Virus record (IMG/VR): IMGVR_UViG_3300025669_000084
Coordinates: 1-40,944 of that record
Direction: 5' to 3' (one strand)
DNA length: 40,944 nucleotides
Source of the DNA: a virus
Every line of letters begins with the position of its first letter. Position 1 is the stretch's first letter. Positions 1 through 40,944 of the stretch are shown in pieces. The position numbers were made by a program, and so were the translations under genes. The notes under the pieces were generated by a model. That model was not told where the DNA came from. It saw only the letters and a list, made by a program, of their open reading frames with translations, and did no database searches.

Positions 1-170
1 TGATTATTACCATCCGTATTAGATTGTGATTGTGGACCATACTTTTGATTATTAAGAATACGCTGTAAAATACCCCCCTGTTGATTATTAAGAACACACT
101 GTAAAATCCTAGCTTTACTAATAACACTATCCATCTCAGTACCCATAGCTTTTATTCCATCAACACCAGT
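1..170. repeat. Left copy of the 170-bp terminal overlap
   Basis: Positions 1-170 repeat as 40775-40944. The copies match except at about 37-46, where CCATACTTTT here corresponds to CCCCCCTGTT at 40811-40820. The tape-measure reading frame continues through the overlap, which is expected when a circular or circularly permuted genome is written as a linear contig. The mismatch patch suggests two variants in the sampled population rather than a simple assembly copy. Confidence 0.93.
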
Positions 171-899
171 TTCAGTAGCTTTCCCTATATTAGCATCAAA
201 ACTATCAGCATCACCACTAGCACTACTTGCAATATCCTTCATAGTATCACTAATTCCAGTCATGTCTAAAGCAGCTTCTATTATATCATCTAAGAATTGA
301 CCAACACCACTTCCAAATAATTCACCAAGTTTACCAAATGATTCTGCACTTGATGTTATGTTTTCAGGTTTGAAACTACTAAACTCCTCATCACTCATCT
401 TACCAACATCAGTAACTTTAAGAACATCTAAATATCTAATAATACTAAACACGGCGTTACCAATTGATGCACCAATAATTCCAGTTAGTGTTCCACCAAT
501 CCTACCAATACCACTAAATAATGCTTCAAAGAATCCATCACCACTAAAAGCTGCACCTACTCCTTTAACCATCTTCTCTATAATATCCCAATTCTTTAAA
601 ATCATACCAAAAAGTGGGTCAAGACGATTAGCAATCATATCACCAAGTGGCATAAGAACTAGTCTAGATATTGTTTGAAAATTAACAAGTGTTGCTTGTA
701 ATAATGGACTGCTAGTAACTAATCCACCAGCAATAGCTTTTCCAAGTTCTAAAGCTCCACCACCAAGTGCTACTCCTCCAGCAATACTACCAGTACTACT
801 ACCCCCACCTGATTTCATAGCATTACTAAAAGCCTTACTTAATTGTGCTTCTAACTTACTACTATCAATCTCAATCTCAATACCTAATTTATCAACCAT
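1..899 (-). CDS. Tail tape measure protein, N-terminal part (continues at the right end of the window)
   Basis: Probable tape measure, which sets tail length and sits in the tail lumen. The gene starts at ATG 899 behind GTGAG, runs off position 1 and resumes at 40944, where it ends at 40660. The whole protein is about 337 residues. It has a Gly/Ser-rich segment near residues 32-60 and several hydrophobic alpha-helical stretches (about 60-160), as usual for tape measures. The position between the tail chaperone genes and the distal-tail and hub genes supports the call. It is very short for the family; at roughly 0.15 nm per residue this implies a tail of only about 50 nm. No peptidase or lysozyme domain is visible. 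Confidence 0.78.
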   Translation of the reverse strand, partial: MVDKLGIEIEIDSSKLEAQLSKAFSNAMKSGGGSSTGSIAGGVALGGGALELGKAIAGGLVTSSPLLQATLVNFQTISRLVLMPLGDMIANRLDPLFGMILKNWDIIEKMVKGVGAAFSGDGFFEALFSGIGRIGGTLTGIIGASIGNAVFSIIRYLDVLKVTDVGKMSDEEFSSFKPENITSSAESFGKLGELFGSGVGQFLDDIIEAALDMTGISDTMKDIASSASGDADSFDANIGKATETGVDGIKAMGTEMDSVISKARILQCVLNNQQGGILQRILNNQKYGPQSQSNTDGNN

Positions 900-906
900 T
901 ATCTAC

Positions 907-1499
907 TCACTTCGGATTTTTCTCTTTAATATACTCTTGAATTATTGCAGAAGTCTTCAACATATCCAAAACCTCTTCAAGTCCTAAATTATCAGCATCC
1001 ACTTTATTCAAACCATACTCACTCCATAATATCTTATAATTGATATTACGTTTGAACACTACGGGAAGTCTACTATTTTCCCCACACAATAGTATAGGGA
1101 TTATTCTTTTGGGTCCAGTACCTCCTTTTGTATTTTGAAACAATTATTATAATGCTCGAATATCTTATTACCCTCACTAGCATCTAAGAAAAACACGTTT
1201 TCAAATGTTGGTGGAAACTGATTCTTATCATAATCCCCAGCCTGTAACGCATAAGTGATAATCCATAATTGTCCAAGAATTGCACTAGGTTTTTTCTTTT
1301 CTTCAAAACGCATAATCCTTTTACCAACAGCATCAATTATTGGTTCTAGTACTGATTTATCAGCTGCTAAGTAACTCATACCATAACTTAGTTTTCCCAC
1401 AGCAACATGAACAGTCTTACCTCTCCATTGAATTGCTATCTTTCTTCCTACTAGTTTTTCATTTGTAACAGATTCTTTTATTCCAGCCATATTTTTCAT
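907..1499 (-). CDS. Tail assembly chaperone GT, made by -1 ribosomal frameshift
   Basis: The 132-residue upstream frame (1499-1101) and the frame ending at 907 overlap, with the second one base back (-1). The heptamer C CCA AAA at 1113-1107 lies two codons before the upstream stop and is a canonical X XXY YYZ slippery site. An AGGAGGT element at 1126-1120 sits six bases before it and could stimulate slippage, as in bacterial dnaX. The fusion would have 131 upstream residues plus 66 from the second frame, about 197 in all. The second frame has only a TTG as start, so independent translation is less likely. The place between tail tube and tape measure is where siphoviruses encode the frameshifted gpG/gpGT pair. 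The fold itself was not recognised. Confidence 0.82.
1101..1499 (-). CDS. Tail assembly chaperone G (unshifted product)
   Basis: This 132-residue protein starts at ATG 1499, which overlaps the stop of the preceding gene. It ends at TAA 1101-1103, right after the slippery heptamer. In siphoviruses the unshifted chaperone coats the tape measure during tail assembly and the rarer shifted form recruits tube subunits; this role is inferred from gene order and the frameshift architecture. The N-terminal half is basic and mixed alpha/beta; no catalytic motif is seen. Confidence 0.75.
   Translation of the reverse strand: MKNMAGIKESVTNEKLVGRKIAIQWRGKTVHVAVGKLSYGMSYLAADKSVLEPIIDAVGKRIMRFEEKKKPSAILGQLWIITYALQAGDYDKNQFPPTFENVFFLDASEGNKIFEHYNNCFKIQKEVLDPKE
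1107..1126 (-). promoter_or_regulatory. Programmed -1 frameshift signal: slippery CCCAAAA with upstream Shine-Dalgarno
   Basis: On the minus strand the element reads AGGAGGT, six bases, then CCCAAAA. In the upstream frame the codons are GAC CCA AAA GAA TAA. After slippage they become CCC AAA AGA ATA ATC, which opens the frame ending at 907. An obvious downstream pseudoknot was not identified by eye. Confidence 0.85.
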
Positions 1500-1711
1500 C
1501 TCTTCTTTAACATACTAATTGAATTTTTTAATCCACTAAGGTTAGAATTTAATTTCTCAAACTCTTTGACAATACCATCTAATTTTGTCTCAACCTTTTG
1601 CTCATGTTCCCTTCTCATCATTATATCACCAACGAATGCAGTCTTGAAATCTTCATCAAACCTTAACGGTGGAGCTAATACGTTATCTTCAGTAATCGCT
1701 TTCAACTCCAT
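1496..1711 (-). CDS. Small tail-module protein, coiled-coil C-terminus
   Basis: About 71 residues, starting at ATG 1711 (MELKAITED) inside the last codons of the tail tube gene and ending over the start of the chaperone gene. A GTG at 1726 would add five residues. The second half has heptad-like Leu/Ile spacing (about 45-70) and many Lys/Glu, so it is probably a coiled coil. It is translationally coupled to both neighbours, which points to a tail assembly role, but the family is not recognised. Confidence 0.7.
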   Translation of the reverse strand: MELKAITEDNVLAPPLRFDEDFKTAFVGDIMMRREHEQKVETKLDGIVKEFEKLNSNLSGLKNSISMLKKR

Positions 1712-2672
1712 CCCATACTTCAGCACTCATTGATTTACCACTAATAGTAGCATTAACATTAACAGTATCATTCTCACTACTAGTCTCACTATAATCAAAA
1801 ACTGCACAATTAGCCATAGTAAACCTGAATTCTTTAACTCCACTCTCACGAACGAATTTAACAACAGCAGTCCTCAAATTCATATCTGCACTATCACTAT
1901 TATCCCAAGGACCATCAGCACCAGTCTTAGCAGTTTCTCCAAGAGTCATAGCATCTTGTTTCATGCTTACACGGTCAGTAGTATTCAATTTGAAACTAGG
2001 TGTTATTTTGAAATCCCTACCTATTGGTATTGGTTCTTCAATAAAACGATTACTCAAACTCCTATCAATCTGATAATTAATTGTTATACCAAGCGTGACA
2101 CTTTGTAATTTTAAGACATCAGCAGAGTTCCAAGTTAATACTGCACCATCCCAATTAGGCATTGCCTCAGTACTCTCAGTAACATTAACAGCAGTTGTAG
2201 CATTAGTATTCTTTTTTCCTATGAATTCTATACTAGCAGTCAATACTCCATTAAGGGTTTGATTCAAACTAATACTTGTAATGAAACAACCAGTAACATT
2301 ATCAACATCATCAGTCGCAGCCGTGGTCTTATTGAATATCATTGTCCAACTAGGTATTGTAGTTGTAGTTCCAGCAAAAGTATGTTTTGATGTAGAATAA
2401 GTACTATCACCTAATACTCCTTCTAATAATTGCCCAGTACGAATATTAACACGCATACTACCCCCAACATCATAACCACCAGCTACAATGTCTGCAATAT
2501 TCAAACTACCAGTACCCATACCTCTAAAAGTCTGAAGATTATTACCAAACCTAAGTGTTGCATCCAATAATTTACCAGGACTAAACTCCCCACTACCTGG
2601 GTCAGTACCCCAATTAGTTTCTTTCCTAACTGCTATCTCTGTATCTCTACCAGAATATCTTACTACCGTCAT
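1689..2672 (-). CDS. Major tail tube protein
   Basis: A 327-residue, beta-rich, Thr/Ser/Asn-rich protein that matches the general pattern of phage tail tube proteins. The N-terminal GRDTEIAVRKETNWGTDPG is followed by a GGYDVGGSMRVNIRTGQLLE segment like the conserved core of many archaeal and bacterial siphovirus tube subunits. It starts at ATG 2672 and is flanked by the tail terminator candidate upstream and chaperones downstream, the canonical order. Tube subunits polymerise around the tape measure to form the DNA conduit. The length is at the large end for a simple tube protein, so extra surface loops or a decoration domain are possible. Confidence 0.8.
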   Translation of the reverse strand: MTVVRYSGRDTEIAVRKETNWGTDPGSGEFSPGKLLDATLRFGNNLQTFRGMGTGSLNIADIVAGGYDVGGSMRVNIRTGQLLEGVLGDSTYSTSKHTFAGTTTTIPSWTMIFNKTTAATDDVDNVTGCFITSISLNQTLNGVLTASIEFIGKKNTNATTAVNVTESTEAMPNWDGAVLTWNSADVLKLQSVTLGITINYQIDRSLSNRFIEEPIPIGRDFKITPSFKLNTTDRVSMKQDAMTLGETAKTGADGPWDNSDSADMNLRTAVVKFVRESGVKEFRFTMANCAVFDYSETSSENDTVNVNATISGKSMSAEVWDGVESDY

Positions 2673-2686
2673 TTTTTATTTCATCT

Positions 2687-3400
2687 CTATTGATTTTCGT
2701 CTAAATTTTCTCCTATGAATGTGATTCTTAAAGTTCTCCTACAAGCTTGAGTATCATCTTCTAAATTAGCTACTGGTGCATCACTCATGTTAAGAAAACG
2801 TATGTTACTCCCTAATTCTCTACTAATCCTGTTATTCTTGATTTTCTTCCTACTATCCTGAGTCCAATAATGTACTAATGGGTCATTAGATAGGGTTACA
2901 CTATCTATTATTCCTTCAACATTATCCCTACTAGTAATGAAATCTGCTTGTACCTCAACAGTACCTTTTGTATCACTACTACTCATCCCAGCATTCTCAT
3001 AATTACTATCAATACGACCAACAAGTACTACTGGCATTGTACTAACTGTTAATTTAAAATCTTGTTTATACCTATGAACGAAATTAGTTCCATAATCCAA
3101 AGATATAACCACGTTACTAGTATCATTACTTGGTGCAGTATCACAAGTTACCTCTCTTGTAGATTTGTTAATAGTATAATCATCATGCTTTTTCAAAACC
3201 GTGCCATCAACTGTAACAGTATTAATACAACGCAATACTCCCCCACTCCACGCAGTATTTAACAAAGTGAATACTTTATTAGTTCCATTTCCATTAAAAG
3301 TCTGTGTTTGAATAGTCTCCCTAGTTGCACTCTTTGGGTCTACTAAAACTTGGGTTAGCCATTCAATTACTTTATCCTCTACTGCTTCTATTACTACCAT
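2687..3400 (-). CDS. Tail terminator/completion-like protein with an inserted beta domain
   Basis: About 237 residues. The start is taken as ATG 3400 with GAGGGG upstream, because the GTG at 3409 lies too close to that site. It is the first gene after a late promoter and precedes the tube gene, the usual place of the tail terminator. Residues about 30-110 form a separate module (FNGNGTNKVFTL through VTVDGT to DYTINK). It closely resembles a segment in the tail hub (38458-39966), so it looks like a mobile Ig-like or adhesion insert in a terminator core. The core assignment rests on position; the module similarity is seen directly. Confidence 0.6.
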   Translation of the reverse strand: MVVIEAVEDKVIEWLTQVLVDPKSATRETIQTQTFNGNGTNKVFTLLNTAWSGGVLRCINTVTVDGTVLKKHDDYTINKSTREVTCDTAPSNDTSNVVISLDYGTNFVHRYKQDFKLTVSTMPVVLVGRIDSNYENAGMSSSDTKGTVEVQADFITSRDNVEGIIDSVTLSNDPLVHYWTQDSRKKIKNNRISRELGSNIRFLNMSDAPVANLEDDTQACRRTLRITFIGENLDENQ

Positions 3401-3427
3401 ACTAGACACCCCTCTGGGATTTGAAAA

Positions 3428-3451
3428 TTAGTCAATACTCTTACTGACTAA
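3428..3451. promoter_or_regulatory. Inverted repeat at the predicted transcription start of the tail operon
   Basis: Perfect 7-bp arms TTAGTCA and TGACTAA around a 10-base loop. The late promoter at 3465-3481 predicts a start near 3447, inside this repeat. It could be an operator or a 5' hairpin of the tail mRNA. Its position makes it more than a chance palindrome, but no partner protein is known. Confidence 0.5.
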
Positions 3452-3464
3452 GAGTAATGGTAGA

Positions 3465-3481
3465 ACCTATAATATAAGAAT
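3465..3481 (-). promoter_or_regulatory. Late-type promoter for the tail operon
   Basis: The minus strand reads ATTCTTATATTATAGGT, matching the elements before 6898, 10953 and 14215. The TATA centre is near 3473, so transcription should begin about 3447, leaving a leader of some 47 bases before ATG 3400. Confidence 0.65.
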
Positions 3482-3557
3482 GATTATTCTAAATTATTAC
3501 ACTTCCAAAACTTTTTGTTCATTTCATCTCTAAATTCTAAGAATTTTACTATATTAA

Positions 3558-3923
3558 TTAATCTCTTATTTTTTTTACTTTTATTGTTCCTTTTTTATTC
3601 ATTGGTCTATTTAATATTGTATATTCTGTTTCTGGTCTTTTTAATTCAATTAATATAATATCATTTCCTTTTAATCCAATCCAAAAAATATAATATTTGC
3701 TTTCACATCTAAAATATTTATCTAATTTTTTAATTATTTTTTTAAAACCATAAGCTTCTTTAATTTCAAAATCTGGAATAAAATCAATTTTTGGTATATT
3801 TATTAATTTTTCTGTATCTCTAGATTTATCAGAATATTCATAATCAATAGTTTCAATTTTAATTTTTTTTCCTTCAATTGAATACTTTTCAATTAAAGTA
3901 ACTCCTGTTGTACATATTTCCAT
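3558..3923 (-). CDS. Hypothetical protein of the inserted accessory cassette
   Basis: A 121-residue, Lys/Ile/Glu-rich protein starting at ATG 3923. No family was recognised and no membrane segment or Cys cluster is present. It is more AT-rich than the structural genes either side and follows 3930-4223 by six bases, so the two are probably cotranscribed from the promoter near 4260. It lies between neck and tail genes, the typical place of a moron gene acquired independently. Confidence 0.7.
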   Translation of the reverse strand: MEICTTGVTLIEKYSIEGKKIKIETIDYEYSDKSRDTEKLINIPKIDFIPDFEIKEAYGFKKIIKKLDKYFRCESKYYIFWIGLKGNDIILIELKRPETEYTILNRPMNKKGTIKVKKIRD

Positions 3924-3929
3924 ATTTAT

Positions 3930-4223
3930 CTACCTTGATTTTGCTATTATTTTAATATATAATTCTAATAGATAATTCATGCCGTGTAATCCATTTCTTC
4001 TTGATTCTGAACCAACTAATAATATAGAACCAAAAGCATTATACTTTTTCATTAGTCTTTGTCTTTTTTCTTCTATTACATTACAGTTTGCTTCGTATTG
4101 TTCACCTGTTATAAAAAATCTTATATTCTTTATTTTATAGTCAAATTTACCTTTCTTTTCATGACTAATAATAAATTCATGACATTCAATAAAGTTATTT
4201 GTTTCCTTTAGCATTAATTCCAT
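3930..4223 (-). CDS. Hypothetical protein of the inserted accessory cassette
   Basis: About 97 residues from ATG 4223, chosen because GAGTGAGTGA lies just upstream and the TATA element at about 4260 puts the transcription start near 4234. A GTG at 4229 is also possible. The protein is mixed alpha/beta and basic, with a His-Glu-Lys-rich N-terminal half and a Gly-Ser-Glu-Ser stretch in the C-terminal third. No family recognised. Confidence 0.7.
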   Translation of the reverse strand: MELMLKETNNFIECHEFIISHEKKGKFDYKIKNIRFFITGEQYEANCNVIEEKRQRLMKKYNAFGSILLVGSESRRNGLHGMNYLLELYIKIIAKSR

Positions 4224-4252
4224 TTTCACTCACTAATAGAATATAAATTTAA

Positions 4253-4270
4253 TATTATATATAGTTTACT
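4253..4270 (-). promoter_or_regulatory. Early-type TATA promoter for 3930-4223
   Basis: The minus strand reads AGTAAACTATATATAATA, nearly identical to the elements upstream of 22309, 22756, 31009 and 32063. The TATA centre is about 26 bp from a start that leaves a leader of about 10 bases with a GTGA site. Confidence 0.7.
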
Positions 4271-4502
4271 ATTTTATTAAATCATTACACTTCAAATAAG
4301 AAATACCATAATCAGTAACACAATACCTAAAAAACTTCTCACCAAACAATAAAACCCCTTTAATATAACCCTTAGACTTCATACTAGACAATATCTTTTT
4401 GATAGTATCCCTCTTACCCTCAATACAATTAGATATAATAAATAGATTAGAATTCTCATTCTTCAATAAAAATAATAATATCTTCTCCTTATGATTTAAC
4501 AT
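4269..4502 (-). CDS. Winged-helix DNA-binding protein
   Basis: A 77-residue protein that reads as a complete winged helix. Residues 1-20 are helix 1 (LLFLLKNENSNLF), followed by a turn and recognition helix about 28-45 (RDTIKKILSSMKSKGYIKG), then a beta wing ending RYCVTDYGISYL. This is the MarR/ArsR-like layout common in archaeal viral regulators. It starts at ATG 4502 at the predicted transcription start, so it is probably leaderless. As the first gene of the accessory cassette it may control the cassette or the adjacent palindrome. Confidence 0.75.
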   Translation of the reverse strand: MLNHKEKILLFLLKNENSNLFIISNCIEGKRDTIKKILSSMKSKGYIKGVLLFGEKFFRYCVTDYGISYLKCNDLIK

Positions 4503-4521
4503 AATAAGATAATAACTTTAA

Positions 4522-4540
4522 TATTATATATACTTTATTA
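4522..4540 (-). promoter_or_regulatory. TATA promoter for the winged-helix gene
   Basis: The minus strand reads AATAAAGTATATATAATAT, a variant of the early promoter motif. The TATA centre is near 4529, 26-27 bp upstream of ATG 4502, so the message should be leaderless. Confidence 0.65.
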
Positions 4541-4620
4541 TAAAGTTCCCCCGAATTTTATAGGCTTGCTCGAGAGTACACACGTGTGTGGGTATGAATA
4601 AAACCCCCTATAAGAATAAT
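4541..4620. other. Non-coding junction with a 12-bp palindrome and a partial late promoter motif
   Basis: The junction between the neck gene and the accessory cassette contains the perfect palindrome ACACACGTGTGT at 4578-4589, a CTCGAG palindrome at 4569-4574 (a run of GC-richer sequence), and two C5 runs. ATTATTCTTATAGGG at 4620-4606 resembles the late promoter core. No coding sequence is seen. Candidates are an operator for the winged-helix protein, a short RNA, or a scar of cassette insertion. Confidence 0.45.
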
Positions 4621-4636
4621 ATAACATCAACACTAT

Positions 4637-5014
4637 TTATAATTTTCTCAAAACACGAAAAACAGTACCACCAAGAATATTCAAAGGCTTAATACCACAC
4701 ACGAAATGACCCTTACTAAAATAATCCTTACCATTACTACGCCAATGTAATGTACCACCAGGCTTCTTAGGTCTAATCATATGACCAATAGTTCCATACT
4801 CTAAATAAAATGGTACTTTAGAATTCCAATCAGCATAAATCCTAGCCTTACTACCCTCCAACTTTATCTTAATACTATCCCTATAACGTGAAGCTCCAGT
4901 ACTAGTCTTACGACTAATCTCTTTCATCCACTCTTCTTTGATATTATTAGAAATACGCTTAACAATTAATTTCTCAAAAAGTTTTTTATTCTTAATCTTA
5001 ATCAATCCTGACAC
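4637..5014 (-). CDS. HK97 gp10-like neck/tail-completion protein
   Basis: A 125-residue protein whose C-terminal half matches the HK97 gp10 pattern: an acidic/aromatic core ending FYLEYGTIGHMIRPKK, a short beta hairpin, then a His-x-Gly-like segment before a final helix. These proteins join the head connector to the tail. It starts at ATG 5014, overlapping the stop of the head-closure gene by 17 bases. The order connector, closure, gp10-like, terminator is canonical except that the accessory cassette separates it from the terminator. Confidence 0.8.
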   Translation of the reverse strand: MSGLIKIKNKKLFEKLIVKRISNNIKEEWMKEISRKTSTGASRYRDSIKIKLEGSKARIYADWNSKVPFYLEYGTIGHMIRPKKPGGTLHWRSNGKDYFSKGHFVCGIKPLNILGGTVFRVLRKL

Positions 5015-5375
5015 CCCTAAAGACGCTACTAGTATTCACATCATTAGACATATCCTCATCAACTATCTTATTAAGTCTCCAAGTACTACCATCAGTCATT
5101 ACAATCTTACTATTATCAGTAATGTCATCACTAGGCTTACACTCAACCCTAATATCTCCAACACTCCAAATACCCTCTTTTCTTAATTGGTCATCTAAAA
5201 ACCCTATGTGTTGGATTGCCATAGTTTTGCTACTAGACGCTGATTGAGTATAACCAAGAGTATCACCATAATCATCAGTACTCCTAGTAACAGGAGCATA
5301 ATAAGTAACACTATTACCAGCAGTAGTAATCAATGTTTCCGTAGCTTCTAAGAATCTATCCCCAAAATCTCCCAT
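4998..5375 (-). CDS. Head-closure (head-tail joining) protein
   Basis: A 125-residue, beta-rich protein resembling SPP1 gp16/HK97 gp7-type head closure proteins. It has an N-terminal helix, then strands with the VTYYAPV and DDYGDTLGYT segments and a late SIVMTDGSTWRLNKI-like hairpin, typical of the stopper beta-barrel. It starts at ATG 5375, six bases after the connector gene. Function in plugging the filled capsid is inferred from family pattern and position. Confidence 0.75.
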   Translation of the reverse strand: MGDFGDRFLEATETLITTAGNSVTYYAPVTRSTDDYGDTLGYTQSASSSKTMAIQHIGFLDDQLRKEGIWSVGDIRVECKPSDDITDNSKIVMTDGSTWRLNKIVDEDMSNDVNTSSVFRGVRID

Positions 5376-5381
5376 AATACA

Positions 5382-6494
5382 TCAACAAACTGCAAAGAAC
5401 GTTTCCGTGCCTAGAATGTTCCATAACATACTCTCTCGCTTCCTTAACTCAATGAGTGTAGCCCTTAAATTTGTATACGGCTCGCCGTAGTTCCATGTTT
5501 TTCCTGCAACACTACCACTAGTCATCTCTTTGAAACTACCTCCCATTATGGCTGTTAATACTTCTTGAGAGGATAGTATTGTACTTAATTCTTCAACCGT
5601 TTCTGGAATACTACTTGCTCCAGCATGATAATCAACACGTATCTTCTTAATTCCTGTTGCTGGGATACTCTTTAAGAAAATCAAATCCCCAGTATCCTTA
5701 TTCCACTTAATCTCACTATGATTAACTTCATCAATCAATACACCGTCTTGGTCTAAGAAAATGTTATTAACACGTGGTGCGATAGTATAGCTTGTAGTTA
5801 TCCTTAACCTAACCCAGTATTTCTCCTCACTATTAACTGTTGTTTGCTCAAAATCACCAGGATAATCCCAAGTAGTAATTCCACCACTAGCCAATAAATC
5901 ATCAGCATCAGTAACTCCTTCAGTAACTGTTAATTCAGTCCAACTACTACCATTATAATACTCCCAAATAAGCACTCCAACAGTACCAAGAGTAGCAAGA
6001 TTAAAACCTACACCTAAGAAAGCATTATCCATTCCTAGATATAATATATCATCTTCTACACTAGTACTTGCAAAAGGATAAAACGGGTCATCCCCACCCT
6101 GAACAGTATTAGCCTCCTCAGTCTTATCAGCATAAGTAGCAGCTGCACTATTATAGACTTGAACGCTAGCAAAAGTATTATCCATACCAAGCAAGTAAAC
6201 CCTATCAAGCCTAGTAATTGGAGTAGTCTTTAAACTAAACCTAGCACTACCCTCACGGGTTGGAATACTTCCTGTAATGAATCCCTTATTAGTCCAAGGA
6301 TTCTGATGGTACATATTACCCTTAAAATCAAAATAATCAGTTTTACTACTAGCAGTACTCCAAGTCTTACCAGTCCTAGATTCAATCTTAGCATCACTAC
6401 GTGGGATAAAATCATTAGTAATAATGTCAGAATCGAAATCGGTAGAGACTATTTTTAACTCAGATAATACTTTCGCAGCCGTAGTATAACTCAT
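5382..6494 (-). CDS. Head-tail connector (gp6/gp15-like) with a large inserted beta domain
   Basis: A 370-residue protein. The first about 95 residues and the last about 75 read like the alpha-helical adaptor that docks on the portal (usually 100-200 residues in total). Between them, residues about 95-260 form a beta-rich insert rich in Asp, Thr, Tyr and Trp. Two LGMDN-A/T-F motifs (about residues 101 and 153) sit before a WEYYNGSSWTELTVT stretch and a YWVRLRIT strand. Inserts like this in viral structural proteins are often surface-exposed carbohydrate-binding or Ig-like modules. It starts at ATG 6494. Confidence 0.65.
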   Translation of the reverse strand: MSYTTAAKVLSELKIVSTDFDSDIITNDFIPRSDAKIESRTGKTWSTASSKTDYFDFKGNMYHQNPWTNKGFITGSIPTREGSARFSLKTTPITRLDRVYLLGMDNTFASVQVYNSAAATYADKTEEANTVQGGDDPFYPFASTSVEDDILYLGMDNAFLGVGFNLATLGTVGVLIWEYYNGSSWTELTVTEGVTDADDLLASGGITTWDYPGDFEQTTVNSEEKYWVRLRITTSYTIAPRVNNIFLDQDGVLIDEVNHSEIKWNKDTGDLIFLKSIPATGIKKIRVDYHAGASSIPETVEELSTILSSQEVLTAIMGGSFKEMTSGSVAGKTWNYGEPYTNLRATLIELRKRESMLWNILGTETFFAVC

Positions 6495-6505
6495 TACTAA
6501 TCAAC

Positions 6506-6898
6506 TCATACAGTCTTGATAACTAGTATAATATCAGCAATCTTTGAATTACCCATATTTGCACCAATAATTGTTATTGGACCAAATATTACTGGACTCT
6601 TCTCAGTCAAAACACTAGCACTACCATCAACTGATTTAGTTGCTGGGATAGTTGGTAACCATTGAGTAACTGCATTATTAACTACTGTATCATCAGTAAA
6701 TAATGTTAAATCTAATACTCCACCACTAAGATTAGCCTGTTGTAAATCCAAATCAAAATTAGTAGTAGGTTGAACCGTACTAGCTCCAGGAACTGAAACT
6801 ATACTTATTAATTCTCCAGTTATTGATTCAGTAACTGCACTAGCATCTCCACTAGAATCGCTTGTAAGTCTTTTCTTTATTGTATAATATGTTGACAT
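6506..6898 (-). CDS. Head-associated structural protein
   Basis: A 130-residue, Ser/Thr/Val/Asp-rich protein with repeated beta-strand patterns and few charged residues, typical of virion decoration or head-completion proteins. It starts at ATG 6898 behind GTGAT. A late promoter at 6926-6945 lies upstream, so it heads the connector operon. Family not recognised. Confidence 0.7.
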   Translation of the reverse strand: MSTYYTIKKRLTSDSSGDASAVTESITGELISIVSVPGASTVQPTTNFDLDLQQANLSGGVLDLTLFTDDTVVNNAVTQWLPTIPATKSVDGSASVLTEKSPVIFGPITIIGANMGNSKIADIILVIKTV

Positions 6899-6925
6899 CT
6901 TAATATCACTAATAGTATGAAGAAG

Positions 6926-6945
6926 TCCTACAATATAAGAATAAT
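6926..6945 (-). promoter_or_regulatory. Late-type promoter for the connector operon
   Basis: The minus strand reads ATTATTCTTATATTGTAGGA. The TATA centre at about 6935 predicts a start near 6909, giving a leader of about 10 bases that carries AGTGAT before ATG 6898. It overlaps the stop region of the gene upstream. Confidence 0.65.
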
Positions 6946-7265
6946 CACTTTTCCATAACTTTATCGTATAATGTTAATTGTCTAAACTCTAATTCCTTAT
7001 CCTTATCTAACTTTTCAAGTCTAGTTTTTATAATATTGAAAACGTAATCCCCAATATCAATCTTTTTAGTAACTCCAACAGATTCTTTATTCCAAGTAAT
7101 ATTACCACCATTAATGACTACTCCAAATTTCTTAATCTCTTCTTCAGTAAAATCAATCTTATTCCTAGATTGTTCTAATACTCTTAATCCAACACGGGTA
7201 TCCTTTGTTGGTAGCATAGTCAATGTTTGTATTCTCTCGAAAATCGTTAATTCTAATTCAACCAT
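6945..7265 (-). CDS. Small protein of the capsid region, function unknown
   Basis: A 106-residue, charged, mainly helical protein with its own leaderless promoter (ATG 7265, TATA centre about 25 bp upstream). It has an N-terminal LELTIFERIQTL segment, a central EEEIKKFGVVINGGNITWNK stretch and a C-terminal coiled-coil-like helix (about 75-100). The composition differs from the Ser/Thr-rich virion proteins either side, so it may be a non-structural factor placed among head genes. No family recognised. Confidence 0.65.
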   Translation of the reverse strand: MVELELTIFERIQTLTMLPTKDTRVGLRVLEQSRNKIDFTEEEIKKFGVVINGGNITWNKESVGVTKKIDIGDYVFNIIKTRLEKLDKDKELEFRQLTLYDKVMEK

Positions 7266-7280
7266 GATATAATAGTAAGT

Positions 7281-7328
7281 TAATTATTTATAAAAATATA
7301 ATATAAAAAAAAAGGGTTAAATAGGATT
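7281..7328 (-). repeat. 48-bp direct repeat with terminator and promoter, copy 1
   Basis: This sequence is repeated at 7631-7678 with one mismatch. On the minus strand it reads an oligo-T run followed by TATA-rich sequence (TTTATAAATAATTA). That suggests a terminator for the gene upstream fused to a promoter for the gene downstream (6945-7265). Confidence 0.85.
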
Positions 7329-7614
7329 ATTCTTTTGGTTTCCACCTAAGAATAAGTAATACCCCAACATCTGCATCATCATTACCAGTTATTGTCATAA
7401 CGTCTGGTTTAAAAGCTTCTTTTATAAGTTCTAAATCTTGTAAATCCAAACTATAATTAGATTTAAAATTTACTTCAACATCTCCATTAACACTAGAATT
7501 AATATCTGCATCAATCCTGAATACTGAATCCTTATTATTAACAAATAATTTTACTAATTTATTATCTATTCTTCCAAGAGTATCTTTCCATGTTTCAACA
7601 CTATCTTTTACCAT
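7327..7614 (-). CDS. Small protein of the capsid region, function unknown
   Basis: A 95-residue, acidic protein with alternating strands (FRIDADINSS, VEVNFKSNYS) and a C-terminal LLILRWKPKE. It starts at ATG 7614, about 27 bp from the TATA centre of the upstream repeat, so it is probably leaderless. It is the partner of 6945-7265 in a pair of genes with duplicated control regions; the two proteins are not obviously similar in sequence. Confidence 0.65.
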   Translation of the reverse strand: MVKDSVETWKDTLGRIDNKLVKLFVNNKDSVFRIDADINSSVNGDVEVNFKSNYSLDLQDLELIKEAFKPDVMTITGNDDADVGVLLILRWKPKE

Positions 7615-7630
7615 AAGAGAATAATATAAT

Positions 7631-7678
7631 TAATTATTTATAAATATATAATATAAAAAAAAAGGGTTAAATAGGATT
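7631..7678 (-). repeat. 48-bp direct repeat with terminator and promoter, copy 2
   Basis: Second copy of the sequence at 7281-7328. It begins six bases after the stop of 7685-8368 on the minus strand. Its oligo-T stretch (7655-7663) fits a terminator for the major capsid operon and the TATA stretch fits the promoter of 7327-7614. Confidence 0.85.
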
Positions 7679-7684
7679 TTACTC

Positions 7685-8368
7685 CTAACTCTCTGTACAC
7701 ATTAAGTACATAAGAGTACCTTGTGCTTTAATTCTAATCTTATGTGAGAATTTAGTCTCATCATTATCTGCTGATACAATGTTACCTGAACCTATTGCAC
7801 CACCATTTATTGATAATAAATAAGCCTCATCATCAACATCTGCAATACCAGTCGCGTTTCCAGTTAAAACGGCTCTAAAGAAACTCATTGCAGTTACACT
7901 AGCAATACTAGTACTACTACCAGCACTATAAATCTCAGAATTTATTACTGCATAAGTACCACCAGTCAAAGTATCATTAAGAACTAGAATCTGTGCATCA
8001 ACACCTATACCAATACCACTAGCACTACCACCAGTACCAATATCCAAACTTATATGTGCTCCACGAACATTACTTCCAGAAGCAGTAAGTTTTGTAAACG
8101 CTCTAATACACTCACCACCAGTAGCACCATTCAAAGCGTATCTAAGATACATTAAACGGTTATCACCACTAGTTGCAGTTGTTTCAGCACGTATTTCTAC
8201 AAACTTACCATCTGGTGTACTTGTAGTTGCTGGTGCAGCTGAAGTACCAATTCCCATTAATAATCCACTAGCTGAAGCTGCTCCACTCAAATTTCTAAGA
8301 GTTAAAGCATGGTCTCCAAATCCTGGATACGTATTTTGTGGGAATGAATCACTATCAATATTTGCCAT
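7685..8368 (-). CDS. Capsid-region structural protein, likely decoration or capsid-associated
   Basis: About 227 residues from ATG 8368 (MANIDSDSF), 10 bases after the previous stop. A TTG at 8398 in the same frame would overlap that gene and is rejected. The protein is low in charge and rich in Gly, Ala, Ser and Thr, with repeating beta patterns: RLMYLRYALNGATGGE, then VRGAHISLDIGTGGSASGIG, then a late segment of Gly-rich strands. This suits a beta-helix or jelly-roll virion surface protein. It ends the operon that starts with the protease. Confidence 0.7.
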   Translation of the reverse strand: MANIDSDSFPQNTYPGFGDHALTLRNLSGAASASGLLMGIGTSAAPATTSTPDGKFVEIRAETTATSGDNRLMYLRYALNGATGGECIRAFTKLTASGSNVRGAHISLDIGTGGSASGIGIGVDAQILVLNDTLTGGTYAVINSEIYSAGSSTSIASVTAMSFFRAVLTGNATGIADVDDEAYLLSINGGAIGSGNIVSADNDETKFSHKIRIKAQGTLMYLMCTES

Positions 8369-8378
8369 ACTAATTCGC

Positions 8379-8651
8379 CTAGACTCCCCAAACAACAATA
8401 TTATGTATTCCAGTTGAAATACTACCTAATGTTATTATTCCTGTGCTTGGAACCCACGTACTTGTTACGTCTGCTCCTACATCATCTTGAGCTAAACTGT
8501 TCAAGATTGTTCTCATAGTACTAGCAACGCTATCACTATACAAATCTATTGTATCGCTTGTAGCTGCTGTTGCTGGTGTTACTATTATCAATTTCTTAAT
8601 GTCTCCATTAACCGATTTGTAAAACGTACAATCGTCTGTAATATCTGTCAT
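8379..8651 (-). CDS. Small capsid decoration-like protein, paralogue 2
   Basis: A 90-residue protein that is clearly homologous to 8664-8936 along its full length. Shared segments include YKSVNGD, LI-VTPATA, SDTIDL-SDS and STGIITLG followed by TGIHN. It lies directly after the paralogue and the major capsid gene, so a role as a minor or decoration capsid protein is likely. The duplicates may occupy different symmetry sites or form a heteromer. Confidence 0.75.
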   Translation of the reverse strand: MTDITDDCTFYKSVNGDIKKLIIVTPATAATSDTIDLYSDSVASTMRTILNSLAQDDVGADVTSTWVPSTGIITLGSISTGIHNIVVWGV

Positions 8652-8663
8652 ATTTTTTTCACC

Positions 8664-8936
8664 TTATATTCCTTCTACTAAAACATTATGTATCCCTGTT
8701 ACCAGGGTTCCTAATGTTATAATCCCAGTATCTGGGTCCCAAGTTGCATCCTTGTCTGCACCTGCATCATCTTGAACTAAAGTGTTCAAGATTGTTCTAA
8801 TATTGCTACTTGCACTATCACTATTCAAATCTATTGTATCATTAGACTCTGCTGTTGCTGGAGTAACTAAGATTAAAGTCTTAGTATCCCCATTAACAGA
8901 TTTGTATACTGTACAAGTACTCAAAAGCTCAGTCAT
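8664..8936 (-). CDS. Small capsid decoration-like protein, paralogue 1
   Basis: A 90-residue paralogue of 8379-8651, with roughly two thirds of residues identical by eye. It sits 13 bases downstream of the major capsid gene, starting at ATG 8936. The fold appears all-beta. Small proteins encoded next to the major capsid gene often stabilise the expanded shell. Confidence 0.75.
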   Translation of the reverse strand: MTELLSTCTVYKSVNGDTKTLILVTPATAESNDTIDLNSDSASSNIRTILNTLVQDDAGADKDATWDPDTGIITLGTLVTGIHNVLVEGI

Positions 8937-8949
8937 ATCAAATCACTTC

Positions 8950-10041
8950 CTAAGTAATTGATGTTAATTCTCCACAAAACTGTTCTGCTAGAACTAACAA
9001 TACACCATACCACTTAATCATAAACTTGTTACTATCATCAGTCTTTGCAAGTCTTTCAAAAGTTATATCTTGTGCTATACCCATCCTAACTACTCTAGTA
9101 TTAATGAAATATAATACTTTACTAGAAGATGTATCTGTCATAAAAGTACTTGGTATGAATGGTATTCCTTCAAACTCAGTTGCTGTGTAACCGAAACTCA
9201 AAACTACTGGTTCATTGTATCTAATATATGATTGGTATAGAGCTTTTAAATCGTCTCCGACTGCTAATCCACCTATCATCATGTTTGGTCTCATTCCACC
9301 AACAGTATCTGATTGACTTGTTCCACCGTGAGTACATTGCCTAATCATAGTACGCATTGCACTAATACTTAATGCTCCATTAACAGCTGTACTGTTTGTA
9401 GATATTTCTGCACCAAGACCGTTGAAACCGTATTGGTTAGAACTAGTTGCACCATCGACTATCTCGTTCTCAATCTTTTGGATTAATTGCCTAGTCTTAT
9501 TCATGATTTCTTCTCTTTCCATGTCAATATATCCCCTAGCATGAACTTGCATAGGACCAGTTACTGCAGCTACTGCGTAACAATATTTAACTTGTTTAGT
9601 TAGTCTACTGAATGTATCATCAGTTACTGGTAAAGCTGCTCCTTCTGGTAAGAATTGTGCATTAGTACTAGCGAACTGTGAAGTATTCCAATCATAGAAT
9701 TTCCCACGAACTGCTTGTTTTGGTAGCATCTCATATAACGGACTTGCTTTTTGTGACAAGCTGATTATATCAGGACTAACATATATTGGTAATAGTGTTG
9801 GTAAACTTCCACTTGTGGATGAATAACTAGTACCACTAGCATACTCGCTTGTAGTTGTTCCTCTATCTTTCTTCAAGTATTGATTGAATGCTTTGTTAGA
9901 ACTTTTTAGGTTCTTTAACTTGTATTCATACTCTGATTTCTCTAATCCACCAGCGTATACTTGGTTTTCATATATTCCGTATTTACTAAATACTTCATCA
10001 AATGTTGAAGCATTATAATTTCCATTTCCGAATTGTGCCAT
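8950..10041 (-). CDS. Major capsid protein, HK97 fold
   Basis: A 363-residue protein immediately downstream of the protease gene. It has an extended, Ser/Thr-rich N-terminal region (about 1-80) that may act as a cleavable delta domain. Next comes a PTLLPIYVSPDIISL segment leading into the beta-rich core, with typical HK97-like features: an E-loop-like stretch about 120-140, a long spine helix around 170-200 (EEIMNKTRQLIQKIENEIVDG), and a P-domain/A-domain alternation to residue 363. Length matches the family. It starts at ATG 10041. Assembly with portal and protease into a procapsid is inferred. Confidence 0.85.
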   Translation of the reverse strand: MAQFGNGNYNASTFDEVFSKYGIYENQVYAGGLEKSEYEYKLKNLKSSNKAFNQYLKKDRGTTTSEYASGTSYSSTSGSLPTLLPIYVSPDIISLSQKASPLYEMLPKQAVRGKFYDWNTSQFASTNAQFLPEGAALPVTDDTFSRLTKQVKYCYAVAAVTGPMQVHARGYIDMEREEIMNKTRQLIQKIENEIVDGATSSNQYGFNGLGAEISTNSTAVNGALSISAMRTMIRQCTHGGTSQSDTVGGMRPNMMIGGLAVGDDLKALYQSYIRYNEPVVLSFGYTATEFEGIPFIPSTFMTDTSSSKVLYFINTRVVRMGIAQDITFERLAKTDDSNKFMIKWYGVLLVLAEQFCGELTSIT

Positions 10042-10056
10042 TATTTTCTAACTCCT

Positions 10057-10953
10057 TTATTTTAACATATCGTATGTCTTACCTGTGTGACTGATAGACA
10101 ACATATCACTTAAAGAGAAACTTTCCTTCTCAATAATCTTCTCATTAATATCAACGTTCTTTTGTACTTGTGTTGATGCTAATGCTTTCAATTCAGCTCT
10201 CCTATCTACTTTCTCTTCAACAGGTGCTTTAATCTCTTCTTTAGATTTTTCAATACTATCAACTCTATCGTTGATTTTCTTTAGTTCTTCTAGTATTTTA
10301 GTCTCTAATGAAGCTTCTTTTACTTCAGTTTTTACTTCTTCGTTTTCCATATTATCGCTCTTTATTTTCTTTTTATCATTATTTTTCTTTGGTTTCTTTT
10401 TTGTTTCGTCTTCTTCTGCCTCTTCCTCTTCTTCCTTTTTAGGATTAGGTTTCTTTTCTAAGTCATAACTTTTAGCAATATTTACATAACTATTTCGATT
10501 ACTTCCTATTGGTGTGAAACTAGCTTCTACAAGTTCTGCCTCAGTCCACATCTTGTACTCTTCACCGAATCTCTTAACCATCTTACTTGCTTTTGGTATA
10601 GCACCGATGCTAACTCCAATCCTTGCTCCCTGATTTAGTTTATTCTTTATTTTCTCAGCTTCAGGGTCCCCATCATAAAATTTAGGAATAGCAGTAAGTG
10701 CGTGGTCTTCTCCATTAACACCAGTAATTACTCTAGGACTCTCCCAATGACCAATAAGATTATCCATAAGATTCTTATGGTCTTTTAACAATGGTATATA
10801 CTTGTTAATGTCTCCACACCATTTGTTTAATAATTGTTTACTCATAAACTCGTTATCACGGTCAATGCTTGTATCAGATAGGATTGCTTTGTATCCTCCA
10901 TTCTTGGATTTTACAATAGGCATCCACAATTTAATCATATTATCGTCAGACAT
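10057..10953 (-). CDS. Prohead protease fused to a scaffold-like C-terminal domain
   Basis: A 298-residue protein. Residues 1-165 resemble HK97-type prohead proteases: PLLKDHKN holds a probable catalytic His59, and GVSIGAIP holds a probable catalytic Ser115. An EASFTPIGSNRNS segment follows, which is characteristic of the family near the C-terminal end of the domain. Residues about 170-260 are a Lys/Glu repeat region and coiled coil, like a scaffold. The fusion would assemble inside the procapsid and then cleave itself and the capsid protein. It starts at ATG 10953, about 26 bp from the late promoter TATA, so it is probably leaderless. Confidence 0.85.
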   Translation of the reverse strand: MSDDNMIKLWMPIVKSKNGGYKAILSDTSIDRDNEFMSKQLLNKWCGDINKYIPLLKDHKNLMDNLIGHWESPRVITGVNGEDHALTAIPKFYDGDPEAEKIKNKLNQGARIGVSIGAIPKASKMVKRFGEEYKMWTEAELVEASFTPIGSNRNSYVNIAKSYDLEKKPNPKKEEEEEAEEDETKKKPKKNNDKKKIKSDNMENEEVKTEVKEASLETKILEELKKINDRVDSIEKSKEEIKAPVEEKVDRRAELKALASTQVQKNVDINEKIIEKESFSLSDMLSISHTGKTYDMLK

Positions 10954-10969
10954 AACTTAACAATGGTTA

Positions 10970-10989
10970 TTGGATAATATAAGAATAAT
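10970..10989 (-). promoter_or_regulatory. Late-type promoter for the protease-capsid operon
   Basis: The minus strand reads ATTATTCTTATATTATCCAA. The TATA centre near 10979 is 26 bp from ATG 10953. It shares the core with the elements at 14232-14249 and 3465-3481. Confidence 0.7.
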
Positions 10990-11023
10990 TATTTTTTAAC
11001 GAAATAGTAATAACGTTACTAAC

Positions 11024-12076
11024 TCATTTTCTAACAAAATATTTTACTTTACACCTACAATTAGGTCTTGTCGGAGGAAACATGAACTTATTACCATTCT
11101 TCTCATAAGTGAATAAATCATCAATACCTACAACCTGATTATTCAAAGCCTTACTATCAGCACCCGTCTTACCATCAAGTGTAGCATCCCATTTCTTTAC
11201 TACTTCTCCACTAACACTCTTCCAACTATAATACTCTCCAATATTCCTAATCTTACTAGACTCAGTAACTGCAATCATCTTACTATGCCAACCTTCCATC
11301 TCTCCAAAAACATCCTCTACACGTTCTTGTAAACTATTAACACTCTCAAAATTGTTTAACCCGTCTTGTAATGATTGATGTAAGGTATTCTGTAAATTCT
11401 GATTTACTCCTTTTAATCCAAACCACCTAACACTATTAGGTAATACGTAACCATCAATCTGATTTTGTAACTCTACCGTAACTACTGGTATTAAGCTATC
11501 CATCTCAACAATTTCTCCACCATCAACTCTTGCTTCCTTAATACCTTCAGCAAGTGTTCTACGAATAATATTACTTAACTCCTTCTTCAATGGTGTTAAT
11601 TGGAAAGCTCCAACAATCTTAGAAATAAGACTTGGTAAATTATCCTTATACTGTTTGATGAATCCACTTATTAAACGTTTTAATTGTTTATAATACTTAA
11701 CTAGGAATTCTTTATAATCCTCTGAATCCTTTACTGCTTTAATTATCAAATCCATATCTTTCTGGTTATAGCTTTTACTATTCAATATGTAAGGAATCTC
11801 CATCATCTCATACTGTGCAGTATAACTATCAATCCCATCATGCCAATCAATAACCCTAGCAACACCAAACAAGTGTTGAGTCTTCCAACTCTCCAAGTTT
11901 TCAGGACTCAAATCGGTTGGTATAATTAGTATAGTTCTTATAATCATTGTACGGGATAATTCTAATAATATCTCTACACGGTCATCATATAGTTTGGCAA
12001 ATCTTTGGCAGAAATTACCTCCTACCCTTTGACTGTATGCTTTCTTGAAAGTTTCATAATCAACATCTAATATCAT
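11024..12076 (-). CDS. Minor head protein, MuF/SPP1 gp7-like
   Basis: A 350-residue protein in the classical place right after the portal. The C-terminal third carries the MuF signature: a KKWDATLDGKTGADSK segment, then HxL-like spacing, then FPPTRPNCRCKVKYFV. The NCRC motif lies near the C-terminus. The family is incorporated in few copies near the portal and may enter the cell with the DNA. The N-terminal two thirds are helical. It starts at ATG 12076, 13 bases after 12090-12308. No fused effector domain was seen. Confidence 0.8.
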   Translation of the reverse strand: MILDVDYETFKKAYSQRVGGNFCQRFAKLYDDRVEILLELSRTMIIRTILIIPTDLSPENLESWKTQHLFGVARVIDWHDGIDSYTAQYEMMEIPYILNSKSYNQKDMDLIIKAVKDSEDYKEFLVKYYKQLKRLISGFIKQYKDNLPSLISKIVGAFQLTPLKKELSNIIRRTLAEGIKEARVDGGEIVEMDSLIPVVTVELQNQIDGYVLPNSVRWFGLKGVNQNLQNTLHQSLQDGLNNFESVNSLQERVEDVFGEMEGWHSKMIAVTESSKIRNIGEYYSWKSVSGEVVKKWDATLDGKTGADSKALNNQVVGIDDLFTYEKNGNKFMFPPTRPNCRCKVKYFVRK

Positions 12077-12089
12077 TATTCATCTATCC

Positions 12090-12308
12090 TCATTCAAATA
12101 TTATTGTCATACTAGCAGTCTTACCTGTTGCAACATATAATCTTAATCCCTCACTAAAAGGCATTGCATGGAAGTTTAAATCTATTGGATTATCACTTGA
12201 ATCAGTAAGTATTGATTTAACCCATAACCTACCGTTAGAATCAACCCAAGCAGTATTCTTCTCAGCTGGGTCTCCATTTCTAGCACCATTAGTAAGTATG
12301 TTAGTCAA
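12090..12308 (-). CDS. Small head-operon protein
   Basis: A 72-residue, Asn/Asp/Thr-rich, beta-type protein between portal and MuF genes (six and 13 bases away). It has a TNILTNGARNGD start and an LWVKSILTDSSDNPIDLN core. It may be a small virion protein. The family was not recognised. It starts at ATG 12308. Confidence 0.65.
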   Translation of the reverse strand: MTNILTNGARNGDPAEKNTAWVDSNGRLWVKSILTDSSDNPIDLNFHAMPFSEGLRLYVATGKTASMTIIFE

Positions 12309-12314
12309 ATTAAA

Positions 12315-13847
12315 TCACTCTTCTTTATCTTTATTATTAGAACCTTTCAAATCATTAAATTCTCCTTGAATACTTTGTTGCATTCCCTTAATCTGGTCTC
12401 CACCCTCAACCTTAGATAATCCACGAACCTCACGAACCTCATTAATAGTAAGTATTCCAGCATTAACATCCTCAATCTCATGAGCCCTAACCCTATCCTC
12501 TTGTAACATATCTTCTATTTTGAATTTGAACTCTACTTCAGGAACGAAACCTTCAGGATAGAATTCTGGTATAATCTCATTATTGAATTTTGACTCAATA
12601 AACTTAGCAAGTGGTAGTATAGCCTTCCTCAAGAATACACGGTCTTGTACTACTCCAGTACTACGATTAACATCCTCAGTATAACCTAACTCATTAGGAG
12701 TAACATGGAAGGTACTCATTACTATTTGCATATAAAACCTCATACCCTCTAACCATTGCATATCAGTAGCACTCATGGTTAATTGTTTTAGGTCCATCTT
12801 CTTACCAGTAAATAATACTTTCTGACTCTTACCCTTAATCTTCTCATGCCATTGGTCTCTAATCTTTTTCAATCCAGGCTCTAATTCACCCTCTAATTGA
12901 ACAATCATGCTAGGAATAGCATAATCAGAGAATATTTGAGCATTAAAACGTGTAGCATTATTCAAAGCTTCAGCGATAGTCATTAGTGTTTGGATATTAC
13001 TCCAACCATACCAATTATCATTTTGTGGATTCATCTTCAAATATACTATTTCACGATTCCAAAATGGTTGTGGACTACCATCACTAGTAATATAATTATA
13101 CTGATAAAAGCATGGTTTATCTTCCCATAACCTACCATAAGCATCCACGCTTACTACGAACCTGCCACCATCTGCAACACGTATCTCTAGTAATCCAACA
13201 TTATTAGTATCTAAAGCCTTTTTCAATTCTGGTTCTGAAAGGTTTGATAACATTTTAGTTCTTGGAGATTCATCATTTATCTTCTTAACAAATTTAGTCT
13301 TATTAATAAAACCATTATATTTATAGACTGGTTGTCTACCAGTAGCCTTACTCACTAACTCCATAAAAGGCTTAGTACTCCACCTATTATGTGGTAATGC
13401 TAGTTCTAATGGTTTAGTATAAAAATTAGTACCGAAAGTCTTAACAATAACCCCAGCATCTAACTCTAAAGTATCTTTTAATAATTTACGTATAAAAGTA
13501 TTCCACTCCTCATCCTTGTTAGGATACTTAAAGAAATCAGTAATTTGTTCCTGTATAACAGTATTCGCAACCTCCTCAAAACCCTCACTTGGAATAATAC
13601 TCCAATCCAAGTTAGCAATCTCTTCAGTAATTACTTCAATACACATCTGTATTGCTGGAATCCTAGCGAAATCCCTTATAGCATAAAGATTAAAATTAGG
13701 TCTTGGAACCCCAAGTGTTGGAGACCAGAACCAACTAGTCTGGAAAGCATACTTGTTAACATCAAACTCTCCACTAGCACCTATTATTGAACCCCTAGAC
13801 TGTAAAGCCCTACTAATATAATTGTTTATTGAATCTAATAATTTCAT
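12315..13847 (-). CDS. Portal protein
   Basis: A 510-residue protein of portal length and architecture. It has an N-terminal region with NLYAIRDFARIPAIQMCIE, a central wing, and a conserved core with GWSNIQTLMTIAEALNNATR (around residue 275) and a stem/crown-type stretch near residues 345-430. That stretch carries a VTPNELGYTED motif that typifies SPP1/HK97 portals. It forms the dodecameric DNA gate and recruits the terminase. It starts at ATG 13847, overlapping the stop of the upstream gene by 4 bases. Confidence 0.9.
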   Translation of the reverse strand: MKLLDSINNYISRALQSRGSIIGASGEFDVNKYAFQTSWFWSPTLGVPRPNFNLYAIRDFARIPAIQMCIEVITEEIANLDWSIIPSEGFEEVANTVIQEQITDFFKYPNKDEEWNTFIRKLLKDTLELDAGVIVKTFGTNFYTKPLELALPHNRWSTKPFMELVSKATGRQPVYKYNGFINKTKFVKKINDESPRTKMLSNLSEPELKKALDTNNVGLLEIRVADGGRFVVSVDAYGRLWEDKPCFYQYNYITSDGSPQPFWNREIVYLKMNPQNDNWYGWSNIQTLMTIAEALNNATRFNAQIFSDYAIPSMIVQLEGELEPGLKKIRDQWHEKIKGKSQKVLFTGKKMDLKQLTMSATDMQWLEGMRFYMQIVMSTFHVTPNELGYTEDVNRSTGVVQDRVFLRKAILPLAKFIESKFNNEIIPEFYPEGFVPEVEFKFKIEDMLQEDRVRAHEIEDVNAGILTINEVREVRGLSKVEGGDQIKGMQQSIQGEFNDLKGSNNKDKEE

Positions 13848-14215
13848 TTCGTTATCACCAAATCACGCAATGGTTGTATTGTAACCTCTTGTTTCTCATG
13901 ATTATAAGTGAAATCTCTTGGAACACCATCATACATTGCTGTACCCTTGGCTTTCCCAATTGTAATACCTTTATCATTAATACCTAAAGTACTATCTGGG
14001 TGTATGGTAATAACGTTCTCTCTGAATGCTAAGAATCCTATTTTATAAGTTTTTGATTTTGTGAAATCCTCCTCGTCCTGTTCATTAGTTATTGGTTCTA
14101 AAGTGTTCTCATCTTCTATAACTACTGGAGTTTCTACAATGACTGGTTCTACTATTGTTTTAACCACTTCTTTTTTTGGTTTCTTTACTTTTTTAGAAGA
14201 TTCATTTGCTTTCAT
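13844..14215 (-). CDS. First gene of the late head operon, function unknown
   Basis: A 123-residue protein with a long Lys/Val/Glu/Pro-rich, probably disordered N-terminal half (about 1-50) and a folded beta-type C-terminal half containing GFLAFRENVITIHPDSTLG. It starts at ATG 14215, about 26 bp from a late promoter, with no ribosome-binding site, so the message is probably leaderless. It is coupled to the portal gene by a four-base overlap. A head-assembly role is likely from position. Confidence 0.7.
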   Translation of the reverse strand: MKANESSKKVKKPKKEVVKTIVEPVIVETPVVIEDENTLEPITNEQDEEDFTKSKTYKIGFLAFRENVITIHPDSTLGINDKGITIGKAKGTAMYDGVPRDFTYNHEKQEVTIQPLRDLVITK

Positions 14216-14231
14216 AATTTAAATATGTTAA

Positions 14232-14249
14232 TTGGATAATATAAGAATT
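14232..14249 (-). promoter_or_regulatory. Late-type promoter for the portal operon
   Basis: The minus strand reads AATTCTTATATTATCCAA with the TATA centre at about 14241, 26 bp from ATG 14215. It almost exactly matches the element before the protease gene. Confidence 0.7.
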
Positions 14250-14253
14250 ATGA

Positions 14254-14400
14254 TTATACTTCTATGTCTATCACTAGATTTAATATGATTATCCTCAACC
14301 AATACTTGTAAGTCTTAACACCAACATGGAAACCAAAAGTAAGAAAGTGTAAAGCCATATCCTTCTTATTACTCTTTACCCAACTAAAACTAACAACCAT
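14254..14400 (-). CDS. Small basic hydrophobic protein
   Basis: A 48-residue protein starting at ATG 14400 behind GGTGATGATT. It begins MVVSFSWVKSNKK, is rich in aromatic residues, and has a C-terminal hydrophobic segment (WLRIIILNLVIDIEV) that could be a short membrane helix. It is the last gene of the small-gene cluster before the late head promoter. Family not recognised. Confidence 0.55.
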   Translation of the reverse strand: MVVSFSWVKSNKKDMALHFLTFGFHVGVKTYKYWLRIIILNLVIDIEV

Positions 14401-14406
14401 CAATCA

Positions 14407-14580
14407 TCACCCATGAGGATTTATTCCAAATTCTTCTAAAATATCAAAAATTTGCTCATACGCTGTTAATTTTCCTCTCCCAAATGCTGACTTAGTCTCT
14501 TGATAATTAACCCCCCCAGAAATAAAAGCTGATATCCTATTTATTGCCTTTTTATAATCAATTTTTTTAATCTCCATCAT
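14407..14580 (-). CDS. Small helical protein, intact relative of the broken gene at 14640-14759
   Basis: A 57-residue protein starting MMEIKKIDYKKAINRI at ATG 14580, with GAGTGAT upstream. It continues with SGGVNYQETKSAFGRGKL and a C-terminal helix ending GINPHG. Its N-terminal 12 residues and the 27 bases before its start resemble the broken gene nearby, so the pair looks like a duplication. Function unknown. Confidence 0.6.
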   Translation of the reverse strand: MMEIKKIDYKKAINRISAFISGGVNYQETKSAFGRGKLTAYEQIFDILEEFGINPHG

Positions 14581-14607
14581 TTATCACTCTTTATTGTTTT
14601 TATTGAA
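14581..14607 (-). repeat. 27-bp direct repeat around a translation start, copy 1
   Basis: Identical to 14762-14788. On the minus strand it runs TTCAATAAAAACAATAAAGA and on to the GTGATAA that precedes the start codon. Each copy precedes one of two related small genes, consistent with a local duplication of about 180 bp. Confidence 0.85.
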
Positions 14608-14639
14608 AAACATTACACTATTTGGTTTATTTATCATAC

Positions 14640-14759
14640 TTAACAACCCACTTCCTTTAATCTCTTATCTACTTCTGCTCTTTCTTCTTCTGGTATGAAG
14701 TCAAAGTATTACATCATTATATCGAATCCTTTTTCATAATCTATTTTTGTTTTATCCAT
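14640..14759 (-). pseudogene. Small gene interrupted by an in-frame TAA
   Basis: The frame starts at ATG 14759 with GAGTGATAAAA upstream. It reads MDKTKIDYEKGFDIMM, meets TAA at 14709-14711, then continues in the same frame as YFDFIPEEERAEVDKRLKEV to a stop at 14640. The N-terminal part resembles 14407-14580, and the C-terminal part resembles IPEDEWQERMKKKKEELDKI in 18404-18553. A single base change from Lys, Gln or Glu would restore a 39-residue protein. It may be a recent nonsense mutation or a sequencing variant. Confidence 0.6.
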
Positions 14760-14955
14760 TTTTATCACTCTTTATTGTTTTTATTGAATTCGAAATTGTA
14801 AACTTTGGCATACACATACCAAAAATTGGTTTCAAATCCTTAACTAATTTATCCCTCATCTCAATCATTTGTTCATAAGTAGCTGTTGATTCTAAACAAA
14901 TAATATAATACTTGTTTGGTTCTAACTCTTTTATTCCAATAACATTATACATCAT
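14752..14955 (-). CDS. Small early protein, function unknown
   Basis: A 67-residue protein with a YNVIGIKELEPNKYYIICLE strand pair, a helix about 28-40 and a final strand, which is an alpha/beta sandwich pattern. It starts at ATG 14955, overlapping the stop of 14952-15143 by four bases, so the two are coupled. No family recognised. Confidence 0.65.
   Translation of the reverse strand: MMYNVIGIKELEPNKYYIICLESTATYEQMIEMRDKLVKDLKPIFGMCMPKFTISNSIKTIKSDKNG
14762..14788 (-). repeat. 27-bp direct repeat around a translation start, copy 2
   Basis: Exact second copy of 14581-14607. It falls within the 3' end of gene 14752-14955 and supplies the ribosome-binding site of the broken gene, so the end of that gene and the start signal are shared. 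Confidence 0.85.
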
Positions 14956-15143
14956 TCACCACTACTTATTGCTAGGATTTCTATTTCATCTCCTAGTTCT
15001 ACCATACCAAATTGTTCTTCAGTAACAGTTATTGAAGAAAACGAGTCTCTTTCATCTTTTATTGTTAGAATATATTTTATATATTCATCTATTCGGTTGT
15101 TTCCACGGTTTCCTAACACAGATTCTTTTTTCACAATTCTCAT
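14952..15143 (-). CDS. Small leaderless early protein, beta-rich
   Basis: A 63-residue protein. KYILTIKDERDSFSSITVTE and VELGDEIEILAISSGE suggest a small beta barrel of the OB or translation-factor type, but this is only a pattern. It starts at ATG 15143 with a TATA centre about 26 bp upstream and no ribosome-binding site. It heads the operon running down to 14254. Confidence 0.65.
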   Translation of the reverse strand: MRIVKKESVLGNRGNNRIDEYIKYILTIKDERDSFSSITVTEEQFGMVELGDEIEILAISSGE

Positions 15144-15159
15144 AATATAATATATATTA

Positions 15160-15180
15160 TATAGTATATATAGTTTATTA
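15160..15180 (-). promoter_or_regulatory. Early-type promoter for the 15143-14254 small-gene operon
   Basis: The minus strand reads TAATAAACTATATATACTAT, matching the early family. The TATA centre lies near 15169, 26 bp from ATG 15143. The rest of the gap up to the terminase stop at 15330 is AT-rich and shows no gene. Confidence 0.7.
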
Positions 15181-15329
15181 TTTTCTTATTAAAGTCTTCT
15201 TTAATCACTCAATTCTTATTAAAGTTTAAGACCATTTTCTTTAATAACTAATACACCATTTAAATACTAACCCTCAAAAACAGTTCTAACCCTATTCTAT
15301 CCTAGACAAAAACACCATGATAAAACGAC

Positions 15330-16745
15330 TCACGCCCAGATACTGCTAGAACCACTACAAGAATACCTACTATGATTAATCATCAAAGCATCAGAAAAGT
15401 TAGGACTCTTCTTCTCACCCTCAACAGGCTCACGCTCCTTAGGAAAATCCAAAATACGCAACTTACCACTATTATCATAATCTATACGCAACAAACTCAA
15501 CTCCTGAATCAACTCAGGATGATTAGGAATACTTATCATATCACGCACGAAACTCCTAGCCAAACTAATATACGACTTACTCTTCCAATTAGGAAAACGC
15601 TTCATATCATTAACATCAAAAGTATCCTTACTACTAGCAATGAAAGCAGTAACCTTAGTACATAAACCAGTATTCATTAACATATCAGTAACCCCACCAC
15701 CAACACCTAAATCATCAATCTTAATCTCATCACAACCATACTCCCCATCCAACTCTACAATCCTACCAAAAGTATAAGTCGTAGGCTTACCAGTATACTC
15801 CTCAACATATAAATGAGAACTCAACTCCCCTTGAACCTTACGAATCATAATAACATTCTTATCCGTACCAAAACGTGCAACATCACAACTCAACACTATC
15901 TTAATAGGGTGAACGCTATTAAACACTATACTCCTATCCACAGCCTCCCTAATCTTCTCTCTAGGAATTAACACGTCCTCACTATCCTTAGGGAATAAAG
16001 CCTGGTACAATATACGATACTCTCTAGGAGTTAAAGCTAGTTTTTGCTCATCACGAAACTCAACAGTCAACCTACCCTCACTAATAGCTATCTCATCATT
16101 AATACGTATCTTATCAAAATCAGGACTACACCAATGCTCATACATCTGATTATCAACATGCCAAGGATTACCAATCTCTACCAAACTACTATCAGGATTA
16201 TCACCAAGCATCCTATGAATCTTCTGTCTATAAACTGAATGTGGTACTAAGCATGACTCATCTAATATAATCAAATCCCCACCATGACCCATCAACCTCA
16301 TAGCAGTACCAGCTGCACTCAAAGTCTTCATCTCACAACCATTCTTAAAAGTTATACGACTCCTACTAACCTCTTTCTTAATCCTTTGAGCTCCAGTAGT
16401 ATCAGTATCTAACATATTAATGAATACTGGATGACTAACTAACAAATCAGCTATATAATTCCTAAGGATAGCCGTCTGGTCACCAGTAGGAGCAATCAAT
16501 AAAATCCTCTTATTCCTATGAAACAATATATATAATACTACTGCTATTGCTACGCTGTAAGTCTTACCATACCTAGTCATAGCACTAATAATCAATCTCT
16601 TACTCTTATCAAAAGCTATACTCTCTATAATCCTTAATTGTATTGGTGTTGCTTTAATATGAGGGAATAAGAAGTCTATTAAACATTCTGCGTCTTCTTC
16701 ATAAATCGCTTTTGTTAGTACCTTGTCCAATTCTAGATTAACCAC
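15330..16745 (-). CDS. Terminase large subunit
   Basis: A 471-residue DNA-packaging motor. Residues 54-64 (SAMTRYGKTYS) are the Walker A loop and 157-164 (DLIILDES) the Walker B and catalytic Glu. The C-terminal RNase H-like nuclease has acidic residues in CDVARFGTDKN (Asp288), IKIDDLGVGGG (Asp344/345) and SPNFSDALMI (Asp452). Length and motif order are typical. It starts at GTG 16745, which lies at the predicted transcription start (TATA centre about 16771), so it is probably a leaderless GTG message. The small subunit candidate is in the operon upstream at 18749-19222. Confidence 0.93.
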   Translation of the reverse strand: MVNLELDKVLTKAIYEEDAECLIDFLFPHIKATPIQLRIIESIAFDKSKRLIISAMTRYGKTYSVAIAVVLYILFHRNKRILLIAPTGDQTAILRNYIADLLVSHPVFINMLDTDTTGAQRIKKEVSRSRITFKNGCEMKTLSAAGTAMRLMGHGGDLIILDESCLVPHSVYRQKIHRMLGDNPDSSLVEIGNPWHVDNQMYEHWCSPDFDKIRINDEIAISEGRLTVEFRDEQKLALTPREYRILYQALFPKDSEDVLIPREKIREAVDRSIVFNSVHPIKIVLSCDVARFGTDKNVIMIRKVQGELSSHLYVEEYTGKPTTYTFGRIVELDGEYGCDEIKIDDLGVGGGVTDMLMNTGLCTKVTAFIASSKDTFDVNDMKRFPNWKSKSYISLARSFVRDMISIPNHPELIQELSLLRIDYDNSGKLRILDFPKEREPVEGEKKSPNFSDALMINHSRYSCSGSSSIWA

Positions 16746-16766
16746 TATAAAATAATAAAATAATTA

Positions 16767-16779
16767 ATAATATAAAAAA
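16767..16779 (-). promoter_or_regulatory. TATA promoter for the large terminase
   Basis: The minus strand reads TTTTTTTATATTATTAATTA around this site. The oligo-T run may end the methyltransferase message, and the TATA centre is about 26 bp from GTG 16745. The same sequence precedes the zinc-ribbon gene starting at 31264. Confidence 0.55.
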
Positions 16780-16806
16780 AGAATAGATTACTATTAAATT
16801 ATGGAA

Positions 16807-18081
16807 TTATAAAAACTCATTTAATTTTGTTTTATAATTAGCAATCCTCTTATTTGCTATTTTAATATAATCCTTATTAATCTCAAAACCTATGAATCTC
16901 TTATTATTCTTTAAAGATACTAACGCAGTAGTTCCTGCACCCATGAATGGGTCTAATACTATCCCAGACTCAAAACCCTTATTACAACCACAATTAGTAA
17001 ATGTTTTGTTTTTTATTTTTTTACTCATTGATTCTAATATCCTTCTTTTAGCATCACTTAGATTCTGTGCCATTCCTTTATTATAATCTTTGGTTGCTTT
17101 TCCTTCATAATTTTCTATTAATTTAGTTTTTTCATATTCATATATTGTTTTTCTAGGTTCCCCACAACTTTTACAAATATATTCAGGACAACTAGACTTA
17201 ATAATTGGTAAGATTAAATCTTCTGGATAAGTAGCAAAGTGTGCTTCTTTGAATGGTTTAGTTGTTATCTTCCAAACAGTACGCTTATTCTTCCATAATG
17301 GAGATAATTTATTATATGTTAGATTATTGGACCCCCCACTTGGTGTTGGTTCTTTTCCATGTGAACTTAATGGTCTTTTAGCATGTTTTTTTGAATATCT
17401 TTCAATAGTTTTATCAAATTGTTGTTCAAAATAATACTTCTTATTCTTAACAAAAAAGAAGACATACTCAAAATCTACTGTGAACCTATCTTTAACACTA
17501 CTAGGCATACAATTTGGTTTATTCCATATAATAGTATTCCTTAAAATCCACCCTCTATTAATCATTTCTAAAGCAAACCTAAAAGGGATACCAATAAGGC
17601 ATTTAGATTTTAATTTTCTATTCTTTGTTCTTTCTTTATTACTTAAAGTGTTCAAACACTTTGTTGAACAAAATTCTGAATTTGGTTTTCCATCAAATTC
17701 TTTTTCACAAACCCTACATATTTTTTTTACACTTATCTTATTAAAATTATCTCTAGAAGGTCTATCCCATTCTTTAGGTATTTGATATACTTCTTTTGAT
17801 TTACTTAAATCAGTTCCGATACCTTTACCACTTCCATAATAAGTATCTCCTATATTAACAAAACAAGAACCAGTTTTCTTTAATACTCTTTTAACTCCAT
17901 CAAAAATATCACATAATTTATTAATGTAATCATTAAAATCTGATTCTAAACCTAATTGACCTTCTATCCCATAATCTCTTAACGCCCAGTAGGGCGGACT
18001 TGTAACACAAAGGTCAATTGTATTATCTTCTAATTTTTTTAATCCAGTCAAACAATCTATATTATGTATTTTATTAATCAT
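16807..18081 (-). CDS. DNA methyltransferase, beta-class (N4-cytosine or N6-adenine)
   Basis: A 424-residue enzyme with motif IV TSPPYW at residues 27-32 near the N-terminus and motif I DPFMGAGTTALVS near residue 385, followed by a GFEINKDYI motif. This order is typical of beta-class amino-methyltransferases; TSPPY is commonest among N4-cytosine enzymes but does not fix the base. The middle contains two Cys clusters: CRVCEKEF followed by CSTKC (about 115-140), and CKSCGEPR followed later by CGC. These suggest zinc-stabilised target-recognition inserts. It starts at ATG 18081, immediately after the stop of 18082-18240. No cognate restriction enzyme is adjacent, so it may protect viral DNA from host restriction. 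The target site cannot be read. Confidence 0.88.
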   Translation of the reverse strand: MINKIHNIDCLTGLKKLEDNTIDLCVTSPPYWALRDYGIEGQLGLESDFNDYINKLCDIFDGVKRVLKKTGSCFVNIGDTYYGSGKGIGTDLSKSKEVYQIPKEWDRPSRDNFNKISVKKICRVCEKEFDGKPNSEFCSTKCLNTLSNKERTKNRKLKSKCLIGIPFRFALEMINRGWILRNTIIWNKPNCMPSSVKDRFTVDFEYVFFFVKNKKYYFEQQFDKTIERYSKKHAKRPLSSHGKEPTPSGGSNNLTYNKLSPLWKNKRTVWKITTKPFKEAHFATYPEDLILPIIKSSCPEYICKSCGEPRKTIYEYEKTKLIENYEGKATKDYNKGMAQNLSDAKRRILESMSKKIKNKTFTNCGCNKGFESGIVLDPFMGAGTTALVSLKNNKRFIGFEINKDYIKIANKRIANYKTKLNEFL

Positions 18082-18240
18082 TCATACCCATTCTCCTTTC
18101 TTAACATGGTCATCAATCTTAAACTGTATAGAATACTTCAAAGACTTAGCCAAACCAACCTCACTATGGTCAAGACAATACATTACTGCTTCAATATCAC
18201 TCTGATACAAACATAAGTTTATTGGAGTACAATTCTTCAT
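18082..18240 (-). CDS. Small Cys-containing early protein
   Basis: A 52-residue protein starting MKNCTPINLCLYQSDIEAVM at ATG 18240 and ending TGA next to the methyltransferase ATG (TGAATG). It has three Cys and an acidic-helix/beta pattern. GTTAAGAAAGGAGAATG at its end may serve as the methyltransferase ribosome-binding site. Function unknown. Confidence 0.6.
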   Translation of the reverse strand: MKNCTPINLCLYQSDIEAVMYCLDHSEVGLAKSLKYSIQFKIDDHVKKGEWV

Positions 18241-18407
18241 TACCTCAACTTCTTAAAATCCTTAATAAAATCAGTACCAGCACCAGCCATCCCATGCTTA
18301 AGACAAACCCATGGACGTTTACTCTTTGGATTACAATTACATTCGTAAGAATCTCTAATCTCTTTTCTAAATTTCTCTACCTCATCTAATGTTAATTCAT
18401 TCTTCAT
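18240..18407 (-). CDS. Small protein with a Cys-His cluster
   Basis: A 55-residue protein. It has a helix (about 1-20), then YECNCNPKSKRPWVCLKHGM with three Cys and one His spaced as in a small zinc site, and a Gly-rich C-terminal stretch. It starts at ATG 18407, overlapping the stop of the previous gene. Function unknown; zinc binding is inferred only from spacing. Confidence 0.6.
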   Translation of the reverse strand: MKNELTLDEVEKFRKEIRDSYECNCNPKSKRPWVCLKHGMAGAGTDFIKDFKKLR

Positions 18408-18553
18408 TCAACCACATAATCAAAATTTATACCTGTTTCTTTTAATATTTTATCTAATTCTTCCTTCTTTTTCTTCATTCTTTCTTGCCATTCATCTTCT
18501 GGTATGCTCATAGTCTTAATAATGTCATCTGCTTGTTTACCTTTAAATTTCAT
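18404..18553 (-). CDS. Small helical protein
   Basis: A 49-residue protein starting MKFKGKQADDIIKT at ATG 18553. The C-terminal IPEDEWQERMKKKKEELDKI region resembles the tail of the broken gene at 14640-14759, so both may belong to one family of small helical proteins. It is coupled to the next gene by a four-base overlap. Confidence 0.6.
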   Translation of the reverse strand: MKFKGKQADDIIKTMSIPEDEWQERMKKKKEELDKILKETGINFDYVVE

Positions 18554-18566
18554 ACAACTTCATCCT

Positions 18567-18752
18567 CTATACATAATTATGTTTTTGTTCTTTTGACTTA
18601 ACATAATCTTTAACTTCTAATTTTAGTTTTTTATGGTCATTATGATGCACTACACCATCATCTAGTTTACAACTCTCACCTATCTTGATTTCATTGTCTA
18701 TAATATCTTCTTCAACATATTTGTCTTCAACATAACTATTATCCTCACTCAT
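18567..18752 (-). CDS. Small acidic protein
   Basis: A 61-residue, Asp/Glu-rich protein starting MSEDNSYVEDKYVEEDIID at ATG 18752, overlapping the terminase gene stop. The C-terminal third is Lys-rich. It is probably largely disordered. It may be a terminase-linked accessory factor from its place in the operon, but nothing in the sequence proves this. Confidence 0.6.
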   Translation of the reverse strand: MSEDNSYVEDKYVEEDIIDNEIKIGESCKLDDGVVHHNDHKKLKLEVKDYVKSKEQKHNYV

Positions 18753-19222
18753 ACAACTTCATCCTCATTAACAATCTCAACACTACACTCCTCCTCCTTC
18801 TTATCAGAATACTTCTCCAAGAAATACGTATAATCAATTGTTTTTGTCTCTATATCTATTTTATCTGCAATCCTATCCTTAATACCCCAAGCCTCCAACA
18901 ACTTAGTATAATTATCAATCAACAAAGCAAGAGTCCTACTACAACGGTCAATCATTACTTGGTCATTAGTCCTAGCCAGATTCCTCTGAGTCTTCTTAAT
19001 AGCACTCAACAAAGGCAACTCGAGATTAAGAGTTAGATTATCTATCTGCCCAGGCTTCATATGTTTTAATATAGCCCTAATATCCCTAGTAATAGTACTA
19101 TCACTAACCTTGTACTTTTTACCTAATTGTGTTCTAGAAATATTCCAAGGTCCTATTTGTTTGAGTAGAATTGTTATTGCTGTTCTTCTTTCTTGCGTTT
19201 TTCTGCGATTTGTTTTGACCAT
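18749..19222 (-). CDS. Terminase small subunit candidate
   Basis: A 157-residue protein with an N-terminal helix-turn-helix (about 15-60, including SRTQLGKKYKVSDSTITRDI) and long helices about 65-125 that could form the oligomerisation core, followed by an acidic C-terminus. This layout matches small terminases, which bind the packaging site. It opens the operon that leads to the methyltransferase and precedes the large subunit. It starts at ATG 19222 about 29 bp from a TATA element. A generic transcription regulator is the alternative. Confidence 0.65.
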   Translation of the reverse strand: MVKTNRRKTQERRTAITILLKQIGPWNISRTQLGKKYKVSDSTITRDIRAILKHMKPGQIDNLTLNLELPLLSAIKKTQRNLARTNDQVMIDRCSRTLALLIDNYTKLLEAWGIKDRIADKIDIETKTIDYTYFLEKYSDKKEEECSVEIVNEDEVV

Positions 19223-19239
19223 ATTAATAGTATTATATT

Positions 19240-19264
19240 ATTTAATAATATAAATAGTTTATTA
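19240..19264 (-). promoter_or_regulatory. TATA promoter for the terminase small-subunit operon
   Basis: The minus strand reads AATAAACTATTTATATTATT, a variant of the early family with TTTATATT replacing TATATATA. The centre is about 29 bp upstream of ATG 19222. Confidence 0.6.
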
Positions 19265-19265
19265 T

Positions 19266-19343
19266 TTATTCTTCAATAAATATGTAGAAATAGATTAAAA
19301 ATGGTAATAGTGGTAAAACCCACCACCAAAATATATTCATCAT
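19266..19343 (-). CDS. Tiny membrane peptide
   Basis: A 25-residue frame, MMNIFWWWVLPLLPFLIYFY then IFIEE, starting at ATG 19343 within the end of 19340-19504. It is one continuous hydrophobic segment with three Trp at the start. The overlap with the upstream gene suggests translational coupling. It may be a small membrane-active peptide, but its size makes confidence low. Confidence 0.4.
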   Translation of the reverse strand: MMNIFWWWVLPLLPFLIYFYIFIEE

Positions 19344-19504
19344 TCATCACTCTCATTAAAACTTATTTTTACACTAAAATAAAGAAGAAACATAAAGACT
19401 AAAATCCCAAATCTTCCTGAAATAGCATAACTATAAGCACAAACTCCTAAACATAAAAATAATCCTAAAGCAACAATCATCATACCTGTATTATATTTCA
19501 TCAT
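19340..19504 (-). CDS. Small membrane protein with two hydrophobic segments
   Basis: A 54-residue protein starting MMKYNTGMMIVALGLFLCLG at ATG 19504, with GGAGAGGATGG upstream. Hydrophobic segments at about 8-27 and 32-45 suggest two membrane helices joined by a short SGR turn, and the tail is acidic. It resembles holin-like or small accessory membrane proteins in shape only. Confidence 0.55.
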   Translation of the reverse strand: MMKYNTGMMIVALGLFLCLGVCAYSYAISGRFGILVFMFLLYFSVKISFNESDE

Positions 19505-19575
19505 TCCATCCTCTCCATTATCATAATAGGAATCATTTTACAACAAAAAACAAAACCCCCAAAAAACCATATCAT
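19501..19575 (-). CDS. Possible tiny hydrophobic peptide
   Basis: A 24-residue frame beginning MIWFFGGFVFCCKM that ends over the ATGATG of the next gene (stop and start share bases). No clear ribosome-binding site precedes it. It may be a leader peptide that couples translation or simple chance. It is listed because overlaps of this kind continue through the operon. Confidence 0.25.
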   Translation of the reverse strand: MIWFFGGFVFCCKMIPIMIMERME

Positions 19576-19586
19576 ACAAAGGAAAA

Positions 19587-20195
19587 TCAAACATCATCAC
19601 TTATATACACTTCCTTCTTAACAATAAAAGCCTCATCAATCACATCATCAAAAAGCCTACCCTCCCCACCACGCAATATAATCCTCTTCAACAACGTACT
19701 AGGCTTAACATGAGCATTACGCTTCAAAGCATTAGCCTTCTGAGTCTCAAACTTTAACTCAGCAGGACTACTACAATACCTACCATTACTAGTCTTCTTG
19801 TAATACTTCTTCAAACCAAGACTATAAATTATATGTCCTCTCAATTGGCTAACATTACCCTCTTTATTATTCTCCTCAATAATATCATATACTTTATCAA
19901 CAAAATCAAAAACTGTCTTAGGAGTATAATAATAAATCCTACTTGCACTCCTCATAATCCTAAGCTTATACTTTTTAAGATTAGAACCACCGTGAGAACC
20001 AAAAATAGAACTTATATCATTACTAAAAATATCAAAACCATAATCATATTTTAAAATCCTAAATATGTTTCTAACAACAGGATTACTACACCCAAGAATA
20101 CTACTTAACTCATCCATACTCATAGACTTATTATTGATAATCTTCAAAAAATCAAATTGTCTCAACATATACTCCTTATCAGGTATCCTACTCAT
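19587..20195 (-). CDS. Helix-turn-helix protein of the early operon
   Basis: A 202-residue protein. The N-terminal about 60 residues form a helix-turn-helix (MSMDELSSILGCSNPVVRNI), followed by a basic linker, a helical middle part and a Lys/Arg-rich C-terminal half. It starts at ATG 20195 with GAGGAG upstream and overlaps the previous gene by four bases. A DNA-binding regulator or replication initiator-like role is possible; no catalytic motif is visible. Confidence 0.65.
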   Translation of the reverse strand: MSRIPDKEYMLRQFDFLKIINNKSMSMDELSSILGCSNPVVRNIFRILKYDYGFDIFSNDISSIFGSHGGSNLKKYKLRIMRSASRIYYYTPKTVFDFVDKVYDIIEENNKEGNVSQLRGHIIYSLGLKKYYKKTSNGRYCSSPAELKFETQKANALKRNAHVKPSTLLKRIILRGGEGRLFDDVIDEAFIVKKEVYISDDV

Positions 20196-20452
20196 TTCTT
20201 CAACTCCTCTTTCATTTCACATATTAAATCAAACATTTCTTCTCTATTTTTTACATTCTCCATTAAATGTTTTTCTATAATATTTAATATTTTCTTTCTT
20301 TCATCCTTTCTAATATTAGTTATTATTTGATTAAACATCTTTCCTTTAGCATTATCCATTTCTAATAAATCTGCTAATTGTAGTGCTAACTTAGAAACAA
20401 AAGGGTCTGCACCATAATCACGTCTTATTTCATTTGCTAATATATGTTTCAT
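20192..20452 (-). CDS. Small helical protein
   Basis: About 86 residues starting MKHILANEIRRDYGADPF at ATG 20452, chosen because GGAATGAT lies just upstream. An in-frame ATG at 20491 would overlap the previous gene deeply. The protein is nearly all alpha-helical and charged, with possible coiled coil near the C-terminus. Function unknown. Confidence 0.65.
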   Translation of the reverse strand: MKHILANEIRRDYGADPFVSKLALQLADLLEMDNAKGKMFNQIITNIRKDERKKILNIIEKHLMENVKNREEMFDLICEMKEELKK

Positions 20453-20456
20453 TTTA

Positions 20457-20726
20457 TCATTCCTCTTCACACTTCTTAGTATTAATCTCACTCATCATCT
20501 TAATATCAGTATCCCTAAAAAACTCCAACCTAACAATATGAGCCTCCTTACGCTTCAAATCAAGCATATCAACCTTAAAAAATGCTTTACACTTAGGACA
20601 ATGAGCATACGGAATCCTAACATAATGCGTATTAACCCTTCTAGCAGTACTATAAACTCCTTTAAGGAAAACCCTCACGCTACCACGCTTACTACCATTA
20701 TTACACTTAGGACATAACAACCTCAT
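20457..20726 (-). CDS. Zinc-ribbon protein
   Basis: An 89-residue protein with CPKCNNGS (residues 5-12) and CPKCKAFF (about 43-50), a CxxC...CxxC ribbon, followed by a basic strand-helix region. It starts at ATG 20726, overlapping the previous stop. Nucleic-acid binding is likely but the partner is unknown. Confidence 0.75.
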   Translation of the reverse strand: MRLLCPKCNNGSKRGSVRVFLKGVYSTARRVNTHYVRIPYAHCPKCKAFFKVDMLDLKRKEAHIVRLEFFRDTDIKMMSEINTKKCEEE

Positions 20727-21589
20727 AATAAACCCCCACTCAACTCATAATAACCATCACCACTAATTATCACATTACCCTCCTTCCTCAACTTATTAAT
20801 AATATTATAGAAATTAGAATCAATCAAACTCAAATCCGTATGATGAACCCTACCCCTATGCAACAAGAAAAGTATCTTATCCTTAACAGCCTTCAACTCA
20901 ACCTTACCCCTCCTAACATACTTAATAGGAGCTTTAGGCTTGAAATTAACACCATACCTAGAAACATACGACCCAGACTCTAAAAAGTAAGACTCATCCT
21001 TCAAAACTATATTATAACCCTCACGCCTCAACCTAGCAATTATACTATCCTTCTTACCATCAAAACTCCTAAGAGACTCAGACTTAATAGGACCAAGACG
21101 TAACAACTCCAAAACCCTAAAACAAATACTACTAAACTCAGCCCTAGTCCTCTTATACCTTTTCTTCTTGGAAGGTCTGGAAACCTTCTTCTTTTCTAGT
21201 TCACGATTCCACATGTTAGGAATATCCTCTTCATTTACTACTACTTTAGGAAACTCAGGTTTAGGAAAAATAGGTTCTCCATTAACAGTCTCTTGTTTCA
21301 TAACAGTATTTTCTCTAATCATATCTTCATATAATTTATGAGACTTTTCAGCATAACTTTTTCTCCTACGTTCAATCTCCTCATCACTCATGAATAAAGG
21401 CTTCAAAACTGGCAACTCCTCATGAATCTCCATCTTGTGAGTAGTTCCACTCTTAGAAGTAATACATAAATCTATTCTTGTATCCCCATCCAAATCCTCA
21501 ATACAATCTAATAAACTTTGTAGCTTACTAGCAGTCTTACCAATCTCTTTCCATTTCCATCCACTAATTAATTCTGTTATAATATTCAT
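20723..21589 (-). CDS. Protein with two C-terminal winged-helix-like repeats
   Basis: A 288-residue protein. The N-terminal half is acidic and helical with no recognised family. Basic linkers follow near 135-150 (KKKRYKRTRAEF). Then come two domains of about 50 residues: ICFRVLELLRLGPIKSESLR with RLRREGYNIVLKDESYFLES, and KDKILFLLHRGRVHHTDLSL with KLRKEGNVIISGDGYYELSG. Each reads as a winged helix, so the protein probably binds DNA as a tandem. It is coupled to both neighbours by four-base overlaps. Confidence 0.65.
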   Translation of the reverse strand: MNIITELISGWKWKEIGKTASKLQSLLDCIEDLDGDTRIDLCITSKSGTTHKMEIHEELPVLKPLFMSDEEIERRRKSYAEKSHKLYEDMIRENTVMKQETVNGEPIFPKPEFPKVVVNEEDIPNMWNRELEKKKVSRPSKKKRYKRTRAEFSSICFRVLELLRLGPIKSESLRSFDGKKDSIIARLRREGYNIVLKDESYFLESGSYVSRYGVNFKPKAPIKYVRRGKVELKAVKDKILFLLHRGRVHHTDLSLIDSNFYNIINKLRKEGNVIISGDGYYELSGGLL

Positions 21590-22008
21590 TTTTCTTCATC
21601 CTCTAATTTGATTATTTTTGGTAATGTAGCAGTAACTACCTCAATCTTAGCTACAAATTGTATATCCTCTGATTTTGCAACATTCTCAAAACCCTTCTTA
21701 TCTAATTGTAAACATAACTTGTGTTCCTTAGCCCACTCCAAAGCAAGAGTCTTATCATATACTAAGTTAGTTTTAACCCTAATACCAACCCCACCTAAAA
21801 GCTTCTTATCACCATACAATCTATATTCATTAATTGCTAAATTACGTATTGATTCTTCGCTAACTTCTATCTCTTCTTTAGCAATCATAATACTATTTAT
21901 TAACTGGTTATTATTTGCTTCAAACTCTTTTTTCTTAACATCTAAGGAATCTTTCAATTCTTTAAAACATTCTCTTGATTTAATCAAGTTTATTAATTCA
22001 TTTTTCAT
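21586..22008 (-). CDS. Coiled-coil protein with an alpha/beta C-terminal domain
   Basis: About 140 residues from ATG 22008 (MKNELINLIK), chosen over the in-frame ATG 22023 because GGGTG sits before it and the previous gene stops at 22010. The first about 70 residues form a long helix. The next part, KKLLGGVGIRVKTNLVYDK then LEWAKEHKLCLQLDKKGFEN, is a compact alpha/beta domain that I believe occurs in other phage proteins near recombination genes, though I cannot name the family. Confidence 0.65.
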   Translation of the reverse strand: MKNELINLIKSRECFKELKDSLDVKKKEFEANNNQLINSIMIAKEEIEVSEESIRNLAINEYRLYGDKKLLGGVGIRVKTNLVYDKTLALEWAKEHKLCLQLDKKGFENVAKSEDIQFVAKIEVVTATLPKIIKLEDEEK

Positions 22009-22009
22009 T

Positions 22010-22309
22010 TTATTTGCACCCATTGATTATCATTTCCATAACGTATTCGAACTTGAAATGTTTACTAATAAGATTTTGTAACATACAAGCATAAACATCT
22101 TCTAATTTCTCAGTATCTAACTCATAATTTTTATTAAGTTTAGATAATTCTACGTCATAAGTATCCCTACTAGCATCATACATTATTTTAATGTTTTTTT
22201 TGCCTTTGTTTATTATTACATCAGAACCATCTCTCATAAAGATAAATTTGTTCATTTGTAGTTCTTTCCAATTTACTTGCTTCATTATATTTTTTAACAC
22301 TTCTTCCAT
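22010..22309 (-). CDS. First protein of the 22.3-19.3 kb operon, unknown
   Basis: A 99-residue, Lys/Asn/Glu-rich protein with helical ends and a beta pair in the centre (KFIFMRDGSDVIINKGKKN). It starts at ATG 22309 with AGTGAGTAAAT upstream and a leader of about 10 bases predicted from the TATA box. Function unknown. Confidence 0.65.
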   Translation of the reverse strand: MEEVLKNIMKQVNWKELQMNKFIFMRDGSDVIINKGKKNIKIMYDASRDTYDVELSKLNKNYELDTEKLEDVYACMLQNLISKHFKFEYVMEMIINGCK

Positions 22310-22329
22310 ATTTACTCACTTAATATAAT

Positions 22330-22357
22330 ATATAGTTTATAGTATATATAGTTTACT
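22330..22357 (-). promoter_or_regulatory. Early-type promoter with two motif copies
   Basis: The minus strand carries AGTAAACTATATATA at 22355-22341 and a second TAAACTATATATTA closer to the gene. The outer copy, with its centre near 22346, puts the start about 10 bases before ATG 22309. It drives the operon from 22309 to about 19266. Confidence 0.7.
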
Positions 22358-22363
22358 AATCTT

Positions 22364-22756
22364 TTAACATCCTGCTTTAATTAGATTAAACCATTTATCC
22401 ACTATTTCAGAACCAACTCTAATATCTACATAGAATTTAACACAATAATAATCGCTTCTTCCATCACTACTATCGTGATTGTATTGTTTAGTAATTGTTC
22501 TTATTTCGTTTCTTAATTCTTTGAATTTTTCGTTAAAACCTACATCATTATTATCTTTTTTAGTATAAGGATTGAATCCTAGTTTTTTAATTTCTATGTT
22601 AAGACTTTGACCCATAGAGTATCTTTCTATTCTTACTCCAAATTTCATCTCTGGGTATTTTTCTTTTAATTCTTTCTTAACCATCTTGGATACTTCTTTA
22701 ATATCCATACTAACATCATATTTTACTCCAGTAAAAGTTTTATTATTCATTTCCAT
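22364..22756 (-). CDS. LPD29-like domain protein
   Basis: A 130-residue protein whose first half follows the LPD29 pattern of polyvalent-protein accessory domains: YDVSMDIKEVSKMVKKELKE, then KFGVRIERYSMGQSLNIEIK. These domains accompany DNA-modifying or conjugative-system proteins and phage early genes; their role is unclear. It is a stand-alone unit with its own promoter and starts at ATG 22756, 26 bp from the TATA centre, so it is probably leaderless. Confidence 0.6.
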   Translation of the reverse strand: MEMNNKTFTGVKYDVSMDIKEVSKMVKKELKEKYPEMKFGVRIERYSMGQSLNIEIKKLGFNPYTKKDNNDVGFNEKFKELRNEIRTITKQYNHDSSDGRSDYYCVKFYVDIRVGSEIVDKWFNLIKAGC

Positions 22757-22775
22757 AATAGAATATATACTTTAT

Positions 22776-22793
22776 ATTATATATAGTTTACTA
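22776..22793 (-). promoter_or_regulatory. Early-type promoter for the LPD29-like gene
   Basis: The minus strand reads TAGTAAACTATATATAATAT. The TATA centre lies near 22782 and ATG 22756 falls at the predicted transcription start. Confidence 0.7.
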
Positions 22794-22795
22794 TT

Positions 22796-23338
22796 CTATT
22801 TTTCTAATAAACTCAACCAATAAAAATCCTTACTTAAAAACTTAGTAGTAGTAAAATCGTTACGGTCTAGAATCCATTTAAGACTCATATTATTAATCTT
22901 ATGCTCATCTAAATATTCATATTTCTTATTTGTATAATAACTAGTACTACCATAAAGGTAAGGCTTGTTGTAATGTATTATCAAAACCTTATCTTTTGCT
23001 TTCTTAACAATCTCATCAATTATCTCAGGATTCATATAATTAATACTGAATAATGAAATAATATTGTCAAAACTCTTACAAGTACTAATATAAGAATAAG
23101 CATCAGAAAAAAGGAACTCCTTATCATAACAAGAATTACAATGCTTAATCATATCATCGTTAATATCAATTCCTGTATACTTGTCAAACCTAGCTAAGTT
23201 ATATGCTAAGCCAGTACCACAACCCAAGTCTAATACACTACCTTTAAGATTTAGGAGTATGCTTCTTATCTCTTCATTCTCCTTCTTTGATTGTAGTGTT
23301 TGATACTGTGAATCGTATACCTCAGAGTAGTATTTCAT
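22796..23338 (-). CDS. Class I SAM-dependent methyltransferase
   Basis: A 180-residue protein with motif I VLDLGCGTGLAYN (residues 35-47), a GIDINDD acidic loop, and an FDNIISLFSINYM segment. This is a compact Rossmann methyltransferase without a target-recognition domain. A small-molecule, protein or modified-base substrate is possible. It starts at ATG 23338, overlapping the stop of the ParB-type gene, so it is part of the module running from 25969. Confidence 0.8.
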   Translation of the reverse strand: MKYYSEVYDSQYQTLQSKKENEEIRSILLNLKGSVLDLGCGTGLAYNLARFDKYTGIDINDDMIKHCNSCYDKEFLFSDAYSYISTCKSFDNIISLFSINYMNPEIIDEIVKKAKDKVLIIHYNKPYLYGSTSYYTNKKYEYLDEHKINNMSLKWILDRNDFTTTKFLSKDFYWLSLLEK

Positions 23339-23862
23339 AATAATAACTCAAATTCTTTTAAACAATGTGGACAAGTAACAGTAGTAACATCCTTTACTAC
23401 ATCATCAAATTTATGATTCATTTTCTCCTCTATCTTATGTATTACTTCTGCTTGTTTTACGTCAGACTTTAATAATTCAGTAGTTATTTGTTCCACCTCT
23501 TTTGATTCAAAACCTATAACATCATCCAAATCCATTAATTCACGTTCTAACATATCCTCATCCCATGAAGATAATTCTGAAAGTTTGTTATCAACTAACC
23601 TATATTCCTTAACTTGTAAATCTGTTAAATCCTTCTTTATTATACAAGGTATATCTGTGTATCCTAGTTTTTTTAATGCCTTAAAACGTTGGTGTCCTAC
23701 TATTATAGTATTATCTCCATCAAGTATTATTGCACTATTAAAACCATATTTCAATATTGATTCTTTTATTTGTTCAACATTGTTATCTGTTCTAGGATTT
23801 CTCCAATATGGTTTAATCAAATTCACATTTATTAAAACTGGTTTAGTATTATCTTTTTCCAT
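23335..23862 (-). CDS. ParB/Srx-fold protein with a C-terminal CPHC motif
   Basis: About 175 residues from ATG 23862. A TTG at 23871 is an alternative start. The N-terminal domain has the ParB signature: PYWRNPRTD, then ESILKYGFNSAI, then IIVGHQRFKALKKLGYTDIP, ending RLVDNKLSELSSWDEDML. This fold binds nucleotides or cuts DNA and is common in phage proteins next to DNA-modification genes. The C-terminus carries TCPHCLKEFELLL, a possible half zinc ribbon. It is the second ParB-fold protein in this operon. Confidence 0.82.
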   Translation of the reverse strand: MEKDNTKPVLINVNLIKPYWRNPRTDNNVEQIKESILKYGFNSAIILDGDNTIIVGHQRFKALKKLGYTDIPCIIKKDLTDLQVKEYRLVDNKLSELSSWDEDMLERELMDLDDVIGFESKEVEQITTELLKSDVKQAEVIHKIEEKMNHKFDDVVKDVTTVTCPHCLKEFELLL

Positions 23863-23867
23863 GATTA

Positions 23868-24188
23868 TCAAGTCATATTTTTATTTAATATTTCTAAATT
23901 TTCATTATCTGCTCTATTTAATATTATTGTTTCTACTAATGGACATCCCATAGTCCAATAACGTCTTCCATCAATATCATAACACATATATTTTTTATTC
24001 CAATGACTGTACTCATAACCATATTTTCTTATGAACATCACGAATTTCTCAAACATTTCTTTGTCATCATTTGATAATTTCATTTTTACAACGTATTCGT
24101 GTGGAGCCTTCTTTGCATAAGTCTTTGCAAATATCCATTTTTGTTTGTTAATCCAATCCTCAAATGCTTGATGTATAACCTGTGTCAT
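23868..24188 (-). CDS. Phage conserved protein with WTMGCPLVETI motif
   Basis: A 106-residue protein with an APHEYVVKM segment and a highly aromatic stretch ending RRYWTMGCPLVETIILNRAD. I recall this motif combination in phage proteins encoded beside PAPS-reductase-like and ParB genes, but no named function. It starts at ATG 24188, overlapping the previous stop region. The Gly-Cys-Pro may be functional (metal or thiol chemistry). Confidence 0.65.
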   Translation of the reverse strand: MTQVIHQAFEDWINKQKWIFAKTYAKKAPHEYVVKMKLSNDDKEMFEKFVMFIRKYGYEYSHWNKKYMCYDIDGRRYWTMGCPLVETIILNRADNENLEILNKNMT

Positions 24189-24846
24189 TGTTTTCTTCTC
24201 TCCATTTTTTTCTTAATAATACTTGTTTTTTAGTTTCCCAAGCCTTCTTGTATTCTGTATTCTCGAATAGTTTACTGAATCCTGTTATGTGTTTTAGTTT
24301 TATTAATTCTTCAGCTTCCATACCTAATTCATCACATATACGACTATCAGTCCATCCATTATCTAACATATTAAATACTATATTACTCATACCATTAATG
24401 CTGTGTTTCCCTCTTGCTCTATTATGTCTAATCGTACTTGCCATCTTGTCATTGATGTCTTTATCTATGAATGTTATTGGTAAATAGTTAAAGTTCTTTT
24501 TAGCTATGTCTTCATAGTATCTAGGTATACTAAATCTGTGAAATCCATCAACTATTTCATACTTTTTTAATTCTTTATTGTATATTGTTACTATTGGCAT
24601 TGTGTACCCGTCTTCTGCCACGCTTTTATGTAATAATTTCATTTCTCTATTTGCTACACTATTAGGATTGTAATCATTAGCGTATAATTGTGATATCTTA
24701 ACCCATATTGGACAATCTACTGGGTTATGTTTTAATGGAGATAATTCAAATAATATTTTTTTGATATTATTCAAGAATGTTATTTTATCCTCTAGTTTTT
24801 CAATATTGTTATACTTATTTGATATTTCTTCTTTTAATTTTTCCAT
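24160..24846 (-). CDS. ParB-fold protein, IbrB-like
   Basis: About 228 residues from ATG 24846 (MEKLKEE), chosen because GGTGAT lies four bases upstream at 24856-24851; the in-frame start at 24867 lies inside the previous gene. The core is ParB-like: WVKISQLYANDYNPN, then KLLHKSVAEDGYTMPIV, then EIVDGFHRFSIPR. IbrB-type ParB proteins pair with IbrA-type PP-loop enzymes, as here. The C-terminal quarter is helical and Lys-rich. Confidence 0.78.
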   Translation of the reverse strand: MEKLKEEISNKYNNIEKLEDKITFLNNIKKILFELSPLKHNPVDCPIWVKISQLYANDYNPNSVANREMKLLHKSVAEDGYTMPIVTIYNKELKKYEIVDGFHRFSIPRYYEDIAKKNFNYLPITFIDKDINDKMASTIRHNRARGKHSINGMSNIVFNMLDNGWTDSRICDELGMEAEELIKLKHITGFSKLFENTEYKKAWETKKQVLLRKKWREENNDTGYTSSI

Positions 24847-25969
24847 TTTTATCACCATATTTATCATGATACCTTTTTATTGTTTCTTTTGTTTGGTTTC
24901 TTACTATTATATTATGTACTCTAGTTCCCGTATAATCATTTAGTATTATTGCATTGCATTCTTCCCTAACTATACTATCAAAGTTTTTGAATTCTTCAAA
25001 TTCCTTATCCGTACGGGCAAAATCTTTTAAGAATTTTCTCCTATGGTCTACTGGTATTAGTTTTTCTAAAAGATAATCCCTATACTCTATCCAGGATTCA
25101 AACATGAATGGTAATTTCTTTAATTTAAATCCATTTTGTATTTGTATTGCACTATGTACTCCATTTAACCTTTTTAATAATTTCTTGTGTGTTTCTGGTT
25201 CTACTTCATGCAAGTAGTATAATGATTCAACTGCTGTTTCATGATGTAGGTTTGATACTCTCATATGGTTTATTGGTACTCCATGTCTGTATTGGTAGTC
25301 ATAAACCTTGTTATAATCTATGTTATTATCATTAATATATTTCCAAACGTCTGTATAACTCCAATCATATATTGGGTAGAATAAGTATTCTAATTTGTTA
25401 CTCCATGTTGTATTTTTGTATCCTAGATTTGCTGTTAATGATAAGCTTCTTGCAGGGCTTTCTTCAACTCTTACTCCTCCAATCCTTGCAACTTTTTTAT
25501 CTTTGAATTCTACATCCATAAATGCTTTGAATAATTTTTTGAATCTATCAGTACCATACTTGTTAATTTTTATGCTTATTGGGTCTTTCTTTCTCATCCA
25601 TTCTTTTCCTTCTTCCCAACAAAATAACCAATCGTGTTCGTAACTTGTAGCATTAAATAATTTTATTGGTATTTGGAGCCAGTAAGGTTTTACATCTTTT
25701 CTATACATTATATTTTTTATTACTCTTATAGTATTGCTCCATTCTGCTTCTTGGTCTATAAATAAAACATTTAATGGTAGTCTATTCTTTTCTTTTGCAA
25801 TAGTCATTGTTAGTTCAAATATTACACTACTATCTTTTCCACCACTAAAGCATAATACTACATCTTCAAATTCATCAAATATGTATCTTATTCTGTTAAG
25901 TGTTTCTTCAAGTTTAGGTTTCTTTAATGGGTATCTTATCTGTTTTTTTATCATTCTTTTTTCTACCAT
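24815..25969 (-). CDS. PAPS-reductase-like PP-loop enzyme, IbrA-like
   Basis: A 384-residue member of the PAPS reductase/ATP-pyrophosphatase superfamily. The PP-loop SGGKDSS is at residues 42-48. LFIDQEAEW follows at about 88-97, and GGVRVEESPARS is around 175-187, matching IbrA/DUF3440-type proteins. The last 11 codons overlap the start of the IbrB-like gene. Known IbrA/IbrB pairs are associated with gene regulation in bacteria, and related DndC enzymes put sulfur into DNA, so a role in DNA or RNA modification is plausible but not shown. It starts at ATG 25969 behind GTGAT. Confidence 0.85.
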   Translation of the reverse strand: MVEKRMIKKQIRYPLKKPKLEETLNRIRYIFDEFEDVVLCFSGGKDSSVIFELTMTIAKEKNRLPLNVLFIDQEAEWSNTIRVIKNIMYRKDVKPYWLQIPIKLFNATSYEHDWLFCWEEGKEWMRKKDPISIKINKYGTDRFKKLFKAFMDVEFKDKKVARIGGVRVEESPARSLSLTANLGYKNTTWSNKLEYLFYPIYDWSYTDVWKYINDNNIDYNKVYDYQYRHGVPINHMRVSNLHHETAVESLYYLHEVEPETHKKLLKRLNGVHSAIQIQNGFKLKKLPFMFESWIEYRDYLLEKLIPVDHRRKFLKDFARTDKEFEEFKNFDSIVREECNAIILNDYTGTRVHNIIVRNQTKETIKRYHDKYGDKNGKIKRRNIK

Positions 25970-25981
25970 TAAAGAATCACA

Positions 25982-26485
25982 TCAATGTTTTAGTTCTAGT
26001 CTCTTCTCTTCTGCATAATAGATAAATTGTACTTTACTACCCTCAAAATGCATAATCCCTTTTATTATTCCTGCAACCTTACCATTAGTAAAAGATACTG
26101 GTTGGAATAATTCTAGTATATCATCTTTGAAATCCTTATAATTTACTTTAGGGAATTCTACTGTTTTAATGTTATCAGCTAATGAAATTAAGAGCCAAGA
26201 ATTACAAGAGAAATGGTTACAATATATCGGTGATATGAATGGTTTTTCTATTACAATCTTATCAGGAATAGCAATAGTTTCTTTTCCAGTACAATTTACA
26301 GAAAATGGTTCGCTAAAATCATATTTTCTAGTTAATGCGTTAGCAACCCTATCATCTAGATTCTTATACAAATCATCAGTATCTGCACATAATAACTCAT
26401 CTAGTGTTGGATATAACTCCATAACCTCTTTAGCACTCTTCTTACCAATACCCTTCAATTTTATTAAATCTTTCTCAAAACTCAT
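25982..26485 (-). CDS. Helix-hairpin-helix protein
   Basis: A 167-residue protein. Residues 8-25 (LIKLKGIGKKSAKEVMEL) are a helix-hairpin-helix that contacts DNA backbone, and a second similar helix pair follows to about 55. The C-terminal about 110 residues form an unrecognised beta-rich domain with CNHFSCNS (Cys/His pair). It lies upstream of the IbrA-like gene in the same operon and may target that module to DNA. Confidence 0.65.
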   Translation of the reverse strand: MSFEKDLIKLKGIGKKSAKEVMELYPTLDELLCADTDDLYKNLDDRVANALTRKYDFSEPFSVNCTGKETIAIPDKIVIEKPFISPIYCNHFSCNSWLLISLADNIKTVEFPKVNYKDFKDDILELFQPVSFTNGKVAGIIKGIMHFEGSKVQFIYYAEEKRLELKH

Positions 26486-26495
26486 AATGTATCAA

Positions 26496-26936
26496 CTACA
26501 ATAACTTATCAACACGCTCTTTTATTTTAGTTTTCAATTTAGCAATCTGAATATTATTCATATTAACCAAATTCACAGTACGCTTCAAATTCTTATTATA
26601 ATCCTTAGTTGACATCTTAATATCCCCACTCATCCAAGACTTAGGAGCCTTACGTATGAAATGGTCCTTATGTGGTAGTAATTCTTTAATAGCAGTTTTT
26701 TTCTCTTCAATAGCCTTATTTATTGATTCAATATTCCTCAAAGCATTATTAATCTGTTCATAACTCTGAAATAATTGCCCATACATTACTGCTTTAGCAT
26801 TATTCTGTTGTTCAAAAATGTTTAATACTTCCAATGGACCATACTCTGTTATCCCACTAAGAGTTACTACTAGCTTATTGTTCTTCCTTTCTAATACTTT
26901 TTCATCTTTTATGATTTTCATACTTTCATTTGACAT
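26496..26936 (-). CDS. Leaderless coiled-coil protein
   Basis: A 146-residue protein with an N-terminal beta segment (KLVVTLSGITEYGPLEVLNI) and long helices about 50-90 and 115-146. It contains HKDHFIRKAPKSW in the middle. It starts at ATG 26936, about 28 bp from the TATA centre, and opens the module down to about 22796. Function unknown. Confidence 0.65.
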   Translation of the reverse strand: MSNESMKIIKDEKVLERKNNKLVVTLSGITEYGPLEVLNIFEQQNNAKAVMYGQLFQSYEQINNALRNIESINKAIEEKKTAIKELLPHKDHFIRKAPKSWMSGDIKMSTKDYNKNLKRTVNLVNMNNIQIAKLKTKIKERVDKLL

Positions 26937-26956
26937 AAAATATAATATATCTTTAT

Positions 26957-26985
26957 TATTTATATATTTAATTATTTATATGATT
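26957..26985. promoter_or_regulatory. AT-rich intergenic promoter region between divergent genes
   Basis: On the minus strand, AAATATATAAATAATAAAG gives a TATA centre near 26964 for ATG 26936. On the plus strand, the TATATTTAATTATTTATATG stretch could supply a TATA box about 26979 for the rightward gene at 27045, which would then have a leader of about 40 bases. This is the only divergent promoter region found. Confidence 0.5.
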
Positions 26986-27044
26986 GTGGTATTACTTCAT
27001 GGTATGCCCAGAAAGTTTTTATTCTCAAACATTAATTTGGTTTT

Positions 27045-27224
27045 ATGTCTTCTAGAAAAGTAATTAAATGTGAAGTATTCTCCAGAATCGTAGGATATTT
27101 CAGACCAACTAATAATTGGAATAGTGGAAAATTATCAGAGTTTAATCAAAGAAAAGATTTTACTGAATCACTTTCTATGGAGTCAGAGTTTGCAAAAGAA
27201 TCATTCTTGACTATTAAAATTTAA
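27045..27224 (+). CDS. Stand-alone glycyl-radical domain of class III (anaerobic) ribonucleotide reductase type
   Basis: A 59-residue protein on the plus strand, the only convincing gene in this orientation. Residues 10-35 read EVFSRIVGYFRPTNNWN followed by SGKLSEFNQRKDF, which matches the extreme C-terminus of archaeal and bacterial NrdD proteins. Gly17 sits where the glycyl radical is formed. The upstream codons have a stop at 27033-27035, so the frame is not the end of a longer intact NrdD. The zinc-binding Cys pairs that precede this segment in NrdD are absent; only Cys9 is present. It ends in a 23-residue tail not usual in NrdD. It may be a spare radical domain comparable in concept to GrcA/YfiD, a part of a split enzyme, or a relic. 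The stop overlaps the end of the convergent gene. Confidence 0.7.
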   Translation: MSSRKVIKCEVFSRIVGYFRPTNNWNSGKLSEFNQRKDFTESLSMESEFAKESFLTIKI

Positions 27225-27998
27225 AGGCTTATCATTTTCTTGGCTAGTCTTTAACATTTTTACAAAAGTAGAATACCTATACACGCTACACTCTTTTAGT
27301 TTGAACATTTCATAAACTACTCTAAAAGCATTAACCTTATATTGTCCTGCTGGATTCTCAGATTGGTCATAATATCCTTGAATTATTGGTATTACCTTCT
27401 TCTTGAATAATGAGTATAGTCTTAACCAGAATGTTTGTTCCTTAAACCATTTTCTAGAATCCTCCATCTCTATTCCATAGGATTGAGTGTATAACATAGG
27501 CATGAAGAAATCAACATTCATACTCCAAGGGAATTGACCGTAATTGAAAGCGTTTGGTACTCTCTTAATACAAGCTCCAAATCCATAAAGAGGAAATTCT
27601 AATTTGTAAGCATCAATAACAGTATTAACCTTCTTACTCATACACCTTAACTCCTTAAAACCCTTACCTGGTTTCATAAAACGTATATAATCAAGTATTA
27701 TACTATCTGGATTACACCTTACTTGTGTAAACATATCGGAAAAGTTTCTTAACCTATTAATTTGTTGTTTATAACCATAAACGTCAGCCTTAACTGCTAT
27801 ATCATAAGTGAAATCCATATCAGATAATACATTTATTAACTCAACAAATCTCTTATCAACAAAATCCTCATGATTCATCAATTGTATTATAACCTTATTA
27901 AAATCATAATCCAAATTAAGATTTAACAAATTCTGTTTCAAATTCTTAAAAAAATCCTTACTATCTAAATCCAAACTCCTAATCCAAATACTCTTCAT
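27201..27998 (-). CDS. TIM-barrel protein, glycoside-hydrolase-like
   Basis: A 265-residue protein with the pattern of putative glycosyl-hydrolase-like TIM barrels. IILDYIRFMKPG (about 97-108) resembles the FDYIRYP motif, FFMPMLYTQSYG (about 163-175) resembles the PMxYP motif, and a VIPIIQGYYDQSENPAGQ strand-loop follows. The acidic residue in the LDYIRF motif could be catalytic. No signal peptide is seen. A cell-wall or glycan hydrolase used in lysis is possible, since no other lysin was found. It starts at ATG 27998, three bases from the upstream gene. Confidence 0.45.
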   Translation of the reverse strand: MKSIWIRSLDLDSKDFFKNLKQNLLNLNLDYDFNKVIIQLMNHEDFVDKRFVELINVLSDMDFTYDIAVKADVYGYKQQINRLRNFSDMFTQVRCNPDSIILDYIRFMKPGKGFKELRCMSKKVNTVIDAYKLEFPLYGFGACIKRVPNAFNYGQFPWSMNVDFFMPMLYTQSYGIEMEDSRKWFKEQTFWLRLYSLFKKKVIPIIQGYYDQSENPAGQYKVNAFRVVYEMFKLKECSVYRYSTFVKMLKTSQENDKPLNFNSQE

Positions 27999-28000
27999 AA

Positions 28001-28204
28001 TTACTTCACTTTTTTACTAATTCTTTCAATATACTTATCCTTCTTCCTACCTAGACTCATTAAATGGTCTATTAATTCTCCAACACTACTAAACCTTTTT
28101 TCTAATAGCTTATCCATCCCTCTCATCTTGTTAATCCTCTCTTTAGTATCCTCATAAATATTGATACTAGTCCACAATGGCTTATTGCCTTTTGGTCTAC
28201 CCAT
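28001..28204 (-). CDS. Small basic DNA-binding-like protein
   Basis: A 67-residue protein starting MGRPKGNKPLWTSINIYEDT. An N-terminal strand (WTSINIYED) followed by two helices resembles a ribbon-helix-helix regulator, and the GRPKG start is basic. It starts at ATG 28204, about 27 bp from a TATA centre, so it is probably leaderless. It is cotranscribed with 27201-27998. Confidence 0.55.
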   Translation of the reverse strand: MGRPKGNKPLWTSINIYEDTKERINKMRGMDKLLEKRFSSVGELIDHLMSLGRKKDKYIERISKKVK

Positions 28205-28221
28205 AACAATAATATATATTT

Positions 28222-28240
28222 AATTATTTATATAATTAAT
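28222..28240 (-). promoter_or_regulatory. TATA promoter for 28001-28204
   Basis: The minus strand reads ATTAATTATATAAATAATTA. The TATA centre near 28231 is about 27 bp from ATG 28204. It lacks the AAAC element of the early family. Confidence 0.5.
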
Positions 28241-28243
28241 TGT

Positions 28244-28657
28244 TTATTTGTACCTATCTAATGGGATAATAATTATCGAATTACATTTAGGACATTGTTT
28301 TACTAATTGTATTCCATTAATATCATTCCTAATACTATGGAAATTCATATCAGCATTACACTTCTTACAAACTTGTGGAATATCATATTTCTTCTTTAGA
28401 ATCTCTCTTTTCTTTTTAAGTTCTATTTTAGCTTCTTTACGCTTAATATCCATCTCAAGAACTAATCTCTTGTTATTCTCTAATCTCTTGATTTCTTCAT
28501 CAATATTATTAACTTTCTCTTGGGATTCTTTTATCTCATCTTCCTCAAACAAGTTATCTAGTATCAAACTTTCAATCTTTTGTGAGTAATTATCTATTTC
28601 TTTCTGAACTTTTAATTTTGTAGTGTGTTCAACACTAATAGTCATGCTTACTTTCAT
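28244..28657 (-). CDS. Coiled-coil protein with a C-terminal zinc ribbon
   Basis: A 137-residue protein. Residues about 15-90 are a long Glu/Lys/Ile coiled coil. CKKCNADM and CPKCNSII at about 97-104 and 124-131 form a zinc ribbon. The fold suggests a nucleic-acid binding dimer. It starts at ATG 28657, overlapping the stop of 28654-28938. Confidence 0.7.
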   Translation of the reverse strand: MKVSMTISVEHTTKLKVQKEIDNYSQKIESLILDNLFEEDEIKESQEKVNNIDEEIKRLENNKRLVLEMDIKRKEAKIELKKKREILKKKYDIPQVCKKCNADMNFHSIRNDINGIQLVKQCPKCNSIIIIPLDRYK

Positions 28658-28938
28658 TGTAAATCATCCTCAGTAAGATTAAATAAGTCTTTTAATATTT
28701 CAGTAATAGCAAGTCTTTGACTACCTCTTAGTTGATGTCCTCTAAACTTTGTAATTGTTAGAAAATAATCAGGATTCCCTTTGTTTAATTCTTTAATCCA
28801 ACTAATACCTAATTGTTTTACATCACAATGAGTATAAACCACAGCACACCCAATACGTGTCTTATCCTTCTCACTAAGCTCTGCATCCAATGTTGGTAAA
28901 TCAATACATATATCTTTTAACGTTTTCAATTTTTCCAT
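28654..28938 (-). CDS. Early protein, unknown
   Basis: About 94 residues from ATG 28938, preceded by AGTGAATAAAAAAA. A GTG at 28950 is also possible. The protein begins MEKLKTLKDICIDLPTLDAE and contains IGCAVVYTHCDVKQLGISWI and an FRGHQLRGSQRLA basic loop. No family recognised. It opens the 28.9-28.2 kb operon. Confidence 0.6.
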   Translation of the reverse strand: MEKLKTLKDICIDLPTLDAELSEKDKTRIGCAVVYTHCDVKQLGISWIKELNKGNPDYFLTITKFRGHQLRGSQRLAITEILKDLFNLTEDDLQ

Positions 28939-28961
28939 TTTTTTATTCACTTAATATAGTA

Positions 28962-28985
28962 TATATTATATAGTATATATATTTA
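28962..28985 (-). promoter_or_regulatory. TATA-rich promoter for the 28938-28244 operon
   Basis: The minus strand carries AAATATATATACTATATAAT and a second TATATACTATATT. The first places the start near 28951, with a short GTGA-containing leader. A TTTA tetranucleotide tract at 28980-29002 adjoins it. Confidence 0.5.
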
Positions 28986-29002
28986 TTTATTTATTTATTT
29001 AT

Positions 29003-29159
29003 TAAGAAAGATTATATAATAATAATAATAAGGTGAGTTCCATAGGAAACTAGACGGTACCATAACACGATTATCAGGTGTTGGGATTAATGAAGAACAT
29101 GGCTGTCAAATAAAAAACCCCAACACCATAAGAAAATGATAAACCCCTAATATAATAGA
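29003..29159 (+). ncRNA. Possible structured RNA or control region with competing hairpins
   Basis: No gene covers this GC-richer stretch. A TATA-like ATTATATAATAATAATA lies at 29010-29026. Downstream are an AGTTCC/GGAAACT hairpin (29036-29051), an AACAC/GTGTT hairpin (29064-29082), and a longer stem GGTGTTGGG (29077-29085) with CCCAACACC (29119-29127). The GTGTT segment can pair with either partner, so the fold may switch. Strand is uncertain; minus-strand transcription would meet a T-run after the GC-rich arm. It could instead be an operator, origin or terminator. Confidence 0.35.
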
Positions 29160-29540
29160 TTATTTAATTTTAACCATATCACTCAAATAATAACCAACCT
29201 GAGTATAACTATCAAAACCCTGCTCCTGAAAATTAGTATAATTCTTTTTTAACAATATATTCTTCTCCTTATTCACAAAATCACTAATACTAACCGTGTA
29301 AATCTCACTTTCTTTCTCTGGTCCATACACTATTATGAATTGTATAGTCTTCCCACCCTTACTAGCTACCAACTTGATTATTTCTTTATTCAAAAACACG
29401 GCTGGTTTAAGATTATAAGGATACTTAACATGCATTACTTGAGTATCAAACTTTCTCTTGCACAGGAAGACTCCTCCATGATTAATACTACCTACAAATC
29501 TTTTACCCTGAGCTTCAGTCTTATAATGTATAGGAATCAT
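29160..29540 (-). CDS. Early protein, unknown
   Basis: A 126-residue, basic, beta-rich protein starting MIPIHYKTEAQGKRFVGS at ATG 29540. KGGKTIQFIIVYGPEKESE is a strand-loop-strand. The C-terminal segment ends YYLSDMVKIK. It overlaps the previous stop by four bases. Family not recognised. Confidence 0.65.
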   Translation of the reverse strand: MIPIHYKTEAQGKRFVGSINHGGVFLCKRKFDTQVMHVKYPYNLKPAVFLNKEIIKLVASKGGKTIQFIIVYGPEKESEIYTVSISDFVNKEKNILLKKNYTNFQEQGFDSYTQVGYYLSDMVKIK

Positions 29541-29680
29541 TTTTTCATTACTCTTTCATTTCTCTTATTATTAAATTCTACACGCTCACAACTAGAACAA
29601 ATCTTAACACTACCAGTAACATTCTCCTTAACATAATATAATATACCTAAAAGCTTGCCACAATTATGACACACGCTCAT
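29537..29680 (-). CDS. Small zinc-ribbon protein
   Basis: A 47-residue protein starting MSVCHNCGKLLGILYY at ATG 29680, with CHNC (residues 4-7) and CSSC (about 28-31) forming a CxxC...CxxC site. It is too short for many gene callers. It is coupled to both neighbours by four-base overlaps. Confidence 0.7.
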   Translation of the reverse strand: MSVCHNCGKLLGILYYVKENVTGSVKICSSCERVEFNNKRNERVMKK

Positions 29681-29907
29681 AACATACCCTCCTTTCTAAT
29701 ACCACGAATCAAAGCATAACCATAATCCTCATATATTAGCTTGGCAATACTCTGGCTCTTACTATACACTTCATCCATAAAAACCTTAGGCATATTAGAC
29801 CTAAAACCAATCTTAATTAATTCTAACTCATCATCATACCTATCGTATAATAATGGAGCTATTCCCTTGTAATCCTTTTCGTATATTCTATAACTAATAT
29901 AATCCAT
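29677..29907 (-). CDS. Small early protein, unknown
   Basis: A 76-residue protein with many Tyr and Asp (KDYKGIAPLLYDRYDDELEL) and a helical C-terminal half. It starts at ATG 29907, overlapping the previous stop. Function unknown. Confidence 0.65.
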   Translation of the reverse strand: MDYISYRIYEKDYKGIAPLLYDRYDDELELIKIGFRSNMPKVFMDEVYSKSQSIAKLIYEDYGYALIRGIRKEGML

Positions 29908-30131
29908 TATTTTTTCACCTTTTTACCATTACGTGAAGATTTACGCTTAGTCTTCAAATCAACAACCTCACCCAAAACCCTCCTGAATAACTTATTATTA
30001 TCCTCAATCCTATTTATTACTTCCGTAAACTGCTTATCACTCATAACAACCATGCTAGTAGCTTCTTTGATAATAATCGGCTTAGGATTACCAATCTCAT
30101 CAATCTCTTTTTTAACTTTAGAAAGCCACAT
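29907..30131 (-). CDS. Small early coiled-coil protein
   Basis: About 74 residues from ATG 30131 (MWLSKVKKEIDEIGN), which overlaps the end of the zinc-ribbon gene upstream. A longer reading starting at 30221 includes a poly-Val run created by reading through that zinc-ribbon gene in another frame and is rejected. The C-terminal third is Lys/Arg-rich and a central helix is likely. Confidence 0.6.
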   Translation of the reverse strand: MWLSKVKKEIDEIGNPKPIIIKEATSMVVMSDKQFTEVINRIEDNNKLFRRVLGEVVDLKTKRKSSRNGKKVKK

Positions 30132-30255
30132 TGACAATTTCAATTTTACCACCACAACCACAACAAAGCTTGCATACTCCACAAACCTTACACCACTCTT
30201 CTTCCTCAACTTGTACTCCACAAGCTGGACAATTTAACATATAACCCTCACTCAT
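30118..30255 (-). CDS. Small protein with double Cys clusters
   Basis: A 45-residue protein starting MSEGYMLNCPACGVQVEEEE at ATG 30255. Cys motifs CPACG, CKVCGVC, and CCGCGG give at least eight Cys, enough for two zinc sites. GTGATTGAAA precedes the start. The frame overlaps the end of 30258-30836. It is a likely gene that standard length cut-offs would miss. Confidence 0.7.
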   Translation of the reverse strand: MSEGYMLNCPACGVQVEEEEWCKVCGVCKLCCGCGGKIEIVNVAF

Positions 30256-30257
30256 TT

Positions 30258-30836
30258 TCAATCACACTCCAACTCTTCCTTACTACAAGTACCAGTATTA
30301 GTAGCAAACCTTAAAGCCCTATTAACAGCCCTAGTCTCAGCCATCCTAAAATAATGTGGTTTAATCATCTTACCAACATTATCTAAATCAGCATCCCCAT
30401 GAGCAACAAATATTTTAGAATCCTTCATAGTAACAGTAGCTTTGAAAATAACCTGTTTATCATCCTTAGTAGGCGGTTTAATCAATTCAGTAACTATACT
30501 AACTAGATTCTTGTGTGCTAAATCTAATAATACTTTATGACTAGTCTTCTCAATCTGTTCTTCTTTAGATAATTTCTTTTTAGGAATATACTCTTGTGGT
30601 CCAGCTCTAAACTTTTGTTTATTTACTTGTTTATCCTTTTCTGTTTTACCATCTTTTCTTTTAGTTTGACAACTCATACAAACAGCCACCCCAAAAGTCC
30701 TAGTACTAAAATCAATAACCTTCTCACTATGTAGTATTGTTCCACAATCAAAGCATTTTATCTCTTTTTTTGGTTTTTCACCTATGGACTCTACATCATC
30801 ATAAGAATTTATATCATCATAAGGATTCTCACTCAT
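30258..30836 (-). CDS. Zinc-finger protein with an AETRAVNRAL motif, possible ssDNA annealing protein
   Basis: A 192-residue protein with an N-terminal zinc site (Cys28, Cys31, Cys53, Cys56). The C-terminal domain has VIFKATVTMKDSKIFVAHGD, then FRMAETRAVNRALRFATN. An AETxAxxRAL segment is typical of Rad52/ERF/Sak-like single-strand annealing proteins and their relatives. It could help viral recombination or replication together with the nearby nuclease candidates. Similarity is by pattern only; a different nucleic-acid binding role is possible. It starts at ATG 30836, overlapping the previous stop. Confidence 0.5.
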   Translation of the reverse strand: MSENPYDDINSYDDVESIGEKPKKEIKCFDCGTILHSEKVIDFSTRTFGVAVCMSCQTKRKDGKTEKDKQVNKQKFRAGPQEYIPKKKLSKEEQIEKTSHKVLLDLAHKNLVSIVTELIKPPTKDDKQVIFKATVTMKDSKIFVAHGDADLDNVGKMIKPHYFRMAETRAVNRALRFATNTGTCSKEELECD

Positions 30837-31009
30837 AAAATCAACTCTTTAGTATTAGAGTAGAACTTACTACCCCTAGCATTATCTGGGTTAGCAGTAG
30901 GAATCTCACACAACCCTTGTATTCCACAAACATCTAACCTATCTTGGTCATCCTTCCTTTGTTGTTCTCTTACTATTTTTAATAATCTATTCTCATTTTT
31001 TATATCCAT
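30833..31009 (-). CDS. Small early protein
   Basis: About 58 residues from ATG 31009 (MDIKNENRLLKIVREQQ), preceded by AGGTGTTAATTAAA in a short leader predicted from the TATA box near 31050. A GTG at 31021 would give a longer form. It contains a helix followed by VCGIQGLCEIP. Function unknown. Confidence 0.6.
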   Translation of the reverse strand: MDIKNENRLLKIVREQQRKDDQDRLDVCGIQGLCEIPTANPDNARGSKFYSNTKELIL

Positions 31010-31045
31010 TTTAATTAACACCTATAAGTATAATATATACTTTAT

Positions 31046-31062
31046 ATTATATATAGTTTATT
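31046..31062 (-). promoter_or_regulatory. Early-type promoter for the 31009-29160 operon
   Basis: The minus strand reads CAATAAACTATATATAATAT. The TATA centre near 31050 gives a start near 31024 and a leader of about 15 bases ending in AGGTG. It overlaps the 3' end of the gene starting at 31264. Confidence 0.7.
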
Positions 31063-31264
31063 GTTTTATTACTTTAGCAACAACAAAACCCTTACTAGTA
31101 GTCTTCAAAACCTCAAGAATATCCCAAGTAACCTTCTCACCACAACCACTACAATGCTTATTATTAACCTTGGTACGATTCCTAGTCCTAAAAACCCTAG
31201 TCTTACCACAATATTTACAACGACACCTTACAAGACGAACTGGTAAATCAACATTAGCAACCAT
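31058..31264 (-). CDS. Small zinc-ribbon protein
   Basis: A 68-residue protein. CRCKYCGKTRVFRTRN (residues about 14-29) and CSGCGEK (about 38-44) form a zinc ribbon, then WDILEVLKTTSKGFVVAKVI is a beta hairpin. It starts at ATG 31264, about 27 bp from TATA, so it is probably leaderless. Its promoter sequence equals that of the large terminase. Confidence 0.72.
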   Translation of the reverse strand: MVANVDLPVRLVRCRCKYCGKTRVFRTRNRTKVNNKHCSGCGEKVTWDILEVLKTTSKGFVVAKVIKQ

Positions 31265-31284
31265 TTATACAAAAGTAATTAATT

Positions 31285-31298
31285 AATAATATAAAAAA
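31285..31298 (-). promoter_or_regulatory. TATA promoter for the 31264 zinc-ribbon gene
   Basis: The minus strand contains TTTTTTATATTATTAATTA, the same string seen before the large terminase. The TATA centre near 31291 is about 27 bp from ATG 31264, and the T-run may stop the message from upstream. Confidence 0.5.
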
Positions 31299-31302
31299 CT
31301 TA

Positions 31303-31716
31303 TTATAAAACATTATTCCTCAAATCCTCCTTTATCTCAACAACACAATCAGAAATTAACAAGTTAGGATTTACAGGTGGTACAATGAAAGCACAATTAA
31401 TCCAACTCATATTCTTATAAGGCTCTAGCTTACGTTTGATATTATCCACTTTCTGATTAGTCTCAATCTCTAAAGCATAAACAGTACCGTCTGGTTTGAT
31501 TAATAACTTATCAATAACTATTCCCTTAAACTTTGTCTTAACCTCATCCCAGAATACAAACTTATTCCTTAATAATTCTTGATTAATAATTGTTCTAGTA
31601 ATATTGCATAATAATCCATCACTACGATATTTATGAGTGTTCATTCCTTGAAGGTTTATTTTACAGAATTTGTTAATAAGATTATACTTCTCTCTCTGAA
31701 CATTATTTAACTTCAT
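31303..31716 (-). CDS. PD-(D/E)XK-like nuclease candidate
   Basis: A 137-residue protein. GIVIDKLLIKPDGTVYALEI has Asp69 and Glu83 in the strand-turn-strand typical of PD-(D/E)XK enzymes, followed by ETNQKVDNIKRKLEPY. The usual Lys two residues after the Glu is replaced by Glu85 here, so activity is uncertain. It is encoded just before the conserved protein starting at 32063 and may act in DNA processing. Confidence 0.4.
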   Translation of the reverse strand: MKLNNVQREKYNLINKFCKINLQGMNTHKYRSDGLLCNITRTIINQELLRNKFVFWDEVKTKFKGIVIDKLLIKPDGTVYALEIETNQKVDNIKRKLEPYKNMSWINCAFIVPPVNPNLLISDCVVEIKEDLRNNVL

Positions 31717-32063
31717 TTTTCAATCACTTTGTCATAGGTTAATTCAAAAATATCAGGCTTACAAGGATAATACTCACCCTTAACCCCTCTAATAATAAAA
31801 TCCCCATCACTAACTAAATGTTCTCCTTCTAGTGTATCTATTATTATTTCTATTCTTTCTATTCTCTTATTCATTACTATCATTGTATATTTTAGTTTTA
31901 CTCCATTATACTCTATTTTTTCTTTTGTACAAGTCCAACTTTTTACTTTTTCAAACCAAGGATTATTATCTTTATCTTTTACTATTTTATCCATTAATTC
32001 TTTCATATCAAATCTTATTGCGTCTATCACTATTGGTTTCTTCCTATACTTTTCAAACTTCAT
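31713..32063 (-). CDS. Phage conserved protein with GDFIIRGVKGEYYPCKPDIF motif
   Basis: A 116-residue protein that matches a well-known phage hypothetical family. It begins KYRKKPIVIDAIRFD and ends GDFIIRGVKGEYYPCKPDIF, then ELTYD. The function is unknown, but it is almost restricted to viruses. It starts at ATG 32063 with AGTGATGAAAA upstream and overlaps the nuclease-like gene by four bases. Confidence 0.75.
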   Translation of the reverse strand: MKFEKYRKKPIVIDAIRFDMKELMDKIVKDKDNNPWFEKVKSWTCTKEKIEYNGVKLKYTMIVMNKRIERIEIIIDTLEGEHLVSDGDFIIRGVKGEYYPCKPDIFELTYDKVIEK

Positions 32064-32093
32064 TTTTCATCACTATAATATAATACATAACTT

Positions 32094-32112
32094 ATAATAT
32101 ATATAGTTTATT
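32094..32112 (-). promoter_or_regulatory. Early-type promoter for the 32063-31303 genes
   Basis: The minus strand reads AACAATAAACTATATATATT. The TATA centre near 32100 predicts a leader of about 11 bases with GTGATGA. It matches the other early-type elements. Confidence 0.7.
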
Positions 32113-32275
32113 GTTCCCAATATTCACCACACCAACCAACATAACTCTCAGCAGACAAACAATGCTCAACATACCTATCATCAACCATACCAAGGAATAC
32201 CTGAAATGGTTTAGGTGTAAAAAACAATAACAGTATGATGCTAATCAACAAGCTAAGCAACAAGTTTATTCCCAT
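32108..32275 (-). CDS. Small single-pass membrane protein
   Basis: About 55 residues from ATG 32275 (MGINLLLSLLISIILLLFF). One hydrophobic helix is followed by a short soluble tail with two Cys (HCLSAESYVGWC). GGTG lies upstream, and an ATG at 32326 would extend it backwards into the nuclease gene. It overlaps the 3' end of 32253-32636. Role unknown; possibly lysis-related. Confidence 0.55.
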   Translation of the reverse strand: MGINLLLSLLISIILLLFFTPKPFQVFLGMVDDRYVEHCLSAESYVGWCGEYWEQ

Positions 32276-32636
32276 AAACACCATTCTTTTTACCAAACAC
32301 TTGATACAAATCAACCTTATAACCAAAACTAGTAAAATACCAATACGCCCTTACCAACTGACCCAAACTCTTCTCAAGACTCTTCTCATGACTATTCTCC
32401 TTAAACTCAAGAATAGCAATATAATCCTCAGTATAATTCACAACAACATCCAACTCACCAAGCTTATACTCAACATTAGTATCAACCTCATAACCATCCC
32501 TCTCAAAATGCTTAGTAATACTCCTACACGCTTCAACATGGCTTGGCTTCCTTCCTAAATGAATCGAAAAGTGTTCAGGAATAACTTGTACTTGATACTG
32601 TTTCCCCCTTGACATAAAAGTCAGAGACGCCCACAC
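32253..32636 (-). CDS. PD-(D/E)XK nuclease
   Basis: A 127-residue protein with a clear nuclease core: LGELDVVVN (Asp63), then AILEFKEN (Glu77 and Lys79), then a Gln in LGQLVRAY. This is the Asp...Glu-x-Lys...Gln pattern of RecB/resolvase-type enzymes, fitting Holliday junction or end-processing roles. A GTG at 32636 lies about 26 bp from a TATA-like AAAATATTTATT, so a leaderless message is possible; ATG 32615 (MSRGKQYQ) is the alternative start. Confidence 0.75.
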   Translation of the reverse strand: MWASLTFMSRGKQYQVQVIPEHFSIHLGRKPSHVEACRSITKHFERDGYEVDTNVEYKLGELDVVVNYTEDYIAILEFKENSHEKSLEKSLGQLVRAYWYFTSFGYKVDLYQVFGKKNGVYGNKLVA

Positions 32637-32670
32637 TAATAATAGTATCCCACAAAAATAAATATTTTAA

Positions 32671-32910
32671 TCATTTAGGAATCTTAGGTAATGTAGAACC
32701 AGCAAATAAACCAATAAAGCCACCAATAATACTAATAATAAAACTCTTCCAAGTCCTCTCATTAACACCCTTCTCAAGAGTCTTAATCCTTTGTTCATGA
32801 ACTGGAACGCATTTAATAGTCTTATCAATACTACCAAGTTTTGAATCCATACTCTCAATACTAGACTTCATCTCGCCAATAAGCAGGATTAACTCAGTAT
32901 TATCTTTCAA
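32671..32910 (-). CDS. XhlA-like lysis-associated protein
   Basis: A 79-residue protein with an N-terminal coiled coil (about 1-50, spaced Leu/Ile/Lys) and a C-terminal hydrophobic helix SFIISIIGGFIGLFAGS (about 56-72). This matches the haemolysin XhlA layout found beside holins. The start is TTG 32910; an internal Met gives a shorter form. It lies two bases after the holin-like gene stop, so both form a lysis pair. Confidence 0.65.
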   Translation of the reverse strand: MKDNTELILLIGEMKSSIESMDSKLGSIDKTIKCVPVHEQRIKTLEKGVNERTWKSFIISIIGGFIGLFAGSTLPKIPK

Positions 32911-32912
32911 GA

Positions 32913-33098
32913 TTACTTCAACTCAACCTTATCCTTAGAAACTAATCTCAAAACCATATTAACTACCGCCAATATAGCTACTGCTTGCCCAGTTGTTAAA
33001 TAACTAGCAATACCAGTAAATAATGCTCCTACTATTGTGAAAAAATTAATCCACATAGTCTTTGATAAATACCATTTCTTAGTTTTTTCCTTAACCAT
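32913..33098 (-). CDS. Holin-like membrane protein
   Basis: A 61-residue protein with a basic N-terminus (MVKEKTKKWYLSKTMW) and two hydrophobic segments, NFFTIVGALFTGIASYL and AVAILAVVNMVLRLV, as in small two-helix phage holins. It starts at ATG 33098. A partial late motif (33107-33124) lies upstream. In an archaeal virus such a pair implies that lysis, not just budding, ends infection. The lysin was not identified. Confidence 0.65.
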   Translation of the reverse strand: MVKEKTKKWYLSKTMWINFFTIVGALFTGIASYLTTGQAVAILAVVNMVLRLVSKDKVELK

Positions 33099-33106
33099 AA
33101 TCTATA

Positions 33107-33124
33107 ACCCCTATTATAGAATAG
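33107..33124 (-). promoter_or_regulatory. Possible late promoter for the holin gene
   Basis: The minus strand reads CTATTCTATAATAGGGGT, a shortened relative of the late motif. The TATA centre is only about 20 bp from ATG 33098, closer than usual, so support is weak. Confidence 0.35.
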
Positions 33125-33142
33125 TGATACCCTTCATACTTA

Positions 33143-33397
33143 TTAGACTAACCTAAATATATGTTTACAAATTAATAACTTTAATTCATTAGATATTTCT
33201 TCTGGGGTCTTACCACTTAAACGAATCTTAAAACTCCTAGTTTTATGTATTAGATATCCTCTATGATTAATAAAATTAAGAAAACGTTGTAATAAATTAA
33301 ATTCATTTTTATTAAATAATTTACTATATTCTACTGTGTAAGTAGCATAATCAGGTTCTTTACGTTCTAACTCTATATTATCAATTTGTAAATACAC
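33143..33397 (-). CDS. Small tail-region protein, unknown
   Basis: An 84-residue protein starting at GTG 33397 behind AGGTGAAGATGA. It begins MYLQIDNIELERKEPDYATY with a helical C-terminal half and two Cys-free ends. It closes the tail operon. The family was not recognised; it may be a tail or host-recognition accessory. Confidence 0.55.
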   Translation of the reverse strand: MYLQIDNIELERKEPDYATYTVEYSKLFNKNEFNLLQRFLNFINHRGYLIHKTRSFKIRLSGKTPEEISNELKLLICKHIFRLV

Positions 33398-33407
33398 TCA
33401 TCTTCAC

Positions 33408-33836
33408 CTATTTTACTTTCCAAATCCAAACTACATCATAGAATGGGGGTCTATTATCAAAAGTATGGTCTGCCATGAATTCCTCATTAGGAGAACCTGT
33501 ATATACATTAGTAGAATTTGGTGTGTGAGCTAATGTAATACTAGCACTACCACCTACTCCTCCACTAGTACTGTTACCTCTTAAAAAATAATTACTACCA
33601 TTATTATCTGGAATAGTTTGTCCATCATAAACACTATCACTATCCGATAATACACTACCATCGCACTCAACCCAACCATCAATTAATGCAGGAGTATTTG
33701 TAAATGTTTTGGGCCAAGCTACTATTGAACCTACTGGAGCTGTTATCACTGCTGATAATTTAGTCCATATTGCATTGAAATCTGCATAATTGTATAAGTC
33801 TCCTTTTACTTTAGGGAATGTTCCAAACGCTGTCAT
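33408..33836 (-). CDS. Tail fibre protein with a tail-collar-like domain
   Basis: A 142-residue protein. VGSIVAWPKTF, then GWVECDGSVLSDSDSVYDG, then NYFLRGNSTSGGVGGS, and a final NRPPFYDVVWIWKV match the phage tail-collar / receptor-tip pattern, in which the C-terminal domain binds the host. It starts at ATG 33836, overlapping the previous stop by four bases. Host receptor binding is inferred. Confidence 0.75.
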   Translation of the reverse strand: MTAFGTFPKVKGDLYNYADFNAIWTKLSAVITAPVGSIVAWPKTFTNTPALIDGWVECDGSVLSDSDSVYDGQTIPDNNGSNYFLRGNSTSGGVGGSASITLAHTPNSTNVYTGSPNEEFMADHTFDNRPPFYDVVWIWKVK

Positions 33837-34267
33837 ATTATTGCTTCACCTATTACTATAATTAATTGCTTCTCAGCACTCTTAGTATACGCATCGAATA
33901 CTGCTTTAAATATTGGAACTGGAGTAGTACTACTACTACGTGTTATAACTTCTGTAATATCATTACCATTAGCCTCACTATACGCTATTAATGCCCTACG
34001 TTCTAGAGTCTTCAAACTAACATCTATCACAACACTACTACTCAAATCCTTATAATCAGCACCACTATACCATGCAGTTATAGGAGTTGTAAGAGCTGTA
34101 TCAGTCTTAGCTGGTGTTGTAGTTCCTGTACCAATACCAAAATCATTAACTACTCCTACCGTATCACTCACACTATTACCAAGTATTGCACTAGTAAATA
34201 ATAATTCATTAGTAGCTACAAAATGGAAAACATCCCCAGTATTTAGTAACTCACTACCATTCGCCAT
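33833..34267 (-). CDS. Baseplate or tail fibre structural protein
   Basis: About 144 residues from ATG 34267 (MANGSELLN); a TTG at 34276 would overlap the previous stop. The protein is Thr/Ser/Val-rich and beta-like with segments LLFTSAILGNSVSDTVGVV and KTLERRALIAYSEANG. It lies between the fibre and the larger beta-rich protein. Exact role unknown. Confidence 0.6.
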   Translation of the reverse strand: MANGSELLNTGDVFHFVATNELLFTSAILGNSVSDTVGVVNDFGIGTGTTTPAKTDTALTTPITAWYSGADYKDLSSSVVIDVSLKTLERRALIAYSEANGNDITEVITRSSSTTPVPIFKAVFDAYTKSAEKQLIIVIGEAII

Positions 34268-34272
34268 ACGTA

Positions 34273-35331
34273 TCAACTTAATATATCAGTCTTCAAATAT
34301 ATAAATTCGCTTTCAACCTCATGAGCATCATGCAAACGATTAGGCTTCCAAGTCAATTCATAACTAGTAACACTAGGCTTAACATTAGGATACTCATCAC
34401 TCCTCAAAGTGATTATTAAATAAATATTCTTCTTACCCAAACTATAAATATCATAATTGGTCAAAGGCAATGATAAATCAGTAAATCCTACGATTGGTGT
34501 GCTTGTGTCTGCGTCATAGAAAGTAACCGTGCCACTAGTTCTGGTAGGGAAGGTTGTTGTAAAATTGATAGTCCTCCATGAACTAGCACTTTTTGTTGTC
34601 GTAACATTACTAGCGTTCTTAATATACAATGTTCCACTAGTTGGTAAATCATAAAACCTCATCAACTCGCTTACTGACTCATCAAAACTACCACTATCAG
34701 TATCTTGGTCAATATTAACCCTTTGCCATTCTGACACTACATACGTGCTAGTACTATCTGGGTTAGTAGTCCAATCAGTAGTAGTCTTCAAAGTAGTAAC
34801 ATTATTAATTACTATTTTTCTAACCTGCCCACTACCAGTACCACCAGTAATGAAAACCCACCTATCCCTATGTTCTCCACTAGTCCAAGTAGCACCAGTA
34901 TCAATTAGTGTATCATCCCCACCACTAGTAGCAGTACCACTATCACTAATAGCATAACTAGTACCAGTACTACTAGATAAAGTCTCATTACTAGTATCCT
35001 CTAATCTAGATTTCATAGTGAAACTTGCAGGACTCAAAACCCATATACGACCACGACCCTCATAATCAGTCAAATCCTTACTAGTAAAATCATACTCTAT
35101 ATTAGCATTAACATCAGTAATAGTAACCTTCATACTAGTAGTACCAAACAATGGTATTACAGTAGTCTCTTCTGCAAGAGTACAATCAGTACCAGTCCAA
35201 TTAGTTAAACCATCCTCAAAATTATCAACAAGTAAAGCATCACCAGAGTTAGCGTGATAATGAGTAAAACTCTTCCAACTACCAACTTTTGTAATATACT
35301 GTATTCCACCACTAATAGTCCTTTTTGGCAT
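34273..35331 (-). CDS. Tail fibre or baseplate protein with a shared beta module
   Basis: A 352-residue, Thr/Ser/Asp-rich, beta-type protein. Residues about 30-130 resemble a carbohydrate-binding-like sandwich (NFEDGLTNWTGTDCTLAEE). Residues about 138-200 (DTGATWTSGEHRDRWVFITG then TTDWTTNPDSTSTYVV) recur in the distal tail protein at 39963-40649. A third domain follows. It starts at ATG 35331, next to the large surface protein's stop. Probably an attachment fibre. Confidence 0.65.
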   Translation of the reverse strand: MPKRTISGGIQYITKVGSWKSFTHYHANSGDALLVDNFEDGLTNWTGTDCTLAEETTVIPLFGTTSMKVTITDVNANIEYDFTSKDLTDYEGRGRIWVLSPASFTMKSRLEDTSNETLSSSTGTSYAISDSGTATSGGDDTLIDTGATWTSGEHRDRWVFITGGTGSGQVRKIVINNVTTLKTTTDWTTNPDSTSTYVVSEWQRVNIDQDTDSGSFDESVSELMRFYDLPTSGTLYIKNASNVTTTKSASSWRTINFTTTFPTRTSGTVTFYDADTSTPIVGFTDLSLPLTNYDIYSLGKKNIYLIITLRSDEYPNVKPSVTSYELTWKPNRLHDAHEVESEFIYLKTDILS

Positions 35332-38300
35332 CTATACAACCTCACAACCATAATCATAACTAACACTTATAGGAACGTTAGGTACTGTAATATTCCCTGT
35401 ATGATTAACCAACCACCAGAATTCTTGACAACTCCCAACTCCTAAATCTTCCTTAATAGTAACATTAGTTTCATCAGTAAGATTCACAAGGGTATTATTA
35501 GTATTATCAGTACCTAACCACCAAGTAATATTAGTAGTATAATTAGCATCAAGATTAATAAATATATCCTCATTAACCGTTCCATTATTACAAATAGTGA
35601 ATAATCCAATACTAGGAGTCTGACCATCAGCCCAACACTTAACAGGTGGAACACCACAACCATAACCATTATATTCAGTAATCCCACTACCCCAAGTATA
35701 ATTACAATCAACAGGATTAGGAACTGTATAAGTCCAGTTTAGAGTATCCATTGTTGATTCTGTACTATCTATTCCTACAACTCCAAAAGTATATTCTCCA
35801 TACCAAGTGAAATTAATATCTGAATAACTAGCACTAGTAGTATTTTCAAATGTCATATTCTGATTATCAATTAAGACAGTACTGTTAGGGTATGATACTG
35901 TAAGATTAGTCCATTTGCTTTCTCCACTAGTAAAAATGTAAATATCACTTGTTTCAAAATAACCAGGACTGCTCGGATTCATACTATATGAACCAATTGC
36001 ATAAGGAACTGTATAAGTCCAGTTTAGAGTATCCATTGTTGTTTCTGTGCTCTCAATACCAACTACACCAAAAGAGTAAGTTCCACTAGCTGTGAAATTC
36101 AAACTAGTATAACTACTGCTGGTAGTGTTCTCAAAAGTCATATTAACATTATCTACAAACTTTGTACTATTTGGAAACTCCACAGTAAGATTAGTCCACT
36201 CACTTTCCCCACTAGTAAACACATAAACGTCTGATGTTGTATAATATGTAGGACTTGCTGGGTCTAAAACATAACTATCAATAGTATAAACTGGAACATA
36301 CGCAGAAATAGACACTATTGGGTCTACATCCATTACTTTTCTAATATAACACCAATCAACATAAGCAGTACTAGTAGCCCCCCACGTTTCTGCTATATAA
36401 CTAATAGGATAACTGCGTTGAGAAGTAACAATAGTGTCATGATAATCAACATAATCTAACCTCATACTACTAGTGCCAGACCTTCTAATAATCTCAAATT
36501 CATGGTAATTAGTTCTATCATCAGGAGAATATACATAACTACCATCTCCATTAGTTACAAGAAAATAATGTAAATTACTCTCTTGAACCATAATCCAATT
36601 ACCCCCAGTCTTCCAATCACTTCTTACTACTGCACCATCAAGAAATCCCATATTTTGTCTTTGAGAACCAGAAGCAGCAATAGTTTTAAAATATGTAGTA
36701 AGAGCATAACCAGCACCATAACTTGTTTTTGAATACACTTTTTCCATAGTATTACCACTAATTGAAAGAATAAGTATTCCACTAGAAACTGCTGGGGATA
36801 GGACTGTATTCCAATATGTACCACTTATTGAAGTCCATTCTTCATTAAAATACATTGTTGATGCCCTACTAGATTCTGATGAAGCTCCACTATTCCCATA
36901 ATACAAATACGCTTGAGTACCATTCAAATAATCAATAGTATCAATTTTAAAATAAACCCAAGCATAATCACTATCTGTTTGATTAATAATCCAATAACTT
37001 AAAGAAGTATTTTCATCCCGATTAACAAAACGTATATCATCAAAATCTATTTCCATTTCTGACTCATAATCAACTTTAGCTAATACTTGGAAAGAGGTAC
37101 TATTCTCTTCAGCAGTAATATCTATTAATTTTTTATTACTCCAAGAAGCATTCCACCAAGCATATTCAGAATAAATTTTGTCTTTGTATTCTGGTATATG
37201 GTCTATACTAACCCCAAAACCATCTTTTGTTTTTACTGGAGTATATTCTCCACAAATTTTAATATCAAATTCATTATTCTTAATAAAATTATTATACACC
37301 ATGTATGAATTAAAATCATTCAAAACAGAAATTGACTCTTTTTCACTAACACCATAATTATTAATAATACTCCAAACATCTTTGCTCTCTTTATCTATAT
37401 GATAACCAATAATACAATCATTTTCAATAATACAATGCGTGTCATTAAATTGTTTCAAACCTACATCAGAACAATACTTAGTATTATTATAACTTGCTAA
37501 TAACGAATAATCATAACATGTAGAATAATCTGTTGTATTAACATAATAAACCTTATCTAATTTTATACTAATACTAATATTATTTAATTTCCCACTAACT
37601 ACATTAATTTTATCTATTTTAAGAGATTCTAAATCCTTATACAAATCTGTTTCTGTTGGAGGTATTAAATAATCTATTTTATAATAAGAACAAGCATCAA
37701 ATAAATCAATTTCACTCCTAATAAATTTAAGATTTTCATAAGGGTCATATAATCTAAAATTCAATACTTCATAATCACTATCAATATCATACTGTGCAGC
37801 AAGAGAATCAGCCCCATAAGGATATCCAATCCAAGCCCAACGATAATTTTCATTAAGACTAACCTTCATGTTATATCCAAATTCTAACTCATACTCATTT
37901 ACTAGCTTTCTTTTGTCTCCAGTATCTTGCAATCTATCAACACTATAACGATAAAATAATCCTTTAGCATTAAACAATTCAACTTTATGCTCTACTGGGA
38001 ACTTTTCAATATCAGTAGAATTAATCTCAAAAACATAAGTATCAACAATCATAGCACCATTACTATATGTAGTATTCCTAGTTCGGATTAATTTATTTCC
38101 AGATTTTACTAAATTATTACTTATTGATTTAATAACTCTATTAATAATTTTAGTTCCATTAAACAATCTATTCTGTTCAATACCACTAATCAACCAACGA
38201 CTATCCTTAACATAAAAAACAGTCTTATCATCATCAACTCTCATACGAACAGTATCTCCAAGACTAAAATATACTGCTGTTGAAGTAACTAATATTAATA

Positions 38301-38352
38301 TAAATCCAATTACCAATTTTTGTTCAATTGTTAAATCTATTTTATTTTCCAT
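35332..38352 (-). CDS. Large virion surface protein with DUF2341-like and repeated domains
   Basis: A 1006-residue protein. Residues about 12-30 form a hydrophobic anchor or uncleaved signal (KLVIGFILILVTSTAVYFSL). A domain beginning WWNASWSNKKLIDI near residue 398 and continuing to ALYYGNSG-like sequence resembles DUF2341, common in archaeal surface proteins. Two 95-residue repeats at about 689-880 share ASPTYYTTSDVYVFTSGES- and MDTLNWTYTVP-type ends. Dozens of Asn-x-Ser/Thr sequons suggest N-glycosylation. It lies in the tail-fibre region and may be an adhesin or depolymerase-like fibre taken from a host surface gene. It starts at ATG 38352 with GTGATGG upstream. Confidence 0.8.
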   Translation of the reverse strand: MENKIDLTIEQKLVIGFILILVTSTAVYFSLGDTVRMRVDDDKTVFYVKDSRWLISGIEQNRLFNGTKIINRVIKSISNNLVKSGNKLIRTRNTTYSNGAMIVDTYVFEINSTDIEKFPVEHKVELFNAKGLFYRYSVDRLQDTGDKRKLVNEYELEFGYNMKVSLNENYRWAWIGYPYGADSLAAQYDIDSDYEVLNFRLYDPYENLKFIRSEIDLFDACSYYKIDYLIPPTETDLYKDLESLKIDKINVVSGKLNNISISIKLDKVYYVNTTDYSTCYDYSLLASYNNTKYCSDVGLKQFNDTHCIIENDCIIGYHIDKESKDVWSIINNYGVSEKESISVLNDFNSYMVYNNFIKNNEFDIKICGEYTPVKTKDGFGVSIDHIPEYKDKIYSEYAWWNASWSNKKLIDITAEENSTSFQVLAKVDYESEMEIDFDDIRFVNRDENTSLSYWIINQTDSDYAWVYFKIDTIDYLNGTQAYLYYGNSGASSESSRASTMYFNEEWTSISGTYWNTVLSPAVSSGILILSISGNTMEKVYSKTSYGAGYALTTYFKTIAASGSQRQNMGFLDGAVVRSDWKTGGNWIMVQESNLHYFLVTNGDGSYVYSPDDRTNYHEFEIIRRSGTSSMRLDYVDYHDTIVTSQRSYPISYIAETWGATSTAYVDWCYIRKVMDVDPIVSISAYVPVYTIDSYVLDPASPTYYTTSDVYVFTSGESEWTNLTVEFPNSTKFVDNVNMTFENTTSSSYTSLNFTASGTYSFGVVGIESTETTMDTLNWTYTVPYAIGSYSMNPSSPGYFETSDIYIFTSGESKWTNLTVSYPNSTVLIDNQNMTFENTTSASYSDINFTWYGEYTFGVVGIDSTESTMDTLNWTYTVPNPVDCNYTWGSGITEYNGYGCGVPPVKCWADGQTPSIGLFTICNNGTVNEDIFINLDANYTTNITWWLGTDNTNNTLVNLTDETNVTIKEDLGVGSCQEFWWLVNHTGNITVPNVPISVSYDYGCEVV
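35720..36041 (-). repeat. Paired DNA repeat encoding the repeated surface domains
   Basis: The 37 bases at 35720-35756 and 36005-36041 are identical (spacing 285 bp, 95 codons) and encode the ends of two domain copies. The rest of each unit is similar. The in-frame spacing indicates a recent internal duplication in the surface-protein gene. Confidence 0.85.
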
Positions 38353-38358
38353 AATCCA

Positions 38359-38451
38359 TCACATACATCCTACTAATACAAAAATAATAACTACTATCAC
38401 TACTAATAATAACCAACAAAAACCATGAATTAAAAACTTATTATCCTTCAT
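38359..38451 (-). CDS. Tiny membrane protein between hub and surface protein
   Basis: A 30-residue frame, MKDNKFLIHGFCWLLLVVIV then VIIFVLVGCM, starting at ATG 38451. It has one transmembrane helix and a Cys near the end. It lies in the gap between the hub gene stop and the surface-protein start and may be an accessory to the surface protein. It is too short for standard calling. Confidence 0.5.
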   Translation of the reverse strand: MKDNKFLIHGFCWLLLVVIVVIIFVLVGCM

Positions 38452-38457
38452 ATTATA

Positions 38458-39966
38458 TCAACTCAAAGTTAATTTTCCACCACTAGTCTCAGTACCATCA
38501 TAATCCCCATCACTAAAATCACGTTCAGTACCAACTATAATATTATCGTCTCCAATACTAACCCCATCAGCAAAACTCTCAAACTTATTATCATCCAATG
38601 TTTGAACAAACCAACTCCTAAGACTAATATCTGCATTAACCTTTATACTACTAATAATCTTAGACTGATTCTTCATGAACTCCTCTTCAATACGTTTAAT
38701 ACGGGTATTAACACTATTTAATATTCCACTACTATCTAATATTTGATTAACAACATTAATCTCATCACCCGTATGTGGATAATACCATACTAGTTTCTCA
38801 ACAAAGAATTCTCCATATTCACTATTAACATAATCATTAACTTGATACTTTTGACCAAGCCTAGCAGTATAAATATCAATATCAAGTTTTAACGTAGTAG
38901 CCCTTCTTGGAGTCTTAGTCAAATTCAATAATTGTTTACCCTTAACGAAAACGTCATCAACAGTACTACTCTCACTATCATAATATGGGTGTGCAACACT
39001 AAACTCCCCATGAGTAGTAATACTAGCTGGGTCTTCAATATCTAATGGTATTGGTTGTTTAGCAACATACTTTACTATTATTGCAGTACCACCAGCTGGA
39101 ATACTACCACTTTCAAATTTTATTTTCTTATTAGCAACATTAACAGTATAATCATAACTATCAGTAGTTATACCATCTTTTCCTTGTCTTTGAATTGTTC
39201 CATCAACTGTTACTTCAGTATCCCCAGTAGTAACGTCTGGCTCATAATTAAGAGTGAAATCAGTAGTAGTACCATCTCCATTGAATGGTTCTGAAGTCCT
39301 ACCCAATTCTTGAGCTCCATTAATCTTTATTTGGTTAGCTAAATTATGAGTAGTCTTACTCCATACTGGCAAAGACATTATATTATTAGTTCCACTACTA
39401 GCACCAAGTTGTAAAGTAGTAGTCTCAACAGTAGTATTTGGGGGTAATAGCTTAACATTATCACTATCCTCATAATCAACATAATGAATCCAATTCAATA
39501 TCTTACGTATCTGCTCCATTGTTTCAAAAGGATTAGCCTCAACAAAAGGGAAAATGCTTATAGTATCAAAACCACTACTACTAGTAACATCACTAGTTAA
39601 ATCAGTATAAGTATCAACAATATCCTCATAAATACTAGATAATACTCCAGCATCACTATCAGTATCAAGAAACGTTTTATTAAATGGTTTAGCCCTAACT
39701 GCCTTTTCCATTTTACCACGACAATTAAGAACTACTTTTACTTGATTAGGTTGTTTTTCTATTCCACGAATGTATCCTGTAAACTTCTTAACATCCCCAC
39801 TACCCTCATCACGCCATGCTTCTATCAAGTCTCCTTCAACAAAGGTTGTAGTAGTATTATGTATTAATTCAATAATAAGAGTGTCAATACTCTCTTTGCT
39901 AAAATATATTCCCCTAGCACGAATAACATCACTACTAATATCAATACTCTTATGCTTAAAAGTCAT
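38458..39966 (-). CDS. Tail hub / baseplate protein
   Basis: A 502-residue protein in the place of the tail hub (gp27/Tal-like). The N-terminal half has VEGDLIEAWRDEGSGDVKKF, then GYIRGIEKQPNQVKVVLNCR, and the beta-barrel layout of hubs. Residues about 225-310 form an inserted module (PFNGDGTTTDFTLNY, then VTVDGTIQR) closely resembling the insert in the tail terminator at 2687-3400. The C-terminal part contains a helix and a beta tail. It starts at ATG 39966, overlapping the previous stop. Confidence 0.7.
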   Translation of the reverse strand: MTFKHKSIDISSDVIRARGIYFSKESIDTLIIELIHNTTTTFVEGDLIEAWRDEGSGDVKKFTGYIRGIEKQPNQVKVVLNCRGKMEKAVRAKPFNKTFLDTDSDAGVLSSIYEDIVDTYTDLTSDVTSSSGFDTISIFPFVEANPFETMEQIRKILNWIHYVDYEDSDNVKLLPPNTTVETTTLQLGASSGTNNIMSLPVWSKTTHNLANQIKINGAQELGRTSEPFNGDGTTTDFTLNYEPDVTTGDTEVTVDGTIQRQGKDGITTDSYDYTVNVANKKIKFESGSIPAGGTAIIVKYVAKQPIPLDIEDPASITTHGEFSVAHPYYDSESSTVDDVFVKGKQLLNLTKTPRRATTLKLDIDIYTARLGQKYQVNDYVNSEYGEFFVEKLVWYYPHTGDEINVVNQILDSSGILNSVNTRIKRIEEEFMKNQSKIISSIKVNADISLRSWFVQTLDDNKFESFADGVSIGDDNIIVGTERDFSDGDYDGTETSGGKLTLS

Positions 39967-40649
39967 CTTCTAGCCTCCCAAAACGTGAATGTAATAGTGC
40001 TTTGTCCTTGAACCGTAGTACTAGTCAATGGAGCATTAAGTATCTTACCAACCATTGTAGTATATCCAAGTTTTGCACTATAATAATCCATTAAAGGAGC
40101 TTCTCCATTAGTAGAAGGTGAAGTTGTATTATCTACAAACATCATAGGATAAACTTTTAATTTGTACCATAAACCAATATCATAAATTAGATAAACGCTA
40201 TCATTACCTGGGTTAGTAGTCCATGCACTAGTAACAGTCAAAACGTCTGCTGTATTACTACTAATAGTTCTACTCTGTCCATCACCAGTACCCCCAGTTA
40301 TTCTAACCTTAGCTTGAGCAAAAGCATTAACAGTCCATGCCTTGCCAGTATCAGTAAGTGTAGTATTACCACCAGCACTACCAGTACCACCATCAATTAC
40401 TGCATCCTTCTCATTAATAATACAATCAAATATTGCTAACCTACTCCTACCAGTAGCATCAATAGTAACATTCTGACTTGGTAATACTCTTGGAATACCA
40501 ATAGTTAATATCCCACTATTATTTGGTATATTCTCTCTAGTAATAAAACCAATCTTAGTATTAGTAACATCATCAGTAGTAATATGTTGTATTACTGTGT
40601 TGAAAATATCTGTTTCTCCGTTCTTTCTTAATCTCGAAATTATAGTCAT
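39963..40649 (-). CDS. Distal tail protein with a shared beta module
   Basis: About 228 residues from ATG 40649 (MTIISRLRKNGETDI) with GGTGAATGTT upstream. A much longer reading through 40901 overlaps the tape measure out of frame and is rejected. Residues about 80-135 (DTGKAWTVNAF, then KVRITGGTGDGQSRTI) match the module in the fibre protein at 34273-35331. The flanking parts are beta-type. The place between tape measure and hub matches distal tail (Dit-like) proteins. Confidence 0.68.
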   Translation of the reverse strand: MTIISRLRKNGETDIFNTVIQHITTDDVTNTKIGFITRENIPNNSGILTIGIPRVLPSQNVTIDATGRSRLAIFDCIINEKDAVIDGGTGSAGGNTTLTDTGKAWTVNAFAQAKVRITGGTGDGQSRTISSNTADVLTVTSAWTTNPGNDSVYLIYDIGLWYKLKVYPMMFVDNTTSPSTNGEAPLMDYYSAKLGYTTMVGKILNAPLTSTTVQGQSTITFTFWEARR

Positions 40650-40659
40650 AACATTCACC

Positions 40660-40944
40660 TTACAAAAAAAGACTTGGTATAAGTTCCTCAATAGTAGCAA
40701 GCCTCCAAATATTAGTACCATCAGGTTGTATATCCTCAGTAACAACAGTATTAGCACTACCATCACTAAAACCTTGATTATTACCATCCGTATTAGATTG
40801 TGATTGTGGACCCCCCTGTTGATTATTAAGAATACGCTGTAAAATACCCCCCTGTTGATTATTAAGAACACACTGTAAAATCCTAGCTTTACTAATAACA
40901 CTATCCATCTCAGTACCCATAGCTTTTATTCCATCAACACCAGT
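40660..40944 (-). CDS. Tail tape measure protein, C-terminal part (starts at the left end of the window)
   Basis: This is the C-terminal 94 residues of the tape measure that begins at 899, in the same frame across the junction. It contains a 12-residue unit, ILQ-x2-LNNQQGG, in tandem, followed by a Gln/Ser/Asn/Gly-rich linker and a short closing segment ending PSLFL. In the left-end copy the second unit ends NNQKYG, so this tail end varies between the two copies. The downstream gene starts at 40649, 10 bases after the stop. Confidence 0.78.
   Translation of the reverse strand, partial: TGVDGIKAMGTEMDSVISKARILQCVLNNQQGGILQRILNNQQGGPQSQSNTDGNNQGFSDGSANTVVTEDIQPDGTNIWRLATIEELIPSLFL
40775..40944. 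repeat. Right copy of the 170-bp terminal overlap
   Basis: This is the second copy of the sequence at 1-170. Joining the copies gives a circle of about 40,774 bp and restores an uninterrupted tape-measure gene. Headful packaging with a permuted genome would give this result. A true fixed terminal repeat is less likely, because it would lie inside a coding gene. Confidence 0.93.
40811..40882 (-). repeat. Two tandem 36-bp repeats in the tape-measure gene
   Basis: A 36-bp unit beginning CCCCCCTGTTGATTATTAAG occurs twice in tandem with a few differences and encodes the 12-residue repeat of the tape measure. The left-end copy of this region has one unit partly diverged. In-frame tandem repeats like this can expand or shrink by slippage, which would change tail-protein length in 12-residue steps. 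Confidence 0.75.

Follow-up and report, generated by a model that had tools for sequence, protein, structure and literature searches.

The closest described counterparts of the site reported here are found in haloarchaeal siphoviruses, in lambda, and in bacterial dnaX and IS-element cassettes. For halovirus tail genes, -1 frameshifting has already been predicted in reviews (PMC8211752, PMC5009743). One archaeal -1 frameshift, that of the Saccharolobus fucosidase gene, has been demonstrated, the virus cases being predictions, according to a 2021 review (PMC8211752). In a literature search conducted mostly outside subscription journals and without the two original halovirus papers, no archaeal virus site was found to be described with a stimulator of the hairpin or Shine-Dalgarno (SD) type.

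The stretch of DNA analysed here (the window) is one IMG/VR virus record of 40,944 bases. It contains a cassette that very probably serves programmed -1 ribosomal frameshifting in a tail assembly chaperone gene; the virus is tailed and probably infects an archaeon. What was observed comprises the elements of the sequence and how rare they are, the order of the genes, and relatives that share the overlap.

The haloarchaeal siphoviruses HVTV-1, HCTV-1, HCTV-2 and HCTV-5 resemble the window in the position relative to the tube and tape measure genes, in the -1 direction and in the presence of a slippery site at the end of G. Where these viruses have A AAA AAC or G GAA AAC as heptamer, the window has C CCA AAA; it differs further in its strong 3' hairpin, set off by a 6-nt spacer, and in a T of 66 aa instead of about 160 aa, and G and T are not detectably similar. 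The features of lambda gpG/gpGT that recur here are the gene order and, as predicted for the window, a -1 shift that occurs at a low level where G ends and yields a short G and a longer GT (PMC5009743), whereas the heptamer is different, T is shorter and no sequence similarity was found. With the dnaX and IS-element cassettes, the window has in common a three-part layout of SD motif on the 5' side, heptamer, and hairpin about 6 nt to the 3' side. It differs from these bacterial cassettes in its heptamer (C CCA AAA, theirs being A AAA AAG), in an SD spacing of 6 nt rather than 9-14 nt and in the unrelated gene, and the site matched none of the catalogued frameshift RNA elements of Rfam up to an E-value of 5.

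Layout of the site and its gene neighbourhood

The site lies at the end of a 132-aa ORF (1101-1499, on the minus strand, as are all features of the site described below), which is located between the genes for tail tube and tape measure. Read on the minus strand, this ORF ends with ...CAA AAG GAG GTA CTG GAC CCA AAA GAA TAA, in which the slippery heptamer C CCA AAA (1107-1113) is in frame and is separated from the 0-frame stop UAA (1101-1103) by GAA as the single sense codon. An internal SD-like AGGAGGT (1120-1126) precedes the heptamer, with the six nucleotides ACTGGA in between. In the -1 frame, no stop occurs from 1143 until the one at 907, which gives a 65-codon extension beyond the G stop, compared with just 9 codons of extension in the +1 frame. 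The sequence-only reading had claimed the heptamer near the G stop, a second frame open in -1, and AGGAGGT six bases upstream of the heptamer, and all three were found as claimed. In-frame heptamers of the form XXXYYYZ number 55 in the 62 called genes of the window, and only C CCA AAA at 1107-1113 combines an upstream AGGAGG with a stop at a distance of one codon. The presence of a slippery sequence in the overlap is shared with the tail assembly chaperone G/GT pairs.

The gene order is tube, G, T and tape measure, which places the overlapping frames at the position of G/GT. The major tail (tube) protein (1689-2672) was identified by its match to PF18906 (Phage_tube_2, E 2e-16), and a small 76-aa ORF of unknown function (1496-1726), recognised as an ORF only, overlaps both the tube gene and G. 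The 132-aa 0-frame product is designated a G-like tail assembly chaperone from its place between tube and tape measure and from relatives that are alike in position, size and -1 overlap. The T-like extension (907-1107), an open -1 frame, begins at AGA and has 66 aa before it reaches the TGA stop at 907; in five relatives, T has 63-79 aa. The predicted GT fusion has 197 aa. The tape measure protein, assigned from its ORF and position, has about 338 aa in total: its N-terminal part (1-899) continues through the end repeat at 40660-40944, where a 5'-open ORF encoding the C-terminal part repeats and continues the end of the ORF at 3-899. The structural genes, namely terminase, portal, MuF-like, SU10-type major capsid (PF17236), tube (PF18906), G and tape measure, are all on the minus strand. 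A tandem pair of 90-aa paralogues (8379-8936) adjoins the capsid gene.

Neither G nor T matched Pfam or PHROG, and neither has recognisable similarity to the named chaperone families. Known G/GT pairs share low sequence similarity (PMC5009743), and membership of a chaperone sequence family is therefore not a defining requirement. AlphaFold models of G were of low confidence (pLDDT 43 and 42).

The hairpin 3' of the heptamer

A hairpin, UCCCUAUAC-UAUU-GUGUGGGGA, with 9 bp and a 4-nt loop, begins directly after the stop codon (1100-1079); it had been overlooked by the sequence-only reading. This candidate 3' stimulatory hairpin is separated from the heptamer by a 6-nt spacer, inside which the UAA stop lies. 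The spacer typical of 3' stimulators is 5-9 nt (PMC5009743), and a spacer of 6 nt falls within this range, as is the case for the stem-loop of a dnaX-type cassette. Nowhere else in the 40.9-kb genome does a 34-nt fold of the coding strand reach -13.5 kcal/mol, and the hairpin ranks first of 40,910 segments of that length. When the codons of the -1 (T) frame were swapped for synonyms at the codon usage of the genome itself, only one of 5000 recodings reached -13.5 kcal/mol (mean -3.4, sd 1.7). We consider this predicted hairpin the strongest statistical evidence at the site and the strongest stimulator candidate. A second, AT-rich 9-bp hairpin lies downstream (1025-1050), and a 90-nt fold that includes both hairpins has a z-score of -3.5; the role of the second hairpin is uncertain.

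Relatives of the window

Relatives were gathered by stepwise profiles starting from the capsid protein, and they form two groups. The -1 arrangement of G and T was found in all 13 relatives with an inspectable chaperone gene, and the slippery sequences differ among them. Eight of the 13 are Saparoviridae-type viruses, including HHTV-2 and HCTV-2. In these, the ORF after the tube gene ends with GAG GAA AAC TGA (six) or GCA AAA AAC TGA (two), and the -1 frame spans 158-164 aa where it is complete; in L013, it reaches the contig end after 75 aa. The HCTV-2 gene is annotated in GenBank as a joined frameshift product. Genes 47 and 48 of HHTV-2 (L005:19930-20873, KC292024) are annotated as separate hypothetical proteins. 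Their sequence has GAG GAA AAC TGA with the -1 frame open, as do five other records, which suggests a G/GT frameshift missing from the annotation.

The other group is nearer, though still distant. Five of its records extended to the tail module (L031/L060, L033, L058, L059 and L029); in these, G has 120-211 aa, the -1 extension has 63-79 aa and the slippery site is A-rich, consisting of heptamers or A-runs. The tape measure gene directly follows T in L060, L033, L058 and L059, and comes two ORFs later in L029. At the G/T junctions in L058 (1634-2211) and L059 (1395-1951), the A-runs have lengths of 10-11, and RNA polymerase slippage is possible there besides ribosomal frameshifting. Compared with a profile of the T of relatives, the window T ranked 16th of 2001 among shuffled decoys, weakly above them and too weak a result to claim homology. 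Scans of IMG/VR with the tube, G and terminase proteins singly yielded no tail-module relatives, L003 and L004 sharing only a distant terminase. The nearest capsid relatives (L008, L024, L025 and L027) stop short of the tail module. Overlaps in L028, L035, L041 and L045 were found on inspection not to be tail chaperone genes.

The same split in the same order in 13 relatives, together with the coincidence of the split with the heptamer and the strongest hairpin of the genome, makes it highly unlikely that a single gene was divided by an error in assembly or sequencing, or by a genuine one-base indel; such a division would be favoured by the coverage of the site by one metagenome contig, the near-identical contig L007 not extending to it. 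A change of frame by transcriptional rather than ribosomal slippage is extremely unlikely in the window. The A-runs of L058 and L059 would permit it, but the window has just CCCAAAA, too short a run, and a hairpin with a 6-nt spacer suits the ribosome. A programmed ribosomal -1 frameshift in a tail chaperone gene, as the sequence-only reading had proposed, is well supported by the position, the heptamer, the open -1 frame, the 3' hairpin and the like arrangement in the 13 relatives. That reading had named, as an outcome that would refute it, homologous viruses with neither heptamer nor overlap. The relatives showed otherwise: all 13 keep the overlap, and the slippery sequence varies.

The 1079-1100 hairpin and the strong SD were not kept in the relatives found, none of which is close at the site, and the two are features of the window and not of the viral group. 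Moderately significant downstream structures were observed in L029 and three Saparoviridae-type records. A stem downstream of the site in L011, L013 and L018 was rejected, being missing from the other Saparoviridae and showing no covariation by eye.

The internal Shine-Dalgarno-like motif

The duplex of AGGAGGT with the 3' end of 16S rRNA has a predicted energy of -11.4 kcal/mol, which ties for the strongest in the genome, three other places reaching -11.3 kcal/mol. The virus uses SD pairing for initiation, as indicated by a dip in mean dG at -18 to -12 before start codons. Whether the motif at 1120-1126 acts on the frameshift is an evenly balanced question: AGGAGGT is a putative stimulator, and it is about as probable that the same frameshift occurs with AGGAGGT incidental, a consequence of coding for Lys-Glu-Val, and with only the heptamer and hairpin mattering. 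An incidental motif would accord with the recoding of the same nine codons, in which 217 of 3000 synonymous versions (7%) equal the anti-SD match of AGGAGGT, and with the 13 occurrences of AGGAGG on the coding strand, which are all within genes and never right before a called start. The spacing points the same way. In bacteria, SD spacings of 3 nt for +1 and 9-14 nt for -1 frameshifting have been reported (PMC5009743), and the 6 nt found here lies between the two, outside the dnaX-type range. Most relatives with A-runs have no SD. A functional motif is favoured by the strength of the match, which adjoins the strongest hairpin of the genome, by the use of SD pairing in initiation, and by the Saparoviridae-type sites, most of which have GGAGG or GAGG about 10 nt upstream, with AGG invariant in eight of eight. 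Because 7% of recodings match and the 6-nt spacing falls outside 9-14 nt, the evidence for the SD is weaker than that for the hairpin.

SD sequences close to gene ends often serve translational coupling (PMC5009743), and AGGAGGT could accordingly be a ribosome-binding site for coupling or for separate initiation of T, with no frameshift at all. This is very improbable, given that no ATG, GTG or TTG lies within reach in the -1 frame (the first TTG comes about 30 nt after the SD, leaving T without a start served by it), that the tape measure start is about 200 nt away, and that the heptamer and the hairpin would be left unexplained.

Host and genome

Of 61 start codons, 17 have a TATA-like hexamer at -33 to -18, against a background of 4% and 1 of 61 in an upstream control; the positions of the hexamers peak at -29. 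A TATA box about 29 nt before the start codon is the look of leaderless archaeal transcripts. Boxes of this kind stand about 29 nt before many minus-strand starts, for example those at 7614, 10953, 14215, 26936 and 28204. This arrangement suggests that leaderless archaeal promoters head many short operons and that operon-internal genes use SD sequences. In the relatives, no clear archaeal promoter signature was seen.

Among 50,697 phage records, the capsid protein matched only Haloarcula tailed viruses, and the tail tube protein could be aligned to tail tubes of Haloarcula tailed viruses; the closest known capsid and tail tube are those of the haloarchaeal Saparoviridae. No archaeal provirus was found in 84,980 genomes by a capsid alignment scan. 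The single hit of the capsid scan, L009 (Bacteroidota), with 26% identity over 116 residues, was set aside. The sequence-only reading had called the virus archaeal, and this receives indirect support: judged from the TATA-like boxes at about -29 and the Saparoviridae-like capsid and tube, the virus probably infects an archaeon.

The two ends of the record share an overlap of about 170 nt that contains a few mismatches, and the genome is therefore probably circularly permuted or circular. The end repeats (1-170 and 40775-40944) are near-identical, with a few central bases differing, and lie in the tape measure gene beside a repeated NNQQGGILQR motif. At 23335-25969, two ParB-like proteins are encoded beside a PAPS reductase/DUF3440 (IbrA-like) protein. 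Relatives of PAPS reductase occur in many bacterial phages.

Proposed mechanism and significance

We infer that slippage occurs and how often, what each stimulator does, and how the products function. The majority of ribosomes would end at UAA (1101-1103) and release the 132-aa G. With CCA in the P site and AAA in the A site, the 9-bp hairpin would stand 6 nt downstream at the mRNA entrance and resist translocation; AGGAGGT, lying upstream, may base-pair with the 3' end of 16S rRNA. A minority of ribosomes would then re-pair on CCC and AAA, enter the -1 frame and translate 66 further codons, giving the 197-aa GT. If the pair works as in lambda (PMC5009743), the short tape measure protein would be coated by G and GT, and T would recruit tail tube subunits. 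The frameshift rate would set the G:GT ratio required for tail assembly.

What does the site add to the known cases? The type of frameshift is already known, and the window carries an unusually complete archaeal-virus signal, combining a slippery sequence, a hairpin and a ribosome-binding motif. Across the relatives, the frameshift appears to be kept while the slippery sequence and the stimulators change. This pattern suggests that selection acts on the G:GT ratio and not on one particular signal. It is conceivable, though on the doubtful side, that the elongating archaeal ribosome uses anti-SD pairing together with a 3' hairpin for -1 frameshifting at a 6-nt SD spacing unreported for bacterial -1 sites, and that the tail genes of archaeal viruses evolved the three-part dnaX-like layout independently. 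Because the heptamer, the strong hairpin at the classical spacer and the strong anti-SD match all lie within about 50 nt, the site offers a compact, mutable test of stimulators acting on the archaeal ribosome.
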